Below, in pieces: positions 1 to 44,113 of a DNA stretch of 44,113 bases. The notes beneath the pieces were generated by a model. That model worked only from the letters and a program-made list of their open reading frames with translations. It was not told where the DNA came from and searched no databases. Numbering within the stretch: the stretch's first letter is position 1; the number at the start of each line of letters is the position of its first letter. The DNA is from Kiritimatiellia bacterium. Its GTDB lineage: Bacteria; Verrucomicrobiota; Kiritimatiellia; RFP12; UBA1067. The stretch covers positions 1 to 44,113 of the forward strand of contig JAGCMU010000061.1 of NCBI GenBank assembly GCA_017646325.1, read 5' to 3'. A program made the position numbers and the translations under genes.

Positions 1-1
1 C

Positions 2-1528
2 CACTTGAAAAAGAAACTTTATGACTGGGGAGCATGGACACCTCGTGGAAACAATCATTCAACTAAATCAATCATTCGCTTTGAAAATGTTCGTTCGGGA
101 CTTGAAGTCCCAGGAAGCTGGTTTTATGATGGAGCGAATAAAAAGATATTTTATAGGCCGCTCGCTGGCGAAAAGATTTCTGAGTTTAAGCCTTATGCTC
201 CGACATCTGGTCTCGTCAATTTAATCCGCATGCAAGGCGATGTCGAAAAAGGTGATTTCGTCCACGACATCAATTTTAAGAATATCGCATTTACGGGAAC
301 AACAAGCGCAGGGGAGAGGCTTCCTTCAGGACTTGTTCAGCAATATCAGCTTCAAGCGGCGTATTTGTCAAGTGCCGCCATCTTCGGTGAAGGTGTGCAT
401 CGTGTGACGTTTGACAAGTGTCAAGTCCGCGATACGGAAAATTACGGTATCTTTCTCGGCAGAGGATGTGTTTCAAATAAAATAACGAATTCAAAATTCA
501 CCAATCTTGGCGCCGGTGGGATTTGGCTTGGTGATACAATCGCAGGTCCCCAATGGATGACTAAAACAAAGTCGCCTGGATTAATCGCGCCTGCTCAAAA
601 CCGTATTCCGCTGTTGACTGAAAAAATACATTATATGGATAATCCCGCCAATGCTTTCAACGTGATTGACAATTGCGAGGTTTCCCTTTGCGGACGCGTA
701 AATCCTGAAGGCTGCGGCATTGTATTTACGCATGTTTCCGATTCAACCATTACACATTGTGATATTCACGATCTTTACTATACGGGAGTAAGTCTTGGAT
801 GGACATGGGGCTTTTTGGGGTCTGTCGCCCAAAGGAATACAGTTTCATTCAACCGCATTTGGGATATAGGCAAGGGCATAATGAGCGATATGGGCGGAGT
901 ATACACTCTCGGAGCAAGTTTCGGAACGAGCATATCAAATAATATAATCCATTCTGTAAAGGCATTTGCGTATGGAGGATGGGGGCTTTACAACGACGAA
1001 GGAAGCGAAGGTATCGTGATGGAAAATAATCTCGTTTACGATACGTCTAACGCTTCTTACAATATGCATTACGGCCGCGAGAACGTCGTTCGCAACAACA
1101 TCCTTGCGTATGCCGACACGCATCAGATTTCTTTCACATGCGCATTTGCGCAGCGTCTTGTGACGTTTGAAAACAACATCATCTATTCGCATGGCAAAAA
1201 CGGTAATGCCGTATTCAAACCGCCGCGCGTATTTTACGATACGACATACGCCGATATTCATTGGTCGTCAAATATAATCTGGAGCGCGTCGGGAGTCGTG
1301 AATTCAACGTACGAACCGTATTCGCCGCTGTTTTTCGGAATGGATCGCATTAAAGAAAAGACTCCTCCATACCCGTTGCATTATTCAAACATTACTGGAT
1401 TTTTTACAGATCCGAAGTTTGAAAATGTAGAGAAACGCGATTTTAGAATTAAAGATGATTCTCCTGTGCTTAAATATGGATTTAAGCCTTGGGACTTTTC
1501 GCTTTCTGGTTTGAGAAAAAATAAGTAA
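2..1528 (+). CDS. Right-handed parallel beta-helix protein, GH141-like (5' partial)
   Basis: Probable secreted or surface glycan-active enzyme with a parallel beta-helix fold. The reading frame is open to the left edge, so the N-terminus and any signal peptide are missing; the first possible start inside the window is TTG at 5, but it lies in the middle of domain-like sequence. An early segment (GSWFYDGANKKIFYRP) resembles the small domain that interrupts the helix in GH141-type proteins. It is followed by Asn-rich coils (NTVSFNRIWDIG, ISNNIIHSV, MENNLVYD) and the run HYGRENVVRNNILA, which recurs in that family. GH141 members described so far act on fucosides or xylan, but I cannot fix a substrate here. 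The next gene starts 17 bp downstream, so the two are probably co-transcribed with the esterase gene as a glycan locus. The beta-helix assignment is firm; the GH141 label is an inference from motifs. Confidence 0.75.
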   Translation, partial: HLKKKLYDWGAWTPRGNNHSTKSIIRFENVRSGLEVPGSWFYDGANKKIFYRPLAGEKISEFKPYAPTSGLVNLIRMQGDVEKGDFVHDINFKNIAFTGTTSAGERLPSGLVQQYQLQAAYLSSAAIFGEGVHRVTFDKCQVRDTENYGIFLGRGCVSNKITNSKFTNLGAGGIWLGDTIAGPQWMTKTKSPGLIAPAQNRIPLLTEKIHYMDNPANAFNVIDNCEVSLCGRVNPEGCGIVFTHVSDSTITHCDIHDLYYTGVSLGWTWGFLGSVAQRNTVSFNRIWDIGKGIMSDMGGVYTLGASFGTSISNNIIHSVKAFAYGGWGLYNDEGSEGIVMENNLVYDTSNASYNMHYGRENVVRNNILAYADTHQISFTCAFAQRLVTFENNIIYSHGKNGNAVFKPPRVFYDTTYADIHWSSNIIWSASGVVNSTYEPYSPLFFGMDRIKEKTPPYPLHYSNITGFFTDPKFENVEKRDFRIKDDSPVLKYGFKPWDFSLSGLRKNK

Positions 1529-1545
1529 AAAGAAAGGTAAATCGC

Positions 1546-4050
1546 ATGAAAAAGCATATTGGAAAGGTGATGGCTCTATTGGGGTGTTTAGTTTTTATGG
1601 CTATTTCAAATGTAGCATGCACTCCAAAAGAAAGAGTAGAACTCGTAAAAGACGGAAAGGCGTTGGCTCAAATTGTCGTTGCCGACAAGGCGACTCAAGC
1701 CGCTCAATTCGCCGCTTCGGAATTGCAGCTCCATCTGAAAAAGATTACCGGTGTTGATTTTGAAATATCATTGGAATCGAAAGCGGGTCCAGGATTCAAG
1801 ATTTTTGTCGGCGAGTCGTCCGCTACAAAAACGAAAGCGTCTGATCTCGTCGACCAGCAATACGTAGTCGATATCAGAAAAGATGCAATTGAACTTATTG
1901 GCCGCGACGAACAGATTTTCAAGAAGGCGTTTGTCGAAGAAAAGAACGGAAGTGTTTATTCAAGAAATAAACCGTCTCTTTATTCTGAACAAGGGACAAT
2001 GTATGCCGTATATGAATTTTTGGAACAGAATTGCGACGTTACATGGGTCGACGGTTCTGATTACGGCACTGTTATCAAGCCGAATAAAAATCTGGCGGTA
2101 ACTCTTGGCCGCACCCAATACGAACCTTTTATGTCGTATCGCGGTGGAACGATTTCATATAATCCAAGTCCTCTCCTTTGGAAACAATCAAATGCCGGTT
2201 ATAAGGAATATCTTGCCGCTGCATTTAAGGATCCCAAAAACGCCAAAGCGTCATGGGAGCTTTATTTGGCCCGTTCCCGCGCAGGTGGATATTTGGCAAG
2301 TGCAAACCATTCGTTCTATTGGTGGTATTCGCGTTTTTGGAATGAAAACGACAAGTGCTTCGAAAGAAAAGCACCCGAATATTTTGCGCAAGGTTACGAC
2401 AAGCTGCCTCCGCAACTTTGCTACATGCATCCTTTTGTAATCAAGCAGACGGTTGAAGATATTCGCGCGTATCTCGATAATAACGGATACACAAATACGT
2501 ATCATGGTATTGGAACAAAGGGTCCGTCATGGGGCAAGAACCGTTATTGCTTAGAGCCGATGGACAACAACTCTTTCTGCAAGTGTTCACGTTGCGCAAA
2601 GTATTACGAGAGCGAACGCAAGGACGATAATTCGGAGCACTCGACGTATTGGTTTACATTTGTGAAGATGGTTGCGGAGGAAGTGAAGAAATCTCATCCG
2701 ACTGCAAAAATTTCAACTCTTGCGTATATGTCGCATGAAGGCCTTCCTACTAACGTAACACTTCCTGATAACGTAGAAGTTTATTTCTGCCTTAGCGGCA
2801 ACCGCGAAAATCCTCGTGGAAAATTGTGCAAGGAACAAAGTGCGCGTATGGAGGAATGGCATAAGGCGTATCCGAATATGAAACTCGGAATGTGGCTTTA
2901 TAGCGGCTTCCCGTTGGAATTCGCCCACAATGGAAATTACCAATGTGTCCCTGGATATTTTGCACGCGAGAATGCAAAGCAATTTCATTTCTTCAAGAAG
3001 ATGAATGCCCGCGTAGGTATTTTCAACTGCGGTCTTACCGGCGAGGTTTGTCAATTCATGACATTCGCGCTTATGCGCAATCCGGATTTGGAAGCCGAAT
3101 ATTTGCTCGATCGTTACTTCTCTCAATACGGCGCGGCGGCAAAGCCTCTCAAGGAATTTTACAATCTCGTTGAAGAGCGTTATTGCGATACTGCCCTTTG
3201 TCCGAAGGGTGTTTCTCGCAGAACGACTGCATATAACTGGCTGCATTGTTGCCCGGTAGAGATTGTTGAAAAGCTTGAAAAATATATGAATGAAGCCGAA
3301 AAGCTTGCTCAAACTCCAGAAGAAAAAGAGAGAGTTAAACTTTTCAAGCTTTCTCAATGGAATTGGATGAAACTCGGTTCGGATACGTACAATGTTCGAA
3401 TGAAAGCGCCAATGCCCGAATGGACGGCTGTGAAAATTGCTGAAGTTCCAGGTGGCGATATTGAAAAGGTAGAATGGGATAAGATTCCTCTCATCAAAAC
3501 GCCAATGTATGAAAGAGGCGGCAATGTTGACGTATCAGACATTGTCGGGCTCGAAGCGCGTTTTGCCAATGACGGAAAATATTTCTATCTTGAATTAGTC
3601 CAAAAGCGCGATTTGTCAAAAGTCCAAATCTCAGGTCACGTTTGTCCTTTTGACGATTGGGAACTTTATATGGCTCGTCAAAGAGCACAGCCTTACCGTT
3701 GCTATTTTGCCGACCCTGACAACCGTATGCATGCGGCAAGTTGGGGCGAGGTTAACTGGCGTCAGCACGTTCCTTCCATTGAAGGGTGTCCGGATCCGGC
3801 ATATTTCGCAAAAACAAAGACGATTCTCGATAAGAAAAACAATCGCTGGATTCAACGCTTTTCATTCCCTCTTGACAAGTTTCTTGACGCCCCGATGAAA
3901 CCAGGCGATACTTTCTATTTGACGCCCGTTTCAGTTCTCAATAACAAAGTTCCGCCAAAGGCCGATTCTGTATTTTATATTATTTCAGCTGTTTCCTATT
4001 CTACCGTACATACAATTGACCGGTCTGCGTCAGTAACTCTTGAAAAGTAA
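1546..4050 (+). CDS. DUF4838 domain protein with GH67-type N-terminal domain and CBM9-like C-terminus
   Basis: Large exported protein of 834 residues. The first 25 residues form a signal peptide ending at a cysteine (SNVAC); the position three before the Cys is Asn rather than Leu/Ile/Val, so lipid attachment is likely but not certain. Residues about 30-165 resemble the N-terminal domain of alpha-glucuronidases (ATQAAQFAASELQLHLKKIT). The middle part matches the DUF4838 barrel-like region and contains a cysteine-rich FCKCSRC segment near residue 345. The last ~190 residues (from about 645) look like a CBM9-type beta-sandwich (ARFANDGKYFYLELVQKRD). Such proteins are frequent in polysaccharide loci of Verrucomicrobiota, Lentisphaerota and Bacteroidota, but activity is poorly known. 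It sits between the beta-helix gene and the CE15-like esterase, suggesting glucuronate-decorated glycans. The ATG at 1546 follows an AAAGG ribosome binding site. Confidence 0.85.
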   Translation: MKKHIGKVMALLGCLVFMAISNVACTPKERVELVKDGKALAQIVVADKATQAAQFAASELQLHLKKITGVDFEISLESKAGPGFKIFVGESSATKTKASDLVDQQYVVDIRKDAIELIGRDEQIFKKAFVEEKNGSVYSRNKPSLYSEQGTMYAVYEFLEQNCDVTWVDGSDYGTVIKPNKNLAVTLGRTQYEPFMSYRGGTISYNPSPLLWKQSNAGYKEYLAAAFKDPKNAKASWELYLARSRAGGYLASANHSFYWWYSRFWNENDKCFERKAPEYFAQGYDKLPPQLCYMHPFVIKQTVEDIRAYLDNNGYTNTYHGIGTKGPSWGKNRYCLEPMDNNSFCKCSRCAKYYESERKDDNSEHSTYWFTFVKMVAEEVKKSHPTAKISTLAYMSHEGLPTNVTLPDNVEVYFCLSGNRENPRGKLCKEQSARMEEWHKAYPNMKLGMWLYSGFPLEFAHNGNYQCVPGYFARENAKQFHFFKKMNARVGIFNCGLTGEVCQFMTFALMRNPDLEAEYLLDRYFSQYGAAAKPLKEFYNLVEERYCDTALCPKGVSRRTTAYNWLHCCPVEIVEKLEKYMNEAEKLAQTPEEKERVKLFKLSQWNWMKLGSDTYNVRMKAPMPEWTAVKIAEVPGGDIEKVEWDKIPLIKTPMYERGGNVDVSDIVGLEARFANDGKYFYLELVQKRDLSKVQISGHVCPFDDWELYMARQRAQPYRCYFADPDNRMHAASWGEVNWRQHVPSIEGCPDPAYFAKTKTILDKKNNRWIQRFSFPLDKFLDAPMKPGDTFYLTPVSVLNNKVPPKADSVFYIISAVSYSTVHTIDRSASVTLEK

Positions 4051-4060
4051 AGGAGATAAA

Positions 4061-6049
4061 ATGCGAAAATTGTTTTTACTTGCCTTAAGCACGCAATTGG
4101 CAGTTTCTGCGTTTTCGGCTGATTTCTTGGTTCGTGATGACGGTACGAAGGCTTTTAATGTATTGTCATGGAAGCCTCGAATGCTTGAAATTACTCGTAA
4201 GTTCGAGCGTGAAGTGTTCGGGATGATGCCGTCGATTCCCGAAAAGCTGAAAATGGAATGTATTTCCACGGATGAAAATTTCCTGAACGGCAAGGCTACA
4301 TTGAAGCGAATCAAGTTTACATGGCCACGCCTTTACGATAAAGGCGAATTTGTTGCAACTGTTGTTCTTCCAAATCGTCCTGGAGCCATGGCGTCCTTCG
4401 TTCTTGTAAGGTCTGAGCCTATCGCCGAAAAGCCTGAACCTACAGAGGATTGGCCATTTGATGAATTAGTCTCGCGTGAATACGCAACAATTGCATTTAA
4501 CGGAAATGATTTGACTGCCCCATCAGCGGTAGATGCAATCTCTCAACGCGCACTTGCCTTCAGAATGATTTACGAATGGATTTTGACGGAACCGCGTATG
4601 GAGGCTATGAATACAAGTCCTGTCGGCTGCGGGCCGCTTGACGGCGTATCTGCTTTTTGGGCAAGTTCGTTTGATTGGCGTTTTTATTGTGTAGTTGCCG
4701 CACAAACGGGACTTGGCGAAAAGTTTATCGAACTTGCGGCAAACAATACTCCTGGAATGTTGTATACGTGTTCTTGCACTGAGCAGACAAAGGAGGAGAT
4801 TGCAAACGACAAGGCTCTTGCAGAAAAAACGTTTCCTGCTTGGAAGCTTTACGACGCAGTGAAGCCGTTGGGCGGCAGTACCGATTACCATTGCCGTGAA
4901 GGTAAGAAGGGGCTTGTACGCGAAGACTGGAAAAATATCCTCGCCTTTACCGATCGCCATTTTTGGGGGAAGAGTTTACAAAAGAAGCCTCTTGATTCAA
5001 TGCCAGGACTTCCTGATATGACGAGGGAAGAAATAGTCGACTTTTTTAGGAAGAACGTTTATGGATACGCTCCGCCGCGTCCAGCGGATTTACACTTTGT
5101 GCCGACGTCTCCCGATGTGGAAATCGTTCTTGATGATGGAACTAAGGTTATCCGCAGGCAGATGATGGCGAAGTGGAGCGGGAAGTTAGGCAAGGGCGAA
5201 TTCCCATTCCATCTTTTCATCCCGAAAAAAGCAGGAAAAGTTCCTGCGATTGTGGGGCTTCAATTAAGAAAGCCTGAGATTGGGGACGAAAAGAAAATCA
5301 ACTCCGAAAGATGGTGGGATATCGAACAGATCGTCAAGCGTGGATATGCCGCGATAGGTGTTTGGTATAAAGGTATTTCACCTGATTCATATCACGAGTT
5401 TGATGTAAAGCCTTTTAATGTTTTTGAAACACCTAAAGAGCGCACGAATGAAAGTTGGGGTGCAATATCCGCTTGGGCGTGGGGGCTTCATCGTATAGTC
5501 GACTACATTGTTACTCTTCCTGAAATTGATTCAAAGCGCATTATCGTGACGGGTCATTCGCGTGGCGGAAAGACGGCTCTTTGGGCGGGCGCGCAGGATG
5601 AGAGAATCGCTCTCACCGTTCCGTTGGGATCTGGCCGCGGCGGCATGTGTGTTTATCACATGACGTTTGCAACGCCCGCGGAAACGATTGCGATCATGAA
5701 CTCTGCATACCCGTATTGGTGCTGTGGAAATTATAAAAAATGGAACAATCGCGATTTTGAAATTCCGTTCGAACAATTCTGGCTCGTATCTGCAATCGCG
5801 CCACGCCGCATATACGTGTGCGAAGCGCTGGGGGATGCTACGCGATATGGCGACTGGTATACGCTTACAAAGGCCGCACCTGCATGGGAAAAGTATGGAA
5901 TGAAGGCTTTGCCTGTCGGTCCTATCCCTGAAACGGGCAAACCTGCGTGGTCTGAGGGGACGGGATTCCATGTCCGCACAGGTCCTCACAGCGTGTATTC
6001 GTACGATTGGCAGGAAATTATGAATTATGCAGACGCTTATTTGAAGTAA
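4061..6049 (+). CDS. CE15-like alpha/beta hydrolase (glucuronoyl esterase family), two-lobed
   Basis: Secreted esterase of 662 residues with signal peptide MRKLFLLALSTQLAVSAFSA. The C-terminal half (about 325-662) carries the bacterial glucuronoyl-esterase nucleophile elbow GHSRGGKTALWAG with Ser500, and a likely catalytic His643 in RTGPHSVYSYDW. CE15 enzymes split the ester between glucuronic acid of xylan and lignin alcohols; this substrate is inferred from family. The N-terminal half (about 25-310) repeats the same landmarks (REVFGMMP against KNVYGYAP; YHCREGKKGLVREDW against FHVRTGPHSVYSYDW), but its elbow reads GCGPLDG near 189-195 and the His is Lys, so it looks like a catalytically dead copy. 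An upstream TTG at 4040 overlaps the previous gene; the ATG at 4061 has AGGAG six bases before it and begins the signal peptide, so I chose it. Confidence 0.82.
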   Translation: MRKLFLLALSTQLAVSAFSADFLVRDDGTKAFNVLSWKPRMLEITRKFEREVFGMMPSIPEKLKMECISTDENFLNGKATLKRIKFTWPRLYDKGEFVATVVLPNRPGAMASFVLVRSEPIAEKPEPTEDWPFDELVSREYATIAFNGNDLTAPSAVDAISQRALAFRMIYEWILTEPRMEAMNTSPVGCGPLDGVSAFWASSFDWRFYCVVAAQTGLGEKFIELAANNTPGMLYTCSCTEQTKEEIANDKALAEKTFPAWKLYDAVKPLGGSTDYHCREGKKGLVREDWKNILAFTDRHFWGKSLQKKPLDSMPGLPDMTREEIVDFFRKNVYGYAPPRPADLHFVPTSPDVEIVLDDGTKVIRRQMMAKWSGKLGKGEFPFHLFIPKKAGKVPAIVGLQLRKPEIGDEKKINSERWWDIEQIVKRGYAAIGVWYKGISPDSYHEFDVKPFNVFETPKERTNESWGAISAWAWGLHRIVDYIVTLPEIDSKRIIVTGHSRGGKTALWAGAQDERIALTVPLGSGRGGMCVYHMTFATPAETIAIMNSAYPYWCCGNYKKWNNRDFEIPFEQFWLVSAIAPRRIYVCEALGDATRYGDWYTLTKAAPAWEKYGMKALPVGPIPETGKPAWSEGTGFHVRTGPHSVYSYDWQEIMNYADAYLK

Positions 6050-6058
6050 TAAGCGTCT
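6031..6058. terminator. Perfect inverted repeat over the stop codon of the esterase gene
   Basis: AGACGCTTAT (6031-6040) is repeated inverted as ATAAGCGTCT (6049-6058) with an 8-base loop, and the stop codon at 6047-6049 lies at its edge. It sits between convergent genes. A U-tract is missing on both sides, so it could be a transcript-end or stability hairpin rather than a classical intrinsic terminator. Confidence 0.45.
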
Positions 6059-6070
6059 ATGTAAGGAGAG

Positions 6071-6910
6071 TTACTTTATCTTGGGCGGCATCGTATCTTT
6101 CATGCCTAATGCGAGATATTTTGATCTTGCGTAATCAAGATACTCAAGTTCCACCATTGAAGTCTCGGCAATGCCGAGACTTTTTAAGTATGCACGCCTT
6201 GCCTTCAAATCCTCGCCGTCATTGTGGTTGGGGACGACGAGCATGCGCACTTCAATTTTTGCGTTTGCGGCAACTAAACGCTCAAGGTTTTTCTTTATAA
6301 TTTTATTCGATACACCAGTTAATTTTTCGTGAAGACCATCATCGAACGCTTTAAAATCGGGTAGCCACATATCTGTCACTTCGAGCATTTTTTCGACAGC
6401 GATTGGCGGAGCGTAAAGGGAAGTGTCAAGGCAAGTTGAAAGCCCGGCTTCTTTGCAAGCCGAGAAAAATTTATACGCCCATTGCCAGAAATAAAGAGGT
6501 TCGCCGCCCGAAAGAGTAATCCCGCCGCCGGTTCGTTTGTAAAAGGGCGTGTCTTCAAGGGCTTTTTTGACGAGATCTTCGATTGACCAGGGTTTGCCGT
6601 AAACCTTAAATGCGCGAGTAGGGCAAGTCGCCTCGTCCATCGTGCATTTTTTGCACTTTTGGCAAAGGTGTTTAAAGCGGGCGATTTGACGTTCCGGGCT
6701 AATCGATTCGGGATTATGGCACCAAATGCATTTTAACGGGCATCCTTTTACGAAGAAGGTGGTGCGAATACCAGGACCGTCATGAATAGCCATGCGCTTA
6801 GTGTCAAGCATCAACGGAGTTTTTATGACAGGATCTTTGGCGATAAGCATGTTTGGCAATATACCAGCAGCTATACCGCTTCCAATAAAAAGACGTCTAT
6901 TAATGTTCAT
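6071..6910 (-). CDS. Radical SAM glycyl-radical-enzyme activase homologue with Tat-like leader
   Basis: Homologue of pyruvate formate-lyase activating enzymes, which use S-adenosylmethionine and a [4Fe-4S] cluster to make a glycyl radical on a partner enzyme. The cluster-binding motif is GCPLKCIWCHNPE (CxxxCxxC), preceded by HDGPGIRTTFFVKG and followed by a cysteine-rich insert (CQKCKKCTMDEATCP) like the ferredoxin insert of this family. GGITLSGGEPL is the SAM-binding GGE motif. The first ~28 residues (MNINRRLFIGSGIAAGILPN) are a twin-arginine plus hydrophobic stretch typical of Tat signal peptides, which is very odd for an enzyme needing cytosolic SAM and reductant. I chose ATG at 6910 (AAAGG ten bases upstream); an ATG at 6937 would add nine residues. 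No glycyl radical enzyme is encoded in the window. It converges on the esterase gene. Confidence 0.8.
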   Translation of the reverse strand: MNINRRLFIGSGIAAGILPNMLIAKDPVIKTPLMLDTKRMAIHDGPGIRTTFFVKGCPLKCIWCHNPESISPERQIARFKHLCQKCKKCTMDEATCPTRAFKVYGKPWSIEDLVKKALEDTPFYKRTGGGITLSGGEPLYFWQWAYKFFSACKEAGLSTCLDTSLYAPPIAVEKMLEVTDMWLPDFKAFDDGLHEKLTGVSNKIIKKNLERLVAANAKIEVRMLVVPNHNDGEDLKARRAYLKSLGIAETSMVELEYLDYARSKYLALGMKDTMPPKIK

Positions 6911-6973
6911 TTTACTAAAACCTTTTAAATTTCTCATTCTCGTTGTTTGAAAATACAGGACTTGCTTACCGAC

Positions 6974-6994
6974 TTACATTATGTAAATAGTATA
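6974..6994 (-). promoter_or_regulatory. Extended -10 promoter with palindrome at the start site (radical SAM gene)
   Basis: On the minus strand TGGTATACT (TATACT at 6994-6989) forms an extended -10 box with no clear -35. The palindrome TTACATTATGTAA (6974-6986) covers the predicted transcription start about seven bases downstream, a typical repressor position. The leader to the ATG at 6910 would be about 70 nt. Confidence 0.45.
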
Positions 6995-7087
6995 CCAAAT
7001 ACATCGATATTACACACGAAAATTTCGTTTTTTTGATAAATGACGAGATAAGGTGTTTTTCGATTACAGAAAAGTGGAAATGAGCTA

Positions 7088-7116
7088 TTGATAGATTTCT
7101 CATTTTTTGATAAAAT
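7088..7116 (+). promoter_or_regulatory. Sigma-70 promoter of rpoZ
   Basis: TTGATA (7088-7093) and TAAAAT (7111-7116) are separated by exactly 17 bp. The transcript would begin near 7123, and a strong GGAGG ribosome binding site (7133-7137) precedes the rpoZ ATG at 7142. The rest of the 6911-7141 gap is AT-rich and holds the promoter of the divergent radical SAM gene. Confidence 0.75.
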
Positions 7117-7141
7117 ATTTATTTAACATTTTGGAGGAAAA

Positions 7142-7417
7142 ATGAATACAGAACTTTTGAAAAAAGCACATGAGCGGATTCCATCCGTGCCTGTTCTCGT
7201 GAATCTCATTTCAAAGAGAACCCGTGAACTTATAGAAGGTAAAAAGCCTCTTATCAAGCCTGAGAGCTTTGATGAAGAAAAGGTTGATACCGTGTTGCGC
7301 GAGATTGTTGAAGGTCGCTTGATTTCAGAAGTTGATTTCGATGCAATTGCCCGTGCAGAAGACGCAAAGAATCGCTGGGATAAGCATGCATTGACCAAGC
7401 CCTTTTATGCGGACTAA
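7142..7417 (+). CDS. rpoZ: DNA-directed RNA polymerase subunit omega
   Basis: Small subunit of RNA polymerase that helps fold and hold the beta' subunit. The 91-residue product has the usual length and the conserved segment VPVLVNLISKRTRELIEGKK, matching the helix that binds beta', followed by a short acidic-rich tail. The ATG has a near-perfect Shine-Dalgarno GGAGG five bases upstream. It has its own promoter and is followed by an intrinsic-terminator-like hairpin, so it may be mostly monocistronic. smpB and smc follow in the same direction. Confidence 0.9.
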   Translation: MNTELLKKAHERIPSVPVLVNLISKRTRELIEGKKPLIKPESFDEEKVDTVLREIVEGRLISEVDFDAIARAEDAKNRWDKHALTKPFYAD

Positions 7418-7451
7418 TTTATTCATTTCATTTTTATAATGGTGAAAAAAT

Positions 7452-7484
7452 AGCCGAGGGGCGCTTCCTTCGGCTTTATTTTTT
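7452..7484 (+). terminator. Intrinsic terminator or leader hairpin between rpoZ and smpB
   Basis: A 9-bp stem with one G-U pair (7452-7460 with 7467-7475), a 6-base loop and the tract TTTATTTTTT end three bases before the smpB start codon. As a terminator it would close rpoZ. A consensus -10 box TATAAT at 7435-7440 just upstream means it could equally be a 5' hairpin of the smpB transcript. Confidence 0.75.
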
Positions 7485-7487
7485 GAT

Positions 7488-7952
7488 ATGGCAGACAAGC
7501 AGAAAAAAACTAAACCACTTGGCGATTTTGCCGTGAACCGCAAGGCATGGCACGATTATGAGATATTGCAAAAGTTGGAATGTGGTATTGTTTTGACGGG
7601 GACGGAGGTCAAGGCAATCCGCAATGGTGGTGTCAGTCTTGCGGGGTCTTATGCGTCTGTTTTGTCAAATGAGTTATATGCCGTTGAAATTCACATTCCC
7701 GTTTATGAGTTCGGGAATCGTTTTAATCACGAGCCGAAGCGCAAACGCAAATTGCTTGTTCATCAAAAAGAAATCTTGTCCTTAAAAATGAAATCAGAAG
7801 CGAAGGGGTGCACTTTGATTCCTCTTCGCCTTTACCTCAAAAAGGGAAAAATCAAATTGGAAATCGGGGTTTGTCGAGGCAAGGCATTGCACGACAAACG
7901 TGAAACCTTGAAGAAAAAAGCTCTTAAGCGAGACATGGAACGAGGGTTTTGA
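7488..7952 (+). CDS. smpB: SsrA-binding protein SmpB
   Basis: Partner of tmRNA in trans-translation: it binds the tRNA-like end of tmRNA and places it in the A site of ribosomes stalled without a stop codon. The 154-residue protein has the family order: AVNRKAWHDYEILQKLECGIVLTGTEVK at the start (oligonucleotide-binding barrel), an inner HIPVYEFGNRFNHEPKRKRKLL segment, and a basic C-terminal tail (RETLKKKALKRDMERGF) that enters the mRNA channel. No tmRNA gene is visible nearby. The start is fixed by the family N-terminus; there is no in-frame alternative after the TGA at 7443. Unusually there is no Shine-Dalgarno sequence, because the terminator U-tract abuts the ATG. smc starts two bases after its stop. 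Confidence 0.93.
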   Translation: MADKQKKTKPLGDFAVNRKAWHDYEILQKLECGIVLTGTEVKAIRNGGVSLAGSYASVLSNELYAVEIHIPVYEFGNRFNHEPKRKRKLLVHQKEILSLKMKSEAKGCTLIPLRLYLKKGKIKLEIGVCRGKALHDKRETLKKKALKRDMERGF

Positions 7953-7954
7953 TT

Positions 7955-10900
7955 ATGTATTTAAAACAGTTGGAAATTCAAGGATTTAAATCCTTCGCCG
8001 ATCGTACGCGCCTCTCATTCGAGCCGGGCATGATTGCAATTGTCGGGCCGAACGGATGCGGTAAATCGAATGTTTCAGACGCTATCCGCTGGGTTCGCGG
8101 TGAACAACGCCCAACGGCAATACGCTGTTCGAAACTTGTAGATGTCGTATTCAACGGAACAGACACCCGTAAGCAATTGGGCTTGGCGGAAGTATCCATT
8201 ACCTTTGCCGATTGTGAAAAATTATTAGGCACTGATTATCACGAGGTTACTGTCACGCGCCGTGTCTACCGTGACGGATCAGGTGAATATTTCATCAATA
8301 AACAAGCGTGCAGATTGAAAGACGTGCACCGCCTCTTTATGGGTACGGGTATTGGTACGACATCGTACTCCGTTATGGCGCAGGGGCAAATCGACCAAAT
8401 CCTTTCATCAAAACCAGAAGACCGCCGCGCCGTTTTCGAAGAAGCCGCCGGCATCACAAAATTCAAGGCAGACCGCAAGGAAGCTCTCCGCAAGATTGAG
8501 CAGACTGAACAGAACCTTCAGCGCGAAGAAGACATTCTCCGCGAAATGAAGCGTCAAATCGGATCCTTGCAGCGTCAAGTAGGCAAGGCGGAAAAGTATC
8601 GCAAACTTCGTGACGAACTTCGCGGTCTTGATATTTACGTTTCGCGCGATAAGATTAAAATGTATTGCGATATGCTCGAAATCAATGCGAAAAACCGCAT
8701 GGATACGGAAGGCGAAATTGAAAAATGCGTAAATGATGTCAATGCCGCGGAATCTGCGTTGCAGCAACTTCATGCGGACCTTCACTCGATCGAGGAACGC
8801 CTCGCGACGCTTGCAAGCGCCGCCGCAGGAGCAGACAACGCCTACGCCCGCGCCCGCGAAATGATTGCGATGAACGAGCAGCGCATTTTGGAATATAAAG
8901 CGTGGAGCGAACGCGATGGACGCGAAATCAGCGCGACGCGTCAGCAAATCGAAGAAATAAAAATGCAGGCGGAATCGCTTACGCAAAAAACGGCGCTCCT
9001 TGAGGAAGGCTTGGAAACGGCGCGTGAAGCGTTGGAAGATGCAAATGCCGCATTCCGCGAATCGTCCGCAAAAATAGATTCAATGCGCCAAGCTTTGCAG
9101 GAAGAACGCGCTCAATCAGTTGCGTGCGATCGCCATGCCGCCGAAGTTCGGGATGAGATTGCACGCCTTGACGAACAAGTTCGCGCAGCGCTTTTGGCCC
9201 GTGAAAGGTTGACTGCAGAAGAGGTCCAGCTTAGCAATTCTGTTTTCGATGCGGAAGCGACGCTTGCAGCCGTTTTGGAACGCCTTGAATCCGCTCGCGC
9301 GGTGGAAGCGGATGCCCTTGCCGTAAATGAAGCTGCGGAAGAAGCCCGTGCCCAGCTCGCAGCGGAATTGGAAGATTTGCGTGCGAACTTCGGCGCAATG
9401 CAAAGCGAGGCGGCCGCGAAGGAAGCCCAACTTAATCTTCTTAACGAGGCGGCAGCTGCCGGCGATTCTTTTGCGGCAGGCGCTCAGGCCGTTCTTGATG
9501 GCAATTTGCAAATCGAGCCAGGCTCTGTGATAGGTCCGCTTGCGAATATGTTTGATGCGCCAAGTGATTTGAGAATTGCCCTTGAAGCATCTCTTCGTTC
9601 GTGGCTTGATGCTGTGGTTGTAAAAGATGCGGCAAGCGCAAAGGCTGTAATGGCGGCGGTAAAAGCAGGGGACGCAGGATCGATTCGCCTTATCGCTTCG
9701 GAATTTGCTGCAGATGAAAAAACTTGTGAAAACGTTGAAGTGAAAGGGAAAAGCATCCTTTCTTTGATTAGCGTTTCAGCGGGATTTGAAAATGCCGCCA
9801 AGCGACTTTTAGGAAATGTATATGTCGTTGAATCATTGGACGAGATCGGTGAAGGATATGAAAATACGGGGCTGATCTTTGTCACTAAGGATGGCGGCGT
9901 AGTGCGTGCAGACGGAATATCTGAAGTGTGGATGCCTGGCAGCGCGGCAGCATCACCTCTTTCGCGCCGTATGCTTCTCAATGAAACGGAACAAGCTCTC
10001 GAAGAGTTAAAGCGTAAAATCGTCAATGGACGCCAAACGCTTGAAACGGGAGCTGAAAAGTCCGCTGCGCTTGCCGCACAGGCAAAAGAGTCTGCGGTGA
10101 AATTGGCCGAGGCTCGCCGCACGGCCGCTCAGGCAGAAGGTGAACACGCAAGCGTTATGCGTGATGCGACACTCGTCCGTGAACGCCTTGAAAAAGTCCG
10201 CACGGAATTGCAGGCGATGAACAATGCAAACGCAGGTGACGATGCCAAGCGCGAAGAACTTGAAAGGGACTTGGAAGAAACTGTCGCCCGCCGCGATGCA
10301 CTCATGGAAAGAAGTTCATTGCATCAAGAAGAGTTGCAACGCCTTGAAATTTCTCATAGCGAAGAGAGCAGGATTCTTACAGAGCGTCGCATTGCAACCG
10401 CTCAAATGGAGAACGAGCTTCAATTGACATCGCGTCAGCAGTCTGACGCCGCTCGCCGCCGTGATGATTTGTTGAAGATGATCGAAGGGCGTGAAGCAGG
10501 TATTCGCGGATACGAAGATTCAATTAGAAATCTTAAAGAGGATTCTGCCGAATTGATGGCGTCGCTTGACGATTTGAAGGAAAAGGCCGTTGCTCTTCAC
10601 AATCAGATTGAAGAGGAAAAAGAAGGCCGCACATCAGTTCAAACCCGCCTTTATCAAGCAGAAGGCGGTGTTGGCGCAATTCGTCAAACTCTTGACAAGG
10701 CTCGCGAACGCAAAGGCAAGCTTGAAGTTGCGGCAACTGAACTTTCCTTCCACCGTCAAAATATTTACGACCATTTGAATCAAGAATACAGCCTTGATGC
10801 AAATGCCGTGATGCGTGAACCGGATCCCCAATGGGCGGGCGGTGTCGTCCCTCCAATTGAAGAACTTGAAAAGCGAGTTTCTCAGCTTAATGGCGAAATC

Positions 10901-11521
10901 AATGCTCTTGGGCCGGTTAATATGGTTGCAATTGACGAATTCCGCGAGCTTGAAGAGCGTTATACCCGTGAGAAGGCGCAAGAAGCGGATTTGATTGCCG
11001 CCAAGGAGCAGATTCGTGAACTCATCAATAATTTGAATGCGAAGAGCGGAGAATTGTTCCGTTCGACATTTGAAAAGGCAGATGAGAATTTCAGAAAGAT
11101 GTTCACAAAGCTTTTCAACGGCGGCGAGGCTCGATTGGTTCTTTTGGAAAATGCCGAAGATCCTCTCGAATGCGGTATTGATATTATCGCCCGTCCTCCA
11201 GGTAAGCGTCCACAAAGCGTCACGCTCCTTTCCGGTGGTGAACGCACGATGACGGCAGTCGCATTGCTTTTCGCAATCTTTATGATCAAGCCTGCACCGT
11301 TCTGTATGCTCGACGAATTGGATGCTGCTCTTGACGATGCGAATATTGGACGATTCGTTGAAGCGTTGAAAGAATTTCTTGACCGTTCTCAATTCCTCAT
11401 CATTACGCATAACCAGCACACAATTGCAGGTTCTGATATTGTCTATGGCGTAAGTCAGCAGGAAAAAGGTGTTTCAAGAATCATTTCAATGAAGCTTGCC
11501 GATATTGGCGTGAAATCATAA
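7955..11521 (+). CDS. smc: Chromosome segregation protein SMC
   Basis: ATP-driven DNA-loop organiser of the chromosome, working with ScpA and ScpB (not in this window). The 1188-residue product has the full layout: Walker A GPNGCGKS at 31-38, a long coiled coil rich in Glu/Lys/Arg/Ala, a globular hinge at about 515-650 (GSVIGPLANMFDAP), the returning coiled coil, then the ABC signature LLSGGE (1091-1096) and Walker B FCMLDELDA with Asp1120 and Glu1121. The length is normal for bacterial SMC. A TTG at 7949 would overlap the smpB stop; ATG at 7955 with GAGGG upstream matches the family start MYLKxLExxGFKSFADRT. It is probably co-transcribed with smpB. Confidence 0.95.
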   Translation: MYLKQLEIQGFKSFADRTRLSFEPGMIAIVGPNGCGKSNVSDAIRWVRGEQRPTAIRCSKLVDVVFNGTDTRKQLGLAEVSITFADCEKLLGTDYHEVTVTRRVYRDGSGEYFINKQACRLKDVHRLFMGTGIGTTSYSVMAQGQIDQILSSKPEDRRAVFEEAAGITKFKADRKEALRKIEQTEQNLQREEDILREMKRQIGSLQRQVGKAEKYRKLRDELRGLDIYVSRDKIKMYCDMLEINAKNRMDTEGEIEKCVNDVNAAESALQQLHADLHSIEERLATLASAAAGADNAYARAREMIAMNEQRILEYKAWSERDGREISATRQQIEEIKMQAESLTQKTALLEEGLETAREALEDANAAFRESSAKIDSMRQALQEERAQSVACDRHAAEVRDEIARLDEQVRAALLARERLTAEEVQLSNSVFDAEATLAAVLERLESARAVEADALAVNEAAEEARAQLAAELEDLRANFGAMQSEAAAKEAQLNLLNEAAAAGDSFAAGAQAVLDGNLQIEPGSVIGPLANMFDAPSDLRIALEASLRSWLDAVVVKDAASAKAVMAAVKAGDAGSIRLIASEFAADEKTCENVEVKGKSILSLISVSAGFENAAKRLLGNVYVVESLDEIGEGYENTGLIFVTKDGGVVRADGISEVWMPGSAAASPLSRRMLLNETEQALEELKRKIVNGRQTLETGAEKSAALAAQAKESAVKLAEARRTAAQAEGEHASVMRDATLVRERLEKVRTELQAMNNANAGDDAKREELERDLEETVARRDALMERSSLHQEELQRLEISHSEESRILTERRIATAQMENELQLTSRQQSDAARRRDDLLKMIEGREAGIRGYEDSIRNLKEDSAELMASLDDLKEKAVALHNQIEEEKEGRTSVQTRLYQAEGGVGAIRQTLDKARERKGKLEVAATELSFHRQNIYDHLNQEYSLDANAVMREPDPQWAGGVVPPIEELEKRVSQLNGEINALGPVNMVAIDEFRELEERYTREKAQEADLIAAKEQIRELINNLNAKSGELFRSTFEKADENFRKMFTKLFNGGEARLVLLENAEDPLECGIDIIARPPGKRPQSVTLLSGGERTMTAVALLFAIFMIKPAPFCMLDELDAALDDANIGRFVEALKEFLDRSQFLIITHNQHTIAGSDIVYGVSQQEKGVSRIISMKLADIGVKS

Positions 11522-11525
11522 AAAT

Positions 11526-11610
11526 ATGGTGCGGTTGGACTGCCGGAGGGGTAGGCTTGACGTCAGGGAATTTCAAGTCTGCCAGAATCAACCCGTCCAA
11601 TCCGCACCGT
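11526..11610. ncRNA. Structured RNA-like element after smc, family unknown
   Basis: A long-range stem pairs GGTGCGGTTGGAC (11528-11540) with GTCCAATCCGCACC (11595-11608), with one bulged A. Inside it a second stem of 11 pairs (two G-U) joins GGTAGGCTTGA and TCAAGTCTGCC around a 12-base loop. The element starts a few bases after the smc stop codon and has no U-tract, so it is not a simple terminator. I compared it by eye with tRNA, small SRP RNA, tmRNA and common riboswitches and it fits none. It may be a processed small RNA, a 3' stability element, or a repeat-type element. The strand is not certain. Confidence 0.4.
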
Positions 11611-11675
11611 TCATTTAGTGCGCTCTAAACGTCAATAATATTAACAAATCGCTATAAAAAAATAAATACGAAGCG

Positions 11676-11777
11676 TGTAAAATCTATGTAAAATCTTTGT
11701 AAAAAAATTACACTGTTTTGTAAAATTTCTACATGGTTTTGTATGCGATTTGTAAAATGATAATGAGGAATTTTACA
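11676..11777. repeat. Helically phased array of TGTAAAAT motifs
   Basis: Exact TGTAAAAT occurs at 11676, 11687, 11719 and 11751, a near copy TGTAAAAA at 11698, a half copy TGTA at 11740, and the inverted copy ATTTTACA at 11770. Steps are 11, 11, 21, 21 and 11 bases, so all direct copies lie on one face of the helix. Some pair as inverted repeats (TGTAA-N5-TTACA at 11698-11712; TGTAAAAT-N11-ATTTTACA at 11751-11777). The cluster lies just upstream of the promoter of the TPR-lipoprotein operon and looks like a multi-site operator. The rest of the 11611-11904 gap is AT-rich leader. Confidence 0.6.
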
Positions 11778-11797
11778 CCATGCAAACCTCAAAAAAT

Positions 11798-11805
11798 GGT
11801 ATAAT
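11798..11805 (+). promoter_or_regulatory. Extended -10 promoter of the TPR lipoprotein operon
   Basis: TGGTATAAT (TATAAT at 11800-11805) lies downstream of the TGTAAAAT array and lacks a good -35, as expected for an activated or extended -10 promoter. The leader would be about 90 nt and starts almost at ATG TAG (11814-11819). A second weaker -10 (TATACT, 11877-11882) lies closer to the gene. The gene start has AAAGGA at 11892-11897. Confidence 0.55.
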
Positions 11806-11904
11806 ATTTAAGTATGTAGACTTTCAGAGCGAATATTTTTAACAAGGAAAGCACTTTGTGTGGAAATTTGGTAAGATATACTCTGTTCACGAAAGGATTA
11901 TAAA

Positions 11905-12891
11905 ATGAATGTTTTCAAAGGATTTCTAATTGCGTCTGCACTTCTGTCGGTTTTTATTGCAGGATGCGCAAACGATGACGGCAGTAAAGATTACGGCGCA
12001 GCCCGCCAGGCAATAGAAGAAGGGCGTTATGAAGATGCTGTTTCATTTCTTGAAAGAGCGTGTGTGAAGTGTCCGACTAATTTTGCGGCTTTCCTCGATT
12101 TGTCTGTTACCCACTTGCGTTTAGGGAATAAGGTAAAGGCAGAAGGGGCTATCACAAAAGCGTTGAAAATCAATCCTGAATCTGCAGAAGCCGTCATTGT
12201 CGAAGGGCAAATCGCATACGAGAAAGAGGATTATACCCACGCGTACGCTAATCTTGATTATGTGATTGAAGAGAAGTCCTTGCCAAATAAAGTCCGTTCG
12301 ATCGCATACGTTTCTCGTTCAGTCGTGAAGTATGTGGAAAAAGATTTTGACGGAGCGAAAATCGATGCGCTGATGGCGTTGTCTTTAAACCAGCGCAATG
12401 CCGCTGCGTGGAATCAAATCGGAATTATTTCAAGGGATTCCCGTTATTTTGAAGCGGCTAATTTGCAATTCGCAATGGCGGGGCGTTGTCTTCCCGTCGG
12501 TGATTTGCGCAGAGAAAGAATTGAAAATAAAGTGTTGGGCGATTTGCGCAAGCGTTTGGAGATTGAAGCTTCAAAGGGTGCTAAAAAGGTAACGTTTGCA
12601 GAAGCTAAAAAACTTGCTTCGCTTGCAAAGAAGGCTGCGGCCGTCGATAAGGCTCTTGCGGCTTATCGCGGAGCGATGAACAGCGAGCCGTTTAATCAGG
12701 ATATTTACGTTTCCGCAATCAAGTTTGCCAAGCAGAACGGGCGTTGGCCTGCGGTTGTCGAGTTTGCTCAACGCTCTTTGTTGCATGAGCCGGGAAATAA
12801 GGCGTCTGCAAAGCAAATGAAAGAAGCTCTTTATAAGGTCGGGCGTCGTTCAGAAGTTGCCGCTTGGGAAGAATATATTTCAACATTATAA
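11905..12891 (+). CDS. TPR-repeat lipoprotein
   Basis: Exported lipoprotein of 328 residues: hydrophobic leader MNVFKGFLIASALLSVFIAG with lipobox IAGC. The mature part has tetratricopeptide repeats from about residue 30 to 200 (ARQAIEEGRYEDAVSFLERA, FAAFLDLSVTHLRLGNKVKA, SAEAVIVEGQIAYEKEDYTHAYANL) and further helical repeats to the end. Such proteins hold protein complexes together at the envelope; no enzymatic motif is visible. It heads a four-gene operon with a CvpA-like membrane protein (15 bp gap), an ECF sigma factor and a membrane protein. Its promoter region carries the phased TGTAAAAT array, so expression is probably controlled. Confidence 0.82.
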   Translation: MNVFKGFLIASALLSVFIAGCANDDGSKDYGAARQAIEEGRYEDAVSFLERACVKCPTNFAAFLDLSVTHLRLGNKVKAEGAITKALKINPESAEAVIVEGQIAYEKEDYTHAYANLDYVIEEKSLPNKVRSIAYVSRSVVKYVEKDFDGAKIDALMALSLNQRNAAAWNQIGIISRDSRYFEAANLQFAMAGRCLPVGDLRRERIENKVLGDLRKRLEIEASKGAKKVTFAEAKKLASLAKKAAAVDKALAAYRGAMNSEPFNQDIYVSAIKFAKQNGRWPAVVEFAQRSLLHEPGNKASAKQMKEALYKVGRRSEVAAWEEYISTL

Positions 12892-12906
12892 AATCGGCGA
12901 TAAACG

Positions 12907-13362
12907 ATGGAAGCTTTTACGGTAACAGATCTTGCTATTGGTGTTATGACCGTTATCTTTATGGGTATCGGTCTTTGGCGTGGCATTTCAGGCGAAATAG
13001 CTTCATTTGTCGGTTTGCTCGTTTCTATTTTTTCATCTTACCTGTTTTATGGAGTTTCATGTACGCTTGCAGGGAATTTCGGTTTTACAGGAACGACTCA
13101 TATTGTTATTGCCGCTCTGATTACCGTTTTATTTGGGATTTTAGTTTACGGCATAACGTGGTTTCTCGTCAATAAATTCATATCGATATGCGTGCGTCAG
13201 CCGACAAATGCGATTTTAGGCTCGTTAATAGGTTTCGGGAAGGCTCTTGCAATTGTTGTCATCCTCATTTGGTTTAATATTGTCGGTGTTGACGGTTCTG
13301 GATGGTTAGATGTAAAAACGCCGCCTCTTAATGCTATTTTTAATTTAGTGCATCAGTTTTAG
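12907..13362 (+). CDS. CvpA family membrane protein
   Basis: Small inner-membrane protein of 151 residues with four predicted membrane segments (about 8-25, 29-52, 66-92 and 106-127). The family signature is the loop between the first two segments, GLWRGISGEIASFVGLLVSIFSS, matching the RG-x-x-x-E-x-x-S motif of CvpA (colicin V production) proteins. The function of the family is poorly defined; in other bacteria it is linked to envelope stress and bile resistance. It lies 15 bp after the TPR lipoprotein gene and 17 bp before the sigma factor gene. The family call rests on topology and this motif only. Confidence 0.65.
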   Translation: MEAFTVTDLAIGVMTVIFMGIGLWRGISGEIASFVGLLVSIFSSYLFYGVSCTLAGNFGFTGTTHIVIAALITVLFGILVYGITWFLVNKFISICVRQPTNAILGSLIGFGKALAIVVILIWFNIVGVDGSGWLDVKTPPLNAIFNLVHQF

Positions 13363-13379
13363 CGGAGGAGTCTACTTTT

Positions 13380-13952
13380 GTGTCGGACGATGATTCCCAA
13401 TTGATGGTGCTTGCTTCTCGTGGCTCGCAAGTAAGTTTTTCAAAATTAGTTGATAAATACAGCGATGTATTGTTGAACTTTTTTATGCGTAAAAACATTT
13501 CGTATGAAAATTCACAAGACCTTGCACAACTTACTTTTTTAAAGCTGTGGAATTATCGAAAAAAATATACGGCGCAATCTAAGTTCCTGACATTCCTTTT
13601 TTTGTTGGCAGGACAGGTGGCGATTGATTTTTTCCGTCGGGAAGGGCGTCAGAAGATAATTCGCGAAGAACTTGAACGGGACGCAGATTTAGTCGCAAAT
13701 GAACTTAATCCCGTTAATGAAATAGATGAAAAAGGTGCGATGGTGCGCAAGGCTATTTCCGCTTTGCCGGAAGGCTTGAGAGACGCCGTGGAACTTGGAA
13801 TTATTCAAGAGTTGAAGTATGTCGAGGTTTCTAAAATTTTGGGAATCCCCGAAGGTACGGTAAAATCAAGGATTTTTACGGCGATGAAAAAGTTAAAAGA
13901 AATTTTGCTTTCATCAGGATACAAAATCAAGGCTCAAGGGGGCGACAAATAA
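13380..13952 (+). CDS. ECF-type RNA polymerase sigma factor
   Basis: Alternative sigma factor of 190 residues. Region 2 is seen at about 18-85 (FSKLVDKYSDVLLNFFMRKN, DLAQLTFLKLWNYRKKY) and region 4 at about 122-180 (RKAISALPEGLRDAVELGII, VEVSKILGIPEGTVKSRIFTAMKKL), the latter a helix-turn-helix that reads the -35 element. There is no region 1 or 3, as usual for ECF sigmas. The start is GTG at 13380, supported by GGAGGAG at 13364-13370. No anti-sigma factor is recognisable next to it; the following gene encodes a multi-pass membrane protein that could in principle play that part. Its target promoters are not evident. Confidence 0.88.
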   Translation: MSDDDSQLMVLASRGSQVSFSKLVDKYSDVLLNFFMRKNISYENSQDLAQLTFLKLWNYRKKYTAQSKFLTFLFLLAGQVAIDFFRREGRQKIIREELERDADLVANELNPVNEIDEKGAMVRKAISALPEGLRDAVELGIIQELKYVEVSKILGIPEGTVKSRIFTAMKKLKEILLSSGYKIKAQGGDK

Positions 13953-13955
13953 AAT

Positions 13956-15218
13956 ATGAAGGGTGCTTTTAAATTAGCGTGGCGCGCGTTGGTCCGTGGC
14001 GGAAGTTTTTATGCATTGATTGTCGCGACGTTTGGAATTTATTTTTTAATGCCGTCATTGATTCGCTCCGACGGAACTCTTTCAGGTGCGGAAGAGATGT
14101 TTATCCGTGTTATCACGGGTGGGGCGTATGGCGTATTGTTGATTTCAATTTTATGCGCAGCGTCGAGTTTCTTTTCAAATGAGCGTGTCGCAGGGCGCTT
14201 GTCACTTTCGTTAGTCCGCCCGGTATCGGCATTTTCATCGATGGTTGGAGTATGGGGCGCATTTTGTTCAATTGCGCTTTGTGTACTTGTCTGTTCCGGG
14301 GTTTTGACTTTAATGCTCTCTCCATTTAAATCGGGTGCGCCATGCAATCATCACCATGCTCCGATTTTGCCGCCTCCGGAAGTCGCGGCACGGCAGATAA
14401 TGGACGCGTATTTGAACAATCCCCAAACGCCTGAAGAAGTCCGCAACGCCCCTAAGGCGACAGTTCTCGCGTTTTTGGCAACGAAGGAAGCGGACAGATA
14501 TGAATCAATACGGACTAATGCCGTGCAGGCATGGGAGTTTGACGCGGGGGTGTTGAATGCAGACGAGATTAAGGTGCGAGTCCGATTTTCTACTGCGATG
14601 GAGATGCGCTCTGATGTTGTCGGCCGCTTTGCGATAGATTCGTGGGGCGTTGCGTTTTCAAATAAAACGCAAACGGCGATTGATGTTCCATTGGAAAAGG
14701 GAATAGTTAAAAATGTCGCTCCGGTAAAAGACGGGAAGTGTTTACTTGCTTTTTCAAACAAGGGTGATGCGTCTGTGATGTTGCGTCCGCGCAAAGACAT
14801 TGAACTTCTCACCCCTGCAGATCCTTTCGAGATGAACCTTGTCCGTTCAATTATTATGCAGTTTTTCGTGATTTCATTGGTGGGGGCGTTTGGGCTCTTT
14901 TTATCTTCTGGGCTTTCTCGTCCAGTCGCGATATTCACTTCTTTAGTTTCGTTGTCTGTTGTAACGATGTCGCCAAGCGTAGTTGATCAATATCCGAATG
15001 AGTTTGAAACGACTTGGGCTGACAGATTCGGCCTTTGGATATCGCGAGCCGTTCATGATATGACTAAATGGATTGAATCTCCTTCTCCCATAGAGTCTCT
15101 TTCAATAAACAGGTGTATCGAATGGACGGATATCTGCGAGGCCGGTATTACGTGCATTGTGGTTTCAATCGTCTTGCTATCCCTCGGATCGATGACACTT
15201 AGAAAAAAGATATCATAG
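13956..15218 (+). CDS. Multi-pass membrane protein, ABC-2 permease-like
   Basis: Membrane protein of 420 residues with three N-terminal segments (about 17-37, 52-72, 95-122), an exported domain of about 170 residues, and three C-terminal segments (about 298-320, 326-346, 393-415). The segment FFSNERVAGRLSLSLVRPVSAFS resembles the E-x-x-x-G-x-L-x-x-L-x-x-RPVS motif of ABC-2 type permeases such as the NosY/GldF group. No ATP-binding subunit is nearby, so it may pair with a distant one. A histidine cluster CNHHH opens the exported domain. It starts three bases after the sigma gene stop and must be co-transcribed with it. The transporter label is tentative. Confidence 0.55.
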   Translation: MKGAFKLAWRALVRGGSFYALIVATFGIYFLMPSLIRSDGTLSGAEEMFIRVITGGAYGVLLISILCAASSFFSNERVAGRLSLSLVRPVSAFSSMVGVWGAFCSIALCVLVCSGVLTLMLSPFKSGAPCNHHHAPILPPPEVAARQIMDAYLNNPQTPEEVRNAPKATVLAFLATKEADRYESIRTNAVQAWEFDAGVLNADEIKVRVRFSTAMEMRSDVVGRFAIDSWGVAFSNKTQTAIDVPLEKGIVKNVAPVKDGKCLLAFSNKGDASVMLRPRKDIELLTPADPFEMNLVRSIIMQFFVISLVGAFGLFLSSGLSRPVAIFTSLVSLSVVTMSPSVVDQYPNEFETTWADRFGLWISRAVHDMTKWIESPSPIESLSINRCIEWTDICEAGITCIVVSIVLLSLGSMTLRKKIS

Positions 15219-15231
15219 TCACGGCAAATAA

Positions 15232-15240
15232 TGGTATAAT
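15232..15240 (+). promoter_or_regulatory. Extended -10 promoter of uppP giving a leaderless transcript
   Basis: TGGTATAAT (TATAAT at 15235-15240) lies only eight bases before the uppP ATG at 15249, so transcription should begin at or one or two bases before the start codon. No Shine-Dalgarno sequence is present. The sequence AATGGTATAATATTT is identical to that at 11796-11810. Confidence 0.6.
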
Positions 15241-15248
15241 ATTTCGGT

Positions 15249-16028
15249 ATGCAAAATTTTATAGATGTTACAATTCTTTCTGTCTTGCAAGGTGTTGCAG
15301 AATTTCTCCCTATCTCAAGTTCAGGTCATCTTGTGATAGGGCAGCACCTTCTTGGGGTTAATGCTCCTGGAATGCGTCTTGATACTTTCCTTCATCTCGG
15401 GACGCTTTTGGCTATTTTTGTATACTATCGGAAAGTCGTTTTTTCTCTTCTTTCAGGGATGTTTCGAAGAGATTTGTCTTCATGGAAATACATTGCGAAG
15501 ATTTTAATTTCATCTGTTCCCGCCATAGTAATTTACGTCTTCTTTAAAGAAAAGATAGAGGGACTTTTTGAAAACGCAAAAATGACAGGCGCGTTATTGA
15601 TGTTTACGGCGGCTGTTTTGTGCATTACGAAATACTTGCCGCAAGGGAAGAAGGATATTTCTTTTAAACGCGCATTCTACATGGGCGTAGCTCAGGCTAT
15701 TGCTCTTTTACCAGGCGTTTCCCGCAGCGGAATGACGCTTACATCTTCAAGAATGACGCATATCGAACCGGAAAAGGCGGCGGAATTTTCCTTCCTTATG
15801 TCGGCTCCGCTTATCGCAGGCGCAGCGGTTTTGCAAACCGTAAAATCATTTTCAGAATCTCAAGCAAATGAAATTTCATGGTCACTTACTATTTACGGGC
15901 TTATTGTTGCCGCCATCATAGGTTATTTTTCACTTGCCGTTCTCGTTAAAACTTTAAAGAGCAGCAAGTTTTGGCTTTTTGGCGTATATTGTTTTGTCGC
16001 GGGTTTGTTGACACTTTGTTTTTGTTAA
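15249..16028 (+). CDS. uppP: Undecaprenyl-diphosphatase UppP (BacA)
   Basis: Inner-membrane phosphatase that recycles undecaprenyl diphosphate to the monophosphate used as lipid carrier for peptidoglycan and other envelope polymers. The 259-residue protein shows both catalytic motifs: LQGVAEFLPISSSGHL near residues 13-28 and PGVSRSGMT near 157-165, with seven or eight membrane helices between and after. Length is at the short end for the family. The start is set by the family N-terminus; the promoter -10 box ends eight bases upstream, so the mRNA is probably leaderless. The mraY homologue on the minus strand uses the same lipid carrier. Confidence 0.93.
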   Translation: MQNFIDVTILSVLQGVAEFLPISSSGHLVIGQHLLGVNAPGMRLDTFLHLGTLLAIFVYYRKVVFSLLSGMFRRDLSSWKYIAKILISSVPAIVIYVFFKEKIEGLFENAKMTGALLMFTAAVLCITKYLPQGKKDISFKRAFYMGVAQAIALLPGVSRSGMTLTSSRMTHIEPEKAAEFSFLMSAPLIAGAAVLQTVKSFSESQANEISWSLTIYGLIVAAIIGYFSLAVLVKTLKSSKFWLFGVYCFVAGLLTLCFC

Positions 16029-16043
16029 TTAAAACTTCTTCAC

Positions 16044-16072
16044 TTGAAGATTTTGCCGTAAAATAGTATACT
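16044..16072 (+). promoter_or_regulatory. Sigma-70 promoter of grpE-dnaJ-rsmE
   Basis: TTGAAG (16044-16049) and TATACT (16067-16072) with a 17-bp spacer, in the gap after uppP. The leader to ATG at 16121 is about 40 nt and A-rich. No CIRCE element for HrcA repression is seen. Confidence 0.7.
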
Positions 16073-16120
16073 TAATAATTCAAATTTTCACTTTTTAAAA
16101 AAAGAGAAATAGGATTTAAA

Positions 16121-16696
16121 ATGGAAAAAGAAAATAAAGTTGAGGAAATGAACGATAGCAAGGTTGAGGAGGCCCAAGCAATGTCAAATGCTGCTCCTCA
16201 AGGTGATGCTGCAAGCGAAACGCCTGAAGAAAAAGTTCAAAATGAAGAGGTGAAAGAAGAAAAGGCGGCAGAACCAGATTGGAAAGATCAATATGCCCGT
16301 ACGTTAGCCGATTTTGACAACTTCCGTCGCCGCACGATTCGCGATAGAGAGGAGCTTTTAAAGCAGGCGTCTGCCGATATCATCAAACAGATTCTTCCAT
16401 CTGTCGATAATTTGCTTCTTGCATTAAGCAAGGCGGAAAATTTAGAGGACCCCTTTGTTGCAGGCGTAAAACTTGTATACGACGGTATTTTAAAAACGCT
16501 TGAATCGAATGGCGCTACGCCAATAGATTCTTTGGGAGAACCCTTTGACACGTCTTACCACGAAGCCCTTGCTCAATTGCCAAGCGAAGAAGTCGAAGAG
16601 GGCCATGTGATGACAGAGGTTAAGCGTGGATGGCTTTTAAACGGAAAGCTTCTTCGTGCTGCGCAAGTTGTGGTTTCCTCGGGTAAGGGAGAATAA
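16121..16696 (+). CDS. grpE: Nucleotide exchange factor GrpE
   Basis: Co-chaperone that releases ADP from DnaK. The 191-residue protein has a long acidic, disordered N-terminus (to about residue 52), the dimerising helix with YARTLADFDNFRRRTIRDREE, and the C-terminal beta-domain ending in the family pattern YHEALAQLP...GHVMTEVKRGWLLNGKLLRAAQVVVS. Only two bases separate it from dnaJ, so the two are co-translated; dnaK itself is elsewhere. A sigma-70-type promoter lies in front of it. Length and motif order are normal. Confidence 0.95.
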   Translation: MEKENKVEEMNDSKVEEAQAMSNAAPQGDAASETPEEKVQNEEVKEEKAAEPDWKDQYARTLADFDNFRRRTIRDREELLKQASADIIKQILPSVDNLLLALSKAENLEDPFVAGVKLVYDGILKTLESNGATPIDSLGEPFDTSYHEALAQLPSEEVEEGHVMTEVKRGWLLNGKLLRAAQVVVSSGKGE

Positions 16697-16698
16697 CG

Positions 16699-17898
16699 AT
16701 GGCAGAGAAGAGAGATTACTATGAGGTGCTGGGCGTTGATAAAAGCGCTACGGCAGATCAGATAAAAACGGCTTATCGCAAGCTCGCGATGAAGTGGCAT
16801 CCGGATCGTAATCCCGATAATCCGGAGGCGAAGGATAAATTCTCTGAAATTTCCGAAGCTTACGAAGTCCTTTCGAATGAAGAAAAGCGCGCTCGCTACG
16901 ATCAGTTCGGCCATCAGGGAATTAATTTCGGGCCAGGCGGATTTGATTTTGGCCGCGATTTCTCGCACTTCCAAGACGTTGATTTGGGCGATATTCTCGG
17001 TTCTATTTTTGGCGGTGGCGGCGGCTTCGGCGGCTTTGGCGGGTTTGGTGATTTCTTTGGCGGTTCGCGCCGTCAGCAGACAGATCCAAATGCTCCACAG
17101 CGCGGCGAAGATATGTCAATTGAGATGCAAATCGATTTTGACGAGGCTCTTTTCGGAAGTGAAAGAACTCTTGAATTAAAACTTCCTGAGCAATGCTCGC
17201 ACTGTAAAGGAACTGGCGCGGCAGAAGGCTCTTCTCGCGTGACGTGTAAGACTTGTGGCGGTAAGGGTGTCGTTATCGGCGGCGGCGGAATTTTCCAACT
17301 CCGTCAAACGTGTCCGACGTGCCACGGCGCGAGGACGATGGTTGAAAAGCCTTGCAAACACTGCGATGGCACGGGTCACGTCCGCACTCCTAAAAAGATT
17401 GCTTTGCGTATTCCTAAAGGTGTTGACACAGGTTCAAGATTGCGCCTTTCCGGCAAGGGCGGCGGCGGATTGCGCGGCGGTCCAGCAGGTGATTTGCTCG
17501 TCGTAATCAACGTAAGAAAATCTAATATCTTTGAGCGTGAAGGAATGATGCTTTACGTAGATGTTCCCGTATCGCCATTCTTGGCGGCATTGGGCGGCGA
17601 CCTTGATATCCCAACTCCAGAAGGTACGGCAACAGTTAGGCTTTCTGCAGGAACGCCAAACGGTAAAGTTTTGCGTTTGCGCGGGAAAGGCGCGCCAGAT
17701 ATCCACAGCGGTCAATCAGGCGATCTTTTCGCGCGTATTGTTTTCGATGTTCCCGTGAACTTGAGTTCTGCGCAGAAGAAGCAACTCGAAGAGTTTGAAG
17801 CATCTTTGAAACTTGAAAATTATGCGTCGCAAAAAGAGTTCAAGAATAACGTGAAAACATTTTACGCACACAAAGAAGTGTTGCAGAAAAACAAATAA
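16699..17898 (+). CDS. dnaJ: Chaperone protein DnaJ
   Basis: Hsp40 co-chaperone that delivers unfolded proteins to DnaK and stimulates its ATPase. The 399-residue product is a complete type I DnaJ: J domain at 1-70 with the HPD triad at 34-36, a Gly/Phe-rich linker (about 75-120) with runs of Gly-Gly-Phe, four CxxCxGxG-type zinc repeats (CSHCKGTG, CKTCGGKG, CPTCHGAR, CKHCDGTG) at about 172-228, and the C-terminal substrate-binding domains. The third repeat ends in AR instead of xG. It follows grpE by two bases and precedes rsmE by two bases. Confidence 0.96.
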   Translation: MAEKRDYYEVLGVDKSATADQIKTAYRKLAMKWHPDRNPDNPEAKDKFSEISEAYEVLSNEEKRARYDQFGHQGINFGPGGFDFGRDFSHFQDVDLGDILGSIFGGGGGFGGFGGFGDFFGGSRRQQTDPNAPQRGEDMSIEMQIDFDEALFGSERTLELKLPEQCSHCKGTGAAEGSSRVTCKTCGGKGVVIGGGGIFQLRQTCPTCHGARTMVEKPCKHCDGTGHVRTPKKIALRIPKGVDTGSRLRLSGKGGGGLRGGPAGDLLVVINVRKSNIFEREGMMLYVDVPVSPFLAALGGDLDIPTPEGTATVRLSAGTPNGKVLRLRGKGAPDIHSGQSGDLFARIVFDVPVNLSSAQKKQLEEFEASLKLENYASQKEFKNNVKTFYAHKEVLQKNK

Positions 17899-17900
17899 GC

Positions 17901-18614
17901 ATGCATCGCCTTTTTGAAACTGCGCTTGAAGATGTTGTGACGCTTTCAAAAGAAGCGTCGCATCATTTAAGTGTAGTTCGTCCTAAAAACGGAGAAGAAA
18001 TAGAACTCTTTGACGGTAAAGGGCGAGTGCGCACATATAAGGTAGAATCGCAAAAAGCGCCTTTAGTTGCAACGGGCGAAGTTCGAAATGTCGAGCGTCA
18101 AAAAACTGAAATAACTCTTTTCGCCTGCGTTACGAAGGGGTCGCGTTGGGATTGGACTATTGAAAAAGCTGTCGAACTTGGAGCGACGCGAATAGTGCCG
18201 GTGATTTCCGATCGCTCCATCGTCCGCTTGGCGGCGAATGAGCGTCCAGCAAAGGCTGAAAGGTGGCGTCGTGTCGCGTTGGATGCCGCAAGGCAAAGCG
18301 ATGCTGCATGGCTTCCGGAAATTGTTGAAGCCGTCGATTTTGAAGATTCGCTTAAGATCGTGAAAGATTGCGACGTGGTTTTTACCGGAGCTTTGACGAA
18401 TCCGCCGCCTAAATCATTCCTTGATGAATTAAATGCACAAAAAGATTTATCTTCAGTCGGTGTGTTCGTAGGTCCAGAAGGGGATTTTACTCCGCAAGAA
18501 ATGGAAGCTCTCTTGTCTTGTACTATCCCTGTTACATTCGGTCCGACAATCCTGAGGGCGGAGACGGCGGCAATATTTGCACTAAGCGTACTCTCCGCAT
18601 TTTTCCGCAAATAA
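17901..18614 (+). CDS. rsmE: 16S rRNA (uracil-1498-N3)-methyltransferase RsmE
   Basis: SPOUT-class methyltransferase that modifies U1498 of 16S rRNA in the decoding region. The 237-residue product has an N-terminal PUA-like domain starting MHRLFE and SKEASHHLSVVR, and the C-terminal trefoil-knot motifs VFVGPEGDFTPQEME and FGPTILRAETAAIFAL that bind S-adenosylmethionine. Length is normal. It begins two bases after dnaJ; the grpE/dnaJ-rsmE order is common in bacteria. An intrinsic terminator follows directly. Confidence 0.93.
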   Translation: MHRLFETALEDVVTLSKEASHHLSVVRPKNGEEIELFDGKGRVRTYKVESQKAPLVATGEVRNVERQKTEITLFACVTKGSRWDWTIEKAVELGATRIVPVISDRSIVRLAANERPAKAERWRRVALDAARQSDAAWLPEIVEAVDFEDSLKIVKDCDVVFTGALTNPPPKSFLDELNAQKDLSSVGVFVGPEGDFTPQEMEALLSCTIPVTFGPTILRAETAAIFALSVLSAFFRK

Positions 18615-18620
18615 AAAGAT

Positions 18621-18652
18621 AAAAAAAGACCAGCAAACGCTGGCCTTTTTTT
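18621..18652. terminator. Intrinsic terminator after rsmE, bidirectional
   Basis: CCAGC-AAAC-GCTGG core stem extended by A-T/G-C pairs around one A-C mismatch, with seven A's on the left and seven T's on the right, so it can stop transcription from both sides. It closes the grpE-dnaJ-rsmE operon and may also act on read-through from the convergent minus-strand operon. Confidence 0.85.
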
Positions 18653-18931
18653 GCGGATCGTATTGAATTCAACCTCACCGCCTCAGTCGCGCAAGGCAAC
18701 TGAAATTTTACTTTCCAAACAGATTTTTCTTTTTCGCCCACCTCGACGTGTCGCTCGCTGTCATGCGGAAAAGTCGTAATGTTTGTTACGAGACCGTCGG
18801 CTAATGTGCTTAATTAAGGAAAACCTTGTTTTTCCAGTTTCTAAGAGCCTGCCTAAACAAGCTCTACCGAATTCATACAACTATACTAACAAAAAAAATG
18901 GTGATGCGCAAGTGTTCTGCAGAAAAATATT
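18653..18931. other. Hairpin-rich non-coding gap between convergent operons
   Basis: About 280 bp with no plausible gene. It contains several small hairpins: CAGTCGC/GCAACTG near 18692, TCGTAA-N6-TTACGA at 18774-18791, GGAAAA/TTTTCC near 18820-18835 and GAGC/GCTC near 18845-18864. I looked for RNase P RNA, tmRNA and SRP RNA core motifs on both strands and saw none. It could be transcribed 3' sequence of the nine-gene minus-strand operon or a small RNA. Confidence 0.35.
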
Positions 18932-19684
18932 TTAAATTTCCTTATGCTTTTCCGCAGGCGTGTCAGGAGCGAAAATCACGTGAGACTGGATGATTGCAAG
19001 AACTGCAAAGATTGCCATTAAAAGTTCTCCGCCTTCTTCTATTGCCGTGAAAAGGGCGGTGACAGCACCAGAAGAAGCGTCAAGCAATTCCGGAGTAAAA
19101 AGGTTTGCCTTGCGGCATGTTTTCGTAAGCCCGTCACACGCCTGAGACATAACGCCAGAGATGCCGAAGAATGCGACAGACCATGCAACAGGGTGCATTT
19201 TGAAAAAGCCTTTGAAAAGTTTTTTGAAGTAAAATACGAGAGGTGTCAGAACGGCAAATCCAAAGAGAATAAAGAATGCAATCACGAACAGTTTCGGCAT
19301 GAAAGGAATGTCGGGAGATGTTAAAAAGCGCATTTTGAAAACAGTGCCTTTAAATGTGATTTCAGGCCAAATCATGCTGAACCATTGCTTGTGCCAGTCA
19401 AGCTGGCGTACGAGTGCCATAAAGCCGAGAAGGGAGAAGATGGAAGAGAAAAATATTTTTTTCTTCATCGAGCCGCTTACCGGGCAGCATAACCATGCAA
19501 GAGGAATAATCATTGCAAATACTGGAAGAGTTAAAATCTCGACTAATGAATGTCCGTCGTTGTCAAATGAGATGATCAAAGTTCTTGGATCTATTGTGAG
19601 CCAACAGAACACAAAACTTACGATGCCGATGAAGAAGATTATTGGTGCAATCACCCACGAGTTTTTTGATGATAATAAGTTCAT
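18932..19684 (-). CDS. Six-helix membrane protein of unknown function
   Basis: I do not recognise the family. The 250-residue product has about six membrane segments (WVIAPIIFFIGIVSFVF; ILTLPVFAMIIPLAWL; IFFSSIFSLLGFMAL; LFVIAFFILFGFAVL; VAWSVAFFGISGVMS; LLMAIFAVLAIIQ). Charged residues sit in or next to the helices: RQLDWHKQW after the third and AIEEGGELLMA before the last, which may mark an active or transport site. I chose ATG at 19684, which has AAGGAT upstream; a longer frame from 19822 would run into the preceding synthetase gene by more than 120 bases. It is the last gene of the nine-gene minus-strand operon. Confidence 0.7.
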   Translation of the reverse strand: MNLLSSKNSWVIAPIIFFIGIVSFVFCWLTIDPRTLIISFDNDGHSLVEILTLPVFAMIIPLAWLCCPVSGSMKKKIFFSSIFSLLGFMALVRQLDWHKQWFSMIWPEITFKGTVFKMRFLTSPDIPFMPKLFVIAFFILFGFAVLTPLVFYFKKLFKGFFKMHPVAWSVAFFGISGVMSQACDGLTKTCRKANLFTPELLDASSGAVTALFTAIEEGGELLMAIFAVLAIIQSHVIFAPDTPAEKHKEI

Positions 19685-19698
19685 ATTTGTTATCCTTT

Positions 19699-21375
19699 TT
19701 ATTTTTCGTCTAAAGTACCTTTGTATTCTCCACGACGGATTTTTTGTGTAGAAGTTCTCAAGAGAGGAGTTTTTGAAATAACGACTTTTCTGACGCGCTT
19801 GTAGTCGGCCATATTGTGACATCTTGCCTGTACGCGTTCTTTTGTGATTTTTTCGATATCCTCCCAGCTTGGAAGATTTCCGTTCGTTTCTTCTTTCAAC
19901 ACTTCAAGATTAGGGCAAACAATACAGCCTACTTTTTCTCCGGGCAAATCACCTGTCGTATATCCAACTACGATACAATCGGAAACGAAAAGATCTTCTG
20001 CGATATAGTTTTCCACTTCTTCAGGATAGATGTTTTTGCCTTCGCGGTTTACGATGAGGGCTTTTTTTCTTCCGCGTATTGTGATGTAACCATCATCGTC
20101 AATCGTAGCCAAGTCGCCGGTCATAAACCATTCGCCGTCAAAAGTTGCTGCGGTCGCCTCGTCGTTTTTCCAATATCCCTTCATAGTGATAGGGCCTTTA
20201 ACCTGCAACTCTCCAATTCCGTTTTCGTTGGGATTGTCAATGCGTACATCAATGCCCGGGATTTTCTTTCCGATAGTTCCGACTTTTCCTGATTGGGCAC
20301 CGGAAATAGAAACGATTGGAGCACATTCCGTAAGACCATACCCTTCAATCATTTTTATTCCAAACTTGTTAAAGCCATTAATGATGTGTAACGGGCATGG
20401 AGCGCCGCCAACTAACATGAAGCGGATATTGCCGCCAAGAGATGAGGTGAGCTTTTTCTGAACGAGAGATTTTAAACCACAGGCTATGAGCAGTTTCGCC
20501 AGTTTTGAAGAGTTGATTTTCTTTTCAATTTTTTCGTAGAACTTTTCCGCCATGAGCGGTACGCACATGATGACAGACGGTTTTAGATTGCGTGTGTCTT
20601 CGGCGACCGTGTAGAGAGATCTGACGAAATAAAGCGCGCTTGCCATTTGGAGAGCGACAACAAAATTTGCCGTGAATGAGAAGGCGTGGAAGAGGGGAAG
20701 TACAACCAAGAATGAATCTCGCTCATCAACATCGGCTTCAAATCCTTCAATAGAGCCTTTTGCATCTTCAATGAAGTTTTTATGCGTGAGCATCGCGCCT
20801 TTTGGCTTGCCCGTAGTTCCCGATGTGTAGAGAATGGACGCTATGTCGTCTTCTTTCGCCACATTCTGGGAGTACCAGGAAGTTTCGGTTTCTTTAAATT
20901 GCTCATAAAAGGCTTCATACGAATATACTTTTACATTACCGATTTGCTTCAAATCCTCTTCTTTTACGGCTCCAATCAAAACGAGAGAACGGACAGACGG
21001 AAGGTTTGGTAAAATATTGCGCATCATTTCAAGGTGAGCAACATCTGTTGTGACGATTGTCGCTTGAGAGTTTGATATTATCCAATGCGCTTCCTCGTCG
21101 TGAAGCTTTGGATCTACCGTTACAACGCCTACACCCGCGCCGCTGCAAGAAAGATAAGAGGTTACCCATTCAGGATTGTTGGGGAGAATCAACGCGACGT
21201 TTTCTTCTCGCGGTTTTGCCCCTAAAACCGTTCCGTAAGCCTGGGCGATTATGTGGACATTTTTCAAGAATTGGGCATAAGAGCAAGTTTGCCATCGCTC
21301 GTTTTTGAAAAATTTTAAAGCAACAGCATCGGGATGCGTTTTTGCACTGTTTTCTAAAAGAGTACGAATTGTCAT
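19699..21375 (-). CDS. AMP-dependent acyl-CoA (or acyl-ACP) synthetase
   Basis: ANL-superfamily enzyme of 558 residues that activates a carboxylic acid as acyl-AMP and passes it to CoA or a carrier protein. Motifs in order: the phosphate loop YTSGTTGKPKGAMLTH near residue 186, the GYGLTECAPIVS motif near 345, FMTGDLATIDDDGYITIRGRKKALIV with the conserved Asp and Arg near 420-445, and the C-terminal lysine segment STQKIRRGEYKG. It most resembles long-chain fatty acid CoA ligases (FadD type), but the substrate cannot be read from sequence. Its start overlaps the apbE stop by four bases (ATGA), so the two are translationally coupled. In this envelope-related operon it might recycle or attach fatty acids. 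Confidence 0.88.
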   Translation of the reverse strand: MTIRTLLENSAKTHPDAVALKFFKNERWQTCSYAQFLKNVHIIAQAYGTVLGAKPREENVALILPNNPEWVTSYLSCSGAGVGVVTVDPKLHDEEAHWIISNSQATIVTTDVAHLEMMRNILPNLPSVRSLVLIGAVKEEDLKQIGNVKVYSYEAFYEQFKETETSWYSQNVAKEDDIASILYTSGTTGKPKGAMLTHKNFIEDAKGSIEGFEADVDERDSFLVVLPLFHAFSFTANFVVALQMASALYFVRSLYTVAEDTRNLKPSVIMCVPLMAEKFYEKIEKKINSSKLAKLLIACGLKSLVQKKLTSSLGGNIRFMLVGGAPCPLHIINGFNKFGIKMIEGYGLTECAPIVSISGAQSGKVGTIGKKIPGIDVRIDNPNENGIGELQVKGPITMKGYWKNDEATAATFDGEWFMTGDLATIDDDGYITIRGRKKALIVNREGKNIYPEEVENYIAEDLFVSDCIVVGYTTGDLPGEKVGCIVCPNLEVLKEETNGNLPSWEDIEKITKERVQARCHNMADYKRVRKVVISKTPLLRTSTQKIRRGEYKGTLDEK

Positions 21376-22304
21376 GCGGCTAATCCTTTAATCCATTTGA
21401 GAGGGTCCCGTAATTTGTCAAATATCGGTGACTGTTTTCGTGCGATTAAAATATCTGAGCGTAATTCTTTTGCGGCATTTGCAATTTCTTTTTCGCTCAT
21501 AGAAAGAACTGCAGTTGAAAGAGCGTCGGCAATTGTCGCATTAGGAGCAACTACCCAAGCATGCTCCCAAGAGGAAGCGGCTTCGCATTTGCGAGGGTTT
21601 ATCACGTGTTGCCCCTGCGCTTCAAATCCGGAGGCGGACAATGCTCCATTTTTTATTTCAATGTATGCTTTGTGTTTTGAGCGGCTTTTCCATTTTCCTC
21701 CGACGCCAAGTTTTTGCGGAATTGTTCCGCTTGCCAAAACGGTGGAGGAACCGGCATCAATCATAAAGTCGGTTATTTCAAATTGTTCGCCTTTTATGAC
21801 TTTCTTGCATTCGTCAAGGGCGAATCCTTTTCCAATGCCGCCGAAATCAAGCTCGACGGGTGTCGGTCTTCCCAATTTGTCTTCAGTTACGGAAATGCGA
21901 GTATGTTCTATGTCTATGACGAGGCGCTGCATTCCACACCTTGCAAAGGCATCTTCAAAATCCTCTTTTGAGATGTTTTCCCAATTCATGCCATTGTCGC
22001 GCAAGAGTTTCATGACCGGTGCGAGGGAAGGGTCGAAGGCGCCTTGTGTCGCCGCGCAAACATTGACTGATTCAAGAATCACAGCCATCGTTTCAGGCGC
22101 AACTACGGCGACTTCTCCTGGCTTTAAACTGCGTATTACCGCTACGTCGCTAGTGTCATTAAAAGTACTTAAGAGACGTTCAATATCGTCAATCTTTCTG
22201 AATGCTTCAACAGAAGCCGCTTCAGAAATCGAACGTTCCGCTCCATCGGCAAATGTAATTGCGAATTGACAATTCATTGCTCTATGTGTGTAGATTGACG
22301 ACAT
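21372..22304 (-). CDS. apbE: FAD:protein FMN transferase, ApbE family
   Basis: Transfers FMN from FAD to a threonine of partner flavoproteins such as RnfG, NqrC or extracellular electron-transfer proteins. The 310-residue product carries the family motifs: LDFGGIGKGFALDECKK (FAD and Mg2+ binding), a MIDAGSSTVLASG segment, HVINPR and ADALSTAVLSMS. The usual SxSG motif appears as ALSASGFEAQGQHVINP. There is no obvious signal peptide or lipobox, unlike many ApbE proteins, so it may act in the cytoplasm. No FMN-binding (flavinylation) target is encoded in the window. It follows the multiheme cytochrome gene by nine bases, which suggests a shared electron-transfer role. Confidence 0.88.
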   Translation of the reverse strand: MSSIYTHRAMNCQFAITFADGAERSISEAASVEAFRKIDDIERLLSTFNDTSDVAVIRSLKPGEVAVVAPETMAVILESVNVCAATQGAFDPSLAPVMKLLRDNGMNWENISKEDFEDAFARCGMQRLVIDIEHTRISVTEDKLGRPTPVELDFGGIGKGFALDECKKVIKGEQFEITDFMIDAGSSTVLASGTIPQKLGVGGKWKSRSKHKAYIEIKNGALSASGFEAQGQHVINPRKCEAASSWEHAWVVAPNATIADALSTAVLSMSEKEIANAAKELRSDILIARKQSPIFDKLRDPLKWIKGLAA

Positions 22305-22313
22305 TGTGAAAAC

Positions 22314-24503
22314 TTACTTTCCTTGTTTCTCTTTCCTCATCTTACAGTAGCAACGAACCTTCTTTGATACGCAAACCATAATCGAAGCAAAGACAAAAGC
22401 GAGGGAAGATATTCTATGCAGCCAAAGGAGCGCGAGTTGGTCAACCCCTCCAAATACGGTCATCATAGGCATTACCGCGCTGAACAATACTACCGCTGCC
22501 AAGATACACCAAATGCTCCAATTCCCCGCCTTGCAAATACATTCCTCGTTTGGATTGGTCGAGAACATCGCAAGGACGGGAACGCACGCTGCAAAAATGC
22601 CGCCTGCTACCATGTGAAGAATCAACGCATAAGAAGTCATCGTTCCCGAAATCCATCCAATGATGCCGGATGAGGCAAGGTAAAGGAGGGAAAGAATGAA
22701 GGTAATGCGAGTCAATACTCTTACCAATTTGCGCAATGAGCAATCTTTCTCTGCTATTCTTTCAATAAGCAATTTGAGAAGGACAAACGACATTGCAATT
22801 GCAAATACAGCCATAAATCCAAATACCGCCCAAAGGAATACCTTGAATAAAGGACGCATTGCAAATGTCGTTCCTAAGAGTTTCTGATAACATCCATCAA
22901 GTCCCATAAGAGTGTAATTTGAAATTGCTTCGCTATGAGCATCTGTAATAGGGCCTGTGGGCGTAATCTTTCCTAAGAAGAATTTTGAGTCACCCGTGTG
23001 GCAGTCGGCACATTTGGCAGGGGCTGCGCCTCTTGCCTGGCGGCGAGGACGGATGTCGTGAGTAAAGCCCCAATAGATCGGCTCTGCGGCAGAATGCGCA
23101 GAGGCAACGAGATTCGTTCCATCAACCTTCCAAAGTTTTCCGTGACCGATGAAGGCGAATTCTTTCGATTTATCTTTCTGTGATAAATTATTAAGTGTTT
23201 TTGCTACCGAAGATTTTGTCAATGCGCCCTTGATGGCATTTGCGCCGTTTAAAAGAGCATCGTCAGGACGAATAGGTTCAACGTTTTCACCTTTGACAAC
23301 AGCAAAGAAACTTGGCCATGTCATACGGTAGGGAGAAATTTTTCCGCCAGGACTTGTCTTCATATAAATTGGTTCAAGAATGTTTGGAATATCCGTTGCC
23401 CATTGCGCTCGTCCATAAATTCCAATCCTGTTGGCGCGCGACGTGCGTACTTGAGCGACCTCGCCGTTTGCTGTTACGCCGGAGTGGCATACCCTGCAAG
23501 AAATCTTCTTGAAGTGAACGAGCGGAATGCCTTTATGAGCGGGCTTTGGACCTGCCCCTTTAGGGTCGATATGGCAATCGCCGCAGGATTTTGTTTGAAC
23601 GCGGTGGTCGATTCCGTTGTAGTGGCAATCAACACATTTCATTCCCGCGCGCAAGTGTACGTCTCCTGCAATCGCGTGAGAAGGCATATCCTTTTGCGTA
23701 ACAGAGTGGCATGCGAAACAGCGCTCGTTACGAGGCTTTCCGACTTTGAAGAGACAGCGGTTTTTATCGTCAAAACGCTTCAAGTCGTACTTGATGCGCT
23801 GTGGAACTTTGAAGAGCTTGTCATCGGGGTTTACTTTCTGAACGGCGCCGCTCCAAGTTGCCCCCATGCGAGCGTTCATACCTTCAACCTGCGCGATACC
23901 CGAGGCGGCGCTTGCAGCCCCGCTAAAGTTTTCGCGGGCAATTTGACGGGCCCATTCGCTGGAATCGTATTCGTCGTCTTGCTGGTGGCAGGCAAGACAG
24001 TTTTTCTCAAGTGGTCCTGTTACTAACCAGCGCGACTTTGCGCCGCACACTTCTTCCATCGCATTAGTATCAGAGCCGATGCCTCCGCCAGGAAAGTTTC
24101 GTGCAAATTCTTTCGTCCATTGCCACGCAGACATTCCGATGGCAGCTGGCGTATAAATGCCTTTTTGCGCGGAAAAGGAAAGGGGGATTGATGTGCCGAG
24201 TTTTTCATCGACTAAAAACCAAGGTTCGGTATACGCTTTATTGACTGCTTCATTTGTGTAAAGCCCCGTTCTGAAGTGAGAGGCTCCATTCATTGCAGAT
24301 ACATCGTGGCATTGACCGCACGTCTTTTCAAATGAAATTCCGGAAGGGGAGATTTCAGATGGGGAAATGGCGGTAGAATCGCCGTCGACAGGTGCGAGGC
24401 GATGAACAGGCGGAACTCTTCCGCCGTTCCAATGGGATGCTGCAAGAGTTAATGTTGTAACGGTTATAAAAGCGAATACGGAAGTGCTGCTTGGTTTAAA
24501 CAT
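22314..24503 (-). CDS. Heptaheme c-type cytochrome fused to a membrane cytochrome b-like domain
   Basis: Electron-transfer protein of 729 residues. It has a signal-anchor-like N-terminus, then seven CxxCH heme c sites at 62-66, 169-173, 262-266, 290-294, 307-311, 336-340 and 498-502. After residue 550 come five membrane helices (about 554-580, 594-618, 622-646, 663-683, 690-712) with two in-membrane histidines, H630 and H696, which could bind heme b as in cytochrome b561-like or formate dehydrogenase gamma subunits. So one polypeptide could carry electrons between the quinone pool and a periplasmic partner. It sits between the exbB-exbD pair and apbE. The heme sites are plain; the b-type heme is inference. 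The family and physiological substrate are not known to me. Confidence 0.85.
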   Translation of the reverse strand: MFKPSSTSVFAFITVTTLTLAASHWNGGRVPPVHRLAPVDGDSTAISPSEISPSGISFEKTCGQCHDVSAMNGASHFRTGLYTNEAVNKAYTEPWFLVDEKLGTSIPLSFSAQKGIYTPAAIGMSAWQWTKEFARNFPGGGIGSDTNAMEEVCGAKSRWLVTGPLEKNCLACHQQDDEYDSSEWARQIARENFSGAASAASGIAQVEGMNARMGATWSGAVQKVNPDDKLFKVPQRIKYDLKRFDDKNRCLFKVGKPRNERCFACHSVTQKDMPSHAIAGDVHLRAGMKCVDCHYNGIDHRVQTKSCGDCHIDPKGAGPKPAHKGIPLVHFKKISCRVCHSGVTANGEVAQVRTSRANRIGIYGRAQWATDIPNILEPIYMKTSPGGKISPYRMTWPSFFAVVKGENVEPIRPDDALLNGANAIKGALTKSSVAKTLNNLSQKDKSKEFAFIGHGKLWKVDGTNLVASAHSAAEPIYWGFTHDIRPRRQARGAAPAKCADCHTGDSKFFLGKITPTGPITDAHSEAISNYTLMGLDGCYQKLLGTTFAMRPLFKVFLWAVFGFMAVFAIAMSFVLLKLLIERIAEKDCSLRKLVRVLTRITFILSLLYLASSGIIGWISGTMTSYALILHMVAGGIFAACVPVLAMFSTNPNEECICKAGNWSIWCILAAVVLFSAVMPMMTVFGGVDQLALLWLHRISSLAFVFASIMVCVSKKVRCYCKMRKEKQGK

Positions 24504-24512
24504 TACTCCTCC

Positions 24513-24956
24513 TTATTTAGACTCGTTTGAACTTTTTGCTTCTTGATTGTCTTTTGTGGCAAGAGAGAAATTCCACACGTCGGCACTACGGCAAGCGTCG
24601 ATTACATTCATGAGAGCTTCGTAATCAGTTGCTTTGTCTGCGCGGATAATAACGCTCTGCCCTGGATAGATTTTCGCTATACGGGCAAGACGCGTAGTTA
24701 CCTCTTCAAGCGTGAGCGCAAGTCCATTTACGGAAACTCCACCTTTTTCGTCCACGTTAAGAATTACCTGCCCGGGAAGTCGACCTTGGATAGTAGCCGA
24801 CTTTGCTGTGGGCAAGGAAATCTCCACTTCTGTTTCCCATTGCGAAAAAACGCTTGAGGTTACGAAGAAGCACAAGAGCAGGAAGATGACATCCATTAAA
24901 GACGTCATCGGGATGACTGCGCTCTTGGAAGATTTTTTTTCTTTGTTGAAAATCAT
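24513..24956 (-). CDS. ExbD/TolR family biopolymer transport protein
   Basis: Stator-like subunit of a proton-driven motor, 147 residues. The single membrane helix carries the conserved motif PMTSLMDVIFLLLCFFV with the proton-carrying Asp at about residue 22; the periplasmic domain follows (GQVILNVDEKGGVSVNG, PGQSVIIRADKATDYEALMNVIDACR), then a polar tail. The start overlaps the end of exbB by four bases. No TonB or TolA gene is present in the window, so the energised outer-membrane partner is unknown. A lipoprotein at 39042-39467 resembles its periplasmic domain. Confidence 0.9.
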   Translation of the reverse strand: MIFNKEKKSSKSAVIPMTSLMDVIFLLLCFFVTSSVFSQWETEVEISLPTAKSATIQGRLPGQVILNVDEKGGVSVNGLALTLEEVTTRLARIAKIYPGQSVIIRADKATDYEALMNVIDACRSADVWNFSLATKDNQEAKSSNESK

Positions 24957-25564
24957 TTGAATACCTTGATAAGCTTATCGGAAAGTGTTTCAAGTTCAGA
25001 AATTCTCTTTGCCGTGCGACGACGCAAGAAAGCATGGATTGCAATACAGGGGATTGCAACGACAAGACCGAAAATAGTCGTGACGATCGCCTGGGAAACG
25101 CCTTGCGCGAGCACTACCGGACGGGCGTTTGCCGCTACGTCGCTTGCAATGCCGCCGAAAGCGCTGAACATGCCGAGGACAGTACCAAGAAGACCTACGA
25201 GAGGAGCGATTGCCGCAATATCCGCAAGGTAGTCAACGACGGCGTTGAGGCGTTCGGAAACGTGCGAGCCGATTGTTGCAATAGAATCTGCAGATTTGGC
25301 GCCGGAACTCATCGCCTCCAATGCGACAGCGGAAAACGGGCAAGGCTTGCGCAAGCACGCTTGATACGCATCTTCCACTTTGCGTTTGTTGAGAAGGTCG
25401 AAAACCTCACTAATCAATTCTTGAGGGCATATTGCCTGACGGCGCTGCGTAATCAAGACGATTAAAAATATTGCGAAAGCAATGACGGAAAGAGCCGCCA
25501 TAACCCACATAATCCAACCACCATATTCCCACGCTTGCGAGAATTGAATACTTATTTCTTTCAT
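24953..25564 (-). CDS. MotA/TolQ/ExbB proton channel family protein
   Basis: Proton-channel subunit that pairs with ExbD; 203 residues. There are three membrane segments: about 17-38 (WIMWVMAALSVIAFAIFLIV), 113-135 and 155-177. The family block LADIAAIAPLVGLLGTVLGMFSAFGGIA and the following VLAQGVSQAIVTTIFGLVVAIPCIA are nearly complete. The start overlaps the argH stop by four bases. Together with the adjacent ExbD-like gene it should form one proton-motive-force motor, possibly serving transport across the outer membrane or envelope integrity. Confidence 0.92.
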   Translation of the reverse strand: MKEISIQFSQAWEYGGWIMWVMAALSVIAFAIFLIVLITQRRQAICPQELISEVFDLLNKRKVEDAYQACLRKPCPFSAVALEAMSSGAKSADSIATIGSHVSERLNAVVDYLADIAAIAPLVGLLGTVLGMFSAFGGIASDVAANARPVVLAQGVSQAIVTTIFGLVVAIPCIAIHAFLRRRTAKRISELETLSDKLIKVFK

Positions 25565-26919
25565 CCTAATAATTCCTCCATTTTTTTGTTGAAATCGTTG
25601 CGACGATCTGTCACAGACTTTGAAATATCCGAAATCCTGTTTTCATAGAAATTCCAATTGAGCCCGGCCGTTGCGCCTTCATGCGTTTTTGCTTGTACGG
25701 CGGCATCGGGATCTTCTGAAGAAAGGGCCTCAAGGTTGTCGCGCACGGCATGGTACGCTTCACGCCAAGGAGTTCCTTCTGCAACTTTGCGCAGAGCGAC
25801 GTCCGTAGCAAACACGCCAGGGATAAATCCTGCGCGGAGTTTTTCTTCGTCGATTCCCATTCCGTCAATAAATTTCGCCATGATACGCAGCGTCGTGCGG
25901 GTGATGGAAAGGCCCTTCATATACAAACCTTTGCAATCCTGAAGGTCGCGGTTGTATCCGCCTGGCATTGCGTGGAGCATTGAAAGGGAACTTGTCGCAA
26001 GGCCTAACACCGTTGCCGTTTTTGAGCGAACGAGTTCCATTACATCAGGGTTGTATTTTTGTGGCATAATCGAGCTTCCCGTACAATATGCACGGGGAAG
26101 GGTGAAGTAGCCAAATTCAGGCATTGAGAAAATTATGACGTCTTGAGCGAGACGCGAAAGAACGGCCATCAATTGGGCAAGAGCACAAAGGAGGGCTGAT
26201 TCATCCTCGCCGCGCGCCATGGATGCTCCAAACACATTGTGCAATGGGCGGGCGAATCCAAGAAGCGAAGATGTCCGTTCGCGGTTAAGCGGCAATGGTA
26301 CGCCATAGCCGGCGGCGCTGCCTAACGGGCACGCGTCGTTTATTTTGTATGCCGCTTCAATGTTCGAAATCTGATCGAGAATCATTTCCGCATGTCCCGA
26401 CGCCCAAACTCCAATGCTGCTTGGCATTGCAGGCTGAAGGTGTGTACGCCCGACCATAGGAACGAGATTGTACTTCTTTCCGAATTCGACGAGAGAATTT
26501 GAAAGGGCGGCAACTTCTTCTTCAAGAGCAAGAATTTGATCTTTTATGTGAAGGCGCACGTCAACTGCCACTTGGTCGTTGCGACTGCGGCCGGTGTGGA
26601 TTTTTTTGCCCAAATCTCCAAGCGTTTCCGTAAGGCGGCGTTCGACTGCCATGTGAACGTCTTGATCTGATTCTTCGATTGTAAAATCGCCAGCCTTTGC
26701 GGATTCAATGATTTTAGCGAGTTCTTTTTTGACTTTAGATGCCTCGTCGGCCGTCACAACACTCGGGGTGACGGACATTTCGGAAAGCATAGTTACGTGT
26801 GCTGCCGTTCCGATGCAGTCCCAAACTGCAAGTTCAAGATCCAGAATGGGGTCGTCCCCAACTGTATAGGAAAGAACGTCTGGGTCGACATTCCCTGTTA
26901 TGGTTTTTTCAGTTTTCAT
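25561..26919 (-). CDS. argH: Argininosuccinate lyase
   Basis: Last step of arginine synthesis: splits argininosuccinate into arginine and fumarate. The 452-residue product belongs to the fumarase/aspartase superfamily; the signature GSSIMPQKYNPDVMELVR is complete, with Tyr where most ArgH have a second Lys. Other landmarks are GKKIHTGRSRNDQVAVDVRL, VGRTHLQPAMP and ARPLHNVFGAS. argG, the preceding step, is in the same window (33068) but not adjacent. It is embedded in an envelope/electron-transfer operon with 4-bp overlaps on both sides, which is unusual for an amino acid gene. A related lyase activity cannot be fully excluded. Confidence 0.87.
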   Translation of the reverse strand: MKTEKTITGNVDPDVLSYTVGDDPILDLELAVWDCIGTAAHVTMLSEMSVTPSVVTADEASKVKKELAKIIESAKAGDFTIEESDQDVHMAVERRLTETLGDLGKKIHTGRSRNDQVAVDVRLHIKDQILALEEEVAALSNSLVEFGKKYNLVPMVGRTHLQPAMPSSIGVWASGHAEMILDQISNIEAAYKINDACPLGSAAGYGVPLPLNRERTSSLLGFARPLHNVFGASMARGEDESALLCALAQLMAVLSRLAQDVIIFSMPEFGYFTLPRAYCTGSSIMPQKYNPDVMELVRSKTATVLGLATSSLSMLHAMPGGYNRDLQDCKGLYMKGLSITRTTLRIMAKFIDGMGIDEEKLRAGFIPGVFATDVALRKVAEGTPWREAYHAVRDNLEALSSEDPDAAVQAKTHEGATAGLNWNFYENRISDISKSVTDRRNDFNKKMEELLG

Positions 26920-28130
26920 CGTTTTGAAGCTTCCGCTCCCGTTGTTGTTTCTGCTGTTACTTTGAGCAGCTTTTTGTCTGCAATGTCCAACAAGCTGTTG
27001 AGAGTTGCGGGAGACGTTTCTCCTTTCCCAAGAGCTTGCAAAAATACCGCATACGCACGAGACGCCTCGACTAACGCTTCGCCACGCCCCATCGCATAAA
27101 AGGGAAGGGTCTTTGCCTTTGAGATGGCGGCTTCTTTAATCCAATCCTCTTTTTGCGAACGAGAAATGGCGTCACGAAAAGAACATGGCGCCTCATTGAC
27201 ACAGTTATTTTTACCAAAAATGGGCGAAAAAAGCAAGAGACGCGAAGAGAAAACCTTAGTGTCCCACTCGTTGATTTCTCCTGGAGAAAGAACGGATCTC
27301 GATAATTTTATCAATATTTCATCGTGAATGCGATCCTGCTCGGCATGACCGTCTACACCTGTAAGGAGTTTTGCGATTTCTTTCCCGTCATATCCCTTGC
27401 CTGAAATTATTTTTTCAAGAAGAGGCTTTATCAATCCTTTTTTCTTCAGTTCAAATGCTATGTATCCCGCCACTTGCGGAGAGATAGTATGAGAAGAATA
27501 GACGTCTTCGCAAATTTCATGCAATGGCGGCAAGGCTGCTTTGGACCACAAATCAAGGACGAAACGGATGTCTTTTACAACTAAATCCCTATTGGTGGCA
27601 CGCATGAGGCCAACTATCAAAAGCTTTGGCAGGGCGTTAGGTGGAATGTTTTCGTTTGATTTTGAATCAAGCCACGAATGTAAAAAGGCGGAGCCGATTT
27701 CGTATTTCAATGTTTCTATGTCGGAATAGCCTGGCGAAGGGAGCGTTATTTTCGTTACTAATCTGCGGCGTGACGATCTAAAAGTGTTGACTACGACCCG
27801 CGTGTCGTTTGAAGTGCCGGAAAGGGCATTTATGATTAAGCCCGCTTCCCCGCGAGGAATGTCAAGGTCGTACGTTTTTGCAAGTTCTCGAATGTTGCGT
27901 GTTGCGAAGTTGAGAAGGGGAAGACGAAAGCCGACGGTGTCGTCCGCTTTGTCGGCAGCCATTACGGAAATGAACCCCTCGGATGAAGTTGCTATTTTCG
28001 GTACGTTGATACGGCGCGAATTTACGGCATTGGCGGAAAGTTTATATGGTTCGTTCGCTCCAACGAAAGATGGAGCGAATAAACATATAGATGAATATGC
28101 GATAAAAAGAGTATTTTTCAATAATTTCAT
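26916..28130 (-). CDS. Secreted protein of unknown function
   Basis: Exported protein of 404 residues with signal peptide MKLLKNTLFIAYSSICLFAP and cleavage probably after FVGA. I do not recognise the family. It looks mainly helical after residue 110. The segment YEIGSAFLHSWLD followed by ALPKLLIVGLMRATN recalls the HExxH and LP-W-L-x-x-GL blocks of gluzincin peptidases with the metal ligands lost, but this is a weak inference. Two cysteines (NNCVNEAPC) could form a disulfide. I chose ATG at 28130, two bases after the MraY-homologue stop; an in-frame start at 28241 would overlap that gene by more than 100 bases. Its end overlaps argH by four bases. Confidence 0.65.
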   Translation of the reverse strand: MKLLKNTLFIAYSSICLFAPSFVGANEPYKLSANAVNSRRINVPKIATSSEGFISVMAADKADDTVGFRLPLLNFATRNIRELAKTYDLDIPRGEAGLIINALSGTSNDTRVVVNTFRSSRRRLVTKITLPSPGYSDIETLKYEIGSAFLHSWLDSKSNENIPPNALPKLLIVGLMRATNRDLVVKDIRFVLDLWSKAALPPLHEICEDVYSSHTISPQVAGYIAFELKKKGLIKPLLEKIISGKGYDGKEIAKLLTGVDGHAEQDRIHDEILIKLSRSVLSPGEINEWDTKVFSSRLLLFSPIFGKNNCVNEAPCSFRDAISRSQKEDWIKEAAISKAKTLPFYAMGRGEALVEASRAYAVFLQALGKGETSPATLNSLLDIADKKLLKVTAETTTGAEASKR

Positions 28131-28132
28131 TC

Positions 28133-29290
28133 TTAGCGGATTTTTATCAATATGAAGAAAATCAACGGTACGAGGAAAATTTGTAAAAGCATAAAACGCA
28201 TTAACACCTGTGCATTCGACCATTTTAAGTTTCTTTTGCAATGGTCGTGAAGAGGGAAGCGGATTTTAAAGAGGGCTTTTACGAGCGGGCTTTGTTTCTT
28301 CGCGTCTTCCTCTGGTAGGTCGTTTGTAGGACGTGTATCGAAGCCCATTTTTTTGAGTACTCTCAACAGGATAAGTTTTACTAGGCCCATTCCGCCGTTT
28401 ATAAGGACGACTGGCGCAAAGGCGAGAATGAGAACGGGATTACCGGTAGCCAAAACGCCAGCACCTACGAGCAGGCCTAAGAAACGCGAGCCTGCATCTC
28501 CCATCAATACCTTCGAAGGTTCTGCATTCCACCACAAATATCCTGCTACGCCGCCTGCTACAATGGTGAGGAATATTGCCCAGCGGGCGGCAAGGCGGGC
28601 GGCCGTTCCGCCAATTGGAATCAAGAGGTATTTTGCCGCCGGCATATTACCGATGACGAGGTAAAGGAAGATTGCAAGACTTGCCAAGGATACGGCCGAA
28701 AGAGAACCTGCAAGCCCATCGACTCCGTCAGAACAATTTGTGGAGTTGAGGGAAACCCAAAGGATGAAAGTCGCTATCGGGATGTAATAATACCAGGGAA
28801 CGAGCCAAGCCTCTTTTGAAAGCGGGAACCAAAGTGTGATTGTTTCGTAAACACCAGTTCCTTGGGCGATACTTAAGTAGATGCACGATGCAACACCGGC
28901 AGAAACGATCGTATCGAGAAGCCCTTTCTTTAATTGCCCCCATGCAATTTTTGCGCGGTCATCAAGATAACCAAAAAGCATAGAGATGTATAGGAAAAAG
29001 ATGACGCCTAAAAAGGGGATGGAAAGAGGTACGAACAAGAGAATGACGGGAAGAATCAAGAGCGTGATAAAAAAGCCTGCTCCCGTGGGTTTGCCTTTTG
29101 AAACCATACCGTCTTTACCTAAAATTGCCTTGCCCTGATCGCTTGGAAGCTTGTGCCAAAGTTTTGGCAAAAGAACAAGAACTGTTATTGCCGCCAAAAA
29201 AGTTCCTATAGCGAGCAATGTCGCATGGGACCGTAAAAGGCGAAACGGCCCCCATATCATTTCAAGGTACGAAGATATGTGGTAAAGCAT
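28133..29290 (-). CDS. mraY: MraY-family phospho-N-acetylmuramoyl-pentapeptide transferase, divergent
   Basis: Integral membrane enzyme that joins phospho-MurNAc-pentapeptide to undecaprenyl phosphate to make lipid I. The 385-residue protein has about ten membrane helices and the family landmarks: KGKPTGAG, FGYLDDRAK (Mg2+-binding DD), LNSTNCSDGVDGLAG, VLMGDAGSRFLG and, near the C-terminus, FPLHDHCKRNLKWSNAQVLMRF. Several deviate from the usual forms (GTPTMGG, NxTDGLDG, PLHHHxE): the histidine triad is HDH. It is not in a cell-division cluster but heads the nine-gene minus-strand operon. It is either the organism's divergent MraY or a paralogue acting on another sugar phosphate. Confidence 0.8.
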   Translation of the reverse strand: MLYHISSYLEMIWGPFRLLRSHATLLAIGTFLAAITVLVLLPKLWHKLPSDQGKAILGKDGMVSKGKPTGAGFFITLLILPVILLFVPLSIPFLGVIFFLYISMLFGYLDDRAKIAWGQLKKGLLDTIVSAGVASCIYLSIAQGTGVYETITLWFPLSKEAWLVPWYYYIPIATFILWVSLNSTNCSDGVDGLAGSLSAVSLASLAIFLYLVIGNMPAAKYLLIPIGGTAARLAARWAIFLTIVAGGVAGYLWWNAEPSKVLMGDAGSRFLGLLVGAGVLATGNPVLILAFAPVVLINGGMGLVKLILLRVLKKMGFDTRPTNDLPEEDAKKQSPLVKALFKIRFPLHDHCKRNLKWSNAQVLMRFMLLQIFLVPLIFFILIKIR

Positions 29291-29319
29291 TTAAAAACTC
29301 CTTAAATTTATTAGGAGAT

Positions 29320-29348
29320 ATTGTACCAAAAAAAGAGGGAAAACTCAA
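29320..29348 (-). promoter_or_regulatory. Sigma-70 promoter of the nine-gene minus-strand operon
   Basis: On the minus strand TTGAGT (29348-29343) and TACAAT (29325-29320) are 17 bp apart. An AAGGAG ribosome binding site and ATG at 29290 follow. No other promoter of this quality is seen further down the operon. Confidence 0.7.
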
Positions 29349-29407
29349 TAAAATTGCGTGGTAAGACGGTAATTGAAGAAGGAAAGATTTTTTTATAAAA
29401 GATAAGA

Positions 29408-29436
29408 TTGACACGGGAAGTTAGTTTTAGTAAACT
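29408..29436 (+). promoter_or_regulatory. Sigma-70 promoter of feoA-feoB
   Basis: A perfect -35 TTGACA (29408-29413), 17-bp spacer and -10 TAAACT (29431-29436). An inverted repeat AGTTT-N4-AAACT (29423-29436) covers the -10, consistent with repression. Confidence 0.75.
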
Positions 29437-29443
29437 TATACTC

Positions 29444-29461
29444 GTCTAACTTATATTAGAC
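29444..29461. promoter_or_regulatory. Inverted-repeat operator of the feo operon, DtxR-like half-sites
   Basis: GTCTAA-N6-TTAGAC is a perfect inverted repeat placed right at the predicted transcription start of feoA. Half-sites TTAG/CTAA recur around it (GTTAG at 29420, CTAAC at 29446 and 29461). These half-sites resemble those of DtxR/IdeR/MntR metal repressors more than a Fur box. The regulator itself is not in the window. Confidence 0.5.
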
Positions 29462-29485
29462 TAACAAAAGAAGGATCAAATAGAA

Positions 29486-29731
29486 ATGACAATGGCAGAA
29501 TTAAAAGCTGGCGAAATTGCCGAAATTACGGGATATACGCTAGGAAATGCAGCATATAGAGCAAAGTTGTTGGCTCTTGGTCTTACTCGTGGCGTACAGA
29601 TTCAGATTATCAATGTCGCTCCTTTGGGAAATCCATTTGAAATAGCTGTTCGCGGATATCATCTTAGCCTGCGTAAGGATGAGGTTGGTGTAATCAAGGT
29701 GAAGAAACTTACGGTAAACGATGTTCGTTAA
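29486..29731 (+). CDS. feoA: Ferrous iron transport protein A (FeoA domain)
   Basis: Small SH3-like cytosolic protein that supports FeoB in ferrous iron uptake. The 81-residue product has the usual size and pattern: GEIAEITGYTLGNAAYRAKLLALGLTRGVQIQIINVAPLGNPFEIAVRGYHLSLRKDE, where the LGLTRG and GNPFEIAVRGY blocks are characteristic. The start ATG at 29486 follows AAGGA; an ATG at 29492 is also possible. It is driven by a strong promoter overlapped by inverted repeats and is followed by feoB after 13 bases. Confidence 0.92.
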   Translation: MTMAELKAGEIAEITGYTLGNAAYRAKLLALGLTRGVQIQIINVAPLGNPFEIAVRGYHLSLRKDEVGVIKVKKLTVNDVR

Positions 29732-29744
29732 TTTGGAGAAAAAT

Positions 29745-32030
29745 ATGAAAACGATAGGATTAATTGGAAACCCCAATAGTGGTAAAACTACACTTTTTAA
29801 TGCAATTACCGGTGCAAATCAACATATTGGCAATTGGCCAGGAGTGACGGTAGAGAAAAAGGAAGGTACGTTTACATTAGGTGGCGAGAAGGCGACTTTA
29901 GTTGATATTCCTGGCATTTATTCTTTGACTGCAGCGAGCGAGGACGAGAAGGTTTCTCTCGAATATGTGTTGAGTAGAGAGGCGAGCGTATTTATCAATG
30001 TAATTGACGCAACAAACCTCGAGCGCAATCTTTATTTGACTCTTTTGTTGTGCGAATTGAAAGTTCCAATCATTGTCGTGGTGACGATGATGGATTTGGC
30101 AAAAATCCGCGGTATTGAAATAGATCTTGACCACCTTTCAAAGCATTTATGCGTACCTGTCATAGGGATAAATGCAAATGATTCCCGTGACGTAAAGCGG
30201 TTATGCGGAGTTTTGGAAGAGGCGTCAAAAAATCCACGCGTGCCAAAGGTTTCATTGGAGTATCCAAATGAGCTTGAACAGGAAATTGACATCCTCTCAT
30301 CTGCATCGATAAAAACAGCCGAGCATTTTAAAGTCGATCCGCGCTGGGTAGCGTTAAAGATGATAGAAGGCGATCCGATGATTCGCAAGGCGTTGATTGA
30401 TTTTCATGATATGGCGCCAGAGGTTATTGACGGCGCGATTGACAGGTGTTCAAGTATTTTGGGCGATTCTCCTGATGTCGTGCTTGCCGATACGCGTTAT
30501 GGCGTTATCGCAGGTTTGACACGAGACGTTTTGAAAATAACGAAATGCAAGCGTCAATGGACGGAGAAAATCGACAAGTTCGTCCTTAATCGTTTCCTTG
30601 GCATTCCCGTCTTTTTAGGCCTCATGTATATCGTCTTTTGGATTACACAAGTTGTTGGAGGCGCGTTTATCGACTTTTTCGATATTGCTGGCGATACGAT
30701 TTTTATTTCGGGCTGCGAACATCTGCTCGGGAAAATGAATGCTCCTCAATGGCTTATAGCACTTCTTGCAAATGGGGTAGGGGGAGCGATAACGACAGTC
30801 GGAACCTTCTTGCCTCCTGTAGGGTGTATGTTCCTGTGTCTTGCAATTCTTGAGGATTCAGGCTATATGTCGCGAGCGGCGTTTGTCATGGATAGGTTTA
30901 TGCGCTGGATTGGTCTTCCAGGGAAGAGTTTTGTTCCGATGCTTGTAGGCTTTGGATGTTCTGTCCCTGCGATTATGGCAACGCGTACGTTAGAGTCTAA
31001 GCGCGACCGCTTCGTTACAATATTTATGATTCCGTTTATGAGCTGCAGCGCGAAATTGCCGGTGTGGGTGATTTTCTCGTTGGCGTTTTTCCCGGAAAAT
31101 CCAGGCAAAATGATTTTCCTCCTTTATCTCGCAGGTATTATAATCGGCATCGTTACGGGGCTTTTAATGAAGTCGACTCTCTTTCAAGGTGAACCGACGC
31201 ACTTTATTATGGAGTTGCCTCCATACCATTTGCCACGTCCAAAACACATCTTTTTACATACGTGGGAACGCCTTAAAATCTTTATGCTTCGTGCGGGCAA
31301 GTTTATTATTCCAATGGTGCTAGTGCTCGGCGTTCTCAATACAATCGGCACGGACGGCTCAATTGGAAATGAAGACTCTAAAAATTCCGTGCTTTCGGCG
31401 GCGGGTAAGGCTATTACGCCGATTTTTGAGCCGATTGGAGTTGAAAAAGAAAACTGGCAGGCAAGTGTTGCCATTTTCACAGGACTCTTTGCTAAAGAGT
31501 CTGTAATTGGAACATTGAACGGTCTTTATGGTCAAGTTGACGCGAAAGATGTTGCCGAGGAAGAAAAAGAGTATTCGCTCATCGGCGGAATAAAAGAAGC
31601 GTTTTGTTCGATTGGAGAGAATTTGGGCGGAATTGTGAGCGGGATTGGAGATCCGTTAGGCTTTTCAACCTTCAAGGAGGACGCTGTCGGCGACGAAGCC
31701 GAGGAAAAGGAATCGAACGAGGCGACGATCAAGAGCCTTCGCAAGCACTTTTCAAAAGGCTATCATCAAGCCTTCGCCTATCTTTTGTTTGTGCTCTTGT
31801 ACGTTCCGTGCTTAGCTGCAACGGGGGTAGTGTTCCGTGAAATAGGCAAGTTGTACGGAGCAATTTTCGTCGGGTATCTTACAGTATTAGGTTGGAGCGT
31901 ATCAACTATTTATCATGCTGTGATGGTTACCCAAAGCTTGGGCTATTTGTCAGTCGGTATTGGATTAATTGCCGCTATGTTTGGCGGATTTTATCTCTAC
32001 GGTCGCAAGAACCGTATCGATATGGTGTAA
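29745..32030 (+). CDS. feoB: Ferrous iron transporter FeoB
   Basis: GTPase-linked inner-membrane transporter that imports Fe2+. The 761-residue protein has G1 GNPNSGKT (8-15), the switch NWPGVTVEKKEG, G3 DIPG (54-57), a helical linker, then the membrane domain with both Gate-type segments (GFGCSVPAIMATRTL, with FMSCSAKLPVW following) and AKESVIGTLNG. The G4 motif, usually NxxD, reads TMMD (114-117). No FeoC gene follows. An upstream in-frame ATG at 29721 overlaps feoA; ATG at 29745 has GGAG nine bases upstream and begins exactly at the GTPase domain. Regulation is probably by iron through the operator in front of feoA. Confidence 0.95.
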   Translation: MKTIGLIGNPNSGKTTLFNAITGANQHIGNWPGVTVEKKEGTFTLGGEKATLVDIPGIYSLTAASEDEKVSLEYVLSREASVFINVIDATNLERNLYLTLLLCELKVPIIVVVTMMDLAKIRGIEIDLDHLSKHLCVPVIGINANDSRDVKRLCGVLEEASKNPRVPKVSLEYPNELEQEIDILSSASIKTAEHFKVDPRWVALKMIEGDPMIRKALIDFHDMAPEVIDGAIDRCSSILGDSPDVVLADTRYGVIAGLTRDVLKITKCKRQWTEKIDKFVLNRFLGIPVFLGLMYIVFWITQVVGGAFIDFFDIAGDTIFISGCEHLLGKMNAPQWLIALLANGVGGAITTVGTFLPPVGCMFLCLAILEDSGYMSRAAFVMDRFMRWIGLPGKSFVPMLVGFGCSVPAIMATRTLESKRDRFVTIFMIPFMSCSAKLPVWVIFSLAFFPENPGKMIFLLYLAGIIIGIVTGLLMKSTLFQGEPTHFIMELPPYHLPRPKHIFLHTWERLKIFMLRAGKFIIPMVLVLGVLNTIGTDGSIGNEDSKNSVLSAAGKAITPIFEPIGVEKENWQASVAIFTGLFAKESVIGTLNGLYGQVDAKDVAEEEKEYSLIGGIKEAFCSIGENLGGIVSGIGDPLGFSTFKEDAVGDEAEEKESNEATIKSLRKHFSKGYHQAFAYLLFVLLYVPCLAATGVVFREIGKLYGAIFVGYLTVLGWSVSTIYHAVMVTQSLGYLSVGIGLIAAMFGGFYLYGRKNRIDMV

Positions 32031-32076
32031 AAAACCAAAACAAAAATAAAAACAAAACAAAATAAGGAACAAAGAA

Positions 32077-32970
32077 ATGAACTCAAAGTACATCCCGATG
32101 GTATGTGCAGCTGTATTGTGCAGCAGTGTTTATGCCCAAGAAGAAAAAATAGAAGAAAAAAGCCTTGAATCAAAAATCAAGGAGTATGTTTCGTTTGAAG
32201 CGTCTCTTATGTTTGATTCAAAATTTATGAGCTATGGCTTAGTGGATAATAAGGATTCGATTATCACTCCTTCTGCGACGGCTACTTTTTTTGATATTTT
32301 CTCTCTTGGAGTTTCTGCGATTTTTGATACGACTAAATACGGGAAAAAGGCAGGGTACAGCAATCGCGGCGGACGTTATACGGAACTTGATCCGGCGGCC
32401 AATATCTGTTACGACTTCTCGCCCGAGGATTTTTCCTGGCTCCCGACGACATTTTCATTTTGCCTCGGCTATATGTATGAATACCATCCGCGTTCAATGG
32501 GGGAGGCTGGCGAGGATACGCAATTTGTAACGTTGGAAATGAGCCTTCCCGACGTGTTTCTCGAGCCGTGCTTTTTATATGAACGCGATATCGATCGTGA
32601 CGACGGTACGTATTTAAATCTTGAGCTCGGCCATACGTTCGCAATCATCGACGCGAAGGAAGAAGGAACAGACCCGATACTTGATTTCCGTCTTTCCGTG
32701 GCGCAGGGCTTCGGTAATGCGCAGCGAGTAAAAGGGTATCTTACGAAGTTGGACGGAGAGGCGCTTGATCACGCCGGCCTCATGGATACGTGTTTTAAAG
32801 GCGAGATAACTTACCGTATGTGCGAGATGTTTTCTGTTTCTGGATATGTCGCCTATTACGATTATCTTTTAGATCAAGAAACGCGTTCCGCCTCAAATGT
32901 TTACGAAGCAACAGGCAAGGATGATCACAATAATTTCGTTTGTGGAGTAGCATTAACCGCTTCGTTTTAA
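32077..32970 (+). CDS. Predicted outer-membrane beta-barrel protein
   Basis: Exported protein of 297 residues with signal peptide MNSKYIPMVCAAVLCSSVYA cut before QEE. The mature part is made of alternating hydrophobic/polar beta-strand-like stretches with many Tyr and Phe (VSFEASLMFDSKFMSYGL, TFSFCLGYMYEYHP, FSVSGYVAYYDYLL) and ends in Phe (GVALTASF), the classic last-strand signature for the BAM complex. It recalls TorF-type putative porins, but I cannot assign a family with confidence. It lies 46 bases after feoB behind an A-rich, unstructured leader with AAGGA, so it may be co-transcribed with feoAB and admit iron or another solute through the outer membrane. Confidence 0.65.
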   Translation: MNSKYIPMVCAAVLCSSVYAQEEKIEEKSLESKIKEYVSFEASLMFDSKFMSYGLVDNKDSIITPSATATFFDIFSLGVSAIFDTTKYGKKAGYSNRGGRYTELDPAANICYDFSPEDFSWLPTTFSFCLGYMYEYHPRSMGEAGEDTQFVTLEMSLPDVFLEPCFLYERDIDRDDGTYLNLELGHTFAIIDAKEEGTDPILDFRLSVAQGFGNAQRVKGYLTKLDGEALDHAGLMDTCFKGEITYRMCEMFSVSGYVAYYDYLLDQETRSASNVYEATGKDDHNNFVCGVALTASF

Positions 32971-32981
32971 AATTTTTCTTG

Positions 32982-33010
32982 TTGCGGGAAAACCCGTTAA
33001 GGGGTATAAT
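32982..33010 (+). promoter_or_regulatory. Promoter of argG with palindromic spacer
   Basis: TTGCGG (32982-32987), 17-bp spacer and a consensus TATAAT (33005-33010). The palindrome CGGGAAAACCCG (32985-32996) overlaps the -35 and spacer. In the leader a small hairpin GGCGA/TCGCC lies at 33025-33039. The palindrome may be an operator or the 3' end of the previous transcript. Confidence 0.65.
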
Positions 33011-33067
33011 TTTAAGACTTAAACGGCGAAAGTGTCGCCATTTCGTAGAAATTAAGGAAGATGAGAT

Positions 33068-34303
33068 ATGAAATTAGCAGATCTTAAAGGGAAAACCGCT
33101 GGCGTTTGTGTTTCTGGCGGGCTTGATTCAAAGACAATTTGCTGTGTCTTGAAAGATGCAGGCGTGAAGGTTGTTGCGTTTTCTGCAAACGTAGGCCAGC
33201 CTGATGAAAAAGACATCAATGATATCAAGACTCGCATGGCTCCTACCGGCGTTGATACACACATCGTAGACGTTACAAAGCCAATGGCCGAAATCTGTTT
33301 TGAAACGGTGAAATGCCAGGCAATGTACGACGGCGGATATTGGAACTCTACAGGTATTGCTCGTGCAGTTACTGTGCAGGCTCTTCTTCCTGCTATGAAA
33401 AAGGCAGGCTGCTCCGTTCTCGTTCATGGCGCAACGGGCCGCGGAAACGACCAAATGCGTTTTGAACGTTATACGAACGTTCTCGATCCGAAGTTTGGAG
33501 TTTATGCTCCGTGGCGTGATTCCGATTTGTTGAAACTTTTCCCGGGACGTACCCAAATGGTTGAATTCCTCGCTAAGCGCGGAATCAAGGCGTTCGTCGG
33601 CACGAAGAAAAAATATTCAACGGATGCAAACCTTGCAGGTCTTTCCCACGAGGCTGAAGATCTTGAATCCATGGAAACTTCAATGCGCATCGTAAAGCCT
33701 ACGATGGGCGTGTGGCCGGAAAAGGCTCCAAATAAAGTCGAAAAGGTGACGCTTAAGTTTGAAAAGGGACGTTGTGTTGCAATCAACGGCAAGAAGCTCA
33801 CTCCATACGAAGTGATGATTACCGCAAATGAAATCGGCGGCCGTAACGGTATCGGAATGAAGCACGCTCTTGAAAACCGCATCATCGGAACGAAGAGCCG
33901 TGGCGTTTATGAAGCACCAGGTATGGAAGTCCTTTCATGGGGTCTTAAGTACATTTATGAAGCTGTGATGGATCGTCGTTCAATGCTTCTTTTCCAAGGC
34001 CTTTCAAAGTTTATCGCCGATCAGATTTACGATGGTCGCTGGTTCGATCCTGCTACTCGTGCTGCCCGTGCCGCCGTTCAGGTTTGGGCTGATAAGGCAA
34101 CTGCAGAAGTCACGCTCGGCCTTTACAAGGGCAACATCTTCTTTGAATCGCTTACAGGCTGCAAGGCTACGATTTACAATGAAGCAGACTCTTCTATGGA
34201 AGAATCAAACGGTTTGAATCCTCATAGCTCGCAGGGCTTTGCGGAAATCCAATCTGTTGAAGCTCTCATGCTTGCAAAGTCTGGTCAGATCGTGGCAAAG
34301 TAA
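33068..34303 (+). CDS. argG: Argininosuccinate synthase
   Basis: Joins citrulline and aspartate with ATP to form argininosuccinate, the step before argH. The 411-residue product has the PP-loop SGGLDS at residues 16-21, the aspartate/citrulline-binding blocks GATGRGNDQMRFE, APWRDSDLLKLFPGR and YSTDANLAGLSHEAEDLE, and the C-terminal EVMITANEIGGRNGIGMKHALENRIIGTKSRGVYEAPG region. Length is normal. Its own promoter precedes it and a strong bidirectional terminator follows, so it is monocistronic, apart from argH on the other strand about 6 kb away. Confidence 0.95.
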   Translation: MKLADLKGKTAGVCVSGGLDSKTICCVLKDAGVKVVAFSANVGQPDEKDINDIKTRMAPTGVDTHIVDVTKPMAEICFETVKCQAMYDGGYWNSTGIARAVTVQALLPAMKKAGCSVLVHGATGRGNDQMRFERYTNVLDPKFGVYAPWRDSDLLKLFPGRTQMVEFLAKRGIKAFVGTKKKYSTDANLAGLSHEAEDLESMETSMRIVKPTMGVWPEKAPNKVEKVTLKFEKGRCVAINGKKLTPYEVMITANEIGGRNGIGMKHALENRIIGTKSRGVYEAPGMEVLSWGLKYIYEAVMDRRSMLLFQGLSKFIADQIYDGRWFDPATRAARAAVQVWADKATAEVTLGLYKGNIFFESLTGCKATIYNEADSSMEESNGLNPHSSQGFAEIQSVEALMLAKSGQIVAK

Positions 34304-34322
34304 AACGATAAAGCCAAAATAC

Positions 34323-34368
34323 AAAAACGCGATTGCTCTTAAAAAAACGGGCAGTCGCGTTTTTATTT
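34323..34368. terminator. Bidirectional intrinsic terminator between argG and the ABC permease gene
   Basis: A 14-bp stem (34323-34336 with 34351-34364) with a single G-U pair and a 14-base loop. The outer pairs are A5/T5, giving U-tracts on both strands. It serves argG on + and the convergent permease on minus; the last codons of the permease gene lie inside its right end. Confidence 0.9.
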
Positions 34369-35799
34369 CATGGACGGGAGAACGATACCGCGCAAAATCA
34401 CCTTTTGGCAGAGGAGAAATACGACTGCCGTCGGGATGGACACTAATACAAATCCAGCCATTATGCACCACGGCTGTCCTCCGAATTGGATGCTCATTTG
34501 ATACATCCATACGGCTAAAGTCCAATGAGATTCTTTTTGGCAGACAAGGAACGCCCATTCCCACGAGTTGTACGCGGCGATAAAGGAATTGAGCGCGTTT
34601 ACGGCGAGAATGGGAGTCGTCATCGGCAATGTTATTTTTCTGAAAACAAGCCATTCGCTGGCGCCGTCAATCGATGCAGCTTCATAAAGTTCGCGAGGCA
34701 TTGCATCGAAAAATCCTTTAAGAATAAATATGGACATTCCGCTTGCAAGAGTTGGAAGAATGAGTGCTGCAAAAGTGTTGAGAAGCCCCAAATCTCTTAC
34801 GAGCAAAAATCCAGGGATGGCAGTAACGGCAGCGGGGAATGCCATCGTCGCAAGTAAAAACAGAATTATTTTTTCCGTCCCCTTGATGTTGAATCGTGAT
34901 AGAGCATACGCTGCAAGAGGATTGATCGTGAGGTGCGCGAGTACTGAAAGGATTACTAATATCAAGGTGTTGAGAAAAGCTCTTCCCCTCATAAAGAGGT
35001 ATTCGCCGACCATTTTGTAGTTTGCGGAAGCGCTGTCAAAAAAATCACTCCAGCCGTTATCGTGGAATTGCATTATTAGAGCTTCGCGAATACCCGAATC
35101 CTTTTCCAACGGATATGGCATAGTTCTGCAAACCCAATTGCCGCCAGGCTTTAGAGACGAGCGGTAGTGTTCTTTGAATTTCAGCCACATGTCGTACTTG
35201 GGATTGCCGATATCGGGCTTCCATGATTTGTGCCAGAGAGCTTCTTTTGATTCAACGGAAAAACTTACGTCGAAGAGACTTCGATACTTTACCGGCCACG
35301 TTTTATTTACCTCGTCAAGAGTTGTTTGAGAGGCGATGAATTTTGCAACGTCGCGACTGTCGTATGCGCAAGTGGTGCGCGTTATATCGTGAGACTTTGC
35401 AAGCGTGCGAAATTTTTCAGCCTTTTCTTTTACTTGAGCGAATGTCGTTTCGTTTGTGAGGGGATTAAGAAGAGAGTCTGCAAATTTGTTTATTCCTTCG
35501 ACGTCTTTGGCGACGGTAATCCAACTTCCCCATGTGTCGGGAGCTTCAGGGAAAATGTCACGAGGGAAGCGGGTAAAATTGTATGAGATCGACCGCATAA
35601 AACGGTCGTTTCTATCGAAGAGCGCTTTGACAACAGGCGAGTGGCGATTGTAGTCGTAGGAAGAGGAAACACTGGATACTAGCATCACGAGGAATGGATA
35701 TACCATGGTGATTCCGCCGATGATGAGTAAAAGATAAACCAGTGAGAGAAAAATTTTCCCCCACACCGTTTTTCGTTCTGGTTCTAACAGGATGCTCAT
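34363..35799 (-). CDS. Carbohydrate ABC transporter permease (MalG type) with large exported insert
   Basis: Membrane permease subunit of a sugar ABC importer. The C-terminal ~230 residues are a normal MalG-type domain with five membrane helices and the cytoplasmic EAA loop (ELYEAASIDGASEWLVFRKITLP near residue 370) that docks the ATPase. A first membrane helix at about 15-42 is separated from the rest by roughly 200 residues of hydrophilic sequence (about 45-255), making the protein 478 residues instead of about 280. The partner permease, binding protein and ATPase are not in the window. The start at 35799 is nearly at the predicted transcription start. Confidence 0.85.
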   Translation of the reverse strand: MSILLEPERKTVWGKIFLSLVYLLLIIGGITMVYPFLVMLVSSVSSSYDYNRHSPVVKALFDRNDRFMRSISYNFTRFPRDIFPEAPDTWGSWITVAKDVEGINKFADSLLNPLTNETTFAQVKEKAEKFRTLAKSHDITRTTCAYDSRDVAKFIASQTTLDEVNKTWPVKYRSLFDVSFSVESKEALWHKSWKPDIGNPKYDMWLKFKEHYRSSLKPGGNWVCRTMPYPLEKDSGIREALIMQFHDNGWSDFFDSASANYKMVGEYLFMRGRAFLNTLILVILSVLAHLTINPLAAYALSRFNIKGTEKIILFLLATMAFPAAVTAIPGFLLVRDLGLLNTFAALILPTLASGMSIFILKGFFDAMPRELYEAASIDGASEWLVFRKITLPMTTPILAVNALNSFIAAYNSWEWAFLVCQKESHWTLAVWMYQMSIQFGGQPWCIMAGFVLVSIPTAVVFLLCQKVILRGIVLPSMK

Positions 35800-35810
35800 A
35801 TATGCCTTTA

Positions 35811-35819
35811 ATTATACCA
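35811..35819 (-). promoter_or_regulatory. Extended -10 promoter of the ABC permease gene
   Basis: Minus-strand TGGTATAAT (TATAAT at 35816-35811) lies 11 bases before the start codon at 35799, leaving a leader of only a few bases and no room for a normal ribosome binding site. No -35 is evident. Confidence 0.5.
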
Positions 35820-35836
35820 AAATTAAGCCAATAGAG

Positions 35837-35865
35837 TTGCTTTTTTTGCCTTTTTACGATATAAT
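35837..35865 (+). promoter_or_regulatory. Sigma-70 promoter of the Sel1-repeat gene
   Basis: TTGCTT (35837-35842), 17-bp T-rich spacer and TATAAT (35860-35865). The transcript would start near 35872, with GAGGA (35901-35905) before a TTG start codon. It diverges from the permease promoter about 20 bp away. Confidence 0.7.
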
Positions 35866-35911
35866 TTTATGAAAAACAATTTTAAAAAAAGTTTTAAAAA
35901 GAGGAATTTTA

Positions 35912-37027
35912 TTGAAAAAAGCAATAACAATATTTGCTGTTTTGGTTGCCATTGTGTCTTTTGGCGATTCTACTTCAGTCAATGCGATTGAGCGTTTGCT
36001 GAATTCCCGCGTTTCCGGCTCGAGGAATTCTTATCTCAACGCCGCTGATGAGGTGATGTCTCAAGCGAAAAAAGGCAAAAAACTTTACGGCTATGTAGCT
36101 GCTATTTTGTCGACAGAGCCAGATGCGCCGCCGAATTTGAGGATGGATGACGAAACGCGCAACAACTACATTAACGCGTGCGAAGGTCTTTTGAAGACGC
36201 AGGCTACTTTGAAAAACAATCCTATGGCATGGTACTTGTTATCCTTGCGCACGGGCGATACGAATACTTTGAAGAAAGCCGTTGATGCGGGTAATGTCCA
36301 GGCTTTGAATGCGTGGGGCACTCTCCTCGTAAACAAAAGAAGCGCATTGGCAAGTTCGACCAATGAAGTAAATACACTTCTTTTAGAGGCGTTCAATTGT
36401 TTTAATTCTGCGGCAAACAAGAAAGACGTTAATGGAATTTACAATACGGGCACTTGTTATTGGATGGGGATAGGCGTGCCAAAGGACGAGCATCGGGCAT
36501 TTGAGTATTTCAAGGCTGCCGCAAAAGAGGGACATCCAGAAGCAATCAACAATATCGGTGCGTTTTTTAGAGAAGGTATAGTTGTCGACAAGGATCTTGA
36601 AACATCCGTAAAATGGTTTGCTAAGTCTGCAAGTTATGGCAATCCTTATGGGCAATTTAATTATGCTCTTGCCTTGAGAAAGGGCGAGGGGATTTCAAAG
36701 GATTTACATGAAGCAGCAAGGCTTATGCAAATTGCTGCCGCGTCAGGGTGCGTTGAGGCTATTGACGCATACGGATGTATGCTTTGGAAGGGTGAGGGCG
36801 TTTTAGAAGATACTAAAAAAGCGTTTTCTCTTTTCTTGCAGGCGGCAAAGGCTGATTATCCTCCTGCAATGGAAAATCTTTCAACTTGCTACCAGCAAGG
36901 AAAGGGCGTTGAAGCAAATCAACAGAAATCTATTGAATGGAAGATTCGTTCACGCGCCGCCCGTGGCGATAGAAATGCGCAATTGTGGTTGATACAAAAT
37001 AACAAATTGAAAATAGAAGAACACTAA
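35912..37027 (+). CDS. Exported Sel1-like repeat protein
   Basis: Exported protein of 371 residues with a signal peptide (MKKAITIFAVLVAIVSFGDS). From about residue 130 it consists of Sel1-type tetratricopeptide repeats with the usual spacing of Ala, Gly and Tyr: GIYNTGTCYWMGIGVPKDEH, EAINNIGAFFREGIVVDKDL, YGQFNYALALRKGEGISKDL, EAIDAYGCMLWKGEGVLEDT, PAMENLSTCYQQGKGVEANQ. Such repeats act as protein-binding scaffolds. The start is TTG at 35912, chosen because GAGGA lies seven bases upstream and it opens the signal peptide. ilvB follows after 17 bases, though no functional tie to it is apparent. Confidence 0.85.
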   Translation: MKKAITIFAVLVAIVSFGDSTSVNAIERLLNSRVSGSRNSYLNAADEVMSQAKKGKKLYGYVAAILSTEPDAPPNLRMDDETRNNYINACEGLLKTQATLKNNPMAWYLLSLRTGDTNTLKKAVDAGNVQALNAWGTLLVNKRSALASSTNEVNTLLLEAFNCFNSAANKKDVNGIYNTGTCYWMGIGVPKDEHRAFEYFKAAAKEGHPEAINNIGAFFREGIVVDKDLETSVKWFAKSASYGNPYGQFNYALALRKGEGISKDLHEAARLMQIAAASGCVEAIDAYGCMLWKGEGVLEDTKKAFSLFLQAAKADYPPAMENLSTCYQQGKGVEANQQKSIEWKIRSRAARGDRNAQLWLIQNNKLKIEEH

Positions 37028-37044
37028 GAAAGAAAAATCGTAAT

Positions 37045-38778
37045 ATGAAAAAAGAAAACAAAAAGACAGGTGCTCAAGTATTGGTTGACTCATTGGCCAA
37101 AGCCGGAACGAAAGTATTGTTCGGCTATCCAGGCGGAACTGTCCTTGATATTTTCAATTGTCTTCCTGAAGCTCCGTTTCAATTTGTATTAGGCCGCCAC
37201 GAGCAGGGGTGTGCTCACATGGCAGACGGATATGCCCGCGCGACAGGACGCGTGGGTGTGTGTCTTGTGACTTCAGGCCCTGGCGCGACAAACACGGTGA
37301 CGGGGCTTGCCACCGCCAATATGGACGGTATTCCGCTCGTGTGTATCACGGGGCAGGTTCCTCTTGATTACATCGGTACGGACGCCTTCCAAGAAGCCGA
37401 CGTGTGCGGTATTTGCCGCGCGGTGACAAAGCATACTTTCCTCGTGAAGAGTGCAGATGAAATTCCAGAAACCGTTGCGGAAGCTTTTTATATCGCCTCT
37501 CACGGAAAGCCAGGCCCCGTTGTTATTGATGTTCCAAAGAATGTTCAGCGCGAATTGACATCCGCTCAATATCCCGAGCGCGTTTCACTCCGCGCATACC
37601 ATCCAGAATCAATGGCAACAGCCACGCAAATGGCAAAGCTTGCAAAGCTCATCAATGAAGCAAAGCGTCCAGTCATTTATGCCGGCGGCGGCGTGATTGC
37701 CTCTGGCGCCGCTAAGGATGTAGCGCAGCTTGCAGAAAAGGCTCAAATTCCTGTCGCTACTACGATGATGGGGCTTGGCGCGTTTGATGAAAATAATCCG
37801 CTTTCTCTTCGCATGGCCGGAATGCACGGCAATGCCGCGGCAAACTATGCAATCAACAAGACTGATTTGCTTATCGCTTTAGGCGTCCGTTTCAACGATC
37901 GTATCACGGGGCAGCTTTCGAAATATGCACGTAATGCGAAAATCATTCACGTTGATTGCGATCCTGCTTCGATTTCAAAGAATGTCCATACTCATTTAGG
38001 AATCGTTGCAGACGTAAAAGATGTTCTTACGACGGTCAACTCCCGCATAAAGACGGCGGAACATAAAGAATGGCTTGCGGAAATCGGAGAGTGGAAGAAA
38101 AAATATCCCGTGAGCTATCGTAAGATGCACGAAAACGTGATTATGCCTCAACAGGTTATTGAAGCGATTGATAAGCATTCAAAGGGAGAGGCTGTTATCG
38201 TTACTGACGTCGGGCAAAATCAAATGTGGTCTGCCCAATTCTTCCGTCACAACCTTCCACGCCACTTCATTTCTTCTGGCGGTATGGGTACGATGGGCTT
38301 TGGTATTCCTGCTGCAATCGGTGCGGCGTTTGGAAACGATTCGTCGAAAATCGTTTGCGTTTGCGGCGATGGCGGCGCGCAAATGACGTTTGAAGAAGTC
38401 GTTGTCGCCGTTGAGCACAAGCTTCCGATCGTATTTGTCGTCATCAATAACGGCTGTCTTGGAATGGTTCGTCAATGGCAGGAGCTTTTCTATTCAAAGC
38501 GTTATTCAGGTTCGATCCTCACGGTGAAGGATCGTCTTGCAAACGAACGTCTTGAACAGGATTTGAATTATGACTATCTGCCTGATATCGTCAAGCTTGC
38601 ACAAGCTCACGGCGCGAATGCAATGCGAGTCATTGATCCTGCAAAGCTCGATTCTACGATTGCAAAGGCGATCGCGTCTAATAAGACGACGCTCATTGAG
38701 GTTATCGTTGAGCCGCGTGCAAATGTGTATCCGATGCAGCCAGGTGGTCAACCTGTTGAAAGTATGATTTTTGAATGA
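37045..38778 (+). CDS. ilvB: Acetolactate synthase large subunit
   Basis: Thiamine-diphosphate enzyme that condenses two pyruvates (or pyruvate and 2-oxobutyrate) in the first common step of valine, leucine and isoleucine synthesis. The 577-residue product has the catalytic Glu in GRHEQGCAHMADGYARATG near residue 53, a central FAD/Rossmann-like domain (PVIYAGGGVIASGA), and the diphosphate-binding motif GDGGAQMTFEE...NNGCLGMVRQWQELFY near 450-485. Length is normal. The small subunit gene begins eight bases after its stop. No leader peptide or attenuator is visible; it follows the Sel1-repeat gene by 17 bases. Confidence 0.94.
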   Translation: MKKENKKTGAQVLVDSLAKAGTKVLFGYPGGTVLDIFNCLPEAPFQFVLGRHEQGCAHMADGYARATGRVGVCLVTSGPGATNTVTGLATANMDGIPLVCITGQVPLDYIGTDAFQEADVCGICRAVTKHTFLVKSADEIPETVAEAFYIASHGKPGPVVIDVPKNVQRELTSAQYPERVSLRAYHPESMATATQMAKLAKLINEAKRPVIYAGGGVIASGAAKDVAQLAEKAQIPVATTMMGLGAFDENNPLSLRMAGMHGNAAANYAINKTDLLIALGVRFNDRITGQLSKYARNAKIIHVDCDPASISKNVHTHLGIVADVKDVLTTVNSRIKTAEHKEWLAEIGEWKKKYPVSYRKMHENVIMPQQVIEAIDKHSKGEAVIVTDVGQNQMWSAQFFRHNLPRHFISSGGMGTMGFGIPAAIGAAFGNDSSKIVCVCGDGGAQMTFEEVVVAVEHKLPIVFVVINNGCLGMVRQWQELFYSKRYSGSILTVKDRLANERLEQDLNYDYLPDIVKLAQAHGANAMRVIDPAKLDSTIAKAIASNKTTLIEVIVEPRANVYPMQPGGQPVESMIFE

Positions 38779-38786
38779 GGTGTAAA

Positions 38787-39038
38787 ATGAAGAAAGATGA
38801 ACTTCATAGATTGAATTGTTTCGTGGAAAATAAGCCTGGTGTTTTGGCGAGAATTGTCGGGCTTATTTCCGGACGCGGTTATAACATTCAAACGCTCAGC
38901 GTCGGTCCTACTGAGGATGGTACGGTTTCTCGCATGAAGATTGATGTTTTGGGAAATGACAGTGTCATTAACCAGATTATTCTTCAGCTCCGCAATCAGG
39001 TAAATGTGATTGAAGTAACATCAAGAAGAAAGAGCTAA
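38787..39038 (+). CDS. ilvN: Acetolactate synthase small subunit, ACT domain only
   Basis: Regulatory subunit that binds end-product amino acids and activates IlvB. The 83-residue product consists of the ACT domain only: RLNCFVENKPGVLARIVGLISGRGYNIQTLSVGPTEDG, then VINQIILQLRNQVNVIEV. Most IlvH proteins are about 160 residues with a second domain; short forms of about 85-95 residues are known from the IlvN/IlvM type. I chose ATG at 38787 because GAGG lies seven bases upstream and it fits the domain start; an ATG at 38775 overlapping the ilvB stop would add four residues. Confidence 0.88.
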   Translation: MKKDELHRLNCFVENKPGVLARIVGLISGRGYNIQTLSVGPTEDGTVSRMKIDVLGNDSVINQIILQLRNQVNVIEVTSRRKS

Positions 39039-39041
39039 AAA

Positions 39042-39467
39042 GTGAAGCTTGGGTTTTATTGCGTTTTATCCGCATTAATTCTCTTTCCTTTCATCTCAGG
39101 GTGTACGCATCAAAAGATTGTTTTTGACGCGAAGCATCCTGAGATTGAAGTTACTAATCTCGGGATTACCTTCCGAGGAAAATTTGTCGAGGCTCAAGAC
39201 GTTCCTGATATTTTAGAGGATTATGATGTTACGAAAACGGACACGATAAATATTTTTGTTGATGACAATGTCAAGGATTTGCGTCTTGCTTATAGATTGA
39301 TGGGCTCGTTAGTCCAAAAAGGATATCGCCGGCCAATCATTGTCGGTAAGGAAAAAGCATATTCGCAGGTCGTTGAAAAAAAGAAAAATCAGCAAAATAT
39401 CGATGTGAGAAAAACGACCCCCGCGTCGACAGAAAAGAAACAGCGTCGAACAATCCGATACAAATAA
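39042..39467 (+). CDS. Lipoprotein with an ExbD/TolR-like periplasmic domain
   Basis: Predicted lipoprotein of 141 residues with leader MKLGFYCVLSALILFPFIS and lipobox ISGC. The segment from about residue 32 to 105 follows the pattern of ExbD periplasmic domains: a short strand with a 'G' turn (ITFRGKFVEAQDVPDIL), then INIFVDDNVKDLRLAYRLMGSLVQKGYRRPIIV, comparable to the VIIRAD-x-x-x-x-Y-x-x-x-x-x-V-x-x-x-x-x-G-x block. The C-terminal 40 residues are Lys/Gln/Arg-rich and probably disordered. It has a GTG start three bases after ilvN and ends three bases before aroE, but the function is unlikely to relate to amino acids. The ExbD relation is my inference from pattern. Confidence 0.6.
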   Translation: MKLGFYCVLSALILFPFISGCTHQKIVFDAKHPEIEVTNLGITFRGKFVEAQDVPDILEDYDVTKTDTINIFVDDNVKDLRLAYRLMGSLVQKGYRRPIIVGKEKAYSQVVEKKKNQQNIDVRKTTPASTEKKQRRTIRYK

Positions 39468-39470
39468 GCT

Positions 39471-40250
39471 ATGCAAAAGTTTGCAGTATTAGGTCATCCG
39501 ATATCACATTCTCTTTCCCCAAGAATGCATCTGGCGTCTTTTGCGTCTTTGGGTTTTGACGGATCTTATGATGCCTTTGATGTTGCTCCAGAATTGCTCG
39601 GGGAAAAATTTAAAGAATTGATTCAGCAGGGCTATCGTGGTTTAAATATTACAATCCCGCATAAAAAGGCGATAATGCCTTTTCTTAGCCGACTTGATGA
39701 AAGTGCCGAAAAATACGGTGCGGTAAACACTGTTGTGATCGAAGGCGATGGAACAACAATTGGATACAATACAGATGTGTATGGATTTCTTACCGATTTA
39801 AAATGTAAGGATGTTACGGTTAAAGGCGCAAAGATTTTGATGCTCGGTTACGGCGGCGCGGGTGCTGCGCTTGCCTGCGGCTTGAAGAATGCCGGCTGTG
39901 GAGAACTGAAAATCGCGAACCGCACAGTGAGAGAAGAGGGGATGTTGCCTCTTTCTTCAAACGAATGCATCGCGTATTCAAGAGAGGTTGATTTAATCGT
40001 CAATGTTACGCCTGTGGGGCTTAAGGAAGGGGATGAGCCCGTTTTGCCGATAGAGGCATTTCGTCAAGGGCAGGTATTTTACGATTGCGCTCCTACATCT
40101 CACGAAACCTCCAGTATTAAATGCGCAAAAATAGCAGGTGCAAGAGCATTTGACGGCAAAGGCTTTTTGATACATCAAGGCGCAAAGGCCTTTGAGTTAT
40201 GGACAGGCCTTTGCGCCGATACGGCGGCGATGTATGCCGCAATTAAGTAA
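39471..40250 (+). CDS. aroE: Shikimate dehydrogenase
   Basis: Reduces 3-dehydroshikimate to shikimate with NADPH in aromatic amino acid synthesis. The 259-residue product starts with the substrate-binding GHPISHSLSPRMH, has the catalytic Lys in NITIPHKK near residue 65, the conserved AVNTV and YNTD motifs, and the nucleotide-binding LMLGYGGAGAALA near 122. The C-terminal FLIHQGAKAFELWTG block, which also contacts substrate, is intact. Length is slightly below the usual 270-280. It closes the ilvB-ilvN-lipoprotein-aroE run. Confidence 0.93.
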   Translation: MQKFAVLGHPISHSLSPRMHLASFASLGFDGSYDAFDVAPELLGEKFKELIQQGYRGLNITIPHKKAIMPFLSRLDESAEKYGAVNTVVIEGDGTTIGYNTDVYGFLTDLKCKDVTVKGAKILMLGYGGAGAALACGLKNAGCGELKIANRTVREEGMLPLSSNECIAYSREVDLIVNVTPVGLKEGDEPVLPIEAFRQGQVFYDCAPTSHETSSIKCAKIAGARAFDGKGFLIHQGAKAFELWTGLCADTAAMYAAIK

Positions 40251-40262
40251 CGAAGAGGACGC

Positions 40263-41105
40263 TTACTTTTTGATGCCCTTCATGAGCTTTTCCGCATAGT
40301 CGGTAGTGATGCGGTCAGCGCCTTTTTCTTTGAAGAGATACCACAATTTTACTTCGTTTGTCATATACAAGCAGACGGTAAGTCCCATGCTATGAGCCTT
40401 ATCAACCATTTCCTTCGTTGATTTTACGCCGTTTGCGGCAACACCTGCGCAATTCAGTTTCTTGGCGGCGAGAAGATGATCGTCAGAAAGAGCCCCTCCC
40501 GTGATAAGCCCAAGCGGAGCATTCTTATCTACCTTACGCATCATGGCGAGCGTGCCTTCGTTAAAGCATGTAAAAGTATATGTCCCTGGCATCAAGGTTT
40601 CCTTTGCCAGATTGTTCAAGTCTCTGCAATACTTTTCCAAAACCTCAGGTGTATGGAATTCATTTGGGTATGATTTCATTTCGATTTCAACGAAGATATC
40701 GTCTCTTGAGCGAAGTAGATCAAGACATTGCTTTGCGGTTGGAACGAGATCGCCTGACTTTTTCAGCTGCAATTTGCAGATTTCTTCACAGGTCATATCT
40801 TCAACCTTTCCCGTGCCTTTTGTTGTGCGGTCGACGGTAGTGTCATGCATGACGACAAGCTTGTGGTCTTTCGTGTAGCGGATATCGAGCTCAAATCCGC
40901 GAATACCACGCTCCAAGCACCAGGGGATACCGGCGGCGGAGTTGTCATCGTATTCAGATTTGCCAAGGCGATGGGCTTGAATCAATGGGCCGTCTGCCGT
41001 TTTGATAGCTCCATTTTTAGGAAAAGGACCGTATTCCTCATTTTTGCATGTACATCCAATCATTGAAAACATCGCAAGAGCGGAAACAATAAGTATTTTC
41101 TTCAT
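40263..41105 (-). CDS. Glycerophosphodiester phosphodiesterase lipoprotein
   Basis: Hydrolyses glycerophosphodiesters from phospholipids to glycerol-3-phosphate and an alcohol; likely anchored in the envelope. The 280-residue product has leader MKKILIVSALAMFSMIG with lipobox-like MIGC, then the GDPD barrel: AHRLGKSEYDDNSAAGI (usual HRG-x-x-x-x-x-EN, here HRL and DN), GFELDIRYTKDHKLVVMHDTTVDRTTKGTG with the metal ligands Glu, Asp and His, and FVEIEMKS. The Gly and Glu of the first motif are replaced, so activity may be altered. It has its own promoter and converges on aroE. Confidence 0.87.
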   Translation of the reverse strand: MKKILIVSALAMFSMIGCTCKNEEYGPFPKNGAIKTADGPLIQAHRLGKSEYDDNSAAGIPWCLERGIRGFELDIRYTKDHKLVVMHDTTVDRTTKGTGKVEDMTCEEICKLQLKKSGDLVPTAKQCLDLLRSRDDIFVEIEMKSYPNEFHTPEVLEKYCRDLNNLAKETLMPGTYTFTCFNEGTLAMMRKVDKNAPLGLITGGALSDDHLLAAKKLNCAGVAANGVKSTKEMVDKAHSMGLTVCLYMTNEVKLWYLFKEKGADRITTDYAEKLMKGIKK

Positions 41106-41137
41106 TTATTCTACCTTTCTTTTAAGCAATTTTCTAG

Positions 41138-41166
41138 ATTATCTCATTTTTCGTCCTTAAAAGCAA
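41138..41166 (-). promoter_or_regulatory. Sigma-70 promoter of the glycerophosphodiesterase gene
   Basis: On the minus strand TTGCTT (41166-41161) and GATAAT (41143-41138) are 17 bp apart, followed by AAAGG before the ATG at 41105. Confidence 0.6.
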
Positions 41167-41195
41167 GAAACTTATTTTTATATTTTCACCATAGG

Positions 41196-41225
41196 GCGCA
41201 TCTGCGGTGAATTACGCAGATGCGC
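41196..41225. repeat. Perfect 11-bp inverted repeat upstream of rpmH
   Basis: GCGCATCTGCG (41196-41206) and CGCAGATGCGC (41215-41225) around an 8-base loop, GC-rich in an otherwise AT-rich divergent gap. It lies upstream of the rpmH -35 and has no U-tract, so a protein-binding site or DNA structure is more likely than a terminator. Confidence 0.6.
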
Positions 41226-41253
41226 GACGCAGAAAAAGGGTTAAATCTTATTG

Positions 41254-41282
41254 TTGCGTTAAAGAACATAAAATGATATAAT
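41254..41282 (+). promoter_or_regulatory. Promoter of the rpmH-rnpA-yidD-yidC operon
   Basis: TTGCGT (41254-41259), 17-bp spacer and TATAAT (41277-41282) preceded by TG at the extended -10 position. The combination predicts a strong constitutive promoter. AGGAAGGA (41301-41308) precedes the rpmH ATG. Confidence 0.75.
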
Positions 41283-41317
41283 ATTTGCTCAAATTTTATA
41301 AGGAAGGAATAACAAAA

Positions 41318-41455
41318 ATGAAAATGACATGGCAACCATCTAAGATCAAGCGTGCACGCAAGATCGGTTTTCGCGCTCGTATGGCAACTAAGGGCGGTCG
41401 CAAGGTTCTCGCAAGCCGCCGCGCAAAGGGCCGCAAGCGTCTTACTCAGGTCTGA
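41318..41455 (+). CDS. rpmH: 50S ribosomal protein L34
   Basis: Small basic ribosomal protein of 45 residues. The translation begins [20 protein letters not shown] and continues [20 protein letters not shown] to RLTQV; this is the L34 pattern (QPS, GFRARM, GR-x-VL-x-x-RRAKGR), with Ile where most L34 have His before GFR. Length is normal (44-47). It leads the conserved rpmH-rnpA-yidD-yidC order, behind a strong promoter and a good ribosome binding site. In many bacteria dnaA lies just upstream on the other side; here that place is taken by the glycerophosphodiesterase gene. Confidence 0.95.
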
Positions 41456-41472
41456 TAAATAACGGTGGAAAT

Positions 41473-41808
41473 ATGACCACGAGACTTCCCGGATCAAAGT
41501 ACAAGATTGTCTTTGACCGGGGGTTTTCGTGTCGTGGACGTTTGTTCTCGTTGTGGGTTCTCCGTTCAACACACGCCAGCAGGCAGGCTGGTGTTGTTAT
41601 TTCTAAGAAGAGTTTTCACGACGCTGTCGACCGCAATCGGGCAAAGCGCATAATGAGAGAAGGCTTTCGTTTATGCGCGAATGAATTTGCCGAAGATGTT
41701 TCGGTGATTATGGTGGGCAGGGCGTCGCTCGCAAATAAGAAAGTGCAAGACGTCCAGTCGGAGTTGCGTTATTTGGCCCGCAAATATGGTTTTCAGAAAA
41801 GCGAATAA
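41473..41808 (+). CDS. rnpA: Ribonuclease P protein component
   Basis: Protein cofactor of RNase P, which trims the 5' leader of tRNA precursors. The 111-residue basic product has the family core: SRQAGVVISKKSFHDAVDRNRAKRIMREGFR, with the RNR-x-KR-x-x-RE-x-FR signature complete, and a usual first strand (YKIVFDRGFSCRGRLFSLWVL). Start ATG at 41473 lies 17 bases after rpmH. The RNase P RNA gene is not seen in the window. Confidence 0.93.
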   Translation: MTTRLPGSKYKIVFDRGFSCRGRLFSLWVLRSTHASRQAGVVISKKSFHDAVDRNRAKRIMREGFRLCANEFAEDVSVIMVGRASLANKKVQDVQSELRYLARKYGFQKSE

Positions 41809-41817
41809 TTTTTTTAT

Positions 41818-42057
41818 ATGAAGACCTTTTTAATTTTGTGTGTGCGGGCTTATCAGGTAACATTATCGCCTCTGTTTCGAGGATGCTGCAGATTTGAACC
41901 GAGTTGCAGCAATTATGCGATAGAGGCCTTGCAGGTTCACGGTGTATTTAAAGGTTTATGGTTAACAATACGTAGGCTTTTGAGGTGTCGACCATTTGGA
42001 GGTCATGGATATGACCCCGTACCGCCCAAGGGCTGTTGTTTGAAAAGGAAAAAGTAA
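41818..42057 (+). CDS. yidD: Membrane protein insertion efficiency factor YidD
   Basis: Small membrane-associated protein that assists YidC-dependent insertion. The 79-residue product shows the typical pattern: RAYQVTLSPLFRGCCRFEPSCSNYAIEALQVHG and LLRCRPFGGHGYDPVP, with the conserved CRFxPSCSxYAxEA block. It begins nine bases after rnpA and ends two bases before yidC, so the four genes are co-transcribed. Confidence 0.95.
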   Translation: MKTFLILCVRAYQVTLSPLFRGCCRFEPSCSNYAIEALQVHGVFKGLWLTIRRLLRCRPFGGHGYDPVPPKGCCLKRKK

Positions 42058-42059
42058 AA

Positions 42060-43742
42060 ATGAATAAGCAAGAAAAGTTCATATCGCTTCTTTTTGGTTT
42101 GGCGATTATTGGATACTTCTTTTTTAATGCAAATTCCAAAAAGGCAGATGTACTTGAAGATGTGCCAGTAGCACAAACGCAAACGGCTGTCGAACAAGCT
42201 CCCGTACAAGCCGCACAAGTGCAAGTAGCTCCATCATCTACGGTCGTAGAGAAAAAGGTTTCGCATGTAAAGCCTGAAAAGATTGTCGTTTTAAAGAATA
42301 ATCTCGTGGAGGTGGAGTTCTCTTCATGGGGTGCAGTCGCGAAGAAAGCGACTCTTTTGAAGTATGCGACTTCACCTGGTAAAATTTCCGAGTCTAATCC
42401 TCCCGTATGCTTAGATTTTAAAGACGCTCCTGCCTTTGCACTTGACGGTATCGACAATTTAGCTTCTGACGCTGATTATGATGTCGTAAATCAAACGTCA
42501 AACTCTGTCACTTTTGCAAATGCTTTTATTTCCCGTACGTTTACACTCAAAGATAATTATGGAATCGCTCTTGAAGAAAAGCTTGCCGGCGAAGGAGTGA
42601 ATCGTGCGAACACCATTTCAATCGGATCTCTTTCTATGGGGACGTCAAAGAACGACATCCTTTCTGTTGACTCATGGGTAAATAAAATTGGAGCGGATGG
42701 AGATACGGTCGAACACCATAGCGAAACAGAGCCGCTTAAAGGATTGCTCGTTTCTGGCGCCGGCGGATGTGGCGGCTCTCCAAGCGGAGAAAATAAAGAC
42801 AGAATCGAACGCACTATCCTGGGTTCGCGTAAGTGGGTTGCTTTAAAGAGCCGCTTCTTTGTAACGGCCCTTGCAAAATCCTCTGATGTAAACAACGGTT
42901 TTTCTGTCGTCATAAACAACGACACAACTAAGCAAACATATTCTCCTAAATCAATTTCAGCTGCGATTTCTTTTGATAAACTTGAAAAGTCTCGATCAAT
43001 GGAATTTTTCGTAGGTCCAAAGAAGCAGTCTCTCCTTTGGGATTTAGGAATGAAAGACGTGATGGAATTTGGAATGTGGCGTTGGGTTTGTTATCCTATC
43101 GTCTGGTTCCTCAATGCATGCAATGACTTTATTATCTCAGGCTTTGGCATCGCCATTTTGATTTTGACTTTGATTCTACGCGTTATTTTCTGGCCTCTTA
43201 CCCACAAGTCTACCGTTGGTATGCGTAAGATGCAGGAGATTCAGCCAAAGATCAAAGAAGTGCGTGAAAAGTTTAAAGACAATCCTCAACGCATGAATAT
43301 GGAAATGATGGCTCTTTATCGCGAACATAAGGTAAATCCAATGTCGAGCTGTCTTCCTATGCTCGTTCAAATTCCTATCTTCATCGCGCTTTTTACGGTA
43401 CTTCGTTCCGCGGTAGAATTGCGTTATGCTCCATTCCTTTGGATTGCAGACCTTTCAGAACCTGAATGTCTCTTCCCTGAATTGTTCTCTGCAATTGGCG
43501 GGCTTAACATCCTTCCTATTCTTATGGCATTGACGATGGGGGTTCAAAGCGCATTAACCCCCAGCACGGGTGACAAGAATCAACAGCGTATGATGATGGT
43601 CATCATGCCTATCATGATGCTCGTGATGTTCTATTCCTTCCCGTCGGCGCTCTCGCTTTACTGGACGGTTTCTCAAGTCCTTTCCATTGCTCAAATGTGG
43701 TGGATTAGAAAAAACTACAACCCTGAAAATGCTCAAGCATAA
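42060..43742 (+). CDS. yidC: Membrane protein insertase YidC
   Basis: Inserts and folds inner-membrane proteins, alone or with SecYEG. The 560-residue product is of the long Gram-negative type: N-terminal membrane anchor (FISLLFGLAIIGYFFF), a Gln/Val-rich linker, a periplasmic beta-sandwich domain to about residue 330, then the five-helix insertase core with GFGIAILILTLILRVIFWPLTHKS, where the core Arg lies, the cytoplasmic coiled hairpin (MQEIQPKIKEVREKFKDNP) and MSSCLPMLVQIPIFIALF. An in-frame TTG at 42036 overlaps yidD; ATG at 42060 with AAGGAA upstream is the better start. Confidence 0.94.
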   Translation: MNKQEKFISLLFGLAIIGYFFFNANSKKADVLEDVPVAQTQTAVEQAPVQAAQVQVAPSSTVVEKKVSHVKPEKIVVLKNNLVEVEFSSWGAVAKKATLLKYATSPGKISESNPPVCLDFKDAPAFALDGIDNLASDADYDVVNQTSNSVTFANAFISRTFTLKDNYGIALEEKLAGEGVNRANTISIGSLSMGTSKNDILSVDSWVNKIGADGDTVEHHSETEPLKGLLVSGAGGCGGSPSGENKDRIERTILGSRKWVALKSRFFVTALAKSSDVNNGFSVVINNDTTKQTYSPKSISAAISFDKLEKSRSMEFFVGPKKQSLLWDLGMKDVMEFGMWRWVCYPIVWFLNACNDFIISGFGIAILILTLILRVIFWPLTHKSTVGMRKMQEIQPKIKEVREKFKDNPQRMNMEMMALYREHKVNPMSSCLPMLVQIPIFIALFTVLRSAVELRYAPFLWIADLSEPECLFPELFSAIGGLNILPILMALTMGVQSALTPSTGDKNQQRMMMVIMPIMMLVMFYSFPSALSLYWTVSQVLSIAQMWWIRKNYNPENAQA

Positions 43743-43754
43743 GGAGAATCAAGA

Positions 43755-44113
43755 ATGGCACAAGTAATTTCGACGGAAAACGCTCCAAAGGCATTGGGGC
43801 CTTACTCTCAGGCATTGAAGGTTGGAAATTTCATTTTTTGTTCAGGTCAAATTCCAATCGACCCAGCAGTAAACGATGTTGTTGCCATAACCGTAGAAGA
43901 TCAGACTCGTCAGGTTATAAAGAATCTTTCCAATGTTCTTGAAGCTGCCGGATCTTCCTTGTCAAAGGTTGTGAAGACGACTGTGTTTATTTCAGATATG
44001 AATGACTTTGCTGCAATCAACGGCGTTTATTCCGAATTGTTCGGCGATACGAAACCTGCACGCTCTTGCGTTCAGGTTGCACGTCTGCCAAAAGACGTAA
44101 AGCTTGAGATTGA
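43755..44113 (+). CDS. ridA: RidA family enamine/imine deaminase (3' partial)
   Basis: Hydrolyses reactive enamine/imine intermediates, such as those released by threonine dehydratase, to 2-oxoacids and ammonia. The visible 119 residues start MAQVISTENAPKALGPYSQA and include FIFCSGQIPIDP, TRQVIKNLSNVLEAAGSSL and the substrate-binding Arg in KPARSCVQVARLPKD. RidA proteins are about 125 residues, so only the last few are cut by the window edge. The ATG follows AAGGAG by six bases and lies 12 bases after yidC, so it is probably the last gene of the rpmH-yidC operon. Protection of branched-chain amino acid synthesis would fit ilvB/ilvN nearby. Confidence 0.93.
   Translation, partial: MAQVISTENAPKALGPYSQALKVGNFIFCSGQIPIDPAVNDVVAITVEDQTRQVIKNLSNVLEAAGSSLSKVVKTTVFISDMNDFAAINGVYSELFGDTKPARSCVQVARLPKDVKLEI

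Follow-up and report, generated by a model that had tools for sequence, protein, structure and literature searches.

In this work we describe a family-wide set of glycyl radical enzymes (GREs) and GRE activases with predicted export signals in gut Kiritimatiellae, as found in MAG sequences. One of its members is encoded in the window, by which we mean the whole stretch of 44,113 nucleotides that was analysed. Judged by its sequence, the window protein is a GRE activase, and its radical SAM body is preceded by a leader of the Tat type. The best reading, to which we attach a probability of about 0.6, is that of a Tat-exported activase that would serve exported GREs acting on glycans.

The activase gene occupies positions 6071..6910 on the minus strand and encodes 279 amino acids followed by a stop codon. 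It starts with an ATG at 6910 and stops at 6071, and the plus strand of the same stretch contains 10 stops; an earlier sequence-only reading had given the right coordinates and missed the strand. A ribosome-binding-like AAGG, located by eye (6921..6924, minus), lies 10 nt 5' of this ATG, and an alternative ATG at 6937 would add 9 residues. The radical SAM cluster motif CX3CX2C (C57, C61 and C64; 6719..6742, minus) and the GGE motif, in the form SGGEP (residues 134-138; 6497..6511, minus), are intact, as had been proposed, and both are kept in all 33 aligned orthologues.

The protein scored 233.4 bits against the NCBIfam model TIGR02494, above the curated cut-off of 174.35, and is thus a member of this family, and it fell under the cut-off of all named equivalog activases (PflA, HypD, CutC, sulfopropanediol and others). 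The AmmeMemoRadiSam radical SAM enzyme was also considered as a candidate and rejected (37.7 bits, cut-off 220). The Pfam domains are Radical_SAM and Fer4_12, and the body of the predicted structure (pLDDT 83) is nearest to the PFL activase (PDB 3CB8/3C8F). The ferredoxin-like cysteine insert described earlier is present but reduced (C83-C96; 6623..6664, minus), with C83, C89 and C96 invariant and a fourth cysteine (C86) found in 16 of 35 orthologues. The two-cluster insert with eight cysteines, common but not universal in TIGR02494, is absent from the window activase, so that its insert probably carries one cluster or none.

The leader corresponds to residues 1-26 (6833..6910, minus) and reads MNINRRLFIGSGIAAGILPNMLIA, with the n-region MNINRR, the motif RR-L-F-I and a hydrophobic core, in agreement with the twin-arginine-like leader first reported. 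In the structural model these residues lie outside the fold, in a stretch for which the input alignment had no coverage in its other rows. We compared 35 orthologue genes, 60-75% identical, from ruminant and horse gut Kiritimatiellae. A diverged leader (RR or RK, any residue, F or M, then a hydrophobic stretch) was found in 16 of them, several with RK instead of RR, and every one of these leaders is of the Tat type; the 19 others start at the body. When leadered genes were compared in their two most similar pairs, the leader codons showed 11 synonymous and 4 replacement changes in one pair and 9 and 4 in the other, and this mostly synonymous change indicates that the leader is translated and constrained. 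On the orthologue tree the trait is clustered and requires four changes. The recurrence of the leader on 16 orthologues is, on these sequences, more than chance. More distant GRE homologues elsewhere in the phylum, as well as their adjacent activases, showed no leader wherever the N-terminus was readable, and the leaders therefore look like a gain inside the Kiritimatiellae family of the window. A second activase subfamily provides an independent case: in genome G019 (L091) an activase with its own Tat leader (6105-6974) adjoins a Sec-leader GRE of group B (3721-6108).

Homologues starting near residue 30, which the sequence-only reading had named as evidence against its proposal, do exist (the 19 leaderless genes), but their distribution fits export, since in each of the four genomes that carry an orthologue and lack TatC the orthologue has no leader. 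TatC was found in 49 of 60 relatives, including 6/6 leadered genomes tested, and was missing from G041, G048, G050 and G052, which carry the leaderless orthologues of a sister clade. It was also not found in G044, G045 and G058, and several such sister-family genomes are fairly complete. These absences look like a lineage loss of Tat. TatC was likewise not found in the window's own MAG, which is 63.5% complete, and this may count against export.

The sequence-only reading had stated that no GRE is nearby. This holds for the window but not for the system, and the partners had been overlooked: in relatives a GRE gene adjoins the activase gene, and these adjacent GREs bear Sec or Tat leaders of their own. 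The partners form two subfamilies, group A (loop RVCGWN, active site GCYEF or GCYEP) and group B (RVCGFSARF). Using one explicit home-made rule for Sec- and Tat-type leaders, we called a leader in 42 of the 51 group A and B GREs of the window's Kiritimatiellae family, at least two of these 42 having doubtful starts, and one group A subtype shows only a short hydrophobic start. Among the remaining GREs of these genomes, which belong to classical PFL and two further classes, the same rule was positive for 1/33 (Fisher p 7e-14), and among the group A and B GREs of sister families for 0/13 (p 4e-8); both p-values ignore shared ancestry. A Sec-leader GRE subtype (DAFTNDLPYLKRKWR) was observed at L077, L233, L224 and L222; in genomes G066, G071 and G072 the only activases found that could serve this subtype are leaderless. 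The window's own genome contains a single activase match and two GREs, one on contig C54 and the other on C91. Each of the two GREs starts with a Sec-type signal peptide, and the GRE gene of C91 comes after a GH3 gene whose product bears a signal peptide.

The strongest pointer to the location of these GREs, and also to their substrate, comes from fusions in which a secreted glycanase precedes the GRE in the same polypeptide. In G113 a GH16 domain and, after it, an entire group B GRE are encoded behind a Sec signal in a single frame (L181:922-4551), and this frame overlaps with the beginning of the Tat-leader activase gene directly downstream (locus L181:922-5431). In G064 a GH5 domain and a group A GRE share one frame with a signal peptide (L186:11821-15162), which is interrupted by masked bases. 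Separately, we observed in the TatC-less genome G041 a group A GRE joined to a domain of beta-lactamase fold, with no signal peptide (L117:380-3799, minus).

The sequence-only reading had the activase gene facing a glycan operon. A convergent neighbour on the plus strand, a glucuronyl-esterase-like alpha/beta hydrolase (4064..6049), ends 22 nt from the activase stop, and is preceded on the same strand by a DUF4838 protein with weak GH67 N-terminal similarity (1546..4050) and a right-handed beta-helix protein truncated by the window edge (5..1528). Homologues of the esterase were found adjoining GREs in one weak case only. Tallies of neighbouring Pfam families came from a set that also contained antisense ORFs and housekeeping genes, in which glycan-acting families occur without being dominant, and for this reason individual neighbours alone were used as evidence. 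Further along the window (21372-24503, minus), an ApbE-family protein without a signal peptide comes before a membrane protein in which seven CxxCH heme motifs were counted by eye, a heptaheme cytochrome. Extracytosolic electron transfer by ApbE-flavinylated proteins has been documented in bacteria (PMC8238504). To tie the window's ApbE-like protein or heptaheme cytochrome to the electron supply of the activase would be speculation.

The catalytic residues of the group A partners are those of dehydratase-type GREs. Cys404, Glu406 and Gly725 (numbering of the C54 GRE) are invariant in 50 group A GREs and align with the corresponding residues of hydroxyproline dehydratase (6VXC) and glycerol dehydratase (1R8W). 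The model of a partner GRE (pLDDT 90, pTM 0.90) is nearest to HypD, PflD and the glycerol and propanediol dehydratases. As anhydrohexitol phosphates are present in the structures 8ID0 (PflD) and 8ID7 (YbiW), sugar-like ligands have a precedent in the GRE fold, and the most likely reaction type of group A would therefore be the dehydration or ring opening of a sugar, or an elimination from it. Group B GREs (e.g. L087, L098 and L207) have the active-site segment GCGCWNG without the dehydratase-type Glu, and since no Glu stands at the dehydratase spacing their reaction may differ from that of group A.

Adjacent activase-GRE pairs fell into six with a Sec GRE and a leadered activase, eight with a Tat GRE and a leaderless activase and one with a Sec GRE and a leaderless activase (Fisher p 0.0014), a distribution that amounts to only one or two independent contrasts on the tree. 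This pairing fits a simple logic, in which a GRE crossing the membrane unfolded needs activation outside, while a GRE crossing folded can be activated inside. A strict rule that a Sec GRE needs a leadered activase was considered as well; it holds for adjacent pairs and fails genome-wide in G064, G066, G071 and G072, where Sec-type GREs occur and only leaderless activases were found. Because of these four exceptions and the small number of independent contrasts, we do not claim it. The four genomes are counted against export, as are G027 and G090, in which a leaderless GRE lies beside or near a leadered activase.

Under the export reading, the leader would take the activase through the Tat translocase in its folded state, with its cluster already in place; of the three possibilities raised by the sequence-only reading, this one is the best supported. 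Outside the cytoplasm, the activase would take a hydrogen atom from the C-terminal glycine of GREs that bear signal peptides and would have arrived unfolded via Sec; in its own genome these would be the GREs of C54 and C91. Once activated, these GREs may work in the periplasm or on the cell surface, where they would cleave C-O bonds in sugars or glycans alongside secreted glycosidases. In relatives with a Tat-type GRE and a leaderless activase, the GRE may be charged inside, before export. Two negative results count against this reading: no exported S-adenosylmethionine synthetase was found, nearly all tested genomes having one MetK each, and no obvious extracytosolic source of reductant was found. 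A more far-reaching proposal, which we consider rather unlikely, is that whole glycyl-radical systems of anaerobic gut Kiritimatiellae have moved outside, as secreted radical glycan lyases, some of them GH16-GRE or GH5-GRE fusions, that would attack glycans through radical cleavage of C-O bonds and would be activated in place by an exported radical SAM enzyme.

An alternative with some weight, although we consider it unlikely, is that activation is always cytoplasmic. The Tat system transports folded cofactor proteins, and it could export GREs already folded and carrying their radical, the activase leader serving only to bring the activase along or to park it at the membrane. This would account for the supply of S-adenosylmethionine and reductant, and the eight operons with a Tat-leader GRE and a leaderless activase agree with it. 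It leaves unaccounted for the six operons in which Sec-type GREs, expected to cross unfolded, stand beside Tat-leader activases, as well as the window's own genome, where both GREs are Sec-type, and it gives no reason for a leader on the activase.

It is less probable still that the leader is an uncleaved N-terminal anchor, N-in/C-out, holding the catalytic domain outward near an electron-transfer chain. The window leader, with its positive n-region, hydrophobic stretch and weak cleavage motif (L-I-A), would suit such an anchor, and several orthologues have no clear AxA; A-x-A-like sites are present, however, in several other orthologues and in most partner GREs, and the Tat leaders have short cores of low hydrophobicity.

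A relic or an artefact, either chance in-frame sequence upstream or a wrong start in front of a cytosolic activase beginning near residue 28, appears very improbable. The 19 orthologues that start at the body and the own MAG lacking a detected TatC would be in its favour, but the same leader grammar with diverged letters is shared by 16 genes, and the changes between the closest pairs are mostly synonymous, as expected under purifying selection, which contradicts the fusion relic proposed earlier; moreover, leaders occur on the partner GREs and not on the control GREs found in these genomes. Finally, targeting to a compartment inside the cell, for example a bacterial microcompartment, suggested by the N-terminal encapsulation peptides that some known GREs bear, is hardly credible, as no BMC shell protein was found in 60 relatives or in the own genome and the leaders show Sec or Tat grammar, some of them preceding secreted glycanase domains.

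Compared with known systems, the window activase resembles other TIGR02494 activases in its CX3CX2C and GGE motifs, its partial TIM-barrel, the cysteine insert between cluster motif and barrel and, in relatives, a gene adjoining that of a GRE. It differs from them in its Tat-type leader and in an insert cut down to three invariant cysteines. The partner GREs share their fold, Cys-x-Glu and radical Gly with HypD 6VXC, glycerol dehydratase 1R8W, PflD 8ID0/8YJO and YbiW 8ID7, and are distinguished from dehydratase-type GREs by signal peptides, by the loop RVCGWN in place of RV(A/S)GY, by glycanase neighbours and, in some relatives, by fusion to GH16 or GH5. Like Tat-exported metalloenzymes, the activase combines RR/RK-x-F with a protein that folds round an Fe-S cluster in the cytoplasm, but unlike them it requires S-adenosylmethionine and a reductant. 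To our knowledge, both of these are cytosolic in all known radical SAM systems, and the GREs and radical SAM enzymes known to us are all cytosolic, owing to their need for S-adenosylmethionine and low-potential electrons.

In the open-access literature that was searched, neither exported GREs nor exported GRE activases were found to be described. The components are known, and the predicted location, the fusions and the context are new relative to the literature searched. Predicted export and context suggest that sugars of plants or mucus are attacked outside the cell by radical chemistry that is sensitive to oxygen. If the export reading is true, radical chemistry takes place outside the cytoplasm, S-adenosylmethionine and electrons have a route across the membrane, and herbivore-gut anaerobes have a new mode of glycan attack. 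By analogy only, the exported GREs would resemble lytic polysaccharide monooxygenases, which are likewise secreted redox enzymes working alongside glycosidases but which depend on copper and on oxygen or peroxide and have an unrelated fold. Secreted radical glycan lyases, if they exist, would be an oxygen-free functional counterpart of these monooxygenases, one that would require S-adenosylmethionine in the envelope.
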